Of a stretch of 64,000 bases of DNA, positions 1-64,000 are shown piece by piece. The notes below the pieces were generated by a model. That model did not search any database, had not been told where the DNA came from, and worked only from the letters and a program-made list of their open reading frames with translations. Each line of letters begins with the position of its first letter. Position 1 is the stretch's first letter. Both the position numbers and the translations under genes were made by a program. The stretch is from NCBI RefSeq assembly GCF_040267685.1, contig NZ_CP158367.1, forward strand, positions 2,728,001-2,792,000, written 5' to 3'. The stretch comes from Proteinivorax tanatarense. Lineage in GTDB: Bacteria > Bacillota > Proteinivoracia > Proteinivoracales > Proteinivoracaceae.

Positions 1-538
1 CTATTAAGCCAGAAATTTTAAATTCTTTTTCCCCTAAATAGTGATTCTCATTCATCCAGCTTCCGTCATCATTGCGGTAATTATAAATGCCGTCCACTGA
101 CATCAAAAGAGTATCTCCTACAGAAAGTTCCAGCTTCCGTGCGACCTTTGTGCTTAACACTATCTCGTTTGTTTTTTGGGGCTCCCTTCCTTTACTGAAC
201 GAAAGATTTTTTAAATATAAATAATCTCCCTTGTAGCTATAAAGATGAATGGGGTAATCATATACATATCCACGTCCAACAAAATAAGAGTATGCTACTT
301 TGTCTATGTGGGGATTCAAAGCAATATTTTCATATTGTTTTTTGTGGCTAAATAAACTAGCATGGTGCACTCCTTTAACTTCCTTTACTCTTTTAAGCTC
401 TGCATCTCTAAAGCTTAACATTAAGGTTGCAATAGATGTAAACATGGAAACAGATATTATTATCCCCAATATAGTTAATGCTGTCCTTTTCTTTTGATAC
501 CATAGATACCTCATTGCTAAGGTGCCCATAGACTTCAT
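1..538 (-). CDS. FtsX-type ABC transporter permease, 5' part (runs off window)
   Basis: This is the N-terminal part of an FtsX/MacB-type permease that continues past the left edge. The ATG at 538 gives the same N-terminus as three paralogues further right: K-S, then R-Y-L-W, K-K-R-T, and a first membrane helix containing ALTILGIIISV. Next come the V-H-H-A-S type motif and a G-R-E-P-Q-K-T-N-E-I segment typical of the extracytoplasmic MacB-like domain. The start overlaps the stop of a decayed upstream frame (ATGA), so it was probably translationally coupled. The substrate is unknown. Such permeases work with a separate ATPase, and none is encoded beside it here. Confidence 0.85.
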   Translation of the reverse strand, partial: MKSMGTLAMRYLWYQKKRTALTILGIIISVSMFTSIATLMLSFRDAELKRVKEVKGVHHASLFSHKKQYENIALNPHIDKVAYSYFVGRGYVYDYPIHLYSYKGDYLYLKNLSFSKGREPQKTNEIVLSTKVARKLELSVGDTLLMSVDGIYNYRNDDGSWMNENHYLGEKEFKISGLI

Positions 539-796
539 AGTGTCACCACCTTGTCACCTTCCTTGAAGAATTTTTCTGCAAAAATCATTCTAGTCCATTT
601 AGGTCTATCCAGTCTACTTAACAAATAATATAAAGTGCTTTTCTCTAAACCAGTAGTTAGAGCCACCTTTTAGATACAAACATCTTCATCTTTAACCCCA
701 CTTTTTTTGACTACTTCCATAAACTTTGATATATTGTCTGTGCCCAAAATTTGCCACTTGTTGAATCAACGGTTCTATCAAGCTGCTTTTAACAAC
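535..796 (-). pseudogene. decayed coding remnant between two FtsX permease genes
   Basis: No intact gene fits this gap, but a reading frame ending TGA at 535, overlapping the ATG of the next permease, stays open back to an in-frame TAA near 670. Beyond that it can be followed further through the stop and one frame change. The last 40 or so codons read like a small helical protein (it contains LEKSTLYYLLSRL and KWTRMIFAEKFFKEGDKVV). I do not recognise the family. Its position inside the permease operon and the ATGA overlap suggest it was once an operon member. Confidence 0.4.
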
Positions 797-3307
797 TTAT
801 TCTTCTTTAAGTGTTTCTATAATATTTAGGCTCTTCATTTTTCTTACAGTAGTGAAAGAAGCAGAGAGAGAGATAACAAACACAGATATAACTATAATTA
901 AATTTGCCAACCAAGGAAATTCCCATGGTATATCTCTTAAATCAATTATAATTTTATATAACCAGTAACCCAATAAATTTCCAACAATGCATCCATAAAT
1001 TACACCCAGCAAACCATTAAAAAGAGCTTCATACCTGATCATTTTACATAGTCCTTTTGTACTAAGACCCACTGCTTTTAACATTGAAAACTCTTTTGTT
1101 CTAGTAAGTATATTTGTGTTAACTGTATTTAAAATATTTATAGCCCCGATTAAACTGATTAAAGCTATAAATCCATATACAAAAACATAAACCTCTAACT
1201 TATATTGCCGTTGCATTCTTGCTTCTTTAACACCGTCACGGACGGCTCCTTCTTTGACCTGATCTTTTATTTCCCACAGCTGACTGGATATCTTTTCATA
1301 CTCTTCATTGCTCAAATCATCTTCTACATTTGCAAAAATTTTATTATACCCTTCAACTCCTAAATAGTTCAACACTTCATCAGTAGTTATCAAATAAACT
1401 AAATGACCATCTGGATAATTTAAGTGGTAAATAGGAACCCTATCCACTATTCCCATAACTGTTAATGACTCCAGTTCTTCTTCCTCGTCATGCTCCCTTT
1501 TATTAATTATTATTTCATCCCCTATTTCAAAATCTGTAACTGGAAGAACAGAGCTATTGCTTCCCTCATAAAACAGATTGTTTTGTACAACAAAAACGCC
1601 ATTAGTTTCTAATACATCGTACCATCTTGCTTCAACATCAAACTCATCCTTTAACAGCTTTTGTATCTGCACTTGGGGATAGCCTATGATTTTTGAATAC
1701 TGTAATAATTCTTGCCTATCAGGGAATTTCCTCAGATACTCTTCGCTATAATCATCTAAAGAAAGGTAGCTTTTTCTGGTAACACTGTTGATGGGATTGA
1801 CTTTTGTAATACCTTCTATAGATTTTATTTTATCAACATCCTCTACAGAAAATCTATCATTATAAGCATAAACAGTATAATCAGCTATATGTCCCGTTCG
1901 ACTTTCTTCTAACTTAATTATATAGTTAGTAAATACACTAAAAACTATAAAGAGAATCACACTTATACTCAACGAGAAAGATGTTAGAATAAACCTCTTT
2001 TTGTTTCGCTGAAGATTTTTAAATGCTAACGTCATTTCTGGCGTTAAAATCTTGCCTATCACCTTTCCTTTTCTTTTTTTGAACTTTTTAATTTTAGGTC
2101 GATAAAACATTGCCTCCAAAAGCTGCATTTTAGAAGAGCTGTAAGCAGGCCTAAAGGCAGATAAAAATACTGATAACACTCCCACAAAGCTACTTCCAAC
2201 CAACACCAAAAGAGAAATAGATACTTTTACATGTCCAAAATTCGAAAACTCCCCCAGCGACAAAAGGTAAAAAACTACCTTCATCGCTAACAATCCTGAT
2301 ATCAACCCCAACGGTATTGCTATCAAGCATTGTAACGTTGCCTCTACAAAAACAATTTTTCTTATTTGTAGAGGAGTAGCTCCGATAGAACGTAGAATTC
2401 CAAACTGCTTAATCCTTTCTAACACAGAAATATTGAATGAATTATAGATTACTGCAACGGTAGCTAAACAGACTAAGGCACTTAAAAAAAGAACTATTGA
2501 AAATAAAGTTACAATCCAAGCTGTGTTATAGCCATCTATCCCTTGCCCAAGTAAAGTTAACAAAAGTCTATTATAATTTATATCTGTCAAGTTATTTTCG
2601 GCTGCTATTTCCTCTACAACCTCCTGTACTGCCAATCCATCTTTTATACTTATATAAGTGCTATATTCAGGCTCTGCTAAAACTTGCTCAGAAAATTTTG
2701 GGCTTACTATTCCTTTGGGAAAACGACAATGGGAGCTCAGTAACCCCACAACATTAAAAGTTTTAATATCAAACTGCTCTAATGATAAATCCTCCCACAA
2801 AAAATTCCTAAGATTTCTGTTGGCATCATAGTTTATACATAATGTAATTTCATCACCGATAGAGGCTCCTAAGCTTCTAGCATAGCTGGTATCCAAAGCA
2901 ATCTCATTTTTCCTCTCAGGCTCTCTTCCTTCCTCTATTGCCGTGCTAGTTAACTCAAAATAACATCCATCAACACTTAACAGCCGCAATTTATTAAAAT
3001 TCTCATCAGGCTCTTTTGTTTGAGGTGGTATAAAACCTCCGCCTACATAAACTTCGGTAGCTGTTTTTTCTATCTTTGAGTTCTTTTCTATAATTTCCAT
3101 CTGCTTGCCACTCAGCCCCATAAAAGAAGCATGATGAGAACCCCGCGTGTCTATTGCTCTTTCTATTTCAGCATCTCTAAAACTAACCAGAATAGTGCCT
3201 ATAGAGGTTATCATAGCCACAGATATAATAATCCCCAATATAGTCAAAGCTGTTCTTATCTTATTTTCCAATAGATACCGCAATCCTAAGGAGGTAATAG
3301 CTTCCAT
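797..3307 (-). CDS. FtsX-type ABC transporter permease (836 aa)
   Basis: Full-length duplicated FtsX permease. There is one membrane helix near residues 15-35, a large extracytoplasmic MacB-like domain to about residue 265, and three helices (roughly 270-400) with the ILRSIGATPLQIRKIVFVEA segment typical of FtsX. A basic linker and a second helix near 440 follow, then a second extracytoplasmic domain and three C-terminal helices with the parallel motif MLKAVGLSTKGLCKMIRYEA. It starts ATG behind AAAGGAGG. It is paralogous to its three neighbours. Exporters of this type usually handle peptides or lipids or give antimicrobial-peptide resistance, but the substrate here is not shown. No ATPase gene is adjacent. 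Confidence 0.9.
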   Translation of the reverse strand: MEAITSLGLRYLLENKIRTALTILGIIISVAMITSIGTILVSFRDAEIERAIDTRGSHHASFMGLSGKQMEIIEKNSKIEKTATEVYVGGGFIPPQTKEPDENFNKLRLLSVDGCYFELTSTAIEEGREPERKNEIALDTSYARSLGASIGDEITLCINYDANRNLRNFLWEDLSLEQFDIKTFNVVGLLSSHCRFPKGIVSPKFSEQVLAEPEYSTYISIKDGLAVQEVVEEIAAENNLTDINYNRLLLTLLGQGIDGYNTAWIVTLFSIVLFLSALVCLATVAVIYNSFNISVLERIKQFGILRSIGATPLQIRKIVFVEATLQCLIAIPLGLISGLLAMKVVFYLLSLGEFSNFGHVKVSISLLVLVGSSFVGVLSVFLSAFRPAYSSSKMQLLEAMFYRPKIKKFKKRKGKVIGKILTPEMTLAFKNLQRNKKRFILTSFSLSISVILFIVFSVFTNYIIKLEESRTGHIADYTVYAYNDRFSVEDVDKIKSIEGITKVNPINSVTRKSYLSLDDYSEEYLRKFPDRQELLQYSKIIGYPQVQIQKLLKDEFDVEARWYDVLETNGVFVVQNNLFYEGSNSSVLPVTDFEIGDEIIINKREHDEEEELESLTVMGIVDRVPIYHLNYPDGHLVYLITTDEVLNYLGVEGYNKIFANVEDDLSNEEYEKISSQLWEIKDQVKEGAVRDGVKEARMQRQYKLEVYVFVYGFIALISLIGAINILNTVNTNILTRTKEFSMLKAVGLSTKGLCKMIRYEALFNGLLGVIYGCIVGNLLGYWLYKIIIDLRDIPWEFPWLANLIIVISVFVISLSASFTTVRKMKSLNIIETLKEE

Positions 3308-3435
3308 TTAACCACCTCCTTTCCCTTATTCTACGCCCCATAAAATCTCTCCTACTTTTTAAGATAATATAAAGTTTCAAAACATATAGCAAATACATTT
3401 TTTCGTAAATTTAACTGATTTTATTATATTTAAGC

Positions 3436-5813
3436 TTAATCTTCCATACGAATTTCATCAATTATATTCATTTTTTTAACTTTACTTATTGTTGTGTAGG
3501 AGGCCATTAAAGAAACTAATATTACAGCTATAATTACAATCATATTAGCTCTCCACGGAAAATTCCAGGGAGCTTGATGAATATCAATCATAATGTTGTA
3601 TAACCAATATCCTAATATATTTCCAATAATTAACCCATAAGTTACGCCAATTAATCCAGTAAATATAGCTTCAAATCTTACCATATTGCAGAGAGTTTGG
3701 GGACTCAAACCAACGGCTCTAAGCATTGCAAATTCTTTAGTTCTGGTTAGCAGGTTTGTGCTGATGGTGGTAATTATGTTTAACACCGCAATAACGCTTA
3801 TCAAAGCAACAAAACCATAAATAAACACAAACGTCTCAATTTTAGTTTGCTGCCCCCTTCTAATGTCCGCCAAAGCATCTCTAAACTCCCCACTATTTTT
3901 TTGCACTATTTCACTTAAATTTTCAGATAAGTTAATATGACTTTCGAAATCAATATCCTCGACGGCATTTACATAAAAACCATTATACTCGTCTATGCCA
4001 GTTATTTGGGTATAAGTTTCTTTTGCAGTAATTATTATTGGCCTTGTTTCCCCTCTATAATTTTGACTAAGTGGAGGGAATTCTAAAATTCCAACTATTT
4101 CAAGTTCAACATCTTTGTCTTCTTCTTTTATGCAGAAAGAAATTTTGTCGCCTACGGAATAATCCAGCTTTTCAGTTTCTCTACCAGTTTTCACTAACAT
4201 AGCACCATCATTTTTATCAACGTCTATTTTACCTTGCACTAAATAATCTTGAGATTTTTTTATTGCTTTTTTGTTATAACCACGAAATGAAGCTTCTAAA
4301 AACTCTCCAGTATTACTTTTCTCCATGTTTATTGATACATCGGTCTCCATTAACGGATATATGCTTTTTACATTAGATAAATCCTGTATCTTTTGGTAGT
4401 CTTCTAGTGAATACAACTGTTCAAAGCACAGCAGTTCAAAATCATTGTTTTCATAACTTGCTCTTTCTGATGCTGTACTAAAAGTATATTGAGCAAAAAT
4501 ACTGAAAACTATAAATAAAATAACGCTTATACCTAAAGAAAATGCAGTAGTTATAAAACGTCTTTTATTTCTTTGAAGATTTTTAAATGCCAATATTATT
4601 TCCCAAGCAAATATTTTGCTTAATATAGACCCCTTCCCCTTTTTATATCTCGGCCTTTTTAAACTAGATTGATAAAAAATAGCTTCTATCGGTTGTTTTT
4701 TCCTTGTTTTTATCAGTGGTATAAACGCTGATATAAGCACAGAAAGTATAACCATTATACTGCTTATTGTTATAACTAGAGGAGAAATAGTAACAGTAAA
4801 GTTTGCAAAACTGGAATAGGAACCTTGGGATAGAATATAAAATACCACATGCATTGCTCCTATACCTGCAAAAGTGCCGAATGGAATTGCGATAAAGCAC
4901 TGTATAGCGGCCTCTATAAAAAAAATCTGACTAGTCTGTTTTGGTGTACATCCTATGGAACGTATAATACCTATCTGTTTTACTCGCTCCAAAAAAGATA
5001 TATTAAAAGAGTTATAAATAACAGCTATAGTGGCTAAACATACAATAATTGACAAAAAAAGAACTACTGTAGCTAGTGATACGTATGCTGCAATATCCAT
5101 CTCATCTAAAGGCTGCCCTAAATAAAATAATAAATTATGGTTATAGGAAAGGTTTTCTAGGTTAAGATCTGTTTTAATATTGCCCCCAACTTCTTTAACT
5201 GAAAATCCATCGGTTACAGTAAAAAAAGTTCTACTTATAAAATCATTTTCCATATTATAAATAGCTTGCTTAGTGAAAAATACCTTTTGATTATGGTAAT
5301 ACCCATCGTTAACTACGTCCACTATACCTACAATTTCAAATTCTTTTAGTTCATCATTTTTTACAGGCAGTTGAAAAGTATCACCAACGGATAAGCCATG
5401 TCTCAGCGTCATCGATTTCTCTATAGCTATTTCATTATTTTGGTTAGGCTCCCTACCTTCGTTTAGTTTATAGTTAGTCAAATCAAAGTAATCTCCGCAA
5501 TAGCCAATAATTTCTATTGCATGTTGTTTGGTCAAATCATCAGAGATTGGCAAATAAATTTCATACGCAGCCTGTTCGACTTTGACGTTATCTTCTAACT
5601 GTTTAAACTGCTCTCCAGTCAAACCTGAAAAAACACCATGATAAGCGCCTTTTTCTCTTTTACCTCTTGAATTAAAGTATCTCTATAGCTTACTAACACA
5701 GTCCCCATTGATGTAAGCATGGCCATGGATATGATTATTCCCAGTACGGTTAGAGCCGTCCTTTTCTTTTGTTGCCATAAGTATCTAAAAGCTAAAACGT
5801 TGATGGATTTCAC
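3436..5813 (-). pseudogene. FtsX-type ABC permease, frameshifted near its N-terminus
   Basis: Two overlapping frames form one permease. A 64-codon N-terminus starts at 5813 (GTG, with GGAGG upstream), and a 728-codon remainder ends at 3436. The frame breaks at a T5 run (5650-5654, A5 in the coding sense). Adding one A gives V-K-E-K-K-G-A-Y-H-G-V-F-S-G-L-T-G, which aligns with N-G-A-H-H and R-G-S-H-H at the same point of the neighbouring paralogues. Everything after the break looks well preserved, with both FtsX membrane blocks present (IIRSIGCTPKQ and MLRAVGLSPQT). It is either a very recent mutation, a slippage site or a sequencing error. Confidence 0.8.
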
Positions 5814-5835
5814 TATATCCCCTCCTCACACCTGT

Positions 5836-8319
5836 TTATCCTTCTTGACGAAGTGATTCTATTATGTCCATATTTTTCACCTTTTCTATAGTAGCCCTTG
5901 ACGCTAATAAAGATATAACTAACACCGCCAATATTACAATAACGTTTGCTCTCCATGGAAAGTACCACTCTAAAGGCTCTAGCCTGCTCATCAGCCTATA
6001 TAAACAATATCCCAGCAAGTTTCCTGCAATACAACCATAAAAAACCCCAATCAATCCGCTTAGCGATGCTTCATATCTAATCATCTTGCGAAGCTTTTTA
6101 GGGCCCATTCCTACAGCCCTAAGTTCGGCAAACTCTCTTACTCTAGTTAGCAGGCTGGTACTTATGCTATTGATTATATTTAAAGCCCCTATTGTGCTCA
6201 CCAAAGCAATAAATCCATACATAAAGATAGAAACTTCTAAAATAGATTGTTTACTTATTTTTGCAGACATTAAATGATCGGCAACAAATGCCCCTTGAAT
6301 TTTACTTGATATTTCATTTAACTCTCTATTTAAGTCATGGTGGGTGGATTGATCTAAGTTATCTATCCCATTGATATATATTTCATTGTAGCCTTGACAG
6401 TGGCTTTTTACCAAGTCTTTATGGGTTACATAATATACCTCATTTCTTCCAATTGGTGGTCCTATGGGTACTGCTTCTAATATTCCCATTACTTTAAATT
6501 TTGAGTCTATTGCAGGTTTTATTTGATTATTATCTTTTTCCCCACGATTTTGGGAGGGGTGTAAGTCTACTAAAACCTCTTCTCCTACCTCTAAATCCAA
6601 CGCTTGTATTTCATTCCACTGCCGCCCCTGATCATTAATTATCTTATTTGGAACAACTAACACCCCTTTTTCTTGACGAATTTTTGAAGGGTCTATCTCC
6701 CCTGCTACCAAGTGTTGTTCTGCGAGGCTAAGCTGTTCTTCATCATATCCCATCAGCCTTGCACTAACTGTTACTATGTCATTTTCTTTTTTGCTTTCTC
6801 TAAATTTTCTAGTAAGATTTTCTGGCAAATAAACTCCTCGTGTTGTTTTTGCTTTGATGGCATAAACTTCGTCAACTCCTTTTAGACTTTTTATTTCATT
6901 TAAATCCTTTTCAGTAAAGTATCCTCCCCCTGGAGTGGTAATTGTGATATCATGTTCTCCTACAACCATTTCATTTTGTAAAATTATTATATAACTGCTA
7001 AAAACATAAAAGACAATAAATAAAATCACACTGATACTTAATGAAAGTGCAGTTAGTACAGATCTTTTTTTATTGCGTTGTAAATTTTTATATGCCAAAA
7101 AAATTTCAGCTGTAGAAAATATTTTTAATAGGTATCCTTTTTTAGGTTTAAACTCTTTTTTAGGCTTTGGAGGTCTATAAAATATTGCCTCTGTAGGCTG
7201 TTTTTTAGCTGCATTATTGGCGGGAGCTAATGCTGATAAAAATACAGTTGACACTGAAACCAAAAAAGTAATGGTAAAAACCAAAGGTGAAATAACCACA
7301 TTTACATTAGTAAAATTAGAGTATTCTCCAAGGGATAAAATGTAAAAAACTAAATGCATGGCTGCCAACCCCGCCACCATGCCTAGCGGAATACCAATTG
7401 CACTTTGTACACCGGCTTCTACAAAAACAATTCTTCTAATTTGCTTAGGAGTGCAGCCAATGGAACGCAAAATACCAAATTGTTTTACCCGCTCCATCAC
7501 AGAAATATTAAATGAATTATAAATAACCGCTATTGTACATGCGCATACTATTAAACCAAGAAATGCCACAATACTAGCCATAACCACTATGTTCCCTAAG
7601 CTACTTCTATCGACAGCTTCACCCATCATCATTAACAAAGAACGGTTATACTGGGGAAGCCCAACTTCTGTTCCAACTTCCTCAACAACATTTCTTACCG
7701 TTAATCTCTCTTTTACTGTGATAAAAATATCTGCATTTGTATACTGATTAACGCTTTGAGCATAGTCATAGGATAAAATTGCTGACGCAATAGATTGCGA
7801 AAAATAATATCTATCAACAACACCTACCAATTTAAACTCTTTTGCTTCTACCAAGTAATCATCTTTGTCACTAATAGATAACTTTACTTTATCGCCAACA
7901 GAAATATCTAATTGTCTAACAAACCACCCTTCCAAAGCAATCTCATCGTCTTCTATCGGCATCCTGCCCTGCCGTAAGGAATAATTAGTTAAGTAAAAAA
8001 AGTCATCACTAATACTATAAAAATTTATACCCGTGCCTTCTAAGCTACCTTTACCTACAGTTATTTTTTTAGCAACTTTATCTACTTTAGGGTTTGACTC
8101 AATAGCGGCATATTTGCCAGTTTCAACATTACTAAATTTAGCATGATGAGCTCCGTTAGTTTTTTTATACCTGTCTATTTGATCTTCTCTAAAGGTTACC
8201 GAAATAGTGCCAATAGACGTTAACATCGAAACAGATATTATTATTCCCAATACAGTTAAAACTGTTTTTCTTTTTTTATACCACAGATATCTTAGTGCTA
8301 AAGAAGTTACGGATTTCAT
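5836..8319 (-). CDS. FtsX-type ABC transporter permease (827 aa)
   Basis: Intact member of the permease array with the same two-part architecture: first helix, MacB-like extracytoplasmic domain, three helices with ILRSIGCTPKQIRRIVFVEA, second extracytoplasmic domain, then three C-terminal helices with ELRAVGMGPKKLRKMIRYEA. The start ATG at 8319 sits behind a G-rich ribosome binding site. It is the first gene of the array in the direction of transcription. A terminator (8417-8438) separates it from the upstream two-component genes, so the array should have its own promoter in 8320-8416. Confidence 0.9.
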   Translation of the reverse strand: MKSVTSLALRYLWYKKRKTVLTVLGIIISVSMLTSIGTISVTFREDQIDRYKKTNGAHHAKFSNVETGKYAAIESNPKVDKVAKKITVGKGSLEGTGINFYSISDDFFYLTNYSLRQGRMPIEDDEIALEGWFVRQLDISVGDKVKLSISDKDDYLVEAKEFKLVGVVDRYYFSQSIASAILSYDYAQSVNQYTNADIFITVKERLTVRNVVEEVGTEVGLPQYNRSLLMMMGEAVDRSSLGNIVVMASIVAFLGLIVCACTIAVIYNSFNISVMERVKQFGILRSIGCTPKQIRRIVFVEAGVQSAIGIPLGMVAGLAAMHLVFYILSLGEYSNFTNVNVVISPLVFTITFLVSVSTVFLSALAPANNAAKKQPTEAIFYRPPKPKKEFKPKKGYLLKIFSTAEIFLAYKNLQRNKKRSVLTALSLSISVILFIVFYVFSSYIIILQNEMVVGEHDITITTPGGGYFTEKDLNEIKSLKGVDEVYAIKAKTTRGVYLPENLTRKFRESKKENDIVTVSARLMGYDEEQLSLAEQHLVAGEIDPSKIRQEKGVLVVPNKIINDQGRQWNEIQALDLEVGEEVLVDLHPSQNRGEKDNNQIKPAIDSKFKVMGILEAVPIGPPIGRNEVYYVTHKDLVKSHCQGYNEIYINGIDNLDQSTHHDLNRELNEISSKIQGAFVADHLMSAKISKQSILEVSIFMYGFIALVSTIGALNIINSISTSLLTRVREFAELRAVGMGPKKLRKMIRYEASLSGLIGVFYGCIAGNLLGYCLYRLMSRLEPLEWYFPWRANVIVILAVLVISLLASRATIEKVKNMDIIESLRQEG

Positions 8320-8416
8320 ATTTACCCCCCCACTATTCCTATATTATCATTATACATAGAGTAACTTACAATAAAGTGAAACTTTAGCTTACATTTTTGT
8401 AAGAAAGCATAAAAAA

Positions 8417-8438
8417 TCTCAGCTTTAAAAAGCTGAGA
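8417..8438 (-). terminator. terminator after the histidine kinase gene
   Basis: Perfect 10-bp arms (TCTCAGCTTT and AAAGCTGAGA) with a 2-nt gap, followed on the minus strand by a T run (A-run 8411-8416). It lies just past the kinase stop. Confidence 0.8.
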
Positions 8439-8455
8439 AAAATATGACTTAATTT

Positions 8456-9706
8456 CTATATACTTTCATCTTTAAACAACGTTATGGTAAAAATACTACC
8501 TTGTCCTTCTTTGGATGTAACGTTAATAACACCACCATGGTTTTCTACAATCCCTTTTGCCAGCGCCAACCCTATTCCAGTACTATTTTTCTTGGTGTTG
8601 TACTTTCCTTTATAAAATCGCTCAAAAATGTGAGGTTTCTCTTCAGGTAATATTCCTGCACCGCTATCGCTTACTTGAATTTTAACCGTTATTGGTGACT
8701 GCAACGTTTTTATACTAATGTTGCCCCCAACTTCTGTATGCTCAATCGCATTTTTTACTACATTTGTTATAGCTTCTCCTAACCACTTTTCATCATGAGG
8801 AAAAAGTATTTTTTCCTTTAAGGTTGTGCTAATATTTAGATCTTTTTTCTGCCAATTGTCTTTCAAAGTTTTTAAGACTTTCTCAACAGTCTGGTTGATA
8901 TCTTTAGACTTATTATTTAATGGTAATGATTTAGTTTCTAATCTAGCTATAATTAAAAGGTTTTTAGTTAGCCACTCCATTCTTTCAGACTGCTGCTCAA
9001 TCTTATGGGAAAATTCCTTTATATCACTAGATAACGAGGGACTATCTAAAATTAGCCCATTAAATACTTTTATTGAAGATAGAGGTGTTTTTAATTGGTG
9101 GGATATGTCAGAGATTATATTTTTGTGCAGTAACTTTTCTTTCCATTCCTTTTGTTGAGCAGTTGACATAGCTTTAGTCATTTTATTAAAGCTGTGATTC
9201 AACTTGGCAATATCCCCTTCTTTATCCTTACTTTCTATAACCTTTAGGTTGCCGTCAGCTATGTTGTCAACATGCTCTGAGTAACTGCGAAGTCTTTTAT
9301 ACAAGTTATTCAACAAAAACAAAGTAACTGCCATAAATAATATGAACAAGATAGACATGGGTATAACCACTTTAATTGTCTGCACTTTTTTATGATTCTC
9401 AAAAGGAGTACTAACTACTAAAGGCATATCCCTTGTATATCCATACTGTTTTGCAACATTTAATCCCACCTCTTTGGCTTCAGGAGTAGGCTCTTTAGTG
9501 AAAAATGCAGGAATATCCCCCTCTAACTCCGGAAATTGATACAATATATTACCCATAATAGCTATATTATTATCTATATTTTCTTTGTGCAGTGACTGAA
9601 GACCGAAATTTAAAATTGCTACAATCAAAATTGTAAACACTATAAAAAGTATTAACATCCCTTTTAAAAAAAGTTTGATCTCACTATTTGCTAATAATTG
9701 CAACAT
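8456..9706 (-). CDS. membrane sensor histidine kinase
   Basis: Two membrane helices (about 14-34 and 112-132) flank a short extracytoplasmic loop of roughly 75 residues. A HAMP segment follows, then a HisKA domain with the phospho-acceptor in DISHQLKTPLSS (about H203), then HATPase_c with an N box (VVKNAIEH), G1 (DSGAGI) and G2 (GIGLALAKGI). The start ATG at 9706 has GGGGGGAT in front. It lies 11 bp after its response regulator in one operon. Kinases of this kind next to FtsX permeases often control those permeases, which is a reasonable but unproven inference here. Confidence 0.9.
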   Translation of the reverse strand: MLQLLANSEIKLFLKGMLILFIVFTILIVAILNFGLQSLHKENIDNNIAIMGNILYQFPELEGDIPAFFTKEPTPEAKEVGLNVAKQYGYTRDMPLVVSTPFENHKKVQTIKVVIPMSILFILFMAVTLFLLNNLYKRLRSYSEHVDNIADGNLKVIESKDKEGDIAKLNHSFNKMTKAMSTAQQKEWKEKLLHKNIISDISHQLKTPLSSIKVFNGLILDSPSLSSDIKEFSHKIEQQSERMEWLTKNLLIIARLETKSLPLNNKSKDINQTVEKVLKTLKDNWQKKDLNISTTLKEKILFPHDEKWLGEAITNVVKNAIEHTEVGGNISIKTLQSPITVKIQVSDSGAGILPEEKPHIFERFYKGKYNTKKNSTGIGLALAKGIVENHGGVINVTSKEGQGSIFTITLFKDESI

Positions 9707-9717
9707 AGCAATCCCCC

Positions 9718-10392
9718 CTATTTATTCCACTTATACCCCACACCTCTAACTGTTTGAATATACTCTGGTTCAGAAGGTCTATCCTCCAATTTCCCTCTAA
9801 TTCTCCTTATATAAACTGATAAAGTGTTATCATCAACAAATTCACCTGATTGATCCCAAAGCTTATCCAGTATAACTGTTCTAGTTAGTACTTGATTGGA
9901 ATTGTTGATAAAAATTTTCACCAGCCTCCATTCAATTGGCGTCAATTCAATTTTTTCCCCATGTTTGGATATACTGCCTTTTATAAGGTCAACTTCTAAG
10001 GAGCCAAACTTTACAGAGGTAGACTCGTCTTCAGATTTTCTTCGAAGGACCGCCTTAATCCTTGACACCAATTCCCGTACCCTAAAAGGTTTCGCAATAT
10101 AATCATCTCCACCTATATCTAAACCCAAAACAACATTAACTTCCTCATCACAGGCAGTTAAAAATATAATCGGTATAGATGATTTTCCCCTTATTTCTTT
10201 GCAGTAATCGTACCCACTTCCATCAGGAAGCATAACATCTAGCAAGATAAGGTCAAAGCACTCTTCATCAAAAGCTTTACGAGCTTCAGCAAGATCGGAA
10301 GCTATGTACACTTGGAACATTTCGCGTTCTAAGGCGTGTCGAATGCCTTCAGCTAATGTGGTGTCATCCTCTACTAATAGTACGTTACTCAT
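9718..10392 (-). CDS. OmpR/PhoB-family response regulator
   Basis: The receiver domain has D9, D10, phospho-acceptor D52 and K101 (in AKPF), followed by a winged-helix DNA-binding domain (about 130-225; ELTPIEWRLVKIF and VRGVGYKWNK). The frame is open further upstream, but ATG 10392 is chosen because it begins the receiver fold exactly and has a G-rich ribosome binding site directly before it. The extra residues of the longer frame match no part of the family. It is the partner of the kinase 11 bp downstream. Confidence 0.92.
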   Translation of the reverse strand: MSNVLLVEDDTTLAEGIRHALEREMFQVYIASDLAEARKAFDEECFDLILLDVMLPDGSGYDYCKEIRGKSSIPIIFLTACDEEVNVVLGLDIGGDDYIAKPFRVRELVSRIKAVLRRKSEDESTSVKFGSLEVDLIKGSISKHGEKIELTPIEWRLVKIFINNSNQVLTRTVILDKLWDQSGEFVDDNTLSVYIRRIRGKLEDRPSEPEYIQTVRGVGYKWNK

Positions 10393-10637
10393 TTTAATCC
10401 CCCCATATAAAACCTTAGGCGTTCTATAGATATTGCCCGGACGCCTAGTGAAAGCCATTCTAAAAAAGACTCTTAATCTCTCTAAGAGACATGTGCGTAA
10501 AGTTTTAAATTTGACCATCATTATAGTCATTATATAGTAATGGCAAATAAATTAAAAGACACCCAATAAAAGATAACAGGTTATAATATGTATACCTTTA
10601 CGACGATTTTAGAGTCATTCAGTGATGTATGCACTAT

Positions 10638-10677
10638 AAAAAATATCCCCAACGACTTATCCGTTGGGGATATTTTT
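10638..10677. terminator. bidirectional terminator after mtnN
   Basis: Stem AAATATCCCCAACG / CGTTGGGGATATTT with loop ACTTATC, A-rich on one side and T-rich on the other. It touches the mtnN stop codon and would stop leftward transcripts from mtnN. Confidence 0.85.
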
Positions 10678-11375
10678 TATAGGTGTTTTAGCATTTCTCT
10701 AACTAAAGCTAATGAATTGTTTGCTGCCTGTTGAACGAATTTGGGGAAATCAACATCTGCAGTACCATCAGCTTTGTCTGACATAGCCCTTATTATTACA
10801 AAAGAAACATCATTTAAATAACTAGCCTGAGCAACTGCCGCTCCCTCCATCTCTACACAATGACCACTAAACTTATCAGCTAGATGAAGAGCTCTTTGTT
10901 TATCTGCTATAAATTCATCTCCCGACAGTATTCTACCAGAAACTATCTGTGGAAAGTTTTCTATATTTTTTGCGCTTTTTAGCGCCAACTTTACCAAAGC
11001 ATCATCAGCGGCAAATTCTTTTTTGTTTAGTCTTGGAACTGTTCCAGCCTCATATCCAAAAGCACCAACATTAAGATCGTGTTGGATACAGTCTGTGGAT
11101 ACAACTACATCTAAAACATTTAAATTTGCAGACAATGCTCCTGCTACACCAGTAAAAATAATGTTATCCACACCAAAATCATCTATCAAAATTTGTGTAC
11201 AAATGGCAGCATTAACTTTTCCTATCCCACAATGTACTAATATTATCTTTTTGTTATCTATCTCACCCTTATAAAAGGTTAATCCAGCCTTTTGATTTTT
11301 ATCAACATCATCCATAGCCTCTCTAAATAATGCTATTTCCTCTTCCATAGCTCCCATAACTGCTAACATGTGCAT
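10677..11375 (-). CDS. mtnN: 5'-methylthioadenosine/S-adenosylhomocysteine nucleosidase
   Basis: Hydrolyses methylthioadenosine and S-adenosylhomocysteine to adenine and the thioribose or homocysteine sugar, in the cytoplasmic methyl cycle. At 232 aa it has the family length. It shows the N-terminal AVMGAMEEE motif, FTGVAGA, the substrate-binding EMEGAAVAQ segment and the C-terminal RAMSDKAD motif with the catalytic Asp. Translation may begin at the second Met (11369), which would fit the usual M-x-x-x-M-G-A-M-E-E-E start equally well. It is 7 bp downstream of murC, so the two are probably co-transcribed. Confidence 0.93.
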   Translation of the reverse strand: MHMLAVMGAMEEEIALFREAMDDVDKNQKAGLTFYKGEIDNKKIILVHCGIGKVNAAICTQILIDDFGVDNIIFTGVAGALSANLNVLDVVVSTDCIQHDLNVGAFGYEAGTVPRLNKKEFAADDALVKLALKSAKNIENFPQIVSGRILSGDEFIADKQRALHLADKFSGHCVEMEGAAVAQASYLNDVSFVIIRAMSDKADGTADVDFPKFVQQAANNSLALVREMLKHL

Positions 11376-11382
11376 CTTCCCC

Positions 11383-12768
11383 CTAAACTACCTTTTTTTC
11401 TTTTAGCATGCTTCCAATCTCGTGGGATACTTTCCAAATATCACCGGCTCCCATGGTTATAACTAAATCCCCTGGCTTAATTTTTGTCCGAAGTTCATTG
11501 ATAATATCTGCGTTTGTTCCTATATATTTAGCATTGGTTCCTGTTCTGTTGATTTTTTCCGCTAATCCTTCAGAAGAAACTCCTTGTATAGGTTCTTCTC
11601 CAGCAGTATATATATCAGCAATTATTACTTCATCAGCGTTTTCAAAGGATGATGCAAACTCATCGTAAAAATAGTAAGTTCTTGAATATCGCTGTGGTTG
11701 AAATATAGCCACTAATCTTCGATGGTTAATTTCCTTAGCTGCCTGCAAAGTAGCTTTGATTTCTGTAGGATGATGAGCATAATCATCAACAATAAAGTAA
11801 TTTCTATCTCTGTGGATAATTTGAAATCTTCTTTTTGCTCCTCCAAACCCTTTAAACACTTTACTTATTATAGAGAAGTTTACTCCAACTTCTAAAGCTA
11901 CAACTGCTGAAGATATAGCATTTAATATGTTATGCAAGCCAGGGACGCTAAGTTCAATTTTCCCTAGTTTTTTACCTCTATGATAAAGGTCAAAAAAAGA
12001 GCCTTTATCCTTGTATTCAATATTCTGTGGATAATAGTCATTTTCTTCAGCTAGCCCGTATGTTATGAGTTTTTTTTCTGTCCCTGACGTTACTTCGCGA
12101 ATGTACTGATCATCTCCAAAAATGATAGCTTTACCATCAGAAGCTAGGTTATTTAAAAAATCCTTATATGTGCTCAAAAGTTTGCTAAAATCACCATCAT
12201 AATGCTCTAAATGATCAGCTTCTATATTAGTTATAACCGCTATTTCTGGCCTATACCTTAAAAAAGAATGGTCACTTTCACATGCTTCTGCCACAACTAT
12301 TCCACTTTCACCTAAACGAGCATTACCTTTAAACTCCCCTAACTCACCACCTATTAAAGCTGTAGGGTCTTTATCACCTTTTTCTAATAAAAATGAAATC
12401 ATAGAAGTTGTACTGGTCTTACCATGGGCACCAGCAACAGCAATTCCTTGACCGCTATTTAAAATCATCGCTAACACTTCTGAGCGATGATAAAGTGGCA
12501 GTTTCCTATTTTTAGCTTCTATTAGTTCTGGATTGCTATCGGGAATAGCAGTAGAATAAATAACCACATCAGCCAGTTCTACCTGCTCTGATTTATGGCC
12601 GATAAAAACTTTTGCCCCTTTATCTAACAAACTTTCTACCAGCTTAGATTTGTTTAAATCGGAACCAGTAACATCATACCCTTTATCAATAAGTATGCTG
12701 GCTATAGCACTCATGCCATAGCCTCCTATTCCTATAAGATGTATCTTGCGTTGTCCTCGCTCAAACAT
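11383..12768 (-). CDS. murC: UDP-N-acetylmuramate--L-alanine ligase
   Basis: Cytoplasmic Mur ligase that adds L-alanine to UDP-MurNAc in peptidoglycan precursor synthesis. At 461 aa it has the usual length. It shows the N-terminal HLIGIGGYGMSAIA dinucleotide-like motif, the ATP loop AHGKTSTTS (about 114-122), E-A-C-E-S-D-x-S-F and the late DDYAHHPTEI motif specific to MurC. It starts ATG 23 bp after lgt. Its place between lgt and mtnN rather than in a dcw cluster is not unusual for Clostridia. Confidence 0.95.
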   Translation of the reverse strand: MFERGQRKIHLIGIGGYGMSAIASILIDKGYDVTGSDLNKSKLVESLLDKGAKVFIGHKSEQVELADVVIYSTAIPDSNPELIEAKNRKLPLYHRSEVLAMILNSGQGIAVAGAHGKTSTTSMISFLLEKGDKDPTALIGGELGEFKGNARLGESGIVVAEACESDHSFLRYRPEIAVITNIEADHLEHYDGDFSKLLSTYKDFLNNLASDGKAIIFGDDQYIREVTSGTEKKLITYGLAEENDYYPQNIEYKDKGSFFDLYHRGKKLGKIELSVPGLHNILNAISSAVVALEVGVNFSIISKVFKGFGGAKRRFQIIHRDRNYFIVDDYAHHPTEIKATLQAAKEINHRRLVAIFQPQRYSRTYYFYDEFASSFENADEVIIADIYTAGEEPIQGVSSEGLAEKINRTGTNAKYIGTNADIINELRTKIKPGDLVITMGAGDIWKVSHEIGSMLKEKKVV

Positions 12769-12791
12769 TTTTGTCTCACCTTCTTTTTTTA

Positions 12792-13580
12792 TTAAGCAGT
12801 AGAACTTTCATCTATTTCTTCAACTGCTTCATCTTCTTCATAAGCAAACTTGCGTCTTATAAATGGATATAATCCACAAGCAATTCCAATTAAGATAATT
12901 GAAGTAATCTGTGCTCCAGTAACCAGCCCAAAATAAGTGGGGTTTACACGTAAAAATTCTATAAAGAAACGTCCTGCGTTGTAGATAATAAGATAGCTTA
13001 AAAACGCTTGACCTCCAAAAGTTCGCCTTGGTCGCTGCCATAAAATAAACCCATAAATCCCAAGACCTAGTACAACAGAGTATAGTTGAGCGGGATGATA
13101 AGCTGTTGTACCAAATTCCGTAAAAGAAACGCCGATAAAACTATCAGTTTCTATCCCATGACAACATCCATTTAAAAAGCATCCAACTCTACCAAAAGCA
13201 TATGCTACTGGTATCAAAAGTGCAGCTAAATCTGCTGTTTCCACAACCGATACTTTTTTAGCCTTTAAATATATAATAACCGCTATCGTTCCTAATATTA
13301 GTCCTCCATGAAAAACTAATCCACCCTGGTTTAAAGCAAATACGTCCAGCGGATTTTTCACATAATGGCTAAAATCATAAACAAGCACATAATAAAGCCT
13401 TGCTCCAATTATTCCAAAAATCATGGCTAGCAAAGCAATATCTAAAGTCTCATTTGGTTCCATATTTATTTCGTGCGCCCTTCTTCTTAACCCCAAAATA
13501 ACCGCTACAAATCCCATAGCAATCATAAAACCATAGCTATGAACCGTAATTGGTCCCAGCTCCAACAATACTGGATACAT
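12792..13580 (-). CDS. lgt: prolipoprotein diacylglyceryl transferase
   Basis: Integral membrane enzyme that transfers diacylglycerol from phosphatidylglycerol to the lipobox cysteine of prolipoproteins. It has seven predicted membrane segments, HGGLILG (about 91-97), the signature GRVGCFLNGCCHG (about 130-142) and NAGRFFIEFLR near the C-terminus. At 262 aa it is normal length, with an acidic tail (E-E-D-E-A-V-E-E). The start ATG at 13580 has a G-rich ribosome binding site. The window encodes several lipoproteins that would be substrates (46700 and 63383 genes). Confidence 0.95.
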   Translation of the reverse strand: MYPVLLELGPITVHSYGFMIAMGFVAVILGLRRRAHEINMEPNETLDIALLAMIFGIIGARLYYVLVYDFSHYVKNPLDVFALNQGGLVFHGGLILGTIAVIIYLKAKKVSVVETADLAALLIPVAYAFGRVGCFLNGCCHGIETDSFIGVSFTEFGTTAYHPAQLYSVVLGLGIYGFILWQRPRRTFGGQAFLSYLIIYNAGRFFIEFLRVNPTYFGLVTGAQITSIILIGIACGLYPFIRRKFAYEEDEAVEEIDESSTA

Positions 13581-13715
13581 TTTATAATCCCCCTTTTCCC
13601 TTTAAAAGTTTTTTATCTAGACAATAAACCCTCAAACTGTCTGATAATTCCCAATTACATCTTAACCTTTATATATTACATTGTCAATTGGAACCAGTAC
13701 CAAACACACCTTCGG

Positions 13716-13910
13716 TTATCCACACTATACACAGGTTTATCCACAGAACACACAACGGTTTATAGAGGTTTTTCTATAAATCGTCCACATTTTCCACAGC
13801 ACTCGACAAAAAAAACTCCACTTTTTGTCCACAGTAGACGAAACCTGTATTTTCTGCTGTTCACAATATTATCCACAATATCCACAGTTTTGTTCCTAGT
13901 TTTATACACA
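13716..13910 (+). promoter_or_regulatory. cluster of DnaA boxes between lgt and tsaD
   Basis: The 330-bp gap 13581-13910 holds four perfect TTATNCACA boxes at 13716-13724, 13737-13745, 13869-13877 and 13902-13910. Four one-mismatch boxes lie at 13725-13733, 13790-13798, 13825-13833 and 13878-13886. All read in the same direction on the plus strand. This density is far above chance. dnaA/dnaN are not in the window, so an origin is not claimed. A DnaA-titrating or regulatory cluster is the more likely reading. The last box abuts the tsaD stop. Confidence 0.8.
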
Positions 13911-14930
13911 TTATTTTTTGTAAACATTATCTAAGGTCATTGTACTAAATGCATTCAAATCTAAAGGAGCAAAGTCTTGGGCAATAAATTGATAATAGGC
14001 CACAGCCCCTATCATCGCAGCATTATCTGTGCAATATTTTAAGGGTGGGTAGTAGAGATTTAAGTTATTTTTAATTGTCCTTTCTTTCATTAAGCTCCTT
14101 AATGAACTGTTAGCAGACACTCCTCCAGCCATCATCACATGTTTAACATTTTTTTGCTTAGCACATTCTATTGTCTTATCCACAAGCACTTCAACGACTG
14201 CCTGTTGGAAGGAAGCACAAACATCCTCAATTTTAACTTGAAGCCCTTTTTGTTTTTGATTATGTAAATAGTTAATTACTGCAGATTTAAGACCGCTGAA
14301 ACTAAAATCAAGACTTCCTTTTTCTAAATAAACTCTAGGAAAACCTAAATTATCTTCTCCACTATTAGCCATTTTATCCACAATAGGTCCCCCTGGATAA
14401 CCTAACTTCAGCGAACGGGCAATTTTATCAAAGGCTTCTCCCGCTGCATCATCTCTTGTTTGTCCTAAAACTTGAAACTCAAGGTGGTTCTCCATATATA
14501 TAAGATCGGTATGTCCTCCAGATACAATCAAAGTTACTGATGGAAAGTTAATTTCATTCTCCAAAAAATTAGCATATATATGACCCGACAGATGATTTAC
14601 TGCTATCAAAGGCTTGCCTAAAGCAAAAGCTAGTGCTTTAGCAACAGAAACCCCTACCAGAAGTGCGCCTATTAAGCCAGGACCATTTGTCACTGCAACG
14701 GCATCTATGTCGTCTAAAGTAAGGCTAGCTCCTTTTAAAGCCTTTTCTATTAAAGGTATAATACCTTCCATGTGGTAGCGTGATGCCACCTCTGGAACTA
14801 CACCTCCAAACTCTTTATGAATATCTATTTGAGATAAAACTTCATTTATCAAAACATCCCGTCCATTTTCCACTACCGCCACAGCAGTTTCATCACAGGA
14901 AGTTTCGATAGCTAATATTTTTACTGACAT
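13911..14930 (-). CDS. tsaD: tRNA t6A37 threonylcarbamoyltransferase
   Basis: Catalytic subunit that transfers the threonylcarbamoyl group to A37 of ANN-decoding tRNAs, acting with TsaB and TsaE. It has the ASKHA fold with LAIETSCDETAVAV at the N-terminus, the metal site H-L-S-G-H (about 108-112), SGGHTDL, and the late MAGGVSANSSLR and TDNAAMIG motifs. The frame opens at a GTG (14939), but that GTG is part of the AGAGGTG ribosome binding site. ATG 14930, six bases further on, is therefore preferred and gives 339 aa. It is clustered with rimI, tsaB and tsaE. Confidence 0.95.
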   Translation of the reverse strand: MSVKILAIETSCDETAVAVVENGRDVLINEVLSQIDIHKEFGGVVPEVASRYHMEGIIPLIEKALKGASLTLDDIDAVAVTNGPGLIGALLVGVSVAKALAFALGKPLIAVNHLSGHIYANFLENEINFPSVTLIVSGGHTDLIYMENHLEFQVLGQTRDDAAGEAFDKIARSLKLGYPGGPIVDKMANSGEDNLGFPRVYLEKGSLDFSFSGLKSAVINYLHNQKQKGLQVKIEDVCASFQQAVVEVLVDKTIECAKQKNVKHVMMAGGVSANSSLRSLMKERTIKNNLNLYYPPLKYCTDNAAMIGAVAYYQFIAQDFAPLDLNAFSTMTLDNVYKK

Positions 14931-14943
14931 TGCCTTCACCTCT

Positions 14944-15393
14944 TTATAATTCTGTCAACCACATCAACAAAGCATCTTCATTATTATCCGTATAATAAGC
15001 TTTCCTTACTCCCATAACCTCAAACCCAGCACCTTTGTAAAGCTTTTGTGCCCCTTTATTTGAAGCACGCACCTCTAGCGTTACTGAAGATACTCCTTTG
15101 GCTCTACACAACTCTAACAAAGCTGCAATCATTTTTTTTGCTAAACCCTTACGTCTATAACTTGGCAATACTGCAACATTGGTTATATGACACTCATCTA
15201 AAATAAACCAACCCCCAATAAATCCTATAGGTTTTTGATTATGTAATACCACAAAGTAATTAGCTAGATGATTCTCGTTAATTTCTTTTTCAAAAGCATC
15301 TCTACTCCATGGATTTGGGAAAACCGCCTTTTCTATGTCAACAACAGCAGATATATGCCTATCCTCCATTGGAGTTATAGTATATTGTCCCAT
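14944..15393 (-). CDS. rimI: ribosomal protein bS18 N-acetyltransferase (GNAT)
   Basis: A 149-residue GNAT acyltransferase with the acetyl-CoA binding pattern V-x-x-x-Y-R-R-K-G-L-A-K (RRKGLA) and the C-terminal ALLMWLTEL segment common in RimI. Family members acetylate the N-terminal alanine of ribosomal protein S18. The assignment rests on the sequence pattern and on its place between tsaB and tsaD, the usual arrangement in Firmicutes. The gap to tsaB is 11 bp, consistent with one operon. Confidence 0.88.
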   Translation of the reverse strand: MGQYTITPMEDRHISAVVDIEKAVFPNPWSRDAFEKEINENHLANYFVVLHNQKPIGFIGGWFILDECHITNVAVLPSYRRKGLAKKMIAALLELCRAKGVSSVTLEVRASNKGAQKLYKGAGFEVMGVRKAYYTDNNEDALLMWLTEL

Positions 15394-15404
15394 ATAAACA
15401 CTTC

Positions 15405-16106
15405 CTAACTCTTACTCGCTAATAGCTTACGTTGAGCTTCAGCTAAACGAAGGTATTCAACATTTAAGTTTGATATATTATCTTCTCCCTTATCTTTAAA
15501 GTAATTATAAGCTAAAAATCCAACACTGCTAGCCCTGGGAGTTAAGTTTTGAGGTAAAACATAAAAACCTTTTTCTCCAAGCTCATTTTGTATCTGGCTA
15601 TCAAAACTCTCTAAGTAATCACCTAAAAAAACAGCTTTTTTTTCTAAGTATAGTATTTTATCCAGTAGCTCTTCTAACTTTATGCTCTGAGGTGCCAATT
15701 TTTCAGTATATAAATCTTGTTCATAGCTATAAATAGCTCCATAAACTTGATTTCTTCTAGCATTAAATATGGGAACAACCAAATTTTCAAAAACGTTGCT
15801 GCTATAGGCTAAAGCCTTTAAACTACAAATTCCCACTATAGGTATGTTCAAACCGAAGGCTAATCCTTTAGCTGTAGCCATTCCTATCCTCAAACCCGTA
15901 AAAGAACCTGGTCCCTTAGCTACTCCAATTAAATCTATATCTTTTAAGGTGATATTTAGGTTTTCAAGCAAAGAATGTATGCAAGGCAACAGCTTTTGTG
16001 AATGGGTTGATTTGGTATTTATAACCTGCTGACCCAACAACTTTTCTTCATCTGTTACTGCCACACTACACGTTAAAGTAGATGTATCAATACTCAAAGT
16101 TAACAA
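15405..16106 (-). CDS. tsaB: t6A biosynthesis dimerisation protein
   Basis: A 233-aa inactive TsaD paralogue that bridges TsaD and TsaE in the t6A complex. It shows the N-terminal LSIDTSTLTCSVAV motif and GPGSFTGLRIGMATAKGLA (about 67-85), both diagnostic. It lacks the metal-binding histidine motif of TsaD, as expected. The start ATG lies just after the tsaE stop (1 bp gap), indicating tight coupling. Confidence 0.94.
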   Translation of the reverse strand: MLTLSIDTSTLTCSVAVTDEEKLLGQQVINTKSTHSQKLLPCIHSLLENLNITLKDIDLIGVAKGPGSFTGLRIGMATAKGLAFGLNIPIVGICSLKALAYSSNVFENLVVPIFNARRNQVYGAIYSYEQDLYTEKLAPQSIKLEELLDKILYLEKKAVFLGDYLESFDSQIQNELGEKGFYVLPQNLTPRASSVGFLAYNYFKDKGEDNISNLNVEYLRLAEAQRKLLASKS

Positions 16107-16107
16107 G

Positions 16108-16566
16108 TTACAACAACTCCTTAGCTATATTTCTTTCTTTAGTATTGCAGTCAAAGTAAATTTTACGATTCTTTTCCCCTACTTTTTCTAAAAAAACAGA
16201 AATATAGTCTATTTCATCTTCTTTTAGGACTTCTTTAACCCTATCTCCCCATTCTAAAACTAAAACTCCATCGCATTGTAAATATTCTTCAAAACCCAAG
16301 TCATAAATTTCTTCTATATCCTGTAGTCGATATAAGTCAAAATGATATAAAGACATCTTGCCTTTATACTCCAACACATATGTAAAAGTAGGGCTTTTCA
16401 CATAATCTTCTATATCTAATCCCAATGCTATTCCTTTCGTAAAAGCTGTCTTTCCAGCTCCTAAGTCTCCTGATAACAAAATAACATCTCCACTTTTTAG
16501 CAATGTTGCTAATCGCTTTCCGAGCTCAATAGTCTCTTCCGGACTGTTAGTACATATATAATTCAT
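16108..16566 (-). CDS. tsaE: t6A biosynthesis ATPase
   Basis: Small P-loop ATPase (152 aa) that drives turnover of the TsaB-TsaD complex. The Walker A motif is GDLGAGKT (about 33-40), followed by KSPTFTYV and a Walker B-like VLVLEWGDR. It is the first gene of the tsaE-tsaB-rimI-tsaD operon and is transcribed away from the nucleoside-recognition gene at 16746. Confidence 0.94.
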   Translation of the reverse strand: MNYICTNSPEETIELGKRLATLLKSGDVILLSGDLGAGKTAFTKGIALGLDIEDYVKSPTFTYVLEYKGKMSLYHFDLYRLQDIEEIYDLGFEEYLQCDGVLVLEWGDRVKEVLKEDEIDYISVFLEKVGEKNRKIYFDCNTKERNIAKELL

Positions 16567-16625
16567 AGCTTATCTCCTTTTTTCCCCCATATATATTAAA
16601 TAAATTATATCCTCTTATAGCCGTT

Positions 16626-16656
16626 TTTTCAAACCCTACCTACAAGGGTTTGAAAA
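16626..16656. promoter_or_regulatory. 12-bp inverted repeat in divergent intergenic region
   Basis: TTTTCAAACCCT and AGGGTTTGAAAA are perfect arms around a 7-nt centre, midway between the divergent tsaE and 16746 genes. Either an operator or a weak terminator would fit. No clean T-run follows on either strand. Confidence 0.45.
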
Positions 16657-16745
16657 TTTCTTTATTATTACATTGAAAAACTCTTTACTTTTTTCTAAAA
16701 ATAATCTAAATTTAGAGGTGATGACAAAATTAAGGAGGGATTATA

Positions 16746-18008
16746 GTGGCAAATCCGTTTAAAATCATTAAAAACAACAAGTCGTCACAGCAGAAGTTAG
16801 AGAGTAAGAAGAAGGTCTCTGATTCTGCTATTTCTATGGAAACTTTTGTGTTTTTGTTTATTCTAATTGGATTTTTTGGATACCTAGCAAGTGAAATGGG
16901 ATTAGGAATAATGTTTACGGTTTTTATGGAAACAGCCCATGCACTACTTATTGACACTGTTTTTTTGATTATGGCAATTGCTGTTTTAGCCGGCGCATTA
17001 TCAGCACTTCTTTCTGAGTTTGGAGTTGTAGAACTGATTAACAAAATAATTTCACCTATTATGAAGCCTTTGTATGGAATGCCCGGCGCCGCTTCTATTG
17101 GAGGAGTTACTACCTATCTCTCTGACAACCCAGCTATTATCTCATTAGCAAAGGATAAGAAATTCATTAAGTATTTTTATAAATATCAAGTGCCCGCTCT
17201 TTGCAACTTAGGAACTGCCTTCGGAATGGGCCTGGTTCTTACAACTTATATGATTAGCTTTGGAAATGAGTTTATCGCTCCTGCCATCATAGGAAATATC
17301 GGAGCACTGATTGGCTCTGTTGTTAGTGTTAGAATTATGTTGACCTTTACACAAAAGTATTATGATGCAGATTACGAAGATATCGAGAAAAAAGAATTTA
17401 ACGAGAACTTTGAAGAAGCTATTGATGATACAGAAGATATCGACTTTATCCCTGACAATCCTCCTAAAACTGATAATTACTTTGAGAGAGTATTAAATTC
17501 CATTTTAGAGGGGGGTAAGAATGGAGTAGAGATGGGCCTTGGCATTATTCCTGGTGTTCTAATTATCTGCACCATCGTAATGATCCTCACCTTTGGTCCT
17601 GCTGGTATGGAAGATGGCGTAGCTGTATATAAGGGAGAGGCTTTTGAGGGAGTAGCGCTTCTTCCAAAGCTGGGTAGTTATATCCACCCGATTTTGCAGC
17701 CTCTTTTTGGTTTTGAAAACGTTGAAGCCATAGCTTTCCCTATTGTTTCTTTAGGCGCAGTAGGGGCAGCCATGGGACTTATACAAAATTTTTTGGAAAA
17801 TAACCTTATAACTCCCAACGATATAGCAGTGTTTACTGCCATGGGTATGTGCTGGAGTGGCTATTTAAGCACCCACGTAGGTATGATGGATGTATTAAAT
17901 TTAAGAAAACTCTCTAGTAAAGCTATAATAAGTCATACTTTTGGTGGATTAGCTGCAGGAATCTCAGCCAACTATTTATACAAGCTATTTGAGTTGATAT
18001 TTTTATAA
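16746..18008 (+). CDS. YjiH/nucleoside-recognition (Gate) domain membrane protein
   Basis: A 420-aa integral membrane protein with about ten helices and two Gate-type blocks: AVLAGALSALLSEFGVVELI with P-G-A-A-S-I-G-G-V-T near residues 75-125, and LGAVGAAMGLIQNF with T-A-M-G-M-C-W-S-G-Y near 335-380. An acidic cytoplasmic stretch (about 210-240) lies between them. It starts GTG at 16746 behind AAGGAGGG. Members of this family are called putative nucleoside or sporulation-related transporters, but the substrate is not established. Confidence 0.82.
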   Translation: MANPFKIIKNNKSSQQKLESKKKVSDSAISMETFVFLFILIGFFGYLASEMGLGIMFTVFMETAHALLIDTVFLIMAIAVLAGALSALLSEFGVVELINKIISPIMKPLYGMPGAASIGGVTTYLSDNPAIISLAKDKKFIKYFYKYQVPALCNLGTAFGMGLVLTTYMISFGNEFIAPAIIGNIGALIGSVVSVRIMLTFTQKYYDADYEDIEKKEFNENFEEAIDDTEDIDFIPDNPPKTDNYFERVLNSILEGGKNGVEMGLGIIPGVLIICTIVMILTFGPAGMEDGVAVYKGEAFEGVALLPKLGSYIHPILQPLFGFENVEAIAFPIVSLGAVGAAMGLIQNFLENNLITPNDIAVFTAMGMCWSGYLSTHVGMMDVLNLRKLSSKAIISHTFGGLAAGISANYLYKLFELIFL

Positions 18009-18020
18009 AATCATAAAAGT

Positions 18021-18079
18021 AAAAAGGACAGTCTCAGCCACAGGAGTATTCCTGGTTTGAGACTGTCCTTTCTTTTTTA
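18021..18079. terminator. bidirectional terminator, compound stem
   Basis: Outer arms GGACAGTCTCA and TGAGACTGTCC (18026-18068) enclose a second small stem CAGGA/TCCTG. A-runs before and T-runs after let it serve both the 16746 gene (plus) and the aminopeptidase (minus). Confidence 0.88.
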
Positions 18080-18145
18080 CCCTAACAAGTTCACACTGAA
18101 TTTTAAAGGTAAGTAATTTTGGAAATACATTTATTTTTTCCTGTA

Positions 18146-19375
18146 TTAAAAATCCACAAAATCTCCTTTATTAAATACATCAATTTCCTCCCCATCTTCC
18201 TTTACTCCGATAATATCCAAATCTTCTGTTCCTACCATAAAATCTACATGGGTTAAAGAATCATTAGCCCCTGCCTTTTCAAGCTCATCTTTACTCATTT
18301 CATCACCATCTTTTACACAACCTGTATATGCTTTTCCTAAAGCAAAGTGACAGGACGCATTTTCATCAAACAGAGTGTTATAAAATAAAATATTCTGATT
18401 AGAGATTGGTGAATCATAGGGTACTAGGGCAACTTCCCCCAGCCTTTTTGCTCCTTCATCAGTATCTAATAGTTCTTTTAAGGATTCCTCTCCTTTTTCC
18501 GCCGAGTAGTTTACTACTAAACCGTCTTTAAATGTTAAGGAGAACTTATCAATGAGGTTGCCGTTATAATTTAAAGGTATTGAGCTCACAACTTTCCCAT
18601 TCACTCCATCCAATTTTGGCATGGTGAAAACTTCTTCGGTAGGCATATTGGCAATAAAGTCATATCCTCCCGGAGCTTTTGAACCTCCCCCAACCCATAC
18701 ATGTTCTTTAGGAAGCTCTACCACAACATCTGTTCCTAAACTATTTTTAAATTTTAAAGACTTAAATTTATTTTCATTTAGAAATTGCAATCTACTATTC
18801 AAGTTGTTCTGGTGTTCTATCCATGCTTCAACCGGGTTTTCCTGATCAGCACGCACCGCAGCAAATATTGCATCCCATAGCTTTTCTACAGCTTTTTCAA
18901 CACTAACATTTGGGAATACTTTTTTCGCCCACGCCTCAGTCGGTATAGAAGCCACACACCAAACATTTTTATTACTCATAAGTCGAGTCCTATATGCTTC
19001 AAGGGCTATACTGCCAGCTTTATTTTGCCTGCTTATCTTTTTAGGATTAACATCCTTCATTAACTCAGGATCTGAAGCAGCTATGCTTAAAAAAGCAGCA
19101 CCTTTTTCAGCATACTCATTTAATTGTTGTTTAGCCCAATCTGGAAACTCATCAAACACTTCATCATTGGCCATCTCATACCTTATTTTAGTTGATTTCT
19201 CATCGCTCCATCTAATAAAAACATCCCTAGCACCTGCTTCATAAGCTTTAACAGAAATTGTCCTAGCAAAATCAGCACATTCTATAGGCGAATTTATAAC
19301 TAGGATCTGATTTTCCTGAATATTAGTACCAACTCTTACTAAAAGCTCCGCGTACTTCTCAATATTCTTTAACAC
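18146..19375 (-). CDS. M29-family metallo-aminopeptidase
   Basis: A 409-aa thermophilic-type aminopeptidase (AmpS/PepS/aminopeptidase T family) that removes N-terminal residues from peptides with two bound metal ions in the cytoplasm. Recognisable pieces are the VRVGTNIQENQ start, LVINSPIECADFAR, WVGGGSKAPGG, and the C-terminal block with H-F-A-L-G-K-A-Y and T-H-V-D-F-M-V-G-T. The length is standard. The gene stands alone with its own terminator and GGAGG-type ribosome binding site. Confidence 0.9.
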   Translation of the reverse strand: MLKNIEKYAELLVRVGTNIQENQILVINSPIECADFARTISVKAYEAGARDVFIRWSDEKSTKIRYEMANDEVFDEFPDWAKQQLNEYAEKGAAFLSIAASDPELMKDVNPKKISRQNKAGSIALEAYRTRLMSNKNVWCVASIPTEAWAKKVFPNVSVEKAVEKLWDAIFAAVRADQENPVEAWIEHQNNLNSRLQFLNENKFKSLKFKNSLGTDVVVELPKEHVWVGGGSKAPGGYDFIANMPTEEVFTMPKLDGVNGKVVSSIPLNYNGNLIDKFSLTFKDGLVVNYSAEKGEESLKELLDTDEGAKRLGEVALVPYDSPISNQNILFYNTLFDENASCHFALGKAYTGCVKDGDEMSKDELEKAGANDSLTHVDFMVGTEDLDIIGVKEDGEEIDVFNKGDFVDF

Positions 19376-19478
19376 AAAAATTCCTCCTTTTATTGTAAAT
19401 AAACTTCCTAAATAGTATTTTACTATAACCTGGCAAAAGTTTCATGGTTTTAACAAAGTTTTAAAATTTCAATCTGCT

Positions 19479-20123
19479 TTAAATCTCTCGTTCTTTGCAA
19501 ACCTTACATGATAAATGATATGACAGTATGCCAGATAATAATACCACCACAATAACAAGTGTAGCAAAAACCACTTTATTATCCGTTAAATATTTACTTA
19601 ATAGTACTGCTCCCCCATCAGTTAACATCCTTTCTGTTAACATAGGTAACATAAAGGTTATCATGGCAGGCATAGTAAAAAGTACTATTTTGGCTTTTTC
19701 CAATCCAAATTTATAAAACAAAGGATATTGTATAAAGCAGATAATAGAAGCAACAGCGCCTGTAAAAATTACTATCAAAGTTTCGGGAGGAGTTATAAGC
19801 CCATTACCTTTTAGATATAACACCGCCCCCGCCGCTAAAACCCACACTAACCCTAATATACTAGAAAGGTATAAATACCTCCCTAAGACCATATCCTTAA
19901 CCTTGGCAGGAAGAATAACAAAAAGAGTTTGCCCCTTTTTGTTTACTTCTGCGTCAAAAGGAGTTTGAGCTATAAATACCAAAATAAAATACAAATATCC
20001 AACTGCAAATACACTTGATTCCCTAAATAACAAAAAGATAAATACCGCGGGAAACAATAAGAAATATTTAGCTGTTCCTTTAATCAATCTATAGTCTAAT
20101 TGCAAATACTTTGTACCATTCAA
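19479..20123 (-). CDS. ABC-2-type membrane protein (214 aa)
   Basis: Hydrophobic protein with about six predicted membrane helices, one base downstream of an ABC ATPase gene (ends at 20125), so it is the likely permease subunit. The segment N-K-K-G-Q-T-L-F-V-I-L-P-A-K-V-K-D between helices 2 and 3 resembles YtrC/D-like ABC-2 subunits controlled by GntR/YtrA regulators. The substrate is unknown. It probably cannot be powered if the adjacent ATPase is truly truncated. Confidence 0.7.
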   Translation of the reverse strand: MNGTKYLQLDYRLIKGTAKYFLLFPAVFIFLLFRESSVFAVGYLYFILVFIAQTPFDAEVNKKGQTLFVILPAKVKDMVLGRYLYLSSILGLVWVLAAGAVLYLKGNGLITPPETLIVIFTGAVASIICFIQYPLFYKFGLEKAKIVLFTMPAMITFMLPMLTERMLTDGGAVLLSKYLTDNKVVFATLVIVVVLLSGILSYHLSCKVCKEREI

Positions 20124-20124
20124 A

Positions 20125-20868
20125 TTATATTTCTCCTCCCGTTTTTATATGATAAATCAAAATCTCTTCAAGGGTAGGATGTTCTAAAAATAAACTATCC
20201 TTAATCTTTTCACTCTCTACTGTGCTAATTAAACCCTCGAATCCTATTTGTGTAGCTTTATAACCTATAAGACTCTCTTTTAAAGTAGTTGTAAGTTCAT
20301 CCAACCCCCCTTTTACCATTTTATAATTTGTCATTACATTATCTTTTAGATCGTTTATTTTTATCTCTCCTTGATGAATAAAGCAAATATAGTCAGCAAC
20401 TTTCTCTAAGTCAGTCATTATATGAGTTGAAACTAAAACACTCTTACGACCACAAGCAATATATTCCTGTAATTCTTCCAAAATTTCCGATCTAACAACT
20501 GGATCTAACCCACTTGTAGGTTCATCTAAAATTAGCAACTCAGACTTCCTTGAAAGAACACTGGCAAACATCAATTTTACTTTCATACCTTTAGAGAAAC
20601 TTTTAATAGTTTTGTTTTTGGGTAGGCTCCATTTCTTCAAGTAACCATAAAATTTTTCTTTATCAAACTCTTTATAGAAACTTTCTAAAGTATTTACGAC
20701 CTCTCTAATAGTAAAACTATCTGGAAAATAACAAGTGTCAGCAACATAACCAATGCTGTTTTTATAGGCTACTTCATCTTCACAAAACTTTCTGCCACAT
20801 ACCAAAATCTCGCCCCTATCTCGTTTTAATTGTTCCATAATTAGTTTGATAGTAGTGGTCCTGTTATT
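20125..20868 (-). pseudogene. ABC transporter ATPase lacking its N-terminus and Walker A
   Basis: The frame has the signature F-S-K-G-M-K-V-K-L, Walker B LLILDEPTSGLDP and the switch histidine in VSTHIM, but starts inside the P-loop helix. Reading upstream of the nominal ATG 20838 in the same frame gives T-T-T-I-K-L-I-M-E-Q-L-K, the residues that normally follow G-x-G-K. Before them the frame runs straight into the TAA of the GntR gene. About 40 N-terminal residues, including the Walker A lysine, are therefore deleted. A product starting at 20838 could be made but should not bind ATP normally. Confidence 0.82.
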
Positions 20869-21258
20869 TTAAGAGCCTCCATCATTCCACTCCTTTAAGA
20901 TATTTTTGTATATCACCATCAACTCTTGTTCAGATATCTTTGCTAACCTTGCATTTTCTATTGCCAATATAAATCCCTCTTCAATCTTTTTGAAATACTG
21001 TTCTCTTATCAGTTCATTGTCTTTAGGTAAAACTACAGTTCCTTTCCCCTGTATCGTAGTTATAAAACCCTCTGCTTCTAAGTCAGAATAAGCCCTTGTA
21101 GTAGTAATTACGCTAATTCCTAAATCCTTAGCTAATTGCCTTATTGATGGTAAATACTCATTTTCTTTGATTTCATCAGCTAAAATTTGCTCTTTGATTT
21201 GTATTTTTATTTGTTGATAAATTGGTTGCTCTGATTTGTTTGAAATAATAACTTTCAT
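20869..21258 (-). CDS. GntR-family (YtrA-like) transcriptional regulator
   Basis: A 129-aa short GntR regulator: winged helix (SEQPIYQQIKIQIKEQI, LPSIRQLAKDLGISVITTTR, GKGTVVLP) and a brief C-terminal helix, the YtrA subfamily size. The frame is open to 21321, but ATG 21258 is preferred. It has GGGGTG upstream, and the longer version would run through the operator palindrome. It heads an operon with an ABC ATPase remnant and a permease and is expected to repress that operon. Confidence 0.88.
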   Translation of the reverse strand: MKVIISNKSEQPIYQQIKIQIKEQILADEIKENEYLPSIRQLAKDLGISVITTTRAYSDLEAEGFITTIQGKGTVVLPKDNELIREQYFKKIEEGFILAIENARLAKISEQELMVIYKNILKEWNDGGS

Positions 21259-21264
21259 TAAATA

Positions 21265-21312
21265 ACACCCCTTATAGTGTATATATAACAATATATACAC
21301 TATAAGGGGTGT
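21265..21312. promoter_or_regulatory. operator palindrome upstream of the GntR gene
   Basis: Perfect inverted repeat with 22-bp arms (outer bases ACACCCCTTATAG, inner TGTATATAT) around a 4-bp centre. It ends 7 bp before the GntR start codon. Size, symmetry and position suit an autoregulatory YtrA-type operator. Confidence 0.8.
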
Positions 21313-21360
21313 TTGCAACAATAATAATTTTTTTTAATACTTTCTTAATATTTTCACGAT

Positions 21361-21957
21361 CTACATACCTTTATCATCTATTCTTTCAATCTTCATATCC
21401 TTAACAACTCCGTCTACAACAGAATCTACCTTTAATTTTAAATTTCCAACGGTGAATTCCTTACCTTCTTTTATTTGGTTGTCATATTTTTCATCCTCTA
21501 AGTAGTGAACCAAATCCTCTATATTTTGTGGTTGTTCTAATTTTGTTCTCTGTTTATTTTGTGTTTTTTTTATAAAAGTTAACTGTTTTTCATCTAAAAG
21601 ATATTTTTTAATAGCAAATACTATTGCTATTGCCGCTGTAGCAATTAACAATTCCAACATCGTTTCGCTATATACTAGCATTTTTCTCGCTATAGCAAAC
21701 AAAACTAACTCCAACACGCTAGTCGGTGAATGAGTTAACAACATTAGCACTAATTCAATCCCAATAACTAATAATAACGCTATACTTAAAAAGTTTTGCA
21801 AAACCTCGTAAATGTTAGTAGTATCACTTTGGGGAATTATTGTGAGATATCTCACAACAGAAGTTAGAGCAATGGTTACCCCCAGTAAAATCAACAGCGC
21901 CAGCACTACCTCTATTCCAGTTGCATAGCGTAAAAGTCCTTTTTTTATCCTTTCCAT
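21361..21957 (-). CDS. PsiE-family membrane protein with C-terminal transporter-associated domain
   Basis: A 198-aa protein with four predicted membrane helices (about 12-32, 50-72, 82-98, 100-120) matching the phosphate-starvation-inducible PsiE family. A polar linker and a C-terminal beta-rich segment follow (FTVGNLKLKVDSVVDGVVK), resembling the CorC/HlyC-associated domain. ATG 21957 is chosen over the longer frame because GGGAGATGA precedes it. The function of PsiE proteins is not known. Confidence 0.75.
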   Translation of the reverse strand: MERIKKGLLRYATGIEVVLALLILLGVTIALTSVVRYLTIIPQSDTTNIYEVLQNFLSIALLLVIGIELVLMLLTHSPTSVLELVLFAIARKMLVYSETMLELLIATAAIAIVFAIKKYLLDEKQLTFIKKTQNKQRTKLEQPQNIEDLVHYLEDEKYDNQIKEGKEFTVGNLKLKVDSVVDGVVKDMKIERIDDKGM

Positions 21958-22013
21958 AAAATCATCTCCCACTAAGCTTATTTTCCCCTCCGTTATAAAA
22001 ACAATTGTTTGTT

Positions 22014-22045
22014 TAAAAAAGACTGACTCAATGAGAGACAGTCTT
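22014..22045 (-). terminator. terminator after the DarA-like gene
   Basis: AAGACTG...CAGTCTT stem with an inner CTC/GAG pairing, followed on the minus strand by T6 (A-run 22014-22020). Confidence 0.75.
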
Positions 22046-22077
22046 ATAACGCTATTTTCCACTTCAAAATACTTAAC

Positions 22078-22401
22078 TTAAACTTTAATAAATTCCTCTA
22101 CATTTAAAACAAAAACAGTAGCTCCTCCAATGGTCATTTCTATAGGCATACCCTCTCCCGGCTGTTTTTTGCTCAAAATAGATGGAGTGTTTACTTTTTT
22201 TCTATGCTTACAGTTAGCATCAATTATATCTAAAACTTTAGAGACTTCTTTTTCCTCCACACCAATAAAAACTGTCGAATTCCCTTCTTTTAAGAAGCCT
22301 CCACTGCTTGACAACAATGTTACTGGATAACCCTTGTCCATCAAATTATTACGTAGATTTGCGAAGTCCCTACTTTCTAAAATAGCAACTACAAGTTTCA
22401 C
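22078..22401 (-). CDS. darA: cyclic-di-AMP receptor, PII-like (DarA/YaaQ family)
   Basis: A 107-aa protein of the family length, starting MKLVVAILESRDFANLRNNL and containing a glycine/serine loop (L-L-S-S-S-G-G-F-L-K-E-G-N-S-T) where the family binds c-di-AMP. Members are trimeric cytoplasmic PII-like sensors whose targets are incompletely known. The ribosome binding site AGGAGG is clear. It is usually near tmk/holB but here stands apart, followed by its own terminator. Confidence 0.85.
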   Translation of the reverse strand: MKLVVAILESRDFANLRNNLMDKGYPVTLLSSSGGFLKEGNSTVFIGVEEKEVSKVLDIIDANCKHRKKVNTPSILSKKQPGEGMPIEMTIGGATVFVLNVEEFIKV

Positions 22402-22558
22402 AAATATACCTCCTATTTTGTTATTTTACAAAACCCTGTAAACTATTTAATTAGTGCATTTACAGGACATATTCTCCATAAGATTATATTTCCCCTTCTA
22501 GGCTTTAGTACTTTTTATTCTGAAATAGTACTATTGATACATGAATAAATAAGCAAAA

Positions 22559-22577
22559 ACACCACACATTGTGATGT
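22559..22577 (-). terminator. probable terminator after the YczE-like gene
   Basis: ACACCACA/TGTGATGT stem with one wobble pair, followed on the minus strand by T5. Confidence 0.5.
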
Positions 22578-23312
22578 TTACTTTTCAACACTATCTTTAG
22601 ATTGTACACCTTTAGCTTTTAGATATTTAAGAAGGTTTAAATCCATCACTGATTTAATTTTTTCTTCGGCAAAAAATGTTTTCCCCTCTATATATTTATT
22701 TAATATTTTAAGACATGCACCTATCATACTCCCTAATATAACAGCAGAAACCAAAGTTCCGATGTGAAGACCTTCTATCGCTCTAAAAAAAATTAAACTA
22801 AAGGAAAATGATAAAGAAAAAATCGTTAAATCAAAGCCTGTTTTAAACTTTGATATAGTTATATCTTTTTCTAAGCTTATTTCCTTTACAAAAGTATCGA
22901 ATGGAAGAATAGGGTAATTACTTTTAATAAAGGAAGCAACTCCTATTGATATAACTATGGAACCTAGAATAAATAAAGCCAATCTATTAACAAAGCTCTC
23001 AGCATTGATAGGCTCTAATAAAAACGTAAATATATCTATAGCCGTTCCAAATAAAAAGGCTACTATAAAAGACATCAAGTACTTTACCGTCAATCTTTTT
23101 ACAATAATCACCAAAAGGGCTAGAACTAAGCCATGGATTATATAGTTCCACATTCCAAAACTTATAGCTGTAAACTGTAGGCTTATTACATATGGCAGGG
23201 AAGTAGCAACAGATACTCCCAAGTCAGATTTTATTACTAAAACCACACCAAGGCTTAAACATACAAGTCCAAGTGTAAAAATAAACAAATTATTGACCTT
23301 TAATTTATTCAT
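22578..23312 (-). CDS. YczE/YitT-like membrane protein
   Basis: A 244-aa protein with five to six predicted helices and the two-fold pattern of YczE-type proteins: G-L-V-C-L-S-L-G-V-V-L-V-I-K-S-D-L-G near the start, then I-V-I-S-I-G-V-A-S-F-I-K-S in the second half. A basic C-terminal tail of about 45 residues follows. The function is unknown; the family is loosely linked to lipopeptide synthesis and to regulators in other Firmicutes. Nothing nearby indicates a role. The 257 bp upstream (23313-23569) show no feature I can name. Confidence 0.65.
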   Translation of the reverse strand: MNKLKVNNLFIFTLGLVCLSLGVVLVIKSDLGVSVATSLPYVISLQFTAISFGMWNYIIHGLVLALLVIIVKRLTVKYLMSFIVAFLFGTAIDIFTFLLEPINAESFVNRLALFILGSIVISIGVASFIKSNYPILPFDTFVKEISLEKDITISKFKTGFDLTIFSLSFSFSLIFFRAIEGLHIGTLVSAVILGSMIGACLKILNKYIEGKTFFAEEKIKSVMDLNLLKYLKAKGVQSKDSVEK

Positions 23313-23569
23313 AAAGACCTCCTTTTTAAACCAACAAAGTTCCCTTTATTTAAGTTCTATACAGATTATTATATTTCCTTTATATTCAACTTACCAATAA
23401 AGTAAAACTCCAATAAAACGAGGCCTTTGTTCACCGCCGATATTAGTTAACTTTGTGCCCTCAAAAATTAGCTTGCCTTCTTTTATGAAGGGTGAGGAGA
23501 ACTACACAAACCATAAAAACTACAACTATAGAACAAGACCCTTTGTTGAGGGCCTTGGGATCATCTTTA

Positions 23570-24436
23570 TTATTTTTCCATATCTTTTTGCGTATAATAG
23601 GCAATGCCGATAGAACCTGGCCCCACATGCACACCTATAACAGGTCCTATAGGACATATAGGTAAAGTTTTCCCTATCATTTCTTTTATTTTGTTAGAAA
23701 GCTCTAGGGCTTCATTCTCACAATTTATATGATGGATAATGCCATCACCAAACCCAAATTTTTTTTCATCATCCATAAATATCTCAACAATTTTACCAAC
23801 TGCTTTTTTCTTACTTCTAACTTTAGTTATAACATCTGTTTTACCATCATTAACAGTTAATATAGGTTTTATATTTAGAAAGGATCCTAAAAGAGCTTGA
23901 GCTGCTCCAATTCTTCCCCCTTTTTTTAAATATTCTAATGTTTCTGGTGTAAAAACAAATCTGCTTCTACTCATATTTTGTTTTACAAGCTCAACAGTTT
24001 GCTGAATTGTTTCCCCCTCAGCAGCAGCTTTTGCCGCAGTGATAGCTGCAAACCCTAGTTGCATACAATTTGTTCTTGAATCAATAAGCTCTATTTTCGC
24101 ATCAGGGTAGTTTTTAAGTATCATATCTTTTACCATATTAGCTGTGCTATATGTGCCACTCATTTCGGAGGAAAGGAAAACTCCTACAATTTCATTGTCC
24201 TCTTTAATAATTTCTTCGAATGTTTCATACATACCATCTACGGATGGCTGTGAAGACTTAGGTATTTCACTAGCATTACCAAGTTTATTATAAAACTCTT
24301 CATTAGTTATAGTTCCTTCTTTGTATACTTCACCATCCCCAAAAACAACACTTAAAGGGACCACCTTTATGTCATACCTATTTGCTATATCTTCTGATAT
24401 ATATGAAGTGCTATCGACAACTACTTTAACAGACAA
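23570..24436 (-). CDS. DegV family fatty-acid-binding protein
   Basis: A 288-aa DegV/FakB-type protein that binds a fatty acid and presents it to a fatty-acid kinase for phospholipid synthesis. It shows VVDSTSYISEDIA at the start, the S-G-T-Y-S-T motif (about 90-95), LEYLKKGGRIG (about 165-175) and a C-terminal G-P-V-I-G-V-H-V-G-P-G with the fatty-acid carboxylate site. The kinase partner is not in this window. It is monocistronic, with a GGGAGG ribosome binding site. Confidence 0.88.
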   Translation of the reverse strand: MSVKVVVDSTSYISEDIANRYDIKVVPLSVVFGDGEVYKEGTITNEEFYNKLGNASEIPKSSQPSVDGMYETFEEIIKEDNEIVGVFLSSEMSGTYSTANMVKDMILKNYPDAKIELIDSRTNCMQLGFAAITAAKAAAEGETIQQTVELVKQNMSRSRFVFTPETLEYLKKGGRIGAAQALLGSFLNIKPILTVNDGKTDVITKVRSKKKAVGKIVEIFMDDEKKFGFGDGIIHHINCENEALELSNKIKEMIGKTLPICPIGPVIGVHVGPGSIGIAYYTQKDMEK

Positions 24437-24520
24437 TTTAAGACCTCCCCATTATATACACTAATTTTTTTAATATATTTATATTAACACTTATTGTGAA
24501 ATTAGTAAACAATAACTAAA

Positions 24521-24554
24521 ACACCACTATAAAGCATCGCTTATGTAGTGGTGT
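24521..24554. terminator. terminator of the pcp operon
   Basis: ACACCACTA and TAGTGGTGT arms with T-runs on both outer sides, 8 bp past the gamma-glutamylcyclotransferase stop. Confidence 0.85.
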
Positions 24555-24562
24555 TTTCATGG

Positions 24563-24958
24563 TTATTTGATTTTCCAATCATTGCTTTTAATTTTCTCTT
24601 TTCTCGCTAAGTTTTTATTATAAAAATAAACCCAAGCTTTAACAGACCTGTCCTCATTTTTAAGGTTAACACTCTTAATTAACCTTAAATAAAGGCTATC
24701 CTCAGTTTTATCATACCCCTCTAGTTTATCAACATCTTTTAAAACTTCATTATAGTCTTTTTCGTTGATATGCACTAGTTCCCCATGAATAGTACCATCA
24801 CCTTCAATTATACCTGGCATATCACCTAAGTGGTACATAACAGCATTATTTAATGTTGCCATCTGTCTTTTTTTTATTTTACCTTCTATTAGTCTATGAT
24901 TTACTTCGCCTTGTCTAAGTGTTCCATATGTGAATATGGGCAAATATCTTTCCTGCAT
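24563..24958 (-). CDS. gamma-glutamylcyclotransferase (AIG2-like)
   Basis: A 131-aa AIG2/GGCT-fold protein: the FTYGTLRQGEVNH substrate loop (Y-G-T-L) is at residues 9-21, and the catalytic glutamate is expected in VDKLEGYD (about 95-102). Such enzymes release 5-oxoproline from gamma-glutamyl amines or peptides. It is the last gene of an operon with pyroglutamyl peptidase and DUF969/DUF979, so two enzymes here generate pyroglutamate. Confidence 0.85.
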   Translation of the reverse strand: MQERYLPIFTYGTLRQGEVNHRLIEGKIKKRQMATLNNAVMYHLGDMPGIIEGDGTIHGELVHINEKDYNEVLKDVDKLEGYDKTEDSLYLRLIKSVNLKNEDRSVKAWVYFYNKNLARKEKIKSNDWKIK

Positions 24959-24992
24959 AACTGCCTCCTCTAAGCTGTTTAAAAAGTTTTAA

Positions 24993-25637
24993 CTAGAATA
25001 TTTTACCTTCAGTAACCTCTATATCTTTTTCTACAGTAACCGCTGTTCTAATAGCTAATGTCAACCCTGTTACAATGTCATCCAAAGCCATACTAGGAAC
25101 ATTAGGTTTGTTGGTAACTTGTGATGGTATATAAGGGACATGGATAAACCCTCCACGTTTGGCAAGGTCATTTTTATTTATATAGTGCAATAAACCATAC
25201 ATTATATGGTTACAAACAAAAGTACCGGCTGTATTTGACACAGATGCGGGAATTCCTCCCTCTCTAATTTTTCTTGCCATCGCCTTTATAGGGAGGTTAG
25301 AAAAGTATGCCGATTCTCCCTTCTCTGCAATCTTTTTATCTATAGGCTGATTATTCTCATTATCAGGTATCCTTGCATCATCAAGATTAATTGCAACCCT
25401 TTCGATTGTTATATCAAACCTGCCACCAGCCTGACCCACACAAATAACTATATCAGGAGCTGATAATTCAATTTTCTGTATCAATTCTTCCACCGATTTA
25501 TGAAAAACAGTTGGAATTTCGATTTTTTCGATTTTCGCCCCTTCTATCTCATCAGGCAAGCGTTTAACTGCCTCCCACGAAGGGTTAATCTCATCTTTAC
25601 CGAAAGGATCAAAGCCTGTTATTATTACTCTTTTCAT
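24993..25637 (-). CDS. pcp: pyroglutamyl-peptidase I
   Basis: C15 cysteine peptidase removing N-terminal pyroglutamate from peptides. It has the 214-aa family length with [15 protein letters not shown], the catalytic glutamate region (V-G-Q-A-G-G-R, about 86-92), Cys in [15 protein letters not shown] (about C145) and His in GFIHVPYIP (about H168). The catalytic Glu-Cys-His triad appears intact. It lies 24 bp downstream of DUF979, and this gene order recurs in Firmicutes. Confidence 0.95.
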
Positions 25638-25661
25638 AAAAATATAACCCCCTACTAAATT

Positions 25662-26576
25662 TTAAAATGCCCAAACCAGCATTAACACAATATGAATTAA
25701 CAACAGTAATATAGCTACAGGTAATTGCTTCTTAATTACTTTATATTTATCGTCAATCTCTAAGATTGCCACCGGCACAATGTTAAAATTAGCAGCCATT
25801 GGCGTCAGTAATGTTCCACAAAAACCTGCTGTCATACCCAGCGCACCCACTACAATAGGGTCAGCACCTAAATCCAACACAAATGGCACCCCGATACCTG
25901 CTGTAATAACAGCAAATGCTGCAAAAGCATTTCCCATAATCATTGTAAATATCGCCATTCCTAGGCAATATGCAACAACACCAAAAATAACACTACCCTC
26001 AGGGACTACAGTATAAACTCCTTGAGAAATTACTTCCCCTACTTCTGCTTCATTAAAAACTGAGCCCAGTGCAGCTAAAACCTGTGGCAAAATACTAACA
26101 GCACCTATTAGCTGCAGCAGACGGCTTCCTTCGTAACTAAATTCTTTAGGTTTTGCTTTAGTCAAAAATGCAGAAATAATAGTAGCCGCTATAGCACCTA
26201 TACCTAACCCAACTAAGCCATCTAAGGGGGTAAACTGCGCTATTGCAAAGGCAAATAAAGCTATAGAAACAGCTGGTATAAATAAGGTGTTTCCTATTCT
26301 TTTTGCATTTTTTTCCTTAAAATCTTCAGATGATTCTTCCATATTACCGAAACTAACTTGTTTAGTACTAGTTAGAATACCTAGTATTACTACCAAAATA
26401 CCGACTACAACCGGTGGCAAGAATCCTCCTAATATAAAGGTTGCAGCAACTATTAACCAAAATAACCCTGTACCCAATCTAGCTTTATTATTTTCATCAA
26501 CAAATGCCGTATGAGCTGTAATTAAAGCGACAAAGCCACATAAAAAATAAAGAATTTCTAATAAGATTGCATCCAT
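25662..26576 (-). CDS. DUF979 family transporter subunit
   Basis: A 304-aa polytopic protein (about nine helices) of the DUF979 family. Repeated glycine/proline-rich helices and the conserved T-A-G-F-C-G-T-L-L-T-P-M-A-A-N-F-N segment (about 250-266) are visible. Its start shares a base with the DUF969 stop, so the two are coupled. The pair always occurs together and is thought to form a transporter. With pcp and GGCT next to it, pyroglutamate or pyroglutamyl peptides are plausible substrates, by inference only. Confidence 0.85.
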   Translation of the reverse strand: MDAILLEILYFLCGFVALITAHTAFVDENNKARLGTGLFWLIVAATFILGGFLPPVVVGILVVILGILTSTKQVSFGNMEESSEDFKEKNAKRIGNTLFIPAVSIALFAFAIAQFTPLDGLVGLGIGAIAATIISAFLTKAKPKEFSYEGSRLLQLIGAVSILPQVLAALGSVFNEAEVGEVISQGVYTVVPEGSVIFGVVAYCLGMAIFTMIMGNAFAAFAVITAGIGVPFVLDLGADPIVVGALGMTAGFCGTLLTPMAANFNIVPVAILEIDDKYKVIKKQLPVAILLLLIHIVLMLVWAF

Positions 26577-27247
26577 TATCTATCCCCTCCTTTATTTTTC
26601 TCTAACTTCCGGTCTAGCATTAAACATTGGACAACTCCAATAATAGTTGCAATTACAGCTATAGGGATAGAAGCTGCGGCTATTTCTATTGCACTAACAT
26701 CATAACCCAAATCTTGTAGCGTTCCTACAATAAGTAAAGTTCCACCTGAAGCGACAAAAACGTTTTGACCATAAAAATTTCCATAGTTTTCAACTGCACC
26801 ACTTAACCCTTTTATTTCTTGATTACTATAATTACTAAGGTTAGTGTACTTTTTCCTAGCAGCACCTTCTGCCATAGGCAATATAAGGGGCCTTACAAAT
26901 TGGGGATGTCCACCCACTCTCACTGAAAAAGCTGATGCTATCGTTCTAAACACTGTATATATTGCAAGCACCTTCCCAGTAGTAACACCTCTGATTTTAC
27001 TCATAAGATGAGCAGCTCTTTGTCTTAAACCATAGCGTTCTAACACACCAATAGCTGGTAATGTTACTAAAAACACTGACATATACCTATTTTCCACAAA
27101 AGCAGTTCCTAAAATCTCTAATATTTCAACAATGCTAATGCCAGCTACTAATCCTGTTACAACCCCTGCTGCAATAACTACTCCTAAAACGTCTAATCTA
27201 AAATAAAAACCTAAAACAATGATTACGACACCAATTAGTCTGAGCAA
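26576..27247 (-). CDS. DUF969 family transporter subunit
   Basis: A 223-aa membrane protein with about six helices and the conserved segments LPAIGVLERYGLRQRAAHL and S-V-R-V-G-G-H-P-Q-F-V-R-P-L. It is the first gene of the DUF969-DUF979-pcp-GGCT operon. The start at 27247 follows AGGAGGGAT. The overlap with DUF979 suggests a stoichiometric membrane complex. Confidence 0.85.
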   Translation of the reverse strand: MLRLIGVVIIVLGFYFRLDVLGVVIAAGVVTGLVAGISIVEILEILGTAFVENRYMSVFLVTLPAIGVLERYGLRQRAAHLMSKIRGVTTGKVLAIYTVFRTIASAFSVRVGGHPQFVRPLILPMAEGAARKKYTNLSNYSNQEIKGLSGAVENYGNFYGQNVFVASGGTLLIVGTLQDLGYDVSAIEIAAASIPIAVIATIIGVVQCLMLDRKLEKNKGGDR

Positions 27248-27360
27248 AAAAGATCCCTCCTCTAATTTTGTTTGTTTACAATGATATCTAATTAATTATT
27301 AAATTTCTGTTAACTAGACTACATTTGTAACATCTTCGTAAAAAATATAATATTTAGCTC

Positions 27361-28340
27361 CGGGGAATGAATTCCCCTCTACGGGGGGAGGGGATGTTTT
27401 TCTTATATGTCTCATTTAGCCCGGGAAACGGAGTTATCCATGCATATAGATTTATGCTACATACCACCACCGTAGCAGGTAATTCATTGCCTGCGGTATT
27501 GGAGTCTTTGATACAACTTCTAAAACATATCAACCTCACATATCTCTTTGCGCAACGGGGAATGAATTCCCCTCTACGGGGGGATGTTTTTCTTATCTAT
27601 CTCATTAGCCCGGAAAAGGAGTTATCCATGCATATAGATTTATCCTACATACCACCACCGTAGCAGGTAATTCATTGCCTGCGGTATTAGAGTCTTTGAT
27701 ACGACTTCTAAAACATATCAACCTCCACATATCCCTTTGCGCAACGGGGAATGAATTCCCCTCTACTACAGTGGGGATATTTTCTTATCTATCTCATTAG
27801 CCCGGAAAACGGAGTTATCCATGCATATAGATTTATCCTACATACCACCACCGTAGCAGGCAATTCATTGTCTGCGGTATTGGAGTCTTTGATACGACTT
27901 CTAAAACATATCAACCTCACATATCCCTTTGCGCAACGGGGAATGAATTCCCCTCTACGGGGGGATGTTTTTCTTATCTATCTCATTAGCCCGGGAAACG
28001 GAGTTATCCATGCATATTGACTTATGCTACATACCACCACCGTAGCAGGTAATTCATTGCCTGCGGTATTGGAGCCTTTGATACGATTTCTCAAAACATA
28101 TCAGCCTCACATATCCCTTTGCGCAACGGGGAATGAATTCCCCTCTACGGGGGGATGTTTTTCTTATCTATCTCATTAGCCCGGGAAACGGAGTTATCCA
28201 TGCATATAAGTTTATCCTGCATACCACCACCGTAGCAGGTAATTCATTGCCTGCGGTATTGGAGCCTTTAATACGACTTTCAAAACATATCAGCCTAACA
28301 GATTTCTTTGCGAAACGGAAAATGAATTCCCCTCTACAAG
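27361..28340. repeat. repeat array A: five ~190-bp units of paired GTAG hairpins
   Basis: GGGGAATGAATTCCCC hairpins start at 27362, 27557, 27746, 27938 and 28128, with a worn one at 28317 (spacing 189-195). Between them are inverted homologues CGTAGCAGGTAATTCATTGC at 27471, 27659, 27852, 28041 and 28231. On their own strand both hairpin types begin with GTAG and share the core AATTCATT. The linkers are A-specific. Short open frames across the array change phase from unit to unit, so I treat the array as non-coding. Confidence 0.9.
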
Positions 28341-28460
28341 TTTTTACATTCACCTAGGGCGGGACAATTTTTCTTTGCACTTTTTTACTCTCCTCTTAAA
28401 CCAAAGAATGAACTAACTAGATAATCATTCTGCAAACATTTCTTTTTCTCCACTTATAAC

Positions 28461-28491
28461 AAATAAAAAAGCCTTGACGGCTTTTTTATTT
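28461..28491. terminator. terminator after the Crp/Fnr gene
   Basis: AAATAAAAAAGCC and GGCTTTTTTATTT are perfect arms with a 5-nt loop, ending 3 bp before the regulator stop. Confidence 0.85.
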
Positions 28492-28493
28492 GT

Positions 28494-29174
28494 TTATATC
28501 TTTCCTCTTTTTTCATCTAATTTTTTTAAATCTGTGATAATTATCTTTTTCCCACGACTTTCTATGATACCCTCCGCTTTTAACTGATTTATTTCATTAG
28601 TGACAGTCACCCTTGAGCATCCTATCAAATCAGCTAGCCTTTGATGGGTTAGGGTAGAACCTATTATTCTTTCTCCTGACTTCTCTATCCCATCTTGTAT
28701 ATATATACGGAAAATAGTATCAGCTAACTTTTCCGTTGCTGTGCTAAAGGCCATATTTGTCATTTGGTACCTTATTATTCTATACTTTCTAACTACACTA
28801 TGCATAAAGTACTTATGTGCTTTTGGATTGTCATTTAGGTATTTATCTAAGAATTCATAATCTAAAAACGAAACTTTAGAATCCTCTATGTTAGTTACAT
28901 AAAACACCTCATCACCGTTCCCAAAATAATTTATTTCTCCAAACACTTCTCCTGGGGCTAATAAGTATAGTATCTTTTCCCCTCCATCGTTACTATAAAA
29001 TGATTTCTGTACATTTCCTTCCACCACTATACAAAATTTTTTAGGGACAAACTCTATAATCTCTCCTCTTTTGTAATCCTTTATAGAGCCTTTTTGACTT
29101 AGATCCAGAAAAAAATTCCTCATTAATTCTTGTTTTTTCTTATCAAATAATTTTCTATAATCATTTTCCATCAC
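28494..29174 (-). CDS. Crp/Fnr-family transcriptional regulator
   Basis: A 226-aa regulator with an N-terminal cyclic-nucleotide-binding-like beta barrel (about 25-125; LLAPGEVFGEINYFG), a dimerisation helix and a C-terminal HTH (about 165-215; LTHQRLADLIGCSRVTVTNEINQL). No N-terminal Fnr-type cysteine cluster is visible, so it is not an obvious oxygen sensor. It lies next to the hydrogenase genes on the same strand, 360 bp downstream of them behind a terminator, so it has its own promoter. Control of the hydrogen module is possible but unproven. Confidence 0.85.
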   Translation of the reverse strand: MMENDYRKLFDKKKQELMRNFFLDLSQKGSIKDYKRGEIIEFVPKKFCIVVEGNVQKSFYSNDGGEKILYLLAPGEVFGEINYFGNGDEVFYVTNIEDSKVSFLDYEFLDKYLNDNPKAHKYFMHSVVRKYRIIRYQMTNMAFSTATEKLADTIFRIYIQDGIEKSGERIIGSTLTHQRLADLIGCSRVTVTNEINQLKAEGIIESRGKKIIITDLKKLDEKRGKI

Positions 29175-29493
29175 TTTGCCCCCAATATGCCTTATTATGT
29201 AATTAACTTTTCTACTCTTATTTTATCAATAAACTATATTAAACTCCATCAATGAAAGAACATTTTACTAAAGCTCAAAACTTCCACAGTTTACTACTCT
29301 GCAGTGTTAGCTGACTTTATGCTTATCTTAAATGAAGAAAGAGTAAATTTGACCTGGTATTTACCTACTGTACACCCAATACTTTTAACTTTCAAGTTTT
29401 TACCGTCTCTACATTAATATTTCTTATTCTAAGTTAACATTTATTCGTAATAGCTAGTCTAAACATGATAAAAATTGCTTATTGAGCAAAAAA
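29175..29493. other. intergenic region upstream of the Crp/Fnr gene
   Basis: About 320 bp without a gene. It should contain the promoter of the regulator. ATCAAT occurs twice (near 29226 and 29249), reminiscent of Crp/Fnr half-sites but not in a proper palindrome. I see no other feature. Confidence 0.4.
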
Positions 29494-29521
29494 AGCTGCC
29501 TTACTTAATTATCAGGCAGCT
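29494..29521 (-). terminator. terminator of the hydrogenase operon
   Basis: AGCTGCC/GGCAGCT stem followed on the minus strand by a T7 run, 14 bp past the hydrogenase stop. Confidence 0.85.
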
Positions 29522-29534
29522 CTTATAAAAATAA

Positions 29535-30989
29535 TTAAAATTTTCTATGAAAATCTATCTCCTCTACATCAAAAACTCTTAAGGAGGACTGTGTATCTGG
29601 CTCTAATGCTAGTTTTCCATATTTGTCTACTTCCCTTTTATCCTTAGGTCCATGACTTAAAGAAGCAGCTCCGCCAATACAGCCACCCTTACAAGCCATT
29701 CCTTCAATAAATGTGTTGTCACAACGGTTGAATTTAAGTTTTTTTAGGGTCTTATCACATTCATCTATTCCATCACAACTTATGGGATTAAAAGGAACTT
29801 CAAGCTCTTTTTCCTTAATAATATTCTTAACTGCCTCTGTAAGCCCCCCAGAACGAGCAAATATCCTCCCATAAAAAGAAGCATTATCCAATAACCCTTC
29901 TTCTAGCTTTTGTAATTCAATCCCCTGTGAATCAATCATAGCTGCCAATTCTTCAAAGGTTAACACAAAATCTGTATCACCTTTAAGGTCCGGCTGCTGT
30001 ATCTCCATTTTTTTAGCTGTACAAGGGCCAATAAACACCACTTTTCCATCTGGGTCTAAATTCTTTATAAGCCTCGAAACTGCTATCATAGGTGAAACCA
30101 TGGTGGATATATTATCTTTAAGCTGTGGATATTCATTTAAAATGTATTGAACAAAGGAAGGACAACAGGAGCTGGTAATAGTATCTTTAGCTTCAATGTT
30201 TTCTGCATATTCTTCCGTTTCCTTAACAGCTACCATATCAGCACCTAAAGCCACCTCAATTACGTCATGAAACCCTAACTTCTTTATACCCGTTACTACT
30301 TGCCCAATACTTGCATACGTAAACTGACTGGAAATAGCCGGTGCCATAATTGCATAAACTTTATTTTTGCCATCGGCTTTTTTTAATAACTTAATAACAT
30401 CAGTTATATAGGACTTATCCATTATTGCCCCAAAGGGACATTGATATACACAGGCCCCACATTGAATACATTTTTCATCATCAATTACAGCTTTTTTTTC
30501 TTCGTTAATACTCAGCGCTCCCACATTACATGCCCTCTTACATGGCCTCATCACGTCAACAATAGCATTGTAAGGACATACATCCTTGCATTTGCCACAT
30601 TCTATACACTTCTGCCCATCTATTTTAGCCCGATGGTGGACAAACTCTATGGCTCCTACTGGACAAGCAGAAATACAACGATGGGCTAGGCATCCCCTAC
30701 ATGCTTCTGTCACAACATAGCGAGTTGCAAAACATTCATCACATGCTTCATCTATTACTTCAATATTGTTGTTATTTTCTGCACTCCCTCCCAAAGCAAG
30801 CTTTATTCTTTCTAAAGTAACAACCCTTTCTTTGTGAATACAGCATCTAATCCTAGGTTCTGGACCTGGATCAATTACTTTAGGAATATTGGTAAGTTTC
30901 CTCTCTAGCTCCCCCATAAAAGCAGCTTTAGAAACTTCTTTAAGCACCTCATACTTCATCTCTTGAACTTTATTTTCAAATTTTCTCAT
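29535..30989 (-). CDS. monomeric [FeFe] hydrogenase, group B-like
   Basis: A 484-aa protein for reversible H2/proton conversion with ferredoxin-type partners. Several 4Fe-4S clusters are indicated by cysteine-rich stretches at about 97-109, 128-139 (CIECGKCKDVCP) and 174-185 (CIQCGACVYQCP). The H-cluster domain has L1 TSSCCPSF (272-279), L2 FIGPCTAKK (319-327) and L3 EGMACKGGCIGG (429-440), so all cluster-binding cysteines are present. L2 has Gly-Pro-Cys where standard enzymes have Met-Pro-Cys, typical of group B. It is last in the hydrogen operon. No maturases (hydE/F/G) are in the window. Confidence 0.88.
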   Translation of the reverse strand: MRKFENKVQEMKYEVLKEVSKAAFMGELERKLTNIPKVIDPGPEPRIRCCIHKERVVTLERIKLALGGSAENNNNIEVIDEACDECFATRYVVTEACRGCLAHRCISACPVGAIEFVHHRAKIDGQKCIECGKCKDVCPYNAIVDVMRPCKRACNVGALSINEEKKAVIDDEKCIQCGACVYQCPFGAIMDKSYITDVIKLLKKADGKNKVYAIMAPAISSQFTYASIGQVVTGIKKLGFHDVIEVALGADMVAVKETEEYAENIEAKDTITSSCCPSFVQYILNEYPQLKDNISTMVSPMIAVSRLIKNLDPDGKVVFIGPCTAKKMEIQQPDLKGDTDFVLTFEELAAMIDSQGIELQKLEEGLLDNASFYGRIFARSGGLTEAVKNIIKEKELEVPFNPISCDGIDECDKTLKKLKFNRCDNTFIEGMACKGGCIGGAASLSHGPKDKREVDKYGKLALEPDTQSSLRVFDVEEIDFHRKF

Positions 30990-31025
30990 TTTACCCCTTC
31001 CTCTCCAGTTTAACTATGCTGCCCT

Positions 31026-31265
31026 TTATAAAACTTGTTTTTCTAAAAACTCTTCTACTTTTTCTTCTGTTAGAGAGTGTACAGGACCATCATCAATTTT
31101 TACTGATACAGCTTTTGTACATTCCCCCAGGCAAAAAGCTGCTTTAAGCTCTACTTTATCCTCCAACTTCTTATCCTCTAGTAATTTTTCAAACTTATTA
31201 ATTACTCCATAAGCTCCTTTTAAGTGACATGCACTTCCAATACACACATTTATGGTTTTCATCAA
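31026..31265 (-). CDS. thioredoxin-like [2Fe-2S] ferredoxin (NuoE-like)
   Basis: A 79-aa single-domain protein with four cysteines, C8, C13, C45 and C49 (C-x4-C and C-x3-C), the pattern of NuoE/HydC-type thioredoxin-fold [2Fe-2S] proteins. It lies 36 bp upstream of the [FeFe] hydrogenase and is likely its electron partner or part of the adjacent sensory chain. Confidence 0.85.
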   Translation of the reverse strand: MMKTINVCIGSACHLKGAYGVINKFEKLLEDKKLEDKVELKAAFCLGECTKAVSVKIDDGPVHSLTEEKVEEFLEKQVL

Positions 31266-31395
31266 TATTCCCCCATTCCTTTTTAATAATAATCGCTTGT
31301 AATACTACACAAGCACTTGGTAAAACAGCATTATTTATAAATAATTTAAAAGTCCCCCAAATACCTAGGGTAATATCATTTTTGAGTTACCGATT

Positions 31396-32565
31396 TTAAT
31401 AATATTCAATAGAAACTTTTTTCCCCATACTTTCTAGCTGTTTAACTATATTTTTAATAACTTGAATTTTTATACCTAAGTTAGGCAAATCAGGGTTTTG
31501 ATGGGCTGGATTAATCGCCTGACCCACATAAAAATTAACATGAGTGCAATCTTCTATAAATATCTTTGTTAACAACGAAGCTCCATCTTTAGACTTTAAA
31601 TTCCAAGCTGACTCTTTTAAATGAGTATCAACCAGGTATTCTTCCATATTGCTCAATACTTTGGTTAATGTGAGTACCCCTTCGGTAACTAAATCTAAAC
31701 CTTCTATTTTTGCTATTGGGGGCACATCTTCTGTCCCAGTCTTAAAGTCAACATTTATCTTTTCACCAGTTTCTCTACTTATAATGTTAGCTGCAGTTCC
31801 TCCACAAACTATTTTTTTCCCTTTAGATTGTAAAAACTTCTGTACCAGTTCGCAGTCATCTTTTTTATTTTTCGGAGGGCCAGAAAAAACTTGCAAAATT
31901 TCAGGTTGCCGCATTTTAATCACAACTGCTGATGTATCATCTCCTGGCTCTTGATTATATAAAAAGTTTGAAGTATCTATAAGCCTTTTGGATATTACCT
32001 TAGCACATTTTTCAATCTTTGATTGCTTAATTACATACTCAGCTACATTTTCCCATTTCCACCCTAAGTTGAGCACTCCCCCTACTCCTGCATGTATAGC
32101 ACCATCACTTACAAGTATCAAAGTATCCCCTTTTTTTAACTGAGTCTCACTTTCTATAATTTTTTTATCGTGTATTACTCTCTCTTTTTTACTTAATTCA
32201 ACTAGTCTACCGTTTCTGATAAAGAAAATCGGCGGGTTGTCGTATTCAACAATATGCGCCTTACCCGTTTTAGAAATCTTTAAAATCGCAAAAGTTGAAT
32301 AGGCTAGTTTTCGCACACTGCAAACCGGTAATGTGCTGGCGATAGTTTCTATGGTCTCATAAATGCTAGCTCCCCCTTTTAGCATAGTGCCCGCTATTTT
32401 GGTAGTCATAGTAGCTAAAATATTCGCCTTTACTCCGCTTCCCAAACCATCAGCTAATATAATTATTGTGTTATCTTCATTTTCTATAATTTCAACATTA
32501 TCGCCGCACAACTCCTCATTTTTTTTATTTATGCTGTCATAAGCATAGTCCAAAAAGAAATCCAT
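31396..32565 (-). CDS. SpoIIE-type PP2C serine phosphatase
   Basis: A 389-aa protein with an N-terminal PP2C/SpoIIE phosphatase domain (about 1-215), including metal-binding D in ILADGLGSGVKA and VSDGAIHAGVG, and D-D-T-S in PGDDTSAVV. A second domain of about 170 residues follows that I cannot name. The start directly abuts the stop of the sensory hydrogenase gene (0 bp gap). The context indicates the output enzyme of a hydrogen-sensing pathway, removing phosphate from an unknown protein. Confidence 0.87.
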   Translation of the reverse strand: MDFFLDYAYDSINKKNEELCGDNVEIIENEDNTIIILADGLGSGVKANILATMTTKIAGTMLKGGASIYETIETIASTLPVCSVRKLAYSTFAILKISKTGKAHIVEYDNPPIFFIRNGRLVELSKKERVIHDKKIIESETQLKKGDTLILVSDGAIHAGVGGVLNLGWKWENVAEYVIKQSKIEKCAKVISKRLIDTSNFLYNQEPGDDTSAVVIKMRQPEILQVFSGPPKNKKDDCELVQKFLQSKGKKIVCGGTAANIISRETGEKINVDFKTGTEDVPPIAKIEGLDLVTEGVLTLTKVLSNMEEYLVDTHLKESAWNLKSKDGASLLTKIFIEDCTHVNFYVGQAINPAHQNPDLPNLGIKIQVIKNIVKQLESMGKKVSIEYY

Positions 32566-34275
32566 CTATTCATCCCCCCGCTCCTCAACAACTATATCTT
32601 TTAACTTTGTTAAAGCAACTTTTGTTTCTGCTGTAGTTTCACCTAAAAGACCAGCAATTTCTTGTGCAACTCGCATTTGTTTATCAATAACACTTTGAGC
32701 AACATTTAACGTATTTTCTTTTACCCTAATTAGCTCTTCTTTATTTTTTTCAGCGGAAGTTACATCTGTCATTATAGTCATTAGTATTCTTTCTTCCTTG
32801 AGATATATAATATTGGCTATTAATATAACGCCATATTGAGAGTACTCTATCTTTTTCCCAATAAGATTAGTTTTTGTTTGCACAACCTCTTTAAATATGC
32901 TTTCATCTATTACGTTGCCAATTCTCTGCCCTTTTATCTTATCAGCCTTTATATTAAACGTTATTTCTGAAGAAGGATTGAATTCTTTTACTATTAAATC
33001 AAAATCAACCATAAAAATAGCGTTTGGACTATGGTCAAAAATAACATTTTTTAGACTCTCTGCTTTAGAACGCATGAAAGGCAAACACATGTTGACATGT
33101 GAACTCCCCCTTAAAATTGACTCTGCCAGTTCTCTGCATGTACCATAACCACAAGCGTTACAATTTAACTCATCCTCCACTTTGTTTTTACCCATACTCT
33201 TTAGTACACCCTCAACTTGTTCATTAGAGTATTCATGCTGCTCAACCTTTTTAGCCGATTCTTTTTTATTAATATTAATTTCTCCAGCAAATTCACTTTG
33301 TTGATTTTCTTGACTACAACTGCTATTAGTAATATAATCCTTAACCCGCTTTTTTCTAACATGATAACTTGTCGCATCTTTAGGCATACCCGTTCCATCA
33401 ATACACCCTCCAGAGCAAGATAACATCTCCAAAAAAAGGCCCTCTAACTCTCCTTTTTTTATACTCTCCAATATTTCTTTACAGCGCTCTACACCAGTCA
33501 CAACAAGTTTTTCATACTCTTTATTTTTCTCTTTTGATAACTTAATCCTACAAGCTATTAATTTCCCTTTGTCCTTCCCCTTGCCATCAAAGTCCATGGG
33601 ATCAACTTTGGACAAATCTATGGATCGTTCTTCAAACCACTTCTTTAACTCCACAAAGGTAAGAACAGAGTCTATTACCCCTGTATACTGCTCCTCTTTT
33701 GCCTCTACCTTTTTTGCAATGCATGGCCCAATAAACACAACATACACATCTTCACCATATTTCTTGCGTATCATTTTCCCATGGGCAATCATAGGTGATA
33801 CTACAGGAATCATATATTCTTTTAATTCGGGATAGTACTTTTCAACCAAGTAGTTGGTAGCAGGACAACTTGTCGAAATCAAGTTTTTTCGTTCAGATTC
33901 TTTTGTATATTTTTCATATTCATTTATTACAATATCAGCACCAACTGCTGTTTCTTCTACTGCATAAAAACCTAGCTCTTTTAAAGCAGCAACAATTTGT
34001 TTTCCTTCATTTAAAGAAAAGGCACCAGGAAAAGAGGGAGCTAAACTTGCTATAACCTTTTTATCAGATGATAATGCTTTTTGTACTTCTTTTACTTTAT
34101 CCTTAATATATAAACCCTCTCGGTCGCAAGCAACATAGCATTCACCACATGATATACAGCGAATTTCATCGTTTTCTTGTCGATTCCCAAAAACAGATAT
34201 TGCTTTTGGTTCACATACCCGAATACATTTATAACAATTAACACATTTATCTTCAGAAAAACTTATAAATTTCAT
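32566..34275 (-). CDS. sensory [FeFe] hydrogenase with PAS domain (HydS-like, group C)
   Basis: A 569-aa protein with two 4Fe-4S ferredoxin motifs (11-23 and 40-51), then an H-cluster domain with L1 STSCPATN (one cysteine instead of two), L2 FIGPCIAKK (about 181-189) and L3 EMLSCSGGCIDG (about 283-294). A further four-cysteine Fe-S motif (C-N-A-C-G-Y-G-T-C, about 369-397), a PAS domain (about 405-515) and a C-terminal helix follow. The altered L1 and the PAS domain mark it as a sensor rather than a catalytic enzyme. It is first in the operon and abuts the phosphatase gene. Confidence 0.88.
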   Translation of the reverse strand: MKFISFSEDKCVNCYKCIRVCEPKAISVFGNRQENDEIRCISCGECYVACDREGLYIKDKVKEVQKALSSDKKVIASLAPSFPGAFSLNEGKQIVAALKELGFYAVEETAVGADIVINEYEKYTKESERKNLISTSCPATNYLVEKYYPELKEYMIPVVSPMIAHGKMIRKKYGEDVYVVFIGPCIAKKVEAKEEQYTGVIDSVLTFVELKKWFEERSIDLSKVDPMDFDGKGKDKGKLIACRIKLSKEKNKEYEKLVVTGVERCKEILESIKKGELEGLFLEMLSCSGGCIDGTGMPKDATSYHVRKKRVKDYITNSSCSQENQQSEFAGEININKKESAKKVEQHEYSNEQVEGVLKSMGKNKVEDELNCNACGYGTCRELAESILRGSSHVNMCLPFMRSKAESLKNVIFDHSPNAIFMVDFDLIVKEFNPSSEITFNIKADKIKGQRIGNVIDESIFKEVVQTKTNLIGKKIEYSQYGVILIANIIYLKEERILMTIMTDVTSAEKNKEELIRVKENTLNVAQSVIDKQMRVAQEIAGLLGETTAETKVALTKLKDIVVEERGDE

Positions 34276-34377
34276 CCTCTCACCCCTTTGTTATTTTTTT
34301 CGCATACTAAGTATATTATAACTTATTTTATTTACAAAGCCAACCATAACTTAAAAGTCAGAACAGTTAGAAAAAAT

Positions 34378-34422
34378 AAAGAAGGTCTTTTAAACTCTCT
34401 TTTCAAGTTTAAGACCTTCTTT
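34378..34422. terminator. terminator of ptsH-ptsI
   Basis: AAAGAAGGTCTT and AAGACCTTCTTT arms with a T-run on the minus strand, 10 bp past the ptsI stop. Confidence 0.85.
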
Positions 34423-34432
34423 ATAATATAAA

Positions 34433-36133
34433 CTAAATATTGGATATAACATTACCTAAATACTCTTCTATTTCTTTTGCTGTTTTCATACTTAGCACTT
34501 TTTCTTTAATCTCTTTTGCTTCTTTTGTGGTCAATTTAGAAATCAGCTCTCTCGCAGGCAATATAGCTGATGGACTCATAGAAAACTCATCTAAACCCGC
34601 CCCCAGTAAAAAGGGTATCATCTTTAAATCACCAGCAGCCTCTCCGCACATACCAGTCCAGATCTTGTTTTTATGGCCATTAGCAATGGTCATGTTTATT
34701 AACTTCAACACAGCTGGATTAAAAGGTGAGTACAAGTGAGAAATCTTTTCGTTCATTCTATCAACAGCCACAGTATATTGAATAAGATCATTGGTCCCTA
34801 TAGAGAAAAAGTCTACCTCTTTAGCTAAAGCATCACTATTTATGGCTGCTGCAGGAATCTCTATCATTATTCCCACTTCAAAATCTCTATACTCTATCCC
34901 TTCTGCTTTTAACTGACATCTAACTTCCTCTAAAATATCGTTAGCCTCTTTTATCTCTTCTAATGATGAGACCATTGGGTACATTACCTTTAAATTGCCG
35001 AATTTACTAGCCCTTAAAAGTGCTCTAAGTTGAGTCTTAAACATACTTATGTTATCTAAACATATTCTTAACGCCCTATATCCTAGAAAAGGGTTCATTT
35101 CTTTGGGCATGTTTAGATATGGTATTTCTTTATCACCACCGATATCTAAAGTTCGTATAACTACTGGCTTATCCCCCATCTTTTCCAAAACTTCCTTATA
35201 GCTTTCGTATTGCTCATCTTCTGTGGGAGATACATCTCTATCCATATATAAAAACTCCGTCCGATATAACCCTATCCCTTCTGCACCATTTGCTAAAACA
35301 TGCTCCATATCCTGAGGAGATCCTATATTGGCAGCCAACTCAACTACAAGCCCATCTTTAGTTTTGGACTGCTGATCGATATATTTATTTAACTTTCTCT
35401 TTTCTTCTATAAACTGTTTTTGCTTCAGTTTATATTCCTCAATTTGATCCTGACTAGGATTTACAACAACCTTGCAACCTACCGCATCTAAAATTAAAAC
35501 ATCACCGTTTTTTACTTTATCAGTAATATCTACGGCCCCAACAATAGCTGGTATTTCAAGATTTCTAGCCATAATAGCAGTGTGGGATGTGCTCCCTCCT
35601 ACGTTTGTGATAAAACCTGATACTTTTTCCTTGTCCATAGAAGCAGTGTCCGATGGTGCTAAATCATCGGCAACTATTATAACTTTTTCGGACAAGTTGC
35701 TCAAATTCTGGTTGCTAACCCCTAAAAGGTGCCCTAAAACCCTATTAGAAACATCTTTAATATCGGCAGCTCTTTCTTTCATATACTCATCTTCCATGGT
35801 TTCAAAAATAGCAACAAAGTTGTCTACAGTGGATTTTAGTGCGAATTCGGCGCTCACCTTGCTATCGTTAATCTTATCTTTTACAGCCTTTATAAGCTCA
35901 GGATCATTTAACACTAAAAGATGAGCACCAAATATATCAGCGCTTTCTTTCCCCATTTTATTTTCCGTGTCCTCTTTAATTTCCTCTATTTCTCTTTGAG
36001 CCTTAAAAACAGCATTTTCAAACCTTTGTTGTTCCACCTCTACATTTTCGATAAATTTTTCTTTTACAGTTAAATCCCCTTTGCTGTATACCAATACTTT
36101 AGCAATAGCTATACCTTGGGATGCTGCATACAT
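34433..36133 (-). CDS. ptsI: phosphoenolpyruvate-protein phosphotransferase (enzyme I)
   Basis: General PTS enzyme I, which autophosphorylates from PEP and passes phosphate to HPr. At 566 aa it has the usual length. The phospho-histidine is in GGSTSHTAIMAR (about H184), and the PEP-binding TIM barrel has GIGLYRTEFLYMDR, R-A-L-R-I-C-L and the late cysteine in WTGMCGEAAGD. It lies 14 bp after ptsH. No enzyme II gene is in the window. Confidence 0.96.
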   Translation of the reverse strand: MYAASQGIAIAKVLVYSKGDLTVKEKFIENVEVEQQRFENAVFKAQREIEEIKEDTENKMGKESADIFGAHLLVLNDPELIKAVKDKINDSKVSAEFALKSTVDNFVAIFETMEDEYMKERAADIKDVSNRVLGHLLGVSNQNLSNLSEKVIIVADDLAPSDTASMDKEKVSGFITNVGGSTSHTAIMARNLEIPAIVGAVDITDKVKNGDVLILDAVGCKVVVNPSQDQIEEYKLKQKQFIEEKRKLNKYIDQQSKTKDGLVVELAANIGSPQDMEHVLANGAEGIGLYRTEFLYMDRDVSPTEDEQYESYKEVLEKMGDKPVVIRTLDIGGDKEIPYLNMPKEMNPFLGYRALRICLDNISMFKTQLRALLRASKFGNLKVMYPMVSSLEEIKEANDILEEVRCQLKAEGIEYRDFEVGIMIEIPAAAINSDALAKEVDFFSIGTNDLIQYTVAVDRMNEKISHLYSPFNPAVLKLINMTIANGHKNKIWTGMCGEAAGDLKMIPFLLGAGLDEFSMSPSAILPARELISKLTTKEAKEIKEKVLSMKTAKEIEEYLGNVISNI

Positions 36134-36147
36134 ATGCTTTACACCAC

Positions 36148-36411
36148 CTATTCACCAAATTTTTTATCTATAAGTTCCTTTAAAGCGTTTAAAGCCTCTT
36201 TTTCGTCATCCCCATCAGCTTTTATTGTAAGTTCTGACCCTTTTCCTGCTCCTAAAGACATAATGCCCATTATACTTTTTGCATTTACTTCTTTATCATC
36301 TTTTACTACCGTTATCTCTGCCTCAAACTTTCCAGCTTCCTTTACAAAAAGTGAGGCAGGTCGAGCGTGTAAACCACTTTCATTTATTACTTTTACTTTA
36401 ATTTCTTGCAT
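36148..36411 (-). CDS. ptsH: phosphocarrier protein HPr
   Basis: An 87-aa HPr with the phospho-acceptor H15 in SGLHARPAS and the regulatory serine S46 in AKSIMGIMSL, so both PTS transfer and HPr kinase/CcpA-type regulation are possible. It is the first gene of the ptsHI pair, with AGGAGGAA upstream. Confidence 0.96.
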   Translation of the reverse strand: MQEIKVKVINESGLHARPASLFVKEAGKFEAEITVVKDDKEVNAKSIMGIMSLGAGKGSELTIKADGDDEKEALNALKELIDKKFGE

Positions 36412-36749
36412 TTATATATTCCTCCTTTAATGGTTGATGAGACAATCCTCATCTTATTATTAGTTTAATATTTCTACGTAAGCCACTTTTGCTCCTTTTA
36501 TAATAACCTTTTTCCGTTCAAACTATTGCCACATTTAGTTAAACTATCTATTGCTTTTTTGGCCTTGTTCTGTTGCTATTTAAATGATATAAATAACCTA
36601 AGAAGGCTCTAAAAAAAATAACATCCCTAAATCAAGTAGTTTATAGTTAGTTTCACTAGCTAATCTACTATCTTAGATGCTACACATTTTATTAATTTAA
36701 GGGGCTTACCCGATTAACATGCGGTAAATATGGCAAAGGAGTGAACACC
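36412..36749. other. divergent intergenic region between ptsH and the PRD regulator
   Basis: About 340 bp that must hold the promoters of both divergent transcripts. I see AT-rich promoter-like segments but no clear operator palindrome or riboswitch. The regulator ribosome binding site AAAGGAG is at 36735-36741. Confidence 0.4.
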
Positions 36750-38126
36750 GTGTTGGATAACCGAAAAACCCAAATACTATGGTATTTGCTTAGCCAAAAT
36801 CAGTATGTAACCCTGACCCAAATAAGCAATAAGTTCAACGTAAGCAAAAGAACAATACAATATGACATAAAATCTATTGACGATTGGTTAAATAACAATA
36901 ACTTTCCTAATCTCAATAAAGTTCCTAACAAAGGAATTGGCTTGAACCTTTCACAGTTTGGGTTAATCAACCTAAAAAAAAGCTTAAATAATCAAATAGA
37001 TAGTTACATCCTTTCCCCCACTGAAAGACATCAAATTATACTTTTCAACATATTAAAGGCTGATACTCCAATAACAATGTTTAAGTTAGGCCTTTTAACA
37101 GATGTTAGTAAAACCACAATCTATAACGATTTAATAGAGATTGAAGGGTGGTTAAAAAATTTTAACCTTAAGCTTATCCGTAAAAAAGGTCAAGGAGTCA
37201 TGATCAGTGGAAATGATGATGATTTCACAAAAGCAATTAACAAACTAATATCCACACTTTCAAAAGAACATTATTTGGTGAAATTAGATAACGACATAAC
37301 AATACACCTAGCTACTATTAAAGACTATTTCCCAGAGATTGATTTGCTTTATATAAAAAAAGAAATTGATAAAGTAGAAAAAAGCTTAAATATCACCTTT
37401 AGCTATGAAGGCTTCTCAAATCTGATTACCCACATTGCTATGGCTATAAAAAGAATTAAATTAAAAAAAGATATCTATATGCCAAAAGATCAACTAAGAC
37501 AGGTAATCCATACAAAAGAATTTACAATAGCAAAGTTGCTAGCTGCTAACTTAAATAAAAGGTACAATATTACTATTCCCGAAGATGAAATAGGCTTTAT
37601 AACCTTTCACTTAATGGGCAACACATATTCTGAAGCCACTGTAAAAAAAGATGGCTCACAAAAAGACAAAAAATTAGCTGGTGTTGTTGACAAAGTTATT
37701 ACATCAGTAGAGAAAAGTTTAAAAACAAACATCTCTCATGATAGCATTTTAAAAGAAAATCTATATAACCATCTTAAAGAGACAATAGTTAGGTTAAAAT
37801 ACTCAAATAATCAAACTAATCCTATGTTATCTGAAATAAAGCGCAAGTATCACGAGACATTTAAAGCTTGCTCTAAAGCTGCCAACTTAATCAATAAAAG
37901 TTATCAAATAAATTTTACCGAACACGAAATAGCGTATCTAACTATGCATTTTTTAGCTGTTTTGGGGCGACAAAGGTTAGAGAAAAATAACAACAATAGC
38001 TCTACTTATAATTTAGAAAAAGTAATGAAAATAATTACAACCTATTGTTCCATTTCAGATATTGATAAACTAAAATCGGAACTGAAGCCATATATAAAAG
38101 AAAGCTGCAATCAGGATTATTCCTAA
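36750..38126 (+). CDS. PRD-domain transcriptional regulator (BglG/MtlR-like)
   Basis: About 458 aa. There are two N-terminal helix-turn-helix domains (YVTLTQISNKFNVSKRTIQY near 20-40; DVSKTTIYNDLIEIEGW near 120) and two PTS regulation domains with conserved histidines (FSNLITHIAMAIKR; FITFHLMGN; IAYLTMHFLAV). It lacks the EIIB/EIIA-like tail of MtlR/LicR. GTG 36750 is preferred over GTG 36741, which is part of the AAAGGAGTG ribosome binding site. It is divergent from ptsHI, and its activity should be set by HPr phosphorylation of the PRDs. Confidence 0.82.
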   Translation: MLDNRKTQILWYLLSQNQYVTLTQISNKFNVSKRTIQYDIKSIDDWLNNNNFPNLNKVPNKGIGLNLSQFGLINLKKSLNNQIDSYILSPTERHQIILFNILKADTPITMFKLGLLTDVSKTTIYNDLIEIEGWLKNFNLKLIRKKGQGVMISGNDDDFTKAINKLISTLSKEHYLVKLDNDITIHLATIKDYFPEIDLLYIKKEIDKVEKSLNITFSYEGFSNLITHIAMAIKRIKLKKDIYMPKDQLRQVIHTKEFTIAKLLAANLNKRYNITIPEDEIGFITFHLMGNTYSEATVKKDGSQKDKKLAGVVDKVITSVEKSLKTNISHDSILKENLYNHLKETIVRLKYSNNQTNPMLSEIKRKYHETFKACSKAANLINKSYQINFTEHEIAYLTMHFLAVLGRQRLEKNNNNSSTYNLEKVMKIITTYCSISDIDKLKSELKPYIKESCNQDYS

Positions 38127-38189
38127 TATTTACAAATTAACCAATTGTGTTATAATTAAGTTAAATATGCAAATAAGGAGTGGATATTT

Positions 38190-38852
38190 ATTAATGAAGT
38201 TCTAAGCTGGGTAAAAGACGGATTTGAAGCTTATAAAGGAAATTTTGTTAAAATCACTGTATCCTTTGCTATCGCTACAACAATAACCCTCATCTTAATG
38301 ATTGCCATGGAATTAGCATTTATTTTTTTAATCCCTTACCTTTTTATTGCACCCATCTTTCTTTATTCCATGTGTAGTTTAGCCCTTAAAGCAGTAAAAG
38401 GAGAGCGCTATACTATTGGAGATATTTTTAGCACCGATAATAATTATGGTAAATCACTAGGTATTTTTGTTTTATCAGTAGCTGTAGTAGTTTTGTTTTT
38501 GAATTTAAGTGTTGCCTTAATTTTGTTATTAACTCCCTTTATAGCAAACATACTTCTAATTATCTTTATTGCATGCTCCATCTTTTTTATTTTTGTATAC
38601 TGGCTTATAGCTGATGACGAAAGCTTTGACTTAAGTTTAAGCTCTGTCATTGTAGATAGTATTTTATTAGTGAGATATAACTTTCTCAAAATATTTGCAA
38701 CTTTACTTATACTAATTTTATTAGATATTTTTGCTATTATAGGAACAATATCATCATTTCCGCCACTATATATGACACGGGTAATTACCATCCCTTTATC
38801 TTTTCTTATAATTACCCAAATGTACCTTGATTTAAATCACCAAGAAGAATAA
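38190..38852 (+). CDS. integral membrane protein, apparently starting at ATT
   Basis: About 221 aa with six hydrophobic segments. The first ATG (38298) falls inside the first membrane helix. The same frame is open upstream and reads I-N-E-V-L-S-W-V-K-D-G-F-E-A-Y-K, a natural cytoplasmic N-terminus. No ATG/GTG/TTG lies between AAGGAG (38175-38180) and that sequence, so ATT at 38190, 9 nt after the ribosome binding site, is the best start. The ATG at 38194 is out of frame and ends at once. Family and function are not recognised. Confidence 0.6.
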   Translation: MNEVLSWVKDGFEAYKGNFVKITVSFAIATTITLILMIAMELAFIFLIPYLFIAPIFLYSMCSLALKAVKGERYTIGDIFSTDNNYGKSLGIFVLSVAVVVLFLNLSVALILLLTPFIANILLIIFIACSIFFIFVYWLIADDESFDLSLSSVIVDSILLVRYNFLKIFATLLILILLDIFAIIGTISSFPPLYMTRVITIPLSFLIITQMYLDLNHQEE

Positions 38853-38875
38853 GGACAGCCCAAAAGGCTGTCCTT
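38851..38875. terminator. terminator after the 38190 gene
   Basis: AAGGACAGCC and GGCTGTCCTT arms then T5 on the plus strand, starting at the stop codon. It can also act for the convergent 38895 gene. Confidence 0.88.
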
Positions 38876-38894
38876 TTTGTTTGCCAATATACTT

Positions 38895-40277
38895 TTAAAA
38901 GGGACCATAGTCAATTAAAGTAGCTATTGTTATGGCAGTCATTCCAACTACAATCCATATGCCTAGTAACGGCAATACCCAACGTGCATAGCGCTCATAA
39001 GGAATATTAGCAATAGCCAAACTTGCCATCAGAGTACCTCCAGTTGGGGTTATAATATTTGTGAATCCGTCCCCATAATGAAAAGCTAAAACTGCAGTTT
39101 GTCTAGATATATCTGCAATATCAGCTATCGGTGCCATAATGGGCATAGTAGTAGCTGCCTGCCCGCTCCCGGAAGGGATAAGGACATTTAATATTAGTTG
39201 AAAAAGAAACATACCATTTGCAGCTAAAACTGTAGGTAAAGTCTGTAGCCCTGTTCCAGCAACATGAATAATTGTATCGACAATCATCCCCTGTTCTAAA
39301 ACTACCAAAATACCTCTAGCTACGCCAACAACTAGCGCACCAAATGTAAGCTCTCTAGCACCTTCGACAAAGTTAGAAGCTGTGCCGTTTATACCTAGTC
39401 CCCCTATTAATCCAGCAACTATACCGATAGCCAAAAATATAGCTGCTATTTCATTTATATACCACTCTAACTCAAACACACCGTAAATCATAGCAACAAA
39501 GCCTACTACCACCGCCAACAAAACCCAAGTATGCTTTGACACATAATCGGGGATGTTAGATTCATCTGCATTATCTGAGCTGGCCAACTCAATATCACGT
39601 ACAATACTTTTTTCAGGATCCCTCTTTATTGTCTGGGCATATCTATTTATATACCAGATAGTTACGATAAGTAGTACTACATACCAAATTGTTCTATAAG
39701 CTATTCCAGAAAATAGCGGCAACTCCGCTATACCTTGTGCAACACCTATGGTAAATGGGTTCAACATCCCTGCAGAAAATCCAAGCCTAGCTCCTATAGA
39801 TACTAGCGCAAAACCAACCATGGCGTCATAGCCTAACCGTCTACACAAAAGTACAGCAATAGGTATAAAAGGGATGGTTTCTTCCGCGAGTCCAAACGTG
39901 GCTCCACCTATGGAAAATAATATTATTAAAGCTGGAAAAAGCAACCGTTCTCTGCCTTCCATTCTATCCACCGCTAACCCTAATCCGGCATCAATTGCTC
40001 CGGTACCGCGAATTATTCCAAAGGCACCCCCAACTATAAAGATAAATGCTACAATATTTGCTGCATCCACTATCCCTAATTGTACTGCCTGTAATGTGTC
40101 AAATACCCCTACTGGATCAGCTTCTACATAGTGAAAAGATTCAGGGTCCACTACAGTCCTACCAGTTTCAGGATCTTCTATTCTTTCATATACACCGGAT
40201 GGAACAAGATAAGTTAGAACTGTAGCAAAGATTATAACCATAAACAACAACGCATAAACATGAGGAATTTTTTTCAT
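38895..40277 (-). CDS. YfcC-family membrane carrier (arginine/ornithine-antiporter-like)
   Basis: About 460 aa with 11-13 predicted helices, matching the YfcC/DcuC-like carrier family. It has an N-terminal MKKIPHVYALLFMV helix, I-V-G-G-A-F-G-I-I-R-G-T-G-A, F-G-L-A-E-E-T-I-P-F and the C-terminal P-S-G-S-G-Q-A-A-T-T-M-P-I segment. The substrate is unproven; peptides, basic amino acids or C4-dicarboxylates are all suggested in the family. ATG 40277 is chosen because AAAGGAG precedes it, whereas the upstream TTG (40295) overlaps that ribosome binding site. Confidence 0.82.
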   Translation of the reverse strand: MKKIPHVYALLFMVIIFATVLTYLVPSGVYERIEDPETGRTVVDPESFHYVEADPVGVFDTLQAVQLGIVDAANIVAFIFIVGGAFGIIRGTGAIDAGLGLAVDRMEGRERLLFPALIILFSIGGATFGLAEETIPFIPIAVLLCRRLGYDAMVGFALVSIGARLGFSAGMLNPFTIGVAQGIAELPLFSGIAYRTIWYVVLLIVTIWYINRYAQTIKRDPEKSIVRDIELASSDNADESNIPDYVSKHTWVLLAVVVGFVAMIYGVFELEWYINEIAAIFLAIGIVAGLIGGLGINGTASNFVEGARELTFGALVVGVARGILVVLEQGMIVDTIIHVAGTGLQTLPTVLAANGMFLFQLILNVLIPSGSGQAATTMPIMAPIADIADISRQTAVLAFHYGDGFTNIITPTGGTLMASLAIANIPYERYARWVLPLLGIWIVVGMTAITIATLIDYGPF

Positions 40278-40346
40278 TAACTCCACTCCTTTCAAAATGC
40301 TTTATCAACATTATTCCCGAAAAGACAGTGGAGAATTCAAAAAATC

Positions 40347-40705
40347 CGGGGAATGATTTCCCCTCTACGTTTAAAACATAAGCTTGGTTATGCTATTTTG
40401 GATGGACTACACTACGCCACTCGTAGCAGGTAATTCATTGCCTGCGGACTTCGCATGCTCTAATTGGTTGAATACAGCTTCTTATCATATACCGGGGAAT
40501 GAATTCCCCTCTACGTTTAAAGCTTAGGTTTGGTTATGCTATTTTGGATGGACTACACTACGTCACTCGTAGCAGGTAATTCATTGCCTGCGGACTTCGC
40601 ATGCTTTAAATGATTGGATACAGCTTCTTATCACATACCGGGGAATGAATTCTCCTCTACGTTTAAAGCTTAGGCTTGGTTATGCTATTTGGAATGGACT
40701 ACACT
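40347..40705. repeat. repeat array B: two and a half ~146-bp units of paired GTAG hairpins
   Basis: Hairpins start at 40349 (GGGGAATGATTTCCCC), 40494 and 40640 (one C to T change), spacing 145-146. Inverted partners CGTAGCAGGTAATTC are at 40422 and 40568. The third unit stops after its first linker, 15 bp before the 3' end of the unusual tRNA gene. Part of the inner linker resembles that of array C. Confidence 0.88.
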
Positions 40706-40719
40706 ATTTAATTGCCTTT

Positions 40720-40814
40720 TGGAGGAAAGTAGTTGGAATTGAACCAACTCCCACCTTAGTCAGGCAGGCCGACGGGGTTGCAACCCGCGGGGAGAACCCA
40801 TCTCCATACTTCCC
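40720..40814 (-). tRNA. selenocysteine-tRNA-like tRNA with cysteine anticodon GCA
   Basis: Folds by hand into a 95-nt cloverleaf with encoded CCA. The acceptor is 8 bp (GGGAAGTA/TACTTTCC, one G-U). The D stem is 5 bp (GGAGA/TCTCC) with a 5-nt loop TGGGT. The anticodon stem is GCGGG/CCCGT with loop TTGCAAC (U33, anticodon GCA, A37). The variable arm has 6 bp, CCTGCC/GGTGGG. The T arm is GTTGG-TTCAATT-CCAAC, with discriminator T. The 8+5 branch and long variable arm are tRNA-Sec features. GCA and U73 are cysteine identity elements. A selC*-type tRNA-Cys is the best reading. A damaged selC cannot be excluded but would not be expected to keep every helix. Confidence 0.85.
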
Positions 40815-40909
40815 TTATTAAATCAACTATTCTATCCCAAGTATAAAAAACCTTTATTTTTATTATAATTATTTCTTATGATAACTCTGTAATGAAATTT
40901 CAAAACTTA

Positions 40910-40939
40910 TTGACAATTATGTTTCGTTTATCGTATAAT
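40910..40939 (+). promoter_or_regulatory. sigma-A promoter of the MarR-ABC operon
   Basis: TTGACA (40910-40915) and TATAAT (40934-40939) with an 18-bp spacer, 48 bp before the MarR start. The -10 region is AT-rich and could overlap a MarR site. Confidence 0.85.
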
Positions 40940-40986
40940 TAAGTCACCTAATAATTAATGCTATTAACTAAATAGGAGGTATAATA

Positions 40987-41424
40987 TTGGAAAACAAAAA
41001 TGATACTTCATACCAGCTTATGCATGCATTTATCCGACTTCATCGTCAAAAAATGCATGCCGGCCCAATTGCAGGATTAAACCGAAGTGAAATGGCGGTT
41101 CTACGAAGCATTTCAAAACTAGATAAAGAAAATGGAGTTAAAGTATCCGAACTCAGCACCTATCTAAAAGTATCTGCCCCCTCTATTACACAAACTGTAA
41201 ATGGCTTAGTTAAGCAGGATTTAGTCAAACGATGCCCCGACTCTAGCGACCGAAGAGCTATTCGGCTTATCATCACTTTTAGTGGAAAAGAAAAATTATC
41301 AGCCGCTTTTGAAGAGTTTAGATTACATTTTTATGGACTGTGTCAGTATCTAGGACAGAGTAAAAGCAATCAACTGATAGATTTGCTAAATGAAGTCTAC
41401 AATTTCTTCGAAGGAGAAAATTAA
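40987..41424 (+). CDS. MarR-family transcriptional regulator
   Basis: A 145-aa winged-helix regulator: VKVSELSTYLKVSAPSITQT (recognition helix, about 55-75), GLVKQDLVKRCPDSSDRRAI (wing with the D-x-R-D/R motif). It starts TTG at 40987 behind AGGAGGTATAATA. It is the first gene of an operon with two ABC exporter genes and is expected to repress it until an inducer, possibly the exported compound, binds. Confidence 0.9.
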   Translation: MENKNDTSYQLMHAFIRLHRQKMHAGPIAGLNRSEMAVLRSISKLDKENGVKVSELSTYLKVSAPSITQTVNGLVKQDLVKRCPDSSDRRAIRLIITFSGKEKLSAAFEEFRLHFYGLCQYLGQSKSNQLIDLLNEVYNFFEGEN

Positions 41425-41439
41425 AAGGGGGAGTTTTAC

Positions 41440-43164
41440 TTGCTTAAAATATTAAATTTTTTAATGCCCCACCGTTTTGTTATCTGTCTTATTATCCTCC
41501 TAACTTTTATCCAAACACTTACGCAGCTTTATTTGCCAGGTTTGATGGCTGATATAGTTGATAACGGTATAGTAAATGGAGACATCCCTTATATTTTGAA
41601 CATTGGGTTTTTGATGATTTTAGTAACTTTAGGGGGAACAATTTCTGCCATATGCGCTAGTTATTTAGCTTCAAAAACTGCTATCAACTTCAGCAAAAAT
41701 CTACGTAGTGCTGTTTTTACCAAAGTTCAAAGTTTTTCTCTTAAAGAGTATGACAAATTTGGCGCTGCTTCTTTAATTACTAGGACTACTAACGATATTA
41801 CACAAATTCAAATGGCTGTACTTATGATGCTTAGAATGATGTTTACTGCTCCACTGATGATGTTCGGGGGTATAATAATGGCATTGACTAGAGATCCTAA
41901 GCTTTCTTTAGTTATTTTTTTAGTAATGCCTATAGTGATTTTAACAATAACTGTTTTAGCTAAAAAGGGATTGCCCCTTTTTAAAGCAGTTCAAACCAAG
42001 CTAGATAAGCTAAATTTAGTAATGCGGGAAAATTTAACTGGAATCAGAGTTATTAGAGCTTTTAATCGCATAAACCACGAAAAAGAACGGTTTGACAGCG
42101 CTAACAGCGACCTCACTGCTACTGCAATAAAGGTGAATAAACTGATGGCATTAGCGATGCCCTTGTTAACACTGCTACTAAATCTAACCGCTGTTTTAAC
42201 AATCTGGTTTGGCAGTTTGAGAATTGATTCAGGCAGCATGCAGGTTGGCGATTTAATGGCATTTTTGCAATATATAATGTTTATCATGTTTTCGTTAATG
42301 ATGGTATCTATGATGTTTGTAATGCTCCCTAGAGCTACAGTCTCCGCAGGTAGAGTAAATGAAATATTGGAAACTATACCAAAAATTAAGGACCCTAAAA
42401 CAGAAAAAAATACCTATAGCAAAAAAGGATTAGAATTTAAAGACGTTACATTTAATTATCCAGGTGCAGAAAAACCAGCTATTGAGAACATCTCTTTTAG
42501 CGCAAAACCTGGAGAGGTAACAGCCATTATTGGGAGTACTGGATCTGGAAAATCTACCTTAGCAAACTTAATTCTTCGCTTTTATGACACTAGTAACGGT
42601 CAAATACTAATAAATGGTTTAGATATAAAAGATATTAACCAGCAAAGCTTAAGAAAAAAAATAGGTTATGTTCCACAACAAGCCCTATTATTTTCAGGTA
42701 ATATATGGGATAACATACGCTACGGTAAAAAAGACGCTAGTGAAAAAGAGGTGCGAGATGCCGCCCAAATAGCCCAGGCTCTTGAGTTTATAACTGATAT
42801 GGAAAAAGGCTTTGATTCCGAAATAAATCAAGGGGGTATAAATCTATCAGGTGGTCAAAAACAACGTATATCAATTGCTCGTGCTTTGGTAAGAAAACCA
42901 GACATATATATATTTGATGATAGTTTTTCCGCTTTAGATTATAAAACCGATTCTAAACTTCAAATAGCACTTAAAGAAGAAATACAACATTCCACGGTAA
43001 TAATTATCACTCAAAGGGTTAACACAATAAAGAATGCCAATAGAATAATTGTCCTTGATCAAGGCAAGGTAGCTGGAACTGGAACCCACCAACAGCTAAT
43101 GGAAAATAGTGAGGTTTATCAGCAAATCGTATTTTCTCAGCTTTCTAAGGAGGAGATTGCATGA
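41440..43164 (+). CDS. ABC exporter half-transporter, subunit 1
   Basis: A 574-aa type IV ABC exporter half: six membrane helices (about 15-300) then an ATPase domain with Walker A IIGSTGSGKS, signature LSGGQKQRISIA, and a Walker B region IYIFDDSFSALD in which the catalytic glutamate is replaced by Asp (D-D). Such a degenerate site is typical of one subunit of heterodimeric exporters (BmrCD, TM287/288). It starts TTG behind AAAGGGGGAG and overlaps the next gene by ATGA. Confidence 0.9.
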   Translation: MLKILNFLMPHRFVICLIILLTFIQTLTQLYLPGLMADIVDNGIVNGDIPYILNIGFLMILVTLGGTISAICASYLASKTAINFSKNLRSAVFTKVQSFSLKEYDKFGAASLITRTTNDITQIQMAVLMMLRMMFTAPLMMFGGIIMALTRDPKLSLVIFLVMPIVILTITVLAKKGLPLFKAVQTKLDKLNLVMRENLTGIRVIRAFNRINHEKERFDSANSDLTATAIKVNKLMALAMPLLTLLLNLTAVLTIWFGSLRIDSGSMQVGDLMAFLQYIMFIMFSLMMVSMMFVMLPRATVSAGRVNEILETIPKIKDPKTEKNTYSKKGLEFKDVTFNYPGAEKPAIENISFSAKPGEVTAIIGSTGSGKSTLANLILRFYDTSNGQILINGLDIKDINQQSLRKKIGYVPQQALLFSGNIWDNIRYGKKDASEKEVRDAAQIAQALEFITDMEKGFDSEINQGGINLSGGQKQRISIARALVRKPDIYIFDDSFSALDYKTDSKLQIALKEEIQHSTVIIITQRVNTIKNANRIIVLDQGKVAGTGTHQQLMENSEVYQQIVFSQLSKEEIA

Positions 43165-45038
43165 GTGGAAAAAATCAAAGCAAAAAACCCCAGAAAGTCT
43201 GGGGTGGTAGGTTTTCCGGTGCTATGACTTACGCTGAAAAGCCCAAGAATTTTAAAAAAACCTTCTTTAGACTTGTTGCTTACCTAAAACCAAGAAAGTT
43301 CCAGTTGCTGGTTGTTTTAATTATGTCAGTGCTAAGTACCACATTTATAATAGTTGCACCTAAGATAATGGGATTAGCTACTACTAGTCTTTTTGACACA
43401 TTAGTAGAACGCAATCAAGGCAATGCTGACGCTACCATTGATTTCCCTTATATTTATAGAATCTTATTAACTTTAGGGGGATTATATATCTTTAGTTTTA
43501 TCTTCGGATATGCTAAACAATATGTAATGGCTAGCGTAGCCCAAAAAACTGTTTATCAAATGCGCAAAGAGGTTAAAAATAAGCTTTCAAAATTGCCCCT
43601 TAGTTTTTTCGATTCAAAAAGTCATGGAGAAATCCTTAGCCGTGTCACCAACGATGTTGATACCATTAGCCAAACACTCCAGCAAAGTTTGACTCAACTA
43701 ATCACAGCTACAGTTACTTTAATTGGAATATTAGTTATGATGATTATAATTAGTCCCATTATGACTTTAGTATGTTTATTCATTTTACCCGCCTCTTTTT
43801 TTGTCACCAAAGGTATTACTACTCGGTCAAGAAAATATTTTGCTGGCCAGCAAAAAAACTTAGGTGATTTAAACGGTCATGTAGAAGAGATGCTTACAGG
43901 GCATAAAATAGTAAAGGCTTTTAGCAGGGAAAAAGAAGCTATCGATGAGTTTGAAAAAGTAAACAATAAGCTTTACAGCTCAGCCTGGAAAGCTCAGTTT
44001 ATGTCCGGACTTATAATGCCCCTTATGACTTTTATAAACAATATTGGTTATGTAATGATATGTGTTGCTGGTGGTGTATTTGTTACTAGAGGTATGCTGC
44101 CTATAGGAGATATTCAAGCACTGATTCAGTACTCAAAGCAATTTACACAACCCATTACCCAAACAGCCAGCATTGCCAACATATTACAATCCACTATAGC
44201 GGCAGCGGAAAGGGTGTTTGAAGTTTTAGACGAAGAAGAAGAAACACCAGATGATTTGCAGGAAGAACAACAAATTAAAAGCCCGCAAGGTACAGTTTCC
44301 TTTCAGCAAGTTAAGTTTGGGTATACCAAAAATGATATTCTTTTCAACAACCTAAGTATGGATGTCAAGCAAGGTGAAACTATCGCTATCGTCGGTCCTA
44401 CTGGCGCCGGGAAAACTACATTAGTAAACTTGTTAATGCGTTTTTATGATATTGACGATGGAAAAATCACTATAGATAACCAGGATATAAATAAGTTAAG
44501 GCGTGGCAAGCTACGTCAAATCTTTGGTATGGTTCTGCAAGACACTTGGCTATTTAATGGCACTATCGAAGATAATATTGCTTATGGTCGCCTAGAAGCA
44601 ACAAATGAAGAAATTATTCAAGCTGCAAAAGCAGCTCACGCAGACCACTTTATTCGCACTTTGCCTGACGGATATAAAACCATATTAAACGAAGAAGCCT
44701 CCAATATATCTCAAGGCCAAAAGCAACTTATCACCATCGCCCGTGCAATTTTAGCAAACCCCTCTATCCTCATATTAGATGAGGCTACAAGTAGTGTTGA
44801 TACGCGAACCGAAGCAATTATTCAAAAAGCGATGTCTAAACTAATGGAAGGCAGGACTAGCTTCGTCATCGCACACAGGCTTTCTACGATTCAATCCGCT
44901 GATAAGATTTTAGTAATGGATAAAGGCAAAATAATAGAGCATGGAGATCACCAACAGTTGATGGGGAAAGAAGGTTTTTATGCTGACCTTTATAACAGTC
45001 AGTTTGATAAAAGGACCATGAATGATCAAGCTGGCTAA
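43161..45038 (+). CDS. ABC exporter half-transporter, subunit 2
   Basis: A 625-aa partner half: an extended N-terminus rich in Lys/Gly (residues 1-40), six membrane helices, then an ATPase domain with Walker A IVGPTGAGKT, signature ISQGQKQLITIA and Walker B ILILDEATSSVD with an intact catalytic glutamate. Together with the upstream half it makes one canonical and one degenerate ATP site, as in multidrug exporters. It overlaps the upstream stop by 4 bp. Confidence 0.9.
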   Translation: MSGKNQSKKPQKVWGGRFSGAMTYAEKPKNFKKTFFRLVAYLKPRKFQLLVVLIMSVLSTTFIIVAPKIMGLATTSLFDTLVERNQGNADATIDFPYIYRILLTLGGLYIFSFIFGYAKQYVMASVAQKTVYQMRKEVKNKLSKLPLSFFDSKSHGEILSRVTNDVDTISQTLQQSLTQLITATVTLIGILVMMIIISPIMTLVCLFILPASFFVTKGITTRSRKYFAGQQKNLGDLNGHVEEMLTGHKIVKAFSREKEAIDEFEKVNNKLYSSAWKAQFMSGLIMPLMTFINNIGYVMICVAGGVFVTRGMLPIGDIQALIQYSKQFTQPITQTASIANILQSTIAAAERVFEVLDEEEETPDDLQEEQQIKSPQGTVSFQQVKFGYTKNDILFNNLSMDVKQGETIAIVGPTGAGKTTLVNLLMRFYDIDDGKITIDNQDINKLRRGKLRQIFGMVLQDTWLFNGTIEDNIAYGRLEATNEEIIQAAKAAHADHFIRTLPDGYKTILNEEASNISQGQKQLITIARAILANPSILILDEATSSVDTRTEAIIQKAMSKLMEGRTSFVIAHRLSTIQSADKILVMDKGKIIEHGDHQQLMGKEGFYADLYNSQFDKRTMNDQAG

Positions 45039-45073
45039 AGAAGCACAATATAGATAAACAGGCTTGCTCGCAG

Positions 45074-46475
45074 CCGGGGAATGAATTCCCCTCTACATTT
45101 GAAACATAGGCTTAATTGTTATAATTGGGATAAGCTGTGCCACCTACCGTAGCAGGTAATTCATTGCCTGCGGATATGAACACTGTTTTGGCATCTTACT
45201 CAGTACGTACAGCACAATAACTTCTTACGGGGAATGAATTCCCCTCTACGTTTGAACATAAGCTTGGTTGTTCTAATTGGGATAAGCTGCGCCACCTACC
45301 GTAGCAGGTAATTCATTGCCTGCGGATATGAACACTGTTTTGGCATCTTACTCAGTACGTACAGCACAATAACTTCTTACGGGGAATGAATTCCCCTCTA
45401 CGTTTGAACATAAGCTTGGTTGTTCTAATTGGGATAAGCTGCGCCACCTACCGTAGCAGGTAATTCATTGCCTGCGGATATGAACACTGTTTTGGCATCT
45501 TACTCAGTACGTACAGCACAATAACTTCTTACGGGGAATGAATTCCCCTCTACGTTTGAACATAAGCTTGGTTGTTCTAATTGGGATAAGCTGCGCCACC
45601 TACCGTAGCAGGTAATTCATTGCCTGCGGATATGAACACTGTTTTGGCATCTTACTCAGTACGTACAGCACAATAACTTCTTACGGGGAATGAATTCCCC
45701 TCTACGTTTGAACATAAGCTTGGTTGTTCTAATTGGGATAAGCTGCGCCACCTACCGTAGCAGGTAATTCATTGCCTGCGGATATGAACACTGTTTTGGC
45801 ATCTTACTCAGTACGTACAGCACAATAACTTCTTACGGGGAATGAATTCCCCTCTACGTTTGAACATAAGCTTGGTTGTTCTAATTGGGATAAGCTGCGC
45901 CACCTACCGTAGCAGGTAATTCATTGCCTGGGGATATGAACACTGTTTTGGCATCTTACTCAGTACGTACAGCACAATAACTTCTTACGGGGAATGAATT
46001 CCCCTCTACGTTTGAAACATAAGCTTAGTTCTTATAACTGGGATAAGCTGCGCGCCACCTACCGTAGCAGGTAATTCATTGCCTGCGGATATGGAAACTG
46101 TTTTGGCATCTTACTCAGTACGTATAGCACAATAACTTCTTACGGGGAATGAATTCCCCTCTACGTTTGAAACATAGGCTTAGTTGTTATAATTGAAATA
46201 ACTGCGCGCCACCTACCGTAGCAGGTAATTCATTGCCTGCGGATATGAAAACTGTTTTGGCATCTTACTCAGTACGTATAGCACAATAACTTCTTGCGGG
46301 GAATGAATTCCCCTCTACATTTGAAACATAGGCTTAGTTGTTATAATTGGGATAAGCTGCGCTCCACCAACCGTAGCAGGTAATTCATTGCCTGCGGATA
46401 TGAACACTGTTTTGGCATCTTACTCAGTACGTACAGCACAATAACTTCTTGCGGGGAATGAATTCCCCTCTACAT
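45074..46475. repeat. repeat array C: nine ~152-bp units of paired GTAG hairpins
   Basis: GGGGAATGAATTCCCC hairpins start at 45076, 45229, 45381, 45533, 45685, 45837, 45989, 46144, 46298 and 46453. From 45229 to 45989 the period is exactly 152 bp and units are almost identical (one C to G change near 45930, spoiling a GCCTGCGG arm). The flanking units differ by a few bases and run 153-155 bp. Each unit also holds the inverted CGTAGCAGGTAATTCATTGC hairpin. A worn single copy lies near 46578-46597. Confidence 0.92.
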
Positions 46476-46660
46476 GGTTTTTATATATGTTTATTTTTTC
46501 ATTACCTATCTTAAATTCATCATCACCTTTTTCTATTCCACCAGCTTTTACTTATTACATCACAACGACTTTTTTTAGAATGAATTCCCCTCTGCGTGGC
46601 TCCTATTTATGCTGAAAAAACCCATCCCAAATTCTGTACTATATTTGCAAAATTTTATGC

Positions 46661-46696
46661 AAAAAACCGAGAGATTTATTTTCTCTCGGTTTTTTA
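46661..46696. terminator. terminator of the TraB/GumN gene
   Basis: AAAAAACCGAGAGA and TTCTCTCGGTTTTTT arms, T-rich on both outer sides, ending 4 bp before the gene stop. Confidence 0.85.
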
Positions 46697-46699
46697 TTG

Positions 46700-47596
46700 C
46701 TAATTGGCTATTTCCACTGTATATCCTTTCTCTATAAGCTGCTCTACAATACTATTTTCCCCGGCTAAATGTAAGGAGCCCACCACAACAAAATAAGTAT
46801 TTCCACTTTCACTTTCCAATAAATCTGCGATTTCACCAGCCATTTTTTCATCCCTACCATCTAAAAAGGCAGTTTGATACTCTTTGTGTGAATCAGTAAA
46901 ATAATCTGACATCATCTCATGTCTTATTTGAGCAAATGCCTCTACATCCCCTTCTTTCCAATATCTAATTAACTCATCCAGCTCATCTTCCGATTCATCC
47001 AACTCATCTAAAGATTTTTCCAAATAAATCGCTTGTGATTCATCAGAAAGCAAGTTAAACGGCGATAGTTGGCTCTCTACAGTTTCGAGTCCGATCACTT
47101 CCATATCCTCTGCTTGTTCCATAAAATAGGTTTCCACACCATATTCTACCGAAACATTAGATTGCTGTGCTATAACTTCTGATAACAGCATAGTGCCATA
47201 CCACGGTTGAAATTGATTTAACACTTCTTGAGTTATCCCAAAAGGAGCCACTACCTCATGTAATCTTAAGAAAGTGTCCTTAGGTACAATATCTGTCATC
47301 GACCTTCCATCATTAAAAACCGCTAGCTCATTTATTTTTGATGCAAGTTCAAACTCAGAAACATTTACCATATCTAGTTCCATAGCTAAAACATCAGATT
47401 GGTCAAAAGCATCTTCAACGTTGCTATCTAATGGATACATTGCTTGATTCCCCATATGTACTGAACCAAATAAATATACTTGATTTTCTCCTCCTTCAAC
47501 TTCATAAAAAATTCCTTTTGATCCATCATCTCCACATGCTGTCAAGACCAAAACCAACACACACATAACTAAAACACTTAAAAAATTTTTTCTCAT
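46700..47596 (-). CDS. TraB/GumN-family lipoprotein
   Basis: About 298 aa. ATG 47596 is chosen because it gives a perfect lipoprotein signal (MRKNFLSVLVMCVLVLVLTA then C) with GGGAGGAAA in front; the longer frame adds an unrelated N-terminus. The mature part is a TraB/GumN (Tiki-like) domain with GSVHMGNQAMYPL near the start and VVGSLHLAGENS near the end, the two histidine motifs of this putative metalloprotease family. It should be lipidated by Lgt and face outward. The substrate is unknown. Confidence 0.88.
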   Translation of the reverse strand: MRKNFLSVLVMCVLVLVLTACGDDGSKGIFYEVEGGENQVYLFGSVHMGNQAMYPLDSNVEDAFDQSDVLAMELDMVNVSEFELASKINELAVFNDGRSMTDIVPKDTFLRLHEVVAPFGITQEVLNQFQPWYGTMLLSEVIAQQSNVSVEYGVETYFMEQAEDMEVIGLETVESQLSPFNLLSDESQAIYLEKSLDELDESEDELDELIRYWKEGDVEAFAQIRHEMMSDYFTDSHKEYQTAFLDGRDEKMAGEIADLLESESGNTYFVVVGSLHLAGENSIVEQLIEKGYTVEIAN

Positions 47597-47743
47597 ATTT
47601 TCCTCCCTAGTCCTAACATTTTCCTCTTCTTTACCTTTGGAAACAACCATCTTTGATATGATGTTCAAGCTACCTAAGACAAAGAGTGCTATTTCCAACG
47701 TTAACATTTTATTCAGTTGATTTCCAATAATACCAAAAATAAT

Positions 47744-47965
47744 CTAGAAGTCCATACTATTTAAAATATCCCGAAGTTTTATAAGTTCGTCTTTAGTCAA
47801 CGTAATACCCTTTCCCATTTTTTCATGCTCTGGCCCCCAGTCCCGCAAGTCATATTTTGGATCCCTACCATTCCAACTTACTAAATTTAATTCCTTTGTC
47901 CACCCTTTAGGTGATTGAGAAAGCTGTCCAATTTGCTCAACTATATCATACTTAAAATTTGACAC
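47744..47965 (-). CDS. PC4/YdbC-like single-stranded nucleic-acid-binding protein
   Basis: A 73-aa protein with the bacterial PC4 (YdbC) pattern: WTKELNLVSWNGRDPKYDLR followed by WGPEHEKMGKGITLTKDEL and a C-terminal helix. Family members form dimers that bind ssDNA. It begins ATG behind GGAGGGATGAAGG and lies 37 bp upstream of the long TraB frame, so the two may share a transcript. Confidence 0.85.
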   Translation of the reverse strand: MSNFKYDIVEQIGQLSQSPKGWTKELNLVSWNGRDPKYDLRDWGPEHEKMGKGITLTKDELIKLRDILNSMDF

Positions 47966-48078
47966 TCCTTCATCCCTCCTTTACTTGAACTATGCCAAGA
48001 CCATCGGCAAATTATTTATCACCTGACATAACAGGGGTTCTATAAATGATTTCAAAGAATCCCCAAAACTACCTAAAT

Positions 48079-48109
48079 GTCATTCTCAACGAAAGCGAAA
48101 GATCTTGGT
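48079..48109. repeat. copy of a dispersed TGTCATTCT...GAATCTTGG-type intergenic repeat
   Basis: TGTCATTCTCAACGAAAGCG followed by AAAGATCTTGG resembles the widespread bacterial intergenic repeat TGTCATTCTGAGCGAAGCGA-AGAATCT, from memory. A second, inverted variant lies at 53196-53224 in this window. It is degenerate. Confidence 0.45.
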
Positions 48110-48123
48110 TTTCTTTTATAGGG

Positions 48124-48175
48124 GATAGAGTTTTTTTAAATTTACAGTTACCTATAAATTTAAAAAAACTCTATC
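48124..48175. repeat. perfect 21-bp-arm hairpin in the 47966-48380 intergenic region
   Basis: Left arm 48124-48144 (GATAGAG, T7, AAATTTA) and right arm 48155-48175 are exact reverse complements with a 10-nt loop. No T-run follows, so it is not a classical terminator. The rest of this 415-bp gap holds the dispersed repeat and, before 48381, the promoter and AGGGGAGG ribosome binding site of the MMPL gene. Confidence 0.8.
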
Positions 48176-48380
48176 TCAGACATTCTATATTTAACTCTAT
48201 TTTCCTTCTTAAGCTTACTAACATTAACAAACATAAAAAATTCCCAAGTTGAGAAATTGATGGTTTAAACAGGAATATACCTGCTGACTATAGAATAAAA
48301 ACAATTATACGATAGCTTATTTGCTGCTAATTTAGTACTTAGCGGTTTGTCGCTTTTAATAACAAGGGGAGGTTTAATCA

Positions 48381-51300
48381 GTGAACAAAGACATCATAAG
48401 ACTTTACGGCTTATTAGCTATTTGGATAATTGCATCTATTTTTTTAGGCTACCTTTCCCCTGACATAGACATCCTTGTTAGAAAGCACGGACAATTAGAG
48501 GTACCGGAAGGCTTTCCAACAGAGTTTGCAAAAGATCTAGTTGAACAAGATGAAGGCTTTTCTGGAGAAGAAATTCTGATACTTTACGAAGATAACGAAA
48601 AAACCATCATCAACCATGAGGATAAAATCAAGGAAACTCTAAATAATCTCCAAAAAGACCCTGGTGACATAAAAATCCATAACATAATAACTCCCTTTGA
48701 TGGTGAGCATCAAAGAAATCTTTTGGTAGACGATACTAAAACCCATTTAATAGCTGTGCTGGAATTGGATATGACTACCGCTGAAATATCCTTTATACGT
48801 GATGAGTTGCAAAAAAAGACAACTGTAGATGGATTAGAGCATTACATAACTGGAGCCTCTATCATTGAAGACGATGTTTTAAGCACCACTGAGGAAAGGT
48901 TAGGAGCGATAGAATACTTGACAGTAGCTTTAGTATACATTGTACTGCTAGCTGTTTTCCGTTCGCCAATTGCTCCACTGGTACCCTTAATAACATTAGG
49001 TTCTTCTTATTATTTAAGCATATCTATTGTTGCGCTGTTAATAGATTATTTTAATTTTCCAGTCTCAAATTTTTCGCAAGTATTTGTTCTCACCGTCACC
49101 TTTGCCATAGGCACAGATTATGTAATTTTATTGATGAAACGCTACCAAGAAGAACTAGCTGTAGGTAAAGATAATTACGATACAGTTAAACGTACATTTA
49201 GGTTTACACAAGGAGCTGTACTTTCCAGTGCTTTAACTGGTTTTGTTGGTTTTTTAGCTATCGGACTTGCCAATTTCAACCTTTACCAGTCAGGTGTCGG
49301 GGTTGCTGTAGCTGTAATAGTGCTAATTATTGCTATCTGGGTTTGGGTTCCTTTTATCATGAATCTATTTGGTAAAATGATTTTTTGGCCTACAAAAATT
49401 GATAAAAACTCAAAAAATAATAAGCTTTGGGGAAGTTTAGGTCAGTTCTCCACCTCTAAACCTGCTTTAGCCTTCCTTCTTCTACTTGTTATAATAATCC
49501 CTTTACTTTTAACATTCGACAATCAGCGTTCTTTCCATTCTTTAGATGAAATTGATGATGATTACGGTTCAGTAAAAGCCTTTAGAAAAATTGAAGAAAG
49601 CTACGGTGAAGGTGACTTTTTTTATCATACAGTTACAATAGAGGCAAAAGATCCTTCGTGGGATCATTCACAACGAGCCTCTTATATGGAAAAGTTAGCT
49701 GATAATCTCTTAAAAATAGAGGATGTTGAAGAAGTTAGAACAGTAACTAGGCCAGAAGGAATAAAAATCGAAGAACTAAGAATCTCTTCACACGCTAAAA
49801 AAGCATCCGATGAGCTTGATGAGGTTTTAGAAGGTGTAGAGGAAATCCAAAATGCTCTAAAACAAATGTCCACTGAATTAGATAAAACTATAACTGATTT
49901 ACAACACGGCAAAGGTGATTTAATAGAGCTAATTGATGGAACTGAAAGTTCTCGGCAAGGAGCTATAAATTTACATGAAGGTATCAGCGAAACAAACCAA
50001 GGTGTGGAAGAAATAAAATGGCAAGTTTCTTCCACATATAACGATTTGCAAACATACTACCAGATAGTTAACAATATTCATGATGAACTTTTACAGCTAA
50101 CCGACAATAATAGTTTGGTATTCACACCATTGTTAACTCTTTTTGAAGAAGTACTTAATGACATAGAAATGTTAACTTACAGTTTAGTTGAAGTATCGCA
50201 AGGTTTAGACCAATTAGAAGCTGGCTCTTTAGAGTTAAGCCACGGTTTAGATGAAATTCATCAAGGGCAAACAATTTTGCTTAACCAATATGAAGAGTTA
50301 ATAGCTGGGTTAGAAGAGTTTTTAACAGCTGCTAGGGAAATAGAAGATGGTGTTGCAGAGTTAGCAGATGGCATGGAAGAAATGCAAAGCCTTTTGTTTG
50401 AACTCTCAAACCAAAACCAGAATGTTTTAGATGGATTCTTTATTCCCGATGAAATCTATCAAGAACAATTTCAAGAGGCATGGGATAACTACGGCACCCC
50501 AAACAACAACGTTGCTTTTTTACAAGTAGTAAGCGATACAAACCCCTATGGCAGCAGAGCCATGGAAATTGTAAATGAGATTGAAGAAGTTACTACATTT
50601 ACTTTAAAAAATACTCCTTACGAAGATGTCCGATATGCCGTTGATGGATTACCTAGCCAAAACAGGGACTTGAAAAGAGTCTCCAGAGATGATTTTTATA
50701 GAACCTCTGTATATATGTTATCAGGAATATTCATTGTACTTTCTATACTTTTTAAATCCTTTATAATGCCGATTTATGTAATGATTTCGTTAGGGATTGC
50801 CTATATAGCCTCCCAATCCATAGTAGAGTTTATTTTTATAGATTTTTTAGGTTACCCTGGCATTATGTGGTCTGTTCCTTTCTTTGCATTTGTGATGTTA
50901 ATGTCTATGGGAGTTGATTATTCAATATTCTTAATGGCTCGTTTCAATGAAGAAATGAAACAATATAATGATTATAGTATCCACTCTATAAAAAGTGCAA
51001 TGATTACAGCCATGAAAAAAGTTGGTGGAGCTGTTTTTTCTGCAGCTATTATATTAGGTTCAAGCTTCGCTGCTATGATGCTATCAGGAGTTTTATCACT
51101 TTTACAAATTGGAACATGGGTTATTGTAGGGCTGACCTTTTATGTATTAATTCTACTTCCCATATTTATTCCTGCTGTATCGCTCTATCTTAAAGGTTAT
51201 AATTGGTGGCCTTTTAATGTTATATCATGGAATAGCAAAACTGGAACACTAACTGTAAATAGCAAAGATACAGACAATAGTAACATCAGCATATTTATCG

Positions 51301-51545
51301 AAGGTGCTGTTTATAATCCTGGGGAATATAATATAAAGGATGATATTCCATTAAATGAACTCGTAGAAAAAGCTGGTGGGTTAACCCTAAAAGCTGATCC
51401 TAGCCAGCTAAAAATCGAAGAAATGCAAGGAGCAAAAATTCTTAATGTTCCTGAGAAAAAGTCAGATTTTAAAAAAACAGAAATTAAATTAAAAAAGAAG
51501 AATAGAAAAAGAAGGTTTAGATATCATTATAATAAAAAACAATAA
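48381..51545 (+). CDS. MMPL/RND-type membrane transporter with C-terminal SLBB-like domain
   Basis: A 1054-aa protein with the MMPL layout: helix 1, extracytoplasmic loop, six helices (about 175-375; FAIGTDYVILLMKRYQEEL), a large second extracytoplasmic domain rich in coiled coil (about 450-700, with pseudo-heptads of the type L-x-x-G-x-x-E-I), then helices with SMGVDYSIFLMARFNEEM. After the last helix a cytoplasmic tail (about 970-1020) reads IFIEGAVYNPGEYNI...VEKAGGLT, an SLBB/ComEA-N-like motif, ending in a very basic K/R tail. It starts GTG behind AGGGGAGG. It probably exports lipids or surface molecules; the substrate is unknown. Confidence 0.85.
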   Translation: MNKDIIRLYGLLAIWIIASIFLGYLSPDIDILVRKHGQLEVPEGFPTEFAKDLVEQDEGFSGEEILILYEDNEKTIINHEDKIKETLNNLQKDPGDIKIHNIITPFDGEHQRNLLVDDTKTHLIAVLELDMTTAEISFIRDELQKKTTVDGLEHYITGASIIEDDVLSTTEERLGAIEYLTVALVYIVLLAVFRSPIAPLVPLITLGSSYYLSISIVALLIDYFNFPVSNFSQVFVLTVTFAIGTDYVILLMKRYQEELAVGKDNYDTVKRTFRFTQGAVLSSALTGFVGFLAIGLANFNLYQSGVGVAVAVIVLIIAIWVWVPFIMNLFGKMIFWPTKIDKNSKNNKLWGSLGQFSTSKPALAFLLLLVIIIPLLLTFDNQRSFHSLDEIDDDYGSVKAFRKIEESYGEGDFFYHTVTIEAKDPSWDHSQRASYMEKLADNLLKIEDVEEVRTVTRPEGIKIEELRISSHAKKASDELDEVLEGVEEIQNALKQMSTELDKTITDLQHGKGDLIELIDGTESSRQGAINLHEGISETNQGVEEIKWQVSSTYNDLQTYYQIVNNIHDELLQLTDNNSLVFTPLLTLFEEVLNDIEMLTYSLVEVSQGLDQLEAGSLELSHGLDEIHQGQTILLNQYEELIAGLEEFLTAAREIEDGVAELADGMEEMQSLLFELSNQNQNVLDGFFIPDEIYQEQFQEAWDNYGTPNNNVAFLQVVSDTNPYGSRAMEIVNEIEEVTTFTLKNTPYEDVRYAVDGLPSQNRDLKRVSRDDFYRTSVYMLSGIFIVLSILFKSFIMPIYVMISLGIAYIASQSIVEFIFIDFLGYPGIMWSVPFFAFVMLMSMGVDYSIFLMARFNEEMKQYNDYSIHSIKSAMITAMKKVGGAVFSAAIILGSSFAAMMLSGVLSLLQIGTWVIVGLTFYVLILLPIFIPAVSLYLKGYNWWPFNVISWNSKTGTLTVNSKDTDNSNISIFIEGAVYNPGEYNIKDDIPLNELVEKAGGLTLKADPSQLKIEEMQGAKILNVPEKKSDFKKTEIKLKKKNRKRRFRYHYNKKQ

Positions 51546-51552
51546 AAATCTC

Positions 51553-51589
51553 TTAAGCGTGGCATCCACAAAAAGGATGCCACGCTTAA
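51553..51589. terminator. terminator between the MMPL gene and the tRNA cluster
   Basis: TTAAGCGTGGCATCC and GGATGCCACGCTTAA, 15-bp perfect arms with a 7-nt loop, 8 bp after the MMPL stop. It has a T-run mainly on the minus side. Confidence 0.75.
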
Positions 51590-51602
51590 TTGTGACAGCA
51601 AA

Positions 51603-51628
51603 TAAAAAACACCACATATGTGGTGTTA
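51603..51628 (-). terminator. terminator of the tRNA cluster
   Basis: Perfect palindrome ACACCACATATGTGGTGT followed on the minus strand by TTTTTTATTTG, 14 bp past tRNA-Leu. Confidence 0.85.
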
Positions 51629-51641
51629 AATCTCCTAATAA

Positions 51642-51726
51642 TGGTGCGAGAGGGGGGAGTCGAACCCCCACGCCTAACGGCACTAGATCCTAAGTCTAGC
51701 GTGTCTGCCAGTTCCACCACTCTCGC
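51642..51726 (-). tRNA. tRNA-Leu (TAG)
   Basis: Type II tRNA, 85 nt with encoded CCA. Acceptor GCGAGAG/CTCTCGC, discriminator A, anticodon loop CTTAGGA (anticodon TAG), long variable arm and T arm GGGGG-TTCGACT-CCCCC. It is last of the five-tRNA cluster. Confidence 0.95.
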
Positions 51727-51729
51727 AAT

Positions 51730-51805
51730 TGGTGAGCCATCCGCGATTCGAACACGGGACACCCTGATTAAAAGTCAGGTGCTCTACCGACTGAGCTAAT
51801 GGCTC
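51730..51805 (-). tRNA. tRNA-Lys (TTT)
   Basis: 76 nt with CCA. Acceptor GAGCCAT/ATGGCTC, anticodon loop CTTTTAA (TTT), T loop TTCGAAT. Confidence 0.95.
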
Positions 51806-51811
51806 GTATAA

Positions 51812-51887
51812 TGGAGCCGACGATGGGACTCGAACCCGCAACCTGCTCATTACAAGTGAGCTGCTCTGCCAATTGAGCTACGTCGGC
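51812..51887 (-). tRNA. tRNA-Thr (TGT)
   Basis: 76 nt with CCA. Acceptor GCCGACG/CGTCGGC, anticodon loop CTTGTAA (TGT), T loop TTCGAGT. Confidence 0.95.
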
Positions 51888-51897
51888 ATATTTAAAA

Positions 51898-51973
51898 TGG
51901 CGGAGCTGACGGGAGTCGAACCCGCGATCTCCTGCGTGACAGGCAGGCATGTTAACCACTACACCACAGCTCC
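51898..51973 (-). tRNA. tRNA-Asp (GTC)
   Basis: 76 nt with CCA. Acceptor GGAGCTG/CAGCTCC, anticodon loop CTGTCAC (GTC), G73. Confidence 0.95.
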
Positions 51974-51974
51974 A

Positions 51975-52051
<77 letters not shown>

Positions 52052-52095
52052 ACAACGAATTATAGTATATAATATATATCCCGTATAGTCAATGG

Positions 52096-52780
52096 TTATT
52101 TTGAGAAATTTGAGCTTTGTTTATTTCTCAGCAAGTTAAAATCATCTTTCAACGACCGATGAACTACCTTATCAGTATCATATTTACCAAGCTTAAAAAC
52201 CGTTTGAATTGCATATCCCTGTGTCAAAGCTACAATTAATAGTCCCAACTCCCACACTACCTCCTAAAATTGCTCCTATTAAAACTGCTGTAACTTCGTT
52301 TGATGTCTTTATTAGTGATATAGGTAGCTTAAGCTTTTTAACTAGCCCTAACATCAAACCATCTCTAGGCCCCGCTCCTAAACCCGACTTTAGATAAAAA
52401 TATATCCCTATACTGAGCACCCAAACGCCCATTTCTAACATGATTAGCTTACCTACAAATGTTTGCGGGGAAAACAATACAGAACTATTATTTATAACAT
52501 CTATAAATATACCAACAAAAACCATATTAAATACTGTGCCAATTCCAGGATAAATTCCTAAAAAAAAGCTTAATAAGATTAAGACAAAACCTGTCAATTG
52601 TGAAGTTTGCCCAAATGAGAGAGGTGTATGATTCATAACCCCAGTATGCAGCACATCCCATGGTCCGAGACCTAAACTGCGAGCTTGGTACATCATAGAA
52701 ATCCCTAATGCACAAAGAAAATACCCAAAAAATAGTTTAGGCATCTTAGGCAAGGTTTGTTTATTAAAATTTTTTAGCAT
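52096..52780 (-). pseudogene. YczE-family membrane protein with a C-terminal frameshift
   Basis: The intact part (from ATG 52780) has five helices with G-Y-F-L-C-A-L-G-I-S-M, G-L-G-P-W-D-V-L-H and G-L-G-A-G-P-R-D-G-L-M, diagnostic of YczE. The frame then passes into an unlikely tail and stops at 52193. Removing one base near 52234-52239 gives G-V-G-T-I-I-V-A-L-T-Q-G-Y-A-I-Q, the expected last helix, and continues to TAA at 52096 (about 227 aa). One extra A in an AATTAAT stretch would explain it. Function unknown. A distant relative is at 22578. Confidence 0.75.
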
Positions 52781-52899
52781 CTTCTCATATCCTTTATATT
52801 TTTATTTCTGTATTTTTATTATACCTTATTCTACTGCAGTTGGATAGAAGTCAGTATATCCATTAAGGTCGAACTTCTTAATAAAATAGCCTCAATGGA

Positions 52900-53193
52900 T
52901 TACTCGGCCAAGAAGTGACCAATTCTCATTTTAACCAAGCTCTTATTTTAATATAACGAAACTTTCATCCCAATTATCTGCCACATTTACTGCCTAGAAT
53001 TCCGGTAGTGCTAGACTTTCTATTGAGGTTGCAAACTCATCGGTCCTAGGCAAGCCTTGTATGTGATTTGATTTGTATTCCTCAGACCAGGATTTTGGCT
53101 AAGGCTTCCTTCAGATGCAGCTCACGCTGCCTTCCGCTAGTTGTTCCCACTACCAGGCTCACAGCGGACTTTCACCGCACATGCTGAACGCAC
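52900..53193 (-). mobile_element. 5' fragment of a group II intron
   Basis: The minus strand from 53193 begins GTGCG and continues with GGTGAAAGTCC, TGGTAGTGGGAACAACTAGC and GCATCTGAAGGAAGCC, features I associate with domain I of bacterial group II introns. No reverse transcriptase frame and no domain V/VI is visible downstream, so it is a relic. The left limit (about 52900) is approximate. The rest of 52781-53288 shows nothing else except the dispersed repeat. Confidence 0.5.
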
Positions 53194-53195
53194 AA

Positions 53196-53224
53196 CCAAG
53201 ATTCTTCGCCTTAGGTTCAGAATA
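53196..53224 (-). repeat. second copy of the dispersed ATTCT...GAATCTTGG repeat
   Basis: The minus strand reads ATTCTGAACCTAAGGCGAAG then AATCTTGG, related to 48079-48109. The group II intron fragment starts 3 bp beyond it. Confidence 0.45.
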
Positions 53225-53288
53225 GCTACTTGCTATCGTCCTAAAAACATTAGTTTTTCCTCTTGTTGAAGTAAGATCTAGGATTTCC

Positions 53289-54680
53289 TTATTTAACCTG
53301 TTCTTTTACTCCATCACAAAGCCTTTTAAACTCTTCCTCATTAATAGAACTTTTTTCTCCATATCTTAGAGTGTTGTACATATTGGTTATGGTGCTTAAA
53401 TCTTTATAAACATCTTTATTCCGCATTGAGCTTTTATCCAGTATAGTATTGGGTGTATCAGAATTCTTAATACAGTTGTATTTTTTATCCAAAAAAATAA
53501 TTAACTCTCTATATTTTCTTCGAATAGGATGTAACTTTTTAAAATAGTCTCTTTGCCTTTGTTTTTCATCCAATTTGCTTTTTATCTTTTTTATAAGTTC
53601 GCTAAAAACAGGGATTTGTTCTCTCTCTTCTTCATAGCTATCTGACGACTTTTTACTAGGGAAAATTGTTTTTTTAACAAATTTAAACAGCAGATATAAC
53701 AACCCAGCTGCTACTGCTATTGAAATAATTATCACTACATATTCTAAAAAACTCCCTTGAGAAGGTTCAATAACCTCTCCCTCTCTGGTAAGCATTTCTG
53801 CAGTAGATTCCGCTTCTTCTTCCCCTTCCGTTTTTAGAGGTACAGGATTTCTATTTAAATAGCTCATCAAAGCAAAAATTGGCCTCAATAGAACGTTAGC
53901 TATAAAATATGATATGTAATAATTAAGAGTATCAAATAGATTTGAAGAAGCATGATAGAGCGAATTTATACCCTTAAAAACAAACAAATAAGCTAATGCA
54001 ATAATAGTTAAAGGAGCTATCACACTAGTAAGCAGCACTTGCCCCAAACTTAAATTATTGCTTGTAAGTAGATTATTTCTTCCTATATACTTTCCAATTA
54101 AAGGATCATCCCTTAGATTTTCATCATAGGAATTATAAACATATAACTCATGAATTTGATTTTGTATGTTTAGCAGCAAAGTTAAAATTACATAGACAAT
54201 AAAACATCTAAAACTTAAATTAATTGTTTCCGACAACTCAACTCTTAGAAAAGTAAATGCATTTAAAATAAAAAATAAATAGATTCCAGCTCTTATAAAA
54301 AATCTCCCACCTATTACCTTTATTTCTAAACTAGTTTGAGGTTGATTGTAACTTTTAAATAAAATAATTGTCGGTATCAACAAAAATATAAAGCTAAGTA
54401 AAAGGACTTCAAAACCTCCATCGTTCAAAATATATGAAAACATACCAGTAGCTATTGCGGCGATAGCAAACACACTATTTTTAAATTCTTCTTTATCCAG
54501 CCTATTTTCAAGCATTGTTAAAACTCCTAATAATAAAGCTGTATTTAAACCACTTAACAGCAAAAACAGGGATACATTGGCACTTCCACTAAGAAGCAAC
54601 CCATAAATAGGTAAAATAAAAATAACCTCATTAATGGTATGAAAAAATACTCTGCTAACATAAAGCAATTTATCTCCCAT
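53289..54680 (-). CDS. membrane protein with DUF4129-type C-terminus
   Basis: A 463-aa protein with six or more N-terminal helices (to about 235), an extracytoplasmic stretch with an acidic S-E-E-E-A-E region, one more helix (about 305-330), then a cytoplasmic helical domain with RRKYRELIIFLDKKY and a final N-T-L-R-Y-G pattern, the DUF4129 signature. It overlaps the DUF58 gene by 11 bp and is third in a MoxR-DUF58-DUF4129 operon. The TgpA transglutaminase domain that often accompanies this set is not visible. The role is probably in envelope assembly, by inference. Confidence 0.75.
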   Translation of the reverse strand: MGDKLLYVSRVFFHTINEVIFILPIYGLLLSGSANVSLFLLLSGLNTALLLGVLTMLENRLDKEEFKNSVFAIAAIATGMFSYILNDGGFEVLLLSFIFLLIPTIILFKSYNQPQTSLEIKVIGGRFFIRAGIYLFFILNAFTFLRVELSETINLSFRCFIVYVILTLLLNIQNQIHELYVYNSYDENLRDDPLIGKYIGRNNLLTSNNLSLGQVLLTSVIAPLTIIALAYLFVFKGINSLYHASSNLFDTLNYYISYFIANVLLRPIFALMSYLNRNPVPLKTEGEEEAESTAEMLTREGEVIEPSQGSFLEYVVIIISIAVAAGLLYLLFKFVKKTIFPSKKSSDSYEEEREQIPVFSELIKKIKSKLDEKQRQRDYFKKLHPIRRKYRELIIFLDKKYNCIKNSDTPNTILDKSSMRNKDVYKDLSTITNMYNTLRYGEKSSINEEEFKRLCDGVKEQVK

Positions 54681-55824
54681 TATCTAAATCACCCCTTTTA
54701 ACTAAGTTAACTTTACCTAAGCAACTTATATTGGGTCTATTTTCAATTTCCTCTTCAAAGGTATTTATTTCTATCTCAAAGCCCTTCAGCTTTAAATTTT
54801 TAAGCGCTACAAACAAATTATCATCTATGCTATGTGTTGATATTGAAATAACAGTAGAGAGAGAGACCTTGCTAGACACCTGATATAACAAATTATCTAT
54901 CCCTATATTAGCGTATTCCCTTAGCCTAGATAAAATCTCAGCGCAGTTTAATAGATGGGAATTACCTCGGTTAGGAGTAATAAAAGTACTTTTGATGTCA
55001 TTTCCATAAACCAGATAATTAGTAGCGAATCCATACTGATACTGATTTTCCTCTGAAAGATGCATATAAGCAGCAACAACCTCTATCAGCCGTTCTGCCA
55101 AAGGGCTTCTATCTGTATTGTTAGTTAACCTGTCATACCCTAAGTCCAGCACATATAAGGTAGACATATCAGCAGTATAATCATTAACTTTAACCTGCAT
55201 ATCACCGGTTTTTGCAGTAGCTTTCCAATGAATTTGTTTTATAGGCTCATTAAATGTGTATTCTCGTACTCCACTAAAAAAAGTGGGGTCATCCATTATC
55301 CAACGCTTCACTAGGTTTTCTCCTAAATAAGAGCTATCCTTTATTATTAAATCTTCTAAAGGGTAAATATTAGGATAAACAACAAAAATCATAGGACAAT
55401 CTATATCTTTAGATATTTTTTTAAAACCAAAGTAGTCGCTAGTCTCTGCGGTAATTTTGTTAAGGCTGTAATATCCCCTTTCTTTAAAAAATATCTTATA
55501 CTTCTGACTAACTTTTTGGAAAAAGAGTAAGGAAAGCAATGTCCTATGAACCGAAACCTCACCGTGTTTATATTGAAAACTTTCTTCTTCGCCTATAATA
55601 GTAAATCCACGAGGAAGCTCATATCTTAATGTAATCCACAAAAGGGGAAATATTTTATTGTTCACTATCATTAAATTATAATCTGTAACTTCATTGGGAA
55701 AAATCTTTACCTCCGAGCTTTTTCGCTTAATATCAAACTTTTTAAAAGCAATGTTTTCCCACTTTGCCACACACTTATAATATACATAATATAATCCTAA
55801 AATAATTAAAATTAGCTTCCACAT
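54670..55824 (-). CDS. DUF58 domain protein
   Basis: A 384-aa protein with one N-terminal membrane helix, a beta-rich middle and the hallmark VREYTFNEPIKQIHWKATAK (about 188-207) plus a von Willebrand-like YVLDLGYDRL strand. DUF58 proteins are usually partners of MoxR AAA ATPases. It starts 4 bp after the MoxR gene. Confidence 0.87.
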   Translation of the reverse strand: MWKLILIILGLYYVYYKCVAKWENIAFKKFDIKRKSSEVKIFPNEVTDYNLMIVNNKIFPLLWITLRYELPRGFTIIGEEESFQYKHGEVSVHRTLLSLLFFQKVSQKYKIFFKERGYYSLNKITAETSDYFGFKKISKDIDCPMIFVVYPNIYPLEDLIIKDSSYLGENLVKRWIMDDPTFFSGVREYTFNEPIKQIHWKATAKTGDMQVKVNDYTADMSTLYVLDLGYDRLTNNTDRSPLAERLIEVVAAYMHLSEENQYQYGFATNYLVYGNDIKSTFITPNRGNSHLLNCAEILSRLREYANIGIDNLLYQVSSKVSLSTVISISTHSIDDNLFVALKNLKLKGFEIEINTFEEEIENRPNISCLGKVNLVKRGDLDNGR

Positions 55825-55828
55825 ATAA

Positions 55829-56785
55829 TCACCCGCTCACAACTTGCTTTTCCACAGGAGCTTGTATCTCTTGAACTACATTTTGCATTACGCTTATGCT
55901 GTCTTCTCCCTTTAATTTATTTAATCCCGCCGTTACAACTCTATGACCTAAAATAGGCATAGCCATTTTTTGCACATCATCGGGCAACACATAGTCCCTT
56001 CCGTTTATCACAGCATAAGCTTGAACAGCTTTAAATAGCGCCAGCGAACCTCTTGGACTAACTCCTAAAGAAATCAGCTTATGTTTTCTAGTATGCTGAA
56101 CAATTTTTACAATGTACTTTTTTATATCCTCACTTATAAATACACCGGTATATTTTTCTTGCATCTTTAAAATATCACTTTTTTCGACAACAGGAGTCAG
56201 TTGCTCAATGGGATTCTCTTTTCTAAAACGATTTAAAATTTCCATCTCTTCATCAAAATCAGGGTATCCCATAGAGATTTTCATAAAAAATCTATCCATC
56301 TGAGCTTCTGGAAGAGGAAAAGTTCCTTGTTGCTCTACCGGATTTTCGGTAGCTATTATCATAAAAGGAGAGTCCAACCTATAAGTTTTACCATCTACAG
56401 ATACTTGCACCTCTTCCATAGACTCTAAAAGACTTGACTGAGTTCGTGGTGTAGCTCTGTTTATTTCGTCTGCCAATACTATATTATTAAAGATAGGTCC
56501 TTTTTTAAACTCAAACTCACTTTGCTGTTGATTATAAAAATTAATACCTGTCACATCGGAAGGCAAAAGATCTGGAGTAAACTGGATTCTACTAAAATCA
56601 CAATCTATGGACTTTGCAAATGCTTTGGTAAGCAAGGTTTTACCTAACCCAGGCACATCTTCTAACAGTACATGCCCCGAAGTTATTATCGATACAAGTA
56701 ACTGATCAATAACCTCTTCCTTACCTACGATAACTTTAGAAATATTAGTTTTAATCTCTTTACATTTGTCCTTAATATGTTCCAT
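55829..56785 (-). CDS. MoxR-family AAA+ ATPase
   Basis: A 318-aa ATPase with Walker A EDVPGLGKTLLT (about 38-49), Walker B NIVLADEINRA, sensor 1 MIATENPVEQQGTFPLPEAQ (first residues diagnostic of MoxR), an arginine finger in Q-M-D-R-F-F and a C-terminal lid with SPRGSLALFKA. MoxR ATPases act as chaperones for protein or metal-cofactor assembly. It is first gene of the MoxR-DUF58-DUF4129 operon. Confidence 0.93.
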   Translation of the reverse strand: MEHIKDKCKEIKTNISKVIVGKEEVIDQLLVSIITSGHVLLEDVPGLGKTLLTKAFAKSIDCDFSRIQFTPDLLPSDVTGINFYNQQQSEFEFKKGPIFNNIVLADEINRATPRTQSSLLESMEEVQVSVDGKTYRLDSPFMIIATENPVEQQGTFPLPEAQMDRFFMKISMGYPDFDEEMEILNRFRKENPIEQLTPVVEKSDILKMQEKYTGVFISEDIKKYIVKIVQHTRKHKLISLGVSPRGSLALFKAVQAYAVINGRDYVLPDDVQKMAMPILGHRVVTAGLNKLKGEDSISVMQNVVQEIQAPVEKQVVSG

Positions 56786-56980
56786 TTTAACAACTCCCCT
56801 TTAAAATTTATAAAAACTCTACCATTTATGTTATTTCTATGAACAATATTATACTTCCTCTCAAACTAATCTATAATAAAGATTATTTAAAAAAGTTTTA
56901 ATATTTTACTGGTTTACCCCTCTTTTTGCTACTATATATATAGACGTAAAAAACAAAAAAAAGTTTCAATCTTTATCAAA

Positions 56981-57017
56981 AAAATCCCCACAGCTATTTA
57001 TTAACTGTAGGGATTTT
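56981..57017. terminator. terminator of the decayed ABC operon
   Basis: AAAATCCCCACAG and CTGTAGGGATTTT arms (one wobble), T-run on the minus strand, 34 bp past the ATPase stop. Confidence 0.8.
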
Positions 57018-57050
57018 CTGCAAAATAGGAAAGTCTATTACTCAGAAAAA

Positions 57051-57682
57051 TTAGGAATCCAGAGGAATTATCCTCTTGCCTTCAAACTCATATGCTTTAT
57101 CAGCAACTTCTTCTATATCATTAAGAATATGGCTTGTTATCATCACAACTTTACCTTTTTCTCTTTGCTCAATTATCAAGTCTTTAACAATTTTACAGGA
57201 CTTTTTATCAAGGCCGTTAAAGGGTTCATCAAAAATTAAAATACTCGGATCTTCCATAACAGCTTGCGAAATAGCCAGCTTTTGGTACATTCCTAAAGAA
57301 TAATTTTTCACTTTAACTTTTGAGTCTGGGTCCAAACCCAGATGAATCATACTATGTTTTATTTCTTTTTGTCCTATTTTTTTTATCGATGCCAATAACT
57401 TAAGATTATCAAATCCCGTTAGCTCCTTAATAAAAGCAGCATCATTATCCATATATCCTAAATCCTCTAAATGATCTATCTCTTTTCCAACTTCCTTACC
57501 ATTACAGATAACCTTTCCTTCGGTAGGTTTTAATAAACCGCTAACAGTCTTAAAAAAACAGATTTACCTATGCCGTTTATTCCTAAAAATCCATATATAC
57601 TACCTTTAGACAAACTAAGATTAACCTCTTCAAATAAAATTTTTTCTCCAAAAGATTTTTTTAACCCCTTAATTTCTATCAA
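57051..57682 (-). pseudogene. ABC transporter ATPase, frameshifted in the Walker A region
   Basis: From TTG 57682 (overlapping the permease stop) the frame reads L-I-E-I-K-G-L-K-K-S-F-G-E and GFLGINGIGKS, then goes out of frame at an A7 run (57552-57558). Adding one base yields S-V-F-F-K-T-V-S-G-L-L-K-P-T-E-G-K and joins the rest, which has the signature NYSLGMYQKLAIS, Walker B ILIFDEPFNGLD and switch histidine ITSHIL, ending at 57051. It is third gene of a decayed ABC operon. Confidence 0.82.
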
Positions 57683-58415
57683 CTTAACCACCCTTTCCTA
57701 AAATTAGTTATACTACAATATGCACACATACATAGCACAGAATAGATAACCACAGTTACAACAACATCGCCAGGGCTCCCATTTAGTAGCGTTGAGGGTA
57801 TAGCAATCCACGGTATAAACCCAAAAACATTATTAATATGTAACACTACAAAAAATAAATATCCTATATTTTTATCTTTTTTACTAAATTTATAATTAAC
57901 TAAATTAACTAGCAAAAAAAACAAAAAATATAACACCCCACCTGACACCAGCGCTTTTGTATCAAGCTGTCCTTCTTTTAGCGGTAACGTCAATAAAATA
58001 CTGGCCATATAAAGAACTAGCACATAAAAAAAAGTCAAAAACGTAATAGCTTGCAAAAAACTTTTTTCTATTAATTTCAAATTATTTACTCTAATTGTAT
58101 ACTCTTTTAAACCTACTATCTCCGTTATTTCCATAAATCTAAAAAAGACAGTTAAAAATAAAATGACAAATCCTGTGTACAATCCAATGGAATCCTATGA
58201 TCATAAAGGGCATAAATTATTATCAACCCTAACGGAGCAAACAGGAAAAGGGATTCCGCTGAAACGCTAAAATAACTTAATACATTCATTCCTATAACAT
58301 TATTGTAGACCTGGCTATAAACTAAAATCATTAAAATAGCTACACCAGCTAAAGTAACAAAGGAGGCTTTGGATTTAAAGAAATTTTTAATTTTAAATTT
58401 ATTTAAATCCCTCAT
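57679..58415 (-). pseudogene. ABC-2-like membrane subunit, frameshifted
   Basis: The first 80 codons from ATG 58415 (coupled to the upstream stop as TAATG) contain two helices, and the frame ends after R-I-P-L-D. The other frame continues from about 58183-58190 with G-L-Y-T-G-F-V-I-L-F-L-T-V and four more helices to 57679. One missing base would make a single protein of about 245 aa. No family beyond ABC-2-type permease is recognised. Confidence 0.75.
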
Positions 58416-59251
58416 TAGCCATCTACCTTTCTCTTTAAATAATGGGTAAGCAATAATAAAGCTGAAATTAGCAGCAAAACAATATTAGCACCCACTATTT
58501 CCTTAGAGGTTAAAGGGAAAATAGGATTAAATGCATCAAAGAAAAAAGATGCATTGGGATCTGCTCTTAAAAACATAAAAATTGTATCAAGTATAATAAC
58601 CGCAATAACAGGCCCGATAAAGCGCAATATCCTTGACTTAAAAAAGTTAACTAGCGAATAAGCAAAAACTCCATAGTTTGTCGCAGTTATGGAAAAAATT
58701 CCTATACTTACCCACACATAATGGTCAGGATTTTTAATAGCTAAATCTCGCATTGTTTCGTTTAAAATAAGCATAGAAGGAATGATATATTCACCAATAG
58801 GATTAATTGTTCCTTCGATAAAAATCTTGTCGGTGGCAAAAATATTTAAAATTGCCCAATATATCAATAAAGGTATCGTTACTACAAAAAACACTTGCGC
58901 AATCATAGAAAAAAACTTTCTTAGGTAATATTTTCTAAATCCTTCTCTGTAAATTATATGTACATCTGTTTTATCAAAATAACGCTCAGCATAACCACCC
59001 ATAACTAACCCCGGCAACAAAAAAAATAATATCATAGAATAATACCTAAAGCTCCTATGCCAAATATGATACCTGCTTCCATAATAAGGTCTAGACTTTT
59101 CTATTAGCTCTGAAGAGAGATCTGCAGGCTCTAAAAAAGCATTTTTCCATACATTTGCATATTACACATACCCCATCGCTATCAAAATCGCTACCACTAT
59201 TATGACATGATAAAAATATTTATGCTTTGTTATTTGACTAATTCTCTCCAT
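58415..59251 (-). pseudogene. ABC-2-like membrane subunit with an in-frame stop
   Basis: ATG 59251, with AGGTGGGG before it, begins M-E-R-I-S-Q-I-T-K-H-K-Y and a first helix, hits TAA at 59162-59164 after 29 codons, then continues in the same frame (Y-A-N-V-W-K-N-A-F-L-E-P-A-D) through five or more helices to 58415. The remaining 206 codons after Met 59035 are intact. It is first gene of the same operon, divergent from the peptide gene. Confidence 0.78.
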
Positions 59252-59323
59252 ACATACCCCACCTTTCTTACTATTTTAAACTTTTACACCTAACATTTTA
59301 ATTTTATGCCCCTTTTTTATGTT

Positions 59324-59372
59324 TGTCCATTAACTCACAGGAAAGTAAAACTTTCCTGTGAGTTAATGGACA
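59324..59372. promoter_or_regulatory. 22-bp-arm perfect palindrome between the ABC operon and the peptide gene
   Basis: The arms run 59324-59345 and 59351-59372 (outer TGTCCATTAACTC, inner ACAGGAAAG) around TAAAA, then T6 on the plus strand. Its end overlaps where the -35 of the peptide promoter should lie. It could be an operator for the neighbouring HTH-TPR regulator or a terminator-like attenuator. Confidence 0.7.
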
Positions 59373-59392
59373 TTTTTTCAGATAAGTATTAA

Positions 59393-59398
59393 TATAAT
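59393..59398 (+). promoter_or_regulatory. probable -10 of the peptide gene
   Basis: TATAAT, 32 bp before the peptide ATG. No good -35 is visible; the expected position falls at the edge of the palindrome, which suits an activator-dependent promoter. Confidence 0.5.
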
Positions 59399-59429
59399 GA
59401 TAATAGAAAAATTGCAGGGAGGTGAAATT

Positions 59430-59570
59430 ATGAAATTAAACAAAAATATAATTGCTTTAACATTATGTTTGTTAATGACGGTTTCTTCTTCTGTTGCAAC
59501 TTTTAGTGCTGGTTTTGCAGATGAACAAATAACTCCACAGGGAATTCTACCAGAAAAAGAGGATAAATAA
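59430..59570 (+). CDS. 46-aa exported signalling-peptide precursor (Phr/PapR-like)
   Basis: Strong ribosome binding site GGGAGGTGA then ATG 59430. The product has a Lys-rich start (M-K-L-N-K-N), a hydrophobic core (LTLCLLMTVSSSVATFSAG) and a short polar tail, D-E-Q-I-T-P-Q-G-I-L-P-E-K-E-D-K. Size and layout match pro-peptides of RRNPP systems. The TAA ends exactly where the convergent HTH-TPR regulator remnant ends (59571), the tail-to-tail pairing expected of a regulator and its cognate peptide. Which tail residues form a mature signal cannot be read from sequence. Confidence 0.75.
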   Translation: MKLNKNIIALTLCLLMTVSSSVATFSAGFADEQITPQGILPEKEDK

Positions 59571-59941
59571 TTATACTTTTATAGTGTAATTATCTAGTAA
59601 AAAATCCTTAATAACCTGTGACATATCCTCTTTTTTACAAGCTTTTGCTATATAATATGATTGAGTAATATACAGGATTGCATCTTCTTTGTTTCCAATT
59701 TTATTTAAGGCAAAGCCTTTGTTAAAATTTACGTCAGCCAGAATTTCTAGGGAATCATTTTCTATACAGTAATCAATAGCTCTATCGCACATAGCAATAC
59801 ATTCATGGTATCTTTTAGCATTAGCAAGCCATTTACTTAAGTTGCATAATATCAAAGGGTAAGTTCTTATTTTTTCCTCGTTATAGATTCTGGGATTATC
59901 TAGATACTTTTTCAGCTCCATAAGTATCTTTATCCCTTTAT
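59571..59941 (-). pseudogene. C-terminal part of the HTH-TPR regulator, cut off by the IS21-type insertion
   Basis: 121 codons reading G-I-K-I-L-M-E-L-K-K-Y at the junction and then three TPR-like helix pairs (YPLILCNLSKWLANAKRYHE; ADVNFNKGFALNKIGNKEDA). It continues exactly the frame of 62447-62983 once the element and one TTTAT duplicate are removed. An internal ATG (59921) is open but lacks a clear ribosome binding site. Confidence 0.85.
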
Positions 59942-60068
59942 TGTAAATGGTAAACTAAAATGGAGAGATTTTGGCAAATAGAAACGGAGAATTTTTTCCA
60001 GTTATCTACTAAAAAAATACCCCTTCTGATAAAATTAAAGAGTTAATTTATCAGAGGAGGTATGAGAA

Positions 60069-61658
60069 TTGAAGAGGTGGGATATGTTTGCCAAAATTAA
60101 AGAAAATAGGTCTAGGGGATTAAATAAATCCCAAGTTGCAAGGCTACTAGAGATTGACTACAAGACCGTATCAAAGTACTGGGATATGGAGTTTGATGAG
60201 TTTTCAGAGCTCCATAATACAGCTCAATCACGGAGAAAGAAGGTGGATAAATACAAAAAGCAAATTTTAGAATGGATTAAAGAATACCGAGATATGTCAG
60301 CCGCTCAGATTTATGATTGGCTTTTAGAAAAACATGGTGAGCTAGATTTTAAGGAAAGAACTCTAAGGCTCTATGTAAACAAGCTTAGAAAAGAATATGA
60401 CTTGCCCAAAGTGACATCAGTTAGGCAGTATGAAGAAATAGAAAATCTTCCTATGGGGTATCAAGCTCAAGTTGATCTAGGAGAGATATGGCTTAAGACA
60501 CATGATAATAAAAGAGTAAAAGCATATTGTTTTGGAATGGTTTTATCCCATTCAAGATACAAGTTCGTATGGTGGTCGGACAAGCCATTTACAACATCAA
60601 GTTTCATCAAAGCCCACAACAAAGCTTTTGAGTACTTTGGCGGCAGACCCAAAGAGATAGTTTATGATCAAGATAAAGTACTAGTAGTTTCTGAAAACAA
60701 TGGAGATATATTATATACCGAAGGATTTCAAAATTATCTTAACTCTCTTAAGTTTAAAGTGTACCTTTGCAGAAAGGCTGATCCTGAAAGCAAAGGCAAA
60801 GTAGAAGCTGTAGTAAAGTATGCCAAGAATAACTTCGCTAAACATAGAAAATTTGTAGATATTGAATCCTTTAATGATGATAATCTAAAATGGCTAGAAA
60901 GAACCGGCAATAAAAAAGTCCATGAAACAACAAAGAAGGTACCGGCAGAAGTGTTTGCTCTGGAAAAGGAACACTTAATGCCAATACCTACCCTCTTTGC
61001 TGAATCAACTGATACTAAAATTTTAACCTATCTAGTAAGAAAAAACAATACAGTATTTTACAAACAAAACAGATATCAAGTACCCATAGGGACTTATTCA
61101 CCAGGTAAAGAAGTTAATTTATCAGTTAAAAAAGATTGTATCGAAATAATTGATAAAGATACTAATGAGTTGATTATCACACATAAAATTGCTAAAGGAA
61201 AAGGTCAGCTAGTAACAATAGACCACCCAGATAGGCAAAAATCAAGAAAGTACAGTTGCGACGAAATGCGTGAGAAAGTTTTAAAAAGTTTAGGAGAAAC
61301 TGATAAGGCAATAACGTTTGTTGATATCATTAGGGCTGAAAAATCTAGATACTTTAAAGATCAATCTAACCTAATAATTAAAACAGTGACATCTGAAAAC
61401 CCGTCACTTGTACAAAAAGCTATTGATTACTGCGTTGAAAGAAAACTCTACAGCGCTGGCATGCTTAAGGATACAATCCAATACTTTAAGGAGGAAGAAA
61501 AACGACAACTTAATAAAAAGTACTTTAAGGCAGACATTTCTACCCCTTCAAAGTATCAGGATTTAAAGCCTGAAATAAGAAGTATTGAAGAGTATACTAA
61601 TTCTTTGAAAGGGGACAGTCACAGTGGAGAAATTGGAGCTAATCAAAGAAAATGCTAA
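60069..61658 (+). CDS. istA: IS21-family transposase IstA
   Basis: A 529-aa DDE transposase: N-terminal HTH (GLNKSQVARLLEIDYKTVSK), a second DNA-binding part, then the rve core with Asp in QAQVDLGEIWL (about 136), Asp in IVYDQDKVLVV and Glu in SKGKVEAVVKYAKNNF. The C-terminal beta-barrel region has Y-Q-V-P-I-G-T-Y. TTG 60069 behind GAGGAGG is used; Met 60084 is the alternative. It overlaps istB by 35 bp. Confidence 0.93.
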   Translation: MKRWDMFAKIKENRSRGLNKSQVARLLEIDYKTVSKYWDMEFDEFSELHNTAQSRRKKVDKYKKQILEWIKEYRDMSAAQIYDWLLEKHGELDFKERTLRLYVNKLRKEYDLPKVTSVRQYEEIENLPMGYQAQVDLGEIWLKTHDNKRVKAYCFGMVLSHSRYKFVWWSDKPFTTSSFIKAHNKAFEYFGGRPKEIVYDQDKVLVVSENNGDILYTEGFQNYLNSLKFKVYLCRKADPESKGKVEAVVKYAKNNFAKHRKFVDIESFNDDNLKWLERTGNKKVHETTKKVPAEVFALEKEHLMPIPTLFAESTDTKILTYLVRKNNTVFYKQNRYQVPIGTYSPGKEVNLSVKKDCIEIIDKDTNELIITHKIAKGKGQLVTIDHPDRQKSRKYSCDEMREKVLKSLGETDKAITFVDIIRAEKSRYFKDQSNLIIKTVTSENPSLVQKAIDYCVERKLYSAGMLKDTIQYFKEEEKRQLNKKYFKADISTPSKYQDLKPEIRSIEEYTNSLKGDSHSGEIGANQRKC

Positions 61659-62385
61659 AAAATTAAAGCTTGACTACTTAAATACAAACGCTTCTCAAGT
61701 CGTTCAAGATGCAGATGGAAAAAGCATTTCATATCAGCAATTTTTGTTAAACATACTTCAGGAAGAAATGAAACTAAAAGAAGAAAAAGCACAGGCAAGA
61801 AGGCTAAAAAACGCTGGTTTTCCTACACTTAAAATTATAGAAGATTTTGATTTAGATTTTCAAAAGTCCATAACTCAAAGACAAGTTAACAGTTTATCGG
61901 AATTGGAATGGATAGACCGTATGTATAATTTAATTTTTTTGGGCCCTCCTGGGGTCGGTAAAACTCACTTAGCAATAGCACTAGGCTACAGGGCTGTTGA
62001 GATGGGGTACAAGGTTAGCTTTGTTACTATGAACGACCTTATGCACTGTTTAAAAACCCAAGAGATATCAAGAAAAAGTAAAGGCAAAATAAATAAGGTT
62101 TTGTCCTCTAGCTTACTAATCATCGATGAACTAGGTTACTTGCCGATATCTAGGGAAGAGTCTAACCTGTTTTTCCAACTCATAACGGCACTTCATGAAC
62201 AAGCATCACTTATTATTACCTCAAATAAAGGTCTAGAAGACTGGACTGAACTATTGGGTGACCCAGCTTTAACTACAGCTGTTTTAGATAGAATCACTCA
62301 TAGATGTGAGTTATTTAATATGTCAGGTAAAAGTTATAGATTAGCACACAGAGAATCATTTTTTGAAGAAAATTCTAGGTTTTAA
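61624..62385 (+). CDS. istB: IS21-family helper ATPase IstB
   Basis: A 253-aa AAA+ ATPase: Walker A GPPGVGKTHLAIAL (about 107-120), Walker B LLIIDELGYLP and sensor S-L-I-I-T-S-N-K. It directs IstA target choice. It starts GTG at 61624 with AGGGGACAG upstream, inside the istA end. Confidence 0.93.
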   Translation: MEKLELIKENAKKLKLDYLNTNASQVVQDADGKSISYQQFLLNILQEEMKLKEEKAQARRLKNAGFPTLKIIEDFDLDFQKSITQRQVNSLSELEWIDRMYNLIFLGPPGVGKTHLAIALGYRAVEMGYKVSFVTMNDLMHCLKTQEISRKSKGKINKVLSSSLLIIDELGYLPISREESNLFFQLITALHEQASLIITSNKGLEDWTELLGDPALTTAVLDRITHRCELFNMSGKSYRLAHRESFFEENSRF

Positions 62386-62983
62386 CTGGAAAAAGGATAG
62401 GGAAAATTAATTGCCAAAATTTCTCCAATTCTACTTGCCAGTTACATTTATCTATATCACCCTTTCTTTTGATATTTATAGCAATGTTGTTGATTAACAC
62501 AACTTCATCTTGGGTTAACAGCTCATCTTGTAGGTTCTCGATATCAATATTACTTTTAGTCAACGCTAAGGCTCTTTCAAAATTGTGTAGCAACTGTGAT
62601 TCGTTTGCCCCATTTATCCTTTGGATAAAAGAGTGATGAAGCATAATGAATTGTTTAATTGCTGGCTCTTTTGGGAGAGCCATTTTTTTTAATTTATCCA
62701 AAGCTTCTTTATGCTTATCAAATTCCTTAATTGCATAATATCGCCGAACACTATACTTTAGGTTATCTATTTCAAACTCAAGACGAGTTTTATAGTTAGT
62801 ATATCTGCTTACATTTTTACCCAAACGTTGCATAAGTCTTTCAATTACTTCATTGCTAGGATTGGAAGATCCCGACTCTATTCGGGATAAATAGCTAGGC
62901 GTACAAATACCTTCACTAAGCTTCTCTTGTGAAACTTCCTGTTTAAATCTTTCATTTTTGATTAACTCCCCTATAGTTAACAT
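62375..62983 (-). pseudogene. N-terminal part of HTH-TPR (RRNPP-like) regulator, interrupted by the IS21-type element
   Basis: ATG 62983 follows AAGGAGGAGTG. Residues 5-60 form an XRE-type HTH (VSQEKLSEGICTPSYLSRIE), followed by TPR-like helices. Genuine sequence ends with G-D-I-D-K at 62447. The last 23 codons to 62375 are read from the element. The ancestral protein, joined to 59571-59941, is 300 aa, a typical size for PlcR/NprR-like peptide-binding regulators. The HTH half could still be expressed. Confidence 0.85.
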
Positions 62984-63113
62984 TCTACACTCCTCCTTAG
63001 CAATTTCTTAAAAATTCTGATTTACTACATTATACCATAATTTAGGTAGTTTGTATGGATATGTTATATTGCTTAAAGGCTCTGCTAAAAGGGAAACAGC
63101 ATATAGAAAGCAC

Positions 63114-63156
63114 AAAAAGGTCTATAACTCTAATAAAAATAGTTATAGACCTTTTT
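63114..63156. terminator. strong bidirectional terminator-like hairpin
   Basis: AAAAAGGTCTATAACT and AGTTATAGACCTTTTT, 16-bp perfect arms with an 11-nt loop. It isolates the HTH-TPR locus from the lipoprotein gene. The rest of 62984-63382 shows only the regulator ribosome binding site and AT-rich promoter sequence. Confidence 0.8.
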
Positions 63157-63320
63157 AGAAGAATCGGCTGATAATGAGGATTGTTAAAGCTTTTTAACAA
63201 ACTATTAATTTTTTTACCAATTCCCCTCTCATCTCTTGCACAATTATCTTTTGTATATATAAGCGTAAAAAAGTTAACAGTTTTAGTTTTGGCAAAATGC
63301 TAAATATAACGGCATAAAGA

Positions 63321-63352
63321 CCTTACCATTTCAGTAACGCTAGTAGGTAAGG
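63321..63352 (-). terminator. terminator after the 63383 lipoprotein gene
   Basis: CCTTACC/GGTAAGG stem with T/A-rich flanks, about 30 bp past the stop. Confidence 0.6.
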
Positions 63353-63382
63353 CTTTTGTTATCCATGCTATCACTTTTGTGC

Positions 63383-63896
63383 TTACTCTAAGAGCAGCTC
63401 CTTAACACTTACACCTTCAAACTCTTTAGCTAAGGAATCTAATTTTTCAGGTACTCTTACTTCCACTATTTCTTGATCATCAACTATCCCATACCACGGC
63501 ATAGCAGCGCCTGAATAATAATCTCCAAACTCAGACAAAAATAAAATTACATTCTCACCTACATTTGCCTCTATTTGTAGCTTATGATCTACGAATCGAT
63601 CGCCAGCCTTGTTTTCTTTTAATAATATAATATCAACAAACTCTCTATTATCATTATCTACTACTAAATAATCACTTACTCTAACTCGATAAACCTGCCC
63701 TCTGTAATCATTTACCGTTGCATAGTCTAATTTTTCTTCTATTTCTCCAATCAAAACTAAGTCGGAAACCTTTTTAAGATATTCATAATCCTGTGCAATA
63801 TGAGGATCCTGAGCTATAGTAACCTCTTCTTTACCAATACAACCTGCAATAAGGAAAAAACTCAATAAAACTACAAAAAGTGTATTTTTTTTTCAT
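63383..63896 (-). pseudogene. small lipoprotein, out of frame at a poly-A tract in its signal peptide
   Basis: ATG 63896, with GGAAGGTGATT upstream, is followed by nine A (63885-63893). With eight A the frame reads M-K-K-N-T-L-F-V-V-L-L-S-F-F-L-I-A-G-C, a textbook lipoprotein signal, and continues through 160 more codons to 63383. With nine it stops soon after. The mature part (E-Y-L-K-K-V-S-D-L-V-L-I-G-E-I, V-G-E-N-V-I-L-F-L) is a small beta-rich domain of unknown function. Either sequencing error or phase-variable slippage. The last 100 bp of the window show nothing further. Confidence 0.7.
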
Positions 63897-64000
63897 GTAA
63901 TCACCTTCCAAATTAATTTATGATTCGTTTACTGAAGTGGGGCTTACAGCCAGTTAATCTGCGACAAATTACAAATTATCGTAACCGGTCAAATAGTTGT

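Follow-up and report, generated by a model that had tools for sequence, protein, structure and literature searches.

The window, i.e., the whole stretch of 64,000 nucleotides of the Proteinivorax tanatarense genome that was analysed, contains on its minus strand a 95-nt gene (40720–40814) encoding a tRNA with the shape of a tRNA-Sec and the anticodon and discriminator of a tRNA-Cys, with genes for MarR, ABC exporter and DcuC-type carrier proteins as its neighbours. ARAGORN reported a 95-nt tRNA-Cys with the anticodon gca at this locus. The coordinates assigned to the gene by a first-pass annotation were correct, and the strand, which had been left unstated there, is minus. Read from 40814 to 40720, the RNA has the sequence GGGAAGUA-U-GGAGA-UGGGU-UCUCC-CC-GCGGG-UUGCAAC-CCCGU-C-GG-CCUGCCU-GACUA-AGGUGGG-A-GUUGG-UUCAAUU-CCAAC-UACUUUCC-U-CCA.

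The two sides of the acceptor stem, GGGAAGUA (40807–40814) and UACUUUCC (40724–40731), form by hand reading 8 bp including one G-U pair, and a single linker base separates them from the D arm (GGAGA-UGGGU-UCUCC, 40791–40805), composed of a 5-bp stem and a 5-nt loop. The anticodon arm (GCGGG-UUGCAAC-CCCGU, 40772–40788) comprises 5 bp, one of them G-U, and is extended by two outer C-G pairs (CC/GG, 40789–40790 with 40769–40770) formed across a bulged C at 40771. The GCA anticodon (Cys), placed by ARAGORN at position 34, occupies 40779–40781. The long variable arm (CCUGCCU-GACUA-AGGUGGG, 40750–40768) folds into a 7-bp stem with a 5-nt loop, and the 5-bp stem of the T arm (GUUGG-UUCAAUU-CCAAC, 40732–40748) has no 51a bulge, which gives the molecule a true 8/5 form. 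The discriminator base is U73 (40723), an identity element for CysRS, and it is followed by the encoded CCA end (40720–40722). The tRNA-Sec-like fold proposed previously was reproduced with respect to the 8-bp acceptor, the 5-bp T and D stems, the CCA end, the length, GCA and U73, and required a correction in the variable stem, to which 6 bp had been attributed. The minimum-energy fold (-41.4 kcal/mol, z = -2.84) contains every arm and departs from the hand reading by about one pair where the acceptor meets the T stem and around the bulged base of the anticodon stem.

Conservation of the fold

The Rfam tRNA-Sec model (RF01852) matched the gene over its full length with 43.3 bits (E = 1.3e-7), short of the 47-bit cut-off, and the generic tRNA model (RF00005) run on the window gave no match at the tRNA locus. 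A covariance model trained on eight relatives, with the window sequence excluded, gave the gene 77.4 bits (genome-wide E = 1.7e-15) versus 61.3 bits for the tRNA-Sec of the same genome. Of the two covariance models suggested in the first-pass annotation, the tRNA-Sec model scored the gene below its threshold and the generic one did not report it, whereas the model of relatives gave a strong score.

In an alignment of 40 related genes, standard pairs filled 97.8% of base-pair cells, double changes were detected at 20 of the 25 pairs and the number of doubly changed cells reached 182 versus a mean of 43.2 after shuffling. Sliding the structure by one column reduced pairing to 59%; the alignment was fitted to the covariance model and is therefore biased towards the structure, the margin over the slid controls being nonetheless large. 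Double changes occurred at seven of the eight pairs of the acceptor stem (helix 1 of the alignment) and six of the seven pairs of the anticodon helix, and 100% of the cells of the D stem were paired. U73 was present in all 40 aligned genes, for some of which the search pattern demanded it. The combination of GCA and U73 was kept in all relatives examined, being imposed by the pattern for the set of named genomes and not for the 25 genomes of the phylum identified by the covariance-model search. The tRNA gene at 40814–40720 is genuine, intact and conserved, albeit unusual.

Relation to known tRNA classes

The selC* tRNA-Cys was reportedly described by Mukai et al. in 2017, and Vargas-Rodriguez et al. 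(RNA Biology, 2018; listed in PMC8124441), working on Desulfotomaculum nigrificans, are said to have named the group tRNA-ReC, apparently for 'recoding with cysteine', and to have reported programmed codon-anticodon mispairing. The tRNA from the window almost certainly belongs to the class described by Mukai and colleagues, since it displays all structural and genomic features regarded as defining. The class, already named in the first-pass annotation for this combination of a tRNA-Sec body and Cys identity, is documented as comprising tRNAs of tRNA-Sec-like structure with U73, in which the anticodon is GCA or, in some cases, UCA; members are reported from Firmicutes, Thermodesulfobacteria, Nitrospirae and Proteobacteria (PMC7609411). 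The window tRNA shares with them the tRNA-Sec-like body, the compact D arm, the long variable arm, the 8-bp acceptor, GCA and U73 (PMC7609411, PMC11415595), as well as the co-residence, here in its own genome, with separate canonical tRNA-Sec and tRNA-Cys.

The difference concerns the T stem (GUUGG/CCAAC), which is bulge-free, whereas a bulged A51a (modified 8/4 form) is given as typical of the class, striking yet dispensable (PMC7609411). Among the 40 aligned genes, 16 have a plain 5-bp T stem (the window gene included), 18 possess a 5-bp stem with one bulged base, usually C, and six were scored as 4 bp, although this last group includes Desulfacinum-type genes in which a bulged-A reading is equally possible. 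Because 16 of the 40 members lack the bulge and the review calls it dispensable, the bulge-free T stem is an ordinary variation within the selC* class, and the bulge is not regarded as a defining trait.

Other tRNAs with a similar body differ more. The Desulfobacterales selC* tRNA-Cys(UCA), encoded with selB* and cysS*, has the same body plan and Cys identity, but it carries UCA and A1:U72 and is served by dedicated SelB* and CysRS* (PMC7609411), whereas GCA, G1:C72, one SelB and one ordinary CysRS are found here. Bacterial tRNA-Sec (selC, RF01852) shares the 8/5 branch, the small-loop D arm and the long variable arm; the window tRNA has GCA instead of UCA and U73 instead of G73 and scores below the family cut-off. 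In the Aeromonas salmonicida-type tRNA-Sec, the Sec body is likewise combined with GCA, but that tRNA brings Sec to targeted UGC codons for Cys (PMC11415595), whereas U73 of the window tRNA points to charging with Cys. Allo-tRNAs, which turn up in the same literature on odd Sec-like tRNAs, have a 12-bp branch of the 8/4 or 9/3 type and Ser identity elements (PMC7609411), unlike the 13-bp 8/5 branch and Cys elements observed here.

This kind of tRNA is rare but already described, with a reported mechanism, and what is new here is of modest weight: the form without a bulge within this family, the contrast of presence and absence within one genus and the co-occurrence counts. The locus is a further bulge-free 8/5 example, located in a genome of one contig with intact Sec machinery.

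Selenocysteine and cysteine machinery in the genome

The genome consists of a single contig of 3.09 Mb, in which the selC*-type tRNA-Cys gene is present in one copy. It also encodes a separate tRNA-Sec with the UCA anticodon (76.5 bits) and a canonical tRNA-Cys(GCA) of 75 nt. ORFs for SelA, SelB, SelD and FdhD are located near the tRNA-Sec gene (SelB and SelD identified by family search, SelA and FdhD by eye). With its UGA codon read through, SelD contains the sequence VRLTQMVKAAGUGAK, and the family search confirmed the same single in-frame TGA. The genome has one full-length SelB and one CysRS gene of the ordinary type above the family cut-off; a family search for a second SelB or CysRS gene in this genome revealed none, each family giving one full match over the cut-off.

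All the components to be looked for according to the first-pass annotation, i.e., a normal tRNA-Cys, tRNA-Sec, SelA-like, SelB and SelD ORFs and a UGA-containing selD, were found. Because tRNA-Sec, canonical tRNA-Cys, CysRS, SelB and a UGA-containing SelD are all present, the genome appears to be equipped for selenoprotein synthesis, and the selC*-type tRNA-Cys is an addition to the normal tRNA-Sec and tRNA-Cys which replaces neither. The earlier idea of an intermediate in recoding between Sec and Cys is not supported, given the coexistence of a separate intact tRNA-Sec(UCA), SelB and UGA-containing SelD and the wide distribution and conservation of the class.

The tRNA-Sec of this genome (L001 1497–1593, minus strand) has only seven acceptor base pairs by hand reading, the eighth position being an apparent G-G, and the cysteine version may therefore have the longer branch of the two.

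Distribution among relatives

A covariance-model search of 399 genomes from the same phylum revealed this type of tRNA in at least 25. All loci read among the matches scoring at least 73.7 bits were of the GCA/U73 type (one second copy, in G344, lay outside this reading), and the five loci read immediately beneath them, with scores of at most 70.3 bits, were tRNA-Sec with UCA; weaker members may be placed lower in the score list, and the count of 25 is therefore a lower bound. The intact helices of the window tRNA and the number of carriers speak against the unique degenerate locus that the first-pass annotation had considered as a refutation. A separate tRNA-Sec (at least 61 bits) was present in 25 of 25 phylum carriers versus 39 of 54 non-carriers from a 61-genome set (Fisher P = 0.0019, kinship ignored). 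The survey thus provides numbers for the class, with tRNA-Sec in every one of the phylum carriers counted.

A pattern scan of named genomes, which demanded the GCA anticodon and U73, gave among the matches listed Carboxydothermus islandicus, Ammonifex, Desulfacinum, Sulfobacillus thermotolerans, Nitrospirae and Actinomycetes. A separate tRNA-Sec accompanied the gene in 20 of 22 pattern-found carriers among the matches listed; two of the 22 (Carboxydothermus islandicus and UBA3572) are identical with G132 and G364 of the phylum set, as judged from their coordinates. In the Bacillota bin WH5.bin23 (L151, 5359–5455), a tRNA-Sec-shaped gene with GCA and U73 was the sole tRNA-Sec-like match, possibly representing a lineage that keeps only the Cys version or else an incomplete bin. 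The Nitrospirae bin SZUA-77 (L083, 4293–4389, minus strand) contains a selC*-like tRNA without an intact D arm, and no tRNA-Sec over the cut-off was detected in this bin, which looks like decay after the loss of Sec use. Both of these exceptions are metagenome bins, and absent contigs could explain the lack of tRNA-Sec in either.

An association with Sec-containing SelD was considered and rejected, as an in-frame TGA was found in 25 of 25 carriers versus 38 of 39 Sec-using non-carriers and did not discriminate between them. A viral origin was also rejected: among the matches listed, the viral ones that could be parsed as tRNAs were of the 7/5 type II, a different class. The tRNAs from viral contigs L201, L240, L254, L288, L304, L307, L308 and L316 are type-II molecules with a 7/5 Ser/Leu-like body, GCA, U73 and encoded CCA, and they are another odd class of apparent tRNA-Cys.

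Proposed role of the tRNA

The conserved 8/5 fold, GCA with U73 and the co-residence with the Sec machinery were observed directly, and the delivery and recoding mechanism considered below is taken over from the D. nigrificans tRNA as described in reviews. According to one of them (PMC11415595), that tRNA is delivered by SelB, shows no interaction with EF-Tu and causes Sec UGA codons to be decoded as Cys. By analogy with this characterised relative, CysRS would charge the window tRNA with Cys, the 13-bp branch and the long variable arm would make it a cargo of SelB and not of EF-Tu, SelB and the SECIS hairpin would bring it to Sec UGA codons, and Cys would be inserted there although the third base of the codon is mismatched. 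The benefit might be that selenoprotein synthesis continues, with Cys substituting for Sec, under a shortage of selenium or Sec-tRNA. The whole chain, from charging by CysRS through delivery by SelB to the use of Cys at Sec UGA codons, possibly under selenium shortage, is considered likely. Charging with Cys, suggested in the first-pass annotation, is probable judging from the identity elements U73 and GCA, and its suggestion of special codon use fits the reading of Sec UGA with Cys through SelB by the relative (PMC11415595).

A narrower version assumes that the UGA codon of selD itself is decoded with Cys via SelB and the programmed anticodon mismatch. The selD product is needed for Sec-tRNA, so a Cys-read SelD could restart Sec synthesis after selenium loss. 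Such a safeguard is conceivable but doubtful; because UGA occurs in selD of nearly all Sec-using genomes compared, carriers or not, a selD-specific role is not preferred over a role at all Sec sites.

The anticodon GCA pairs with UGC and UGU, and ordinary Cys decoding may thus be compatible with it. A second ordinary Cys isoacceptor, carried by EF-Tu and reading normal Cys codons, would agree with the retention of GCA and U73 in all relatives examined and with the single ordinary CysRS of the genome. However, the genome already has a canonical tRNA-Cys, strong covariation in the stems accompanies the conservation of the Sec-type branch and the long variable arm, tRNA-Sec is nearly always present in carriers and the D. 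nigrificans tRNA shows no interaction with EF-Tu (PMC11415595), which makes this explanation unlikely in comparison with SelB-dependent insertion of Cys at Sec codons.

Genomic context within the family

Within the family, the tRNA is encoded in the window genome (G000), G003 and G004. A search with the covariance model of G001, which belongs to the same genus, and of G002 gave no such tRNA, the best match in each being tRNA-Sec. The matching site in G001 has the same flanks, with MarR/ABC genes on one side and the gene for the DcuC-type carrier on the other, and a 268-aa membrane-protein ORF between them, where no tRNA was found. This same-genus pair, with the tRNA present or absent at the matching site, allows the proposed fallback role to be tested. 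The tRNA gene of G003 and G004 occupies a different site, adjoined by a histidine-phosphatase-like gene and a gene for a QueT-like membrane protein (annotated by eye), and a conserved gene neighbourhood was rejected, because the genes on either side are not the same in G000 as in G003/G004.

Judged by eye, the tRNA genes of G003 and G004 are preceded by a consensus-like promoter and followed by a hairpin with a T-run. No consensus promoter was found on the minus strand for the window tRNA, and the nearest terminator-like hairpin on the same strand lies about 360 bases downstream, inside a tandem repeat; because of these two features, the case for expression is weakened but not removed. The missing promoter, like the lack of the tRNA in G001 and G002, also counts against the proposed role. 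The gene might then be a relic that was functional once in the family but in this species is no longer expressed or is decaying, which would also agree with its absence from G001 and G002. Such a fate seems quite unlikely for a tRNA that retains U73, GCA, CCA and all its helices, including the T stem, in which the G003 relative has a mismatch, and that is scored so highly by a model trained without its sequence. A non-ribosomal or regulatory RNA, e.g., one donating Cys in the modification of peptides or in cell-wall metabolism, as raised in the first-pass annotation, found no support and is very improbable, since nothing direct speaks for it except flanks (MarR, ABC exporter and DcuC-type carrier genes) that do not suggest translation, no neighbour is conserved between G000 and G003/G004, and the anticodon and its loop, less needed by such a donor, are retained.

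The window also contains a dispersed family of tandem repeats with units of 146, 152 and 189 nt and common CGGGGAATGAATTCCCCTCTACG and GTAGCAGGTAATTCATTGCCTGCGGA-like cores. Its copies are located at 40346–40706, 45075–46473 and 27361–28337 of the window and at 391–1070 of L010, with related copies elsewhere in the genome, and one array stops 13 bases from the 3' end of the tRNA. A match to the group II intron model D1-D4-3 (94.2 bits) was detected at 52954–53131 on the minus strand of the window.
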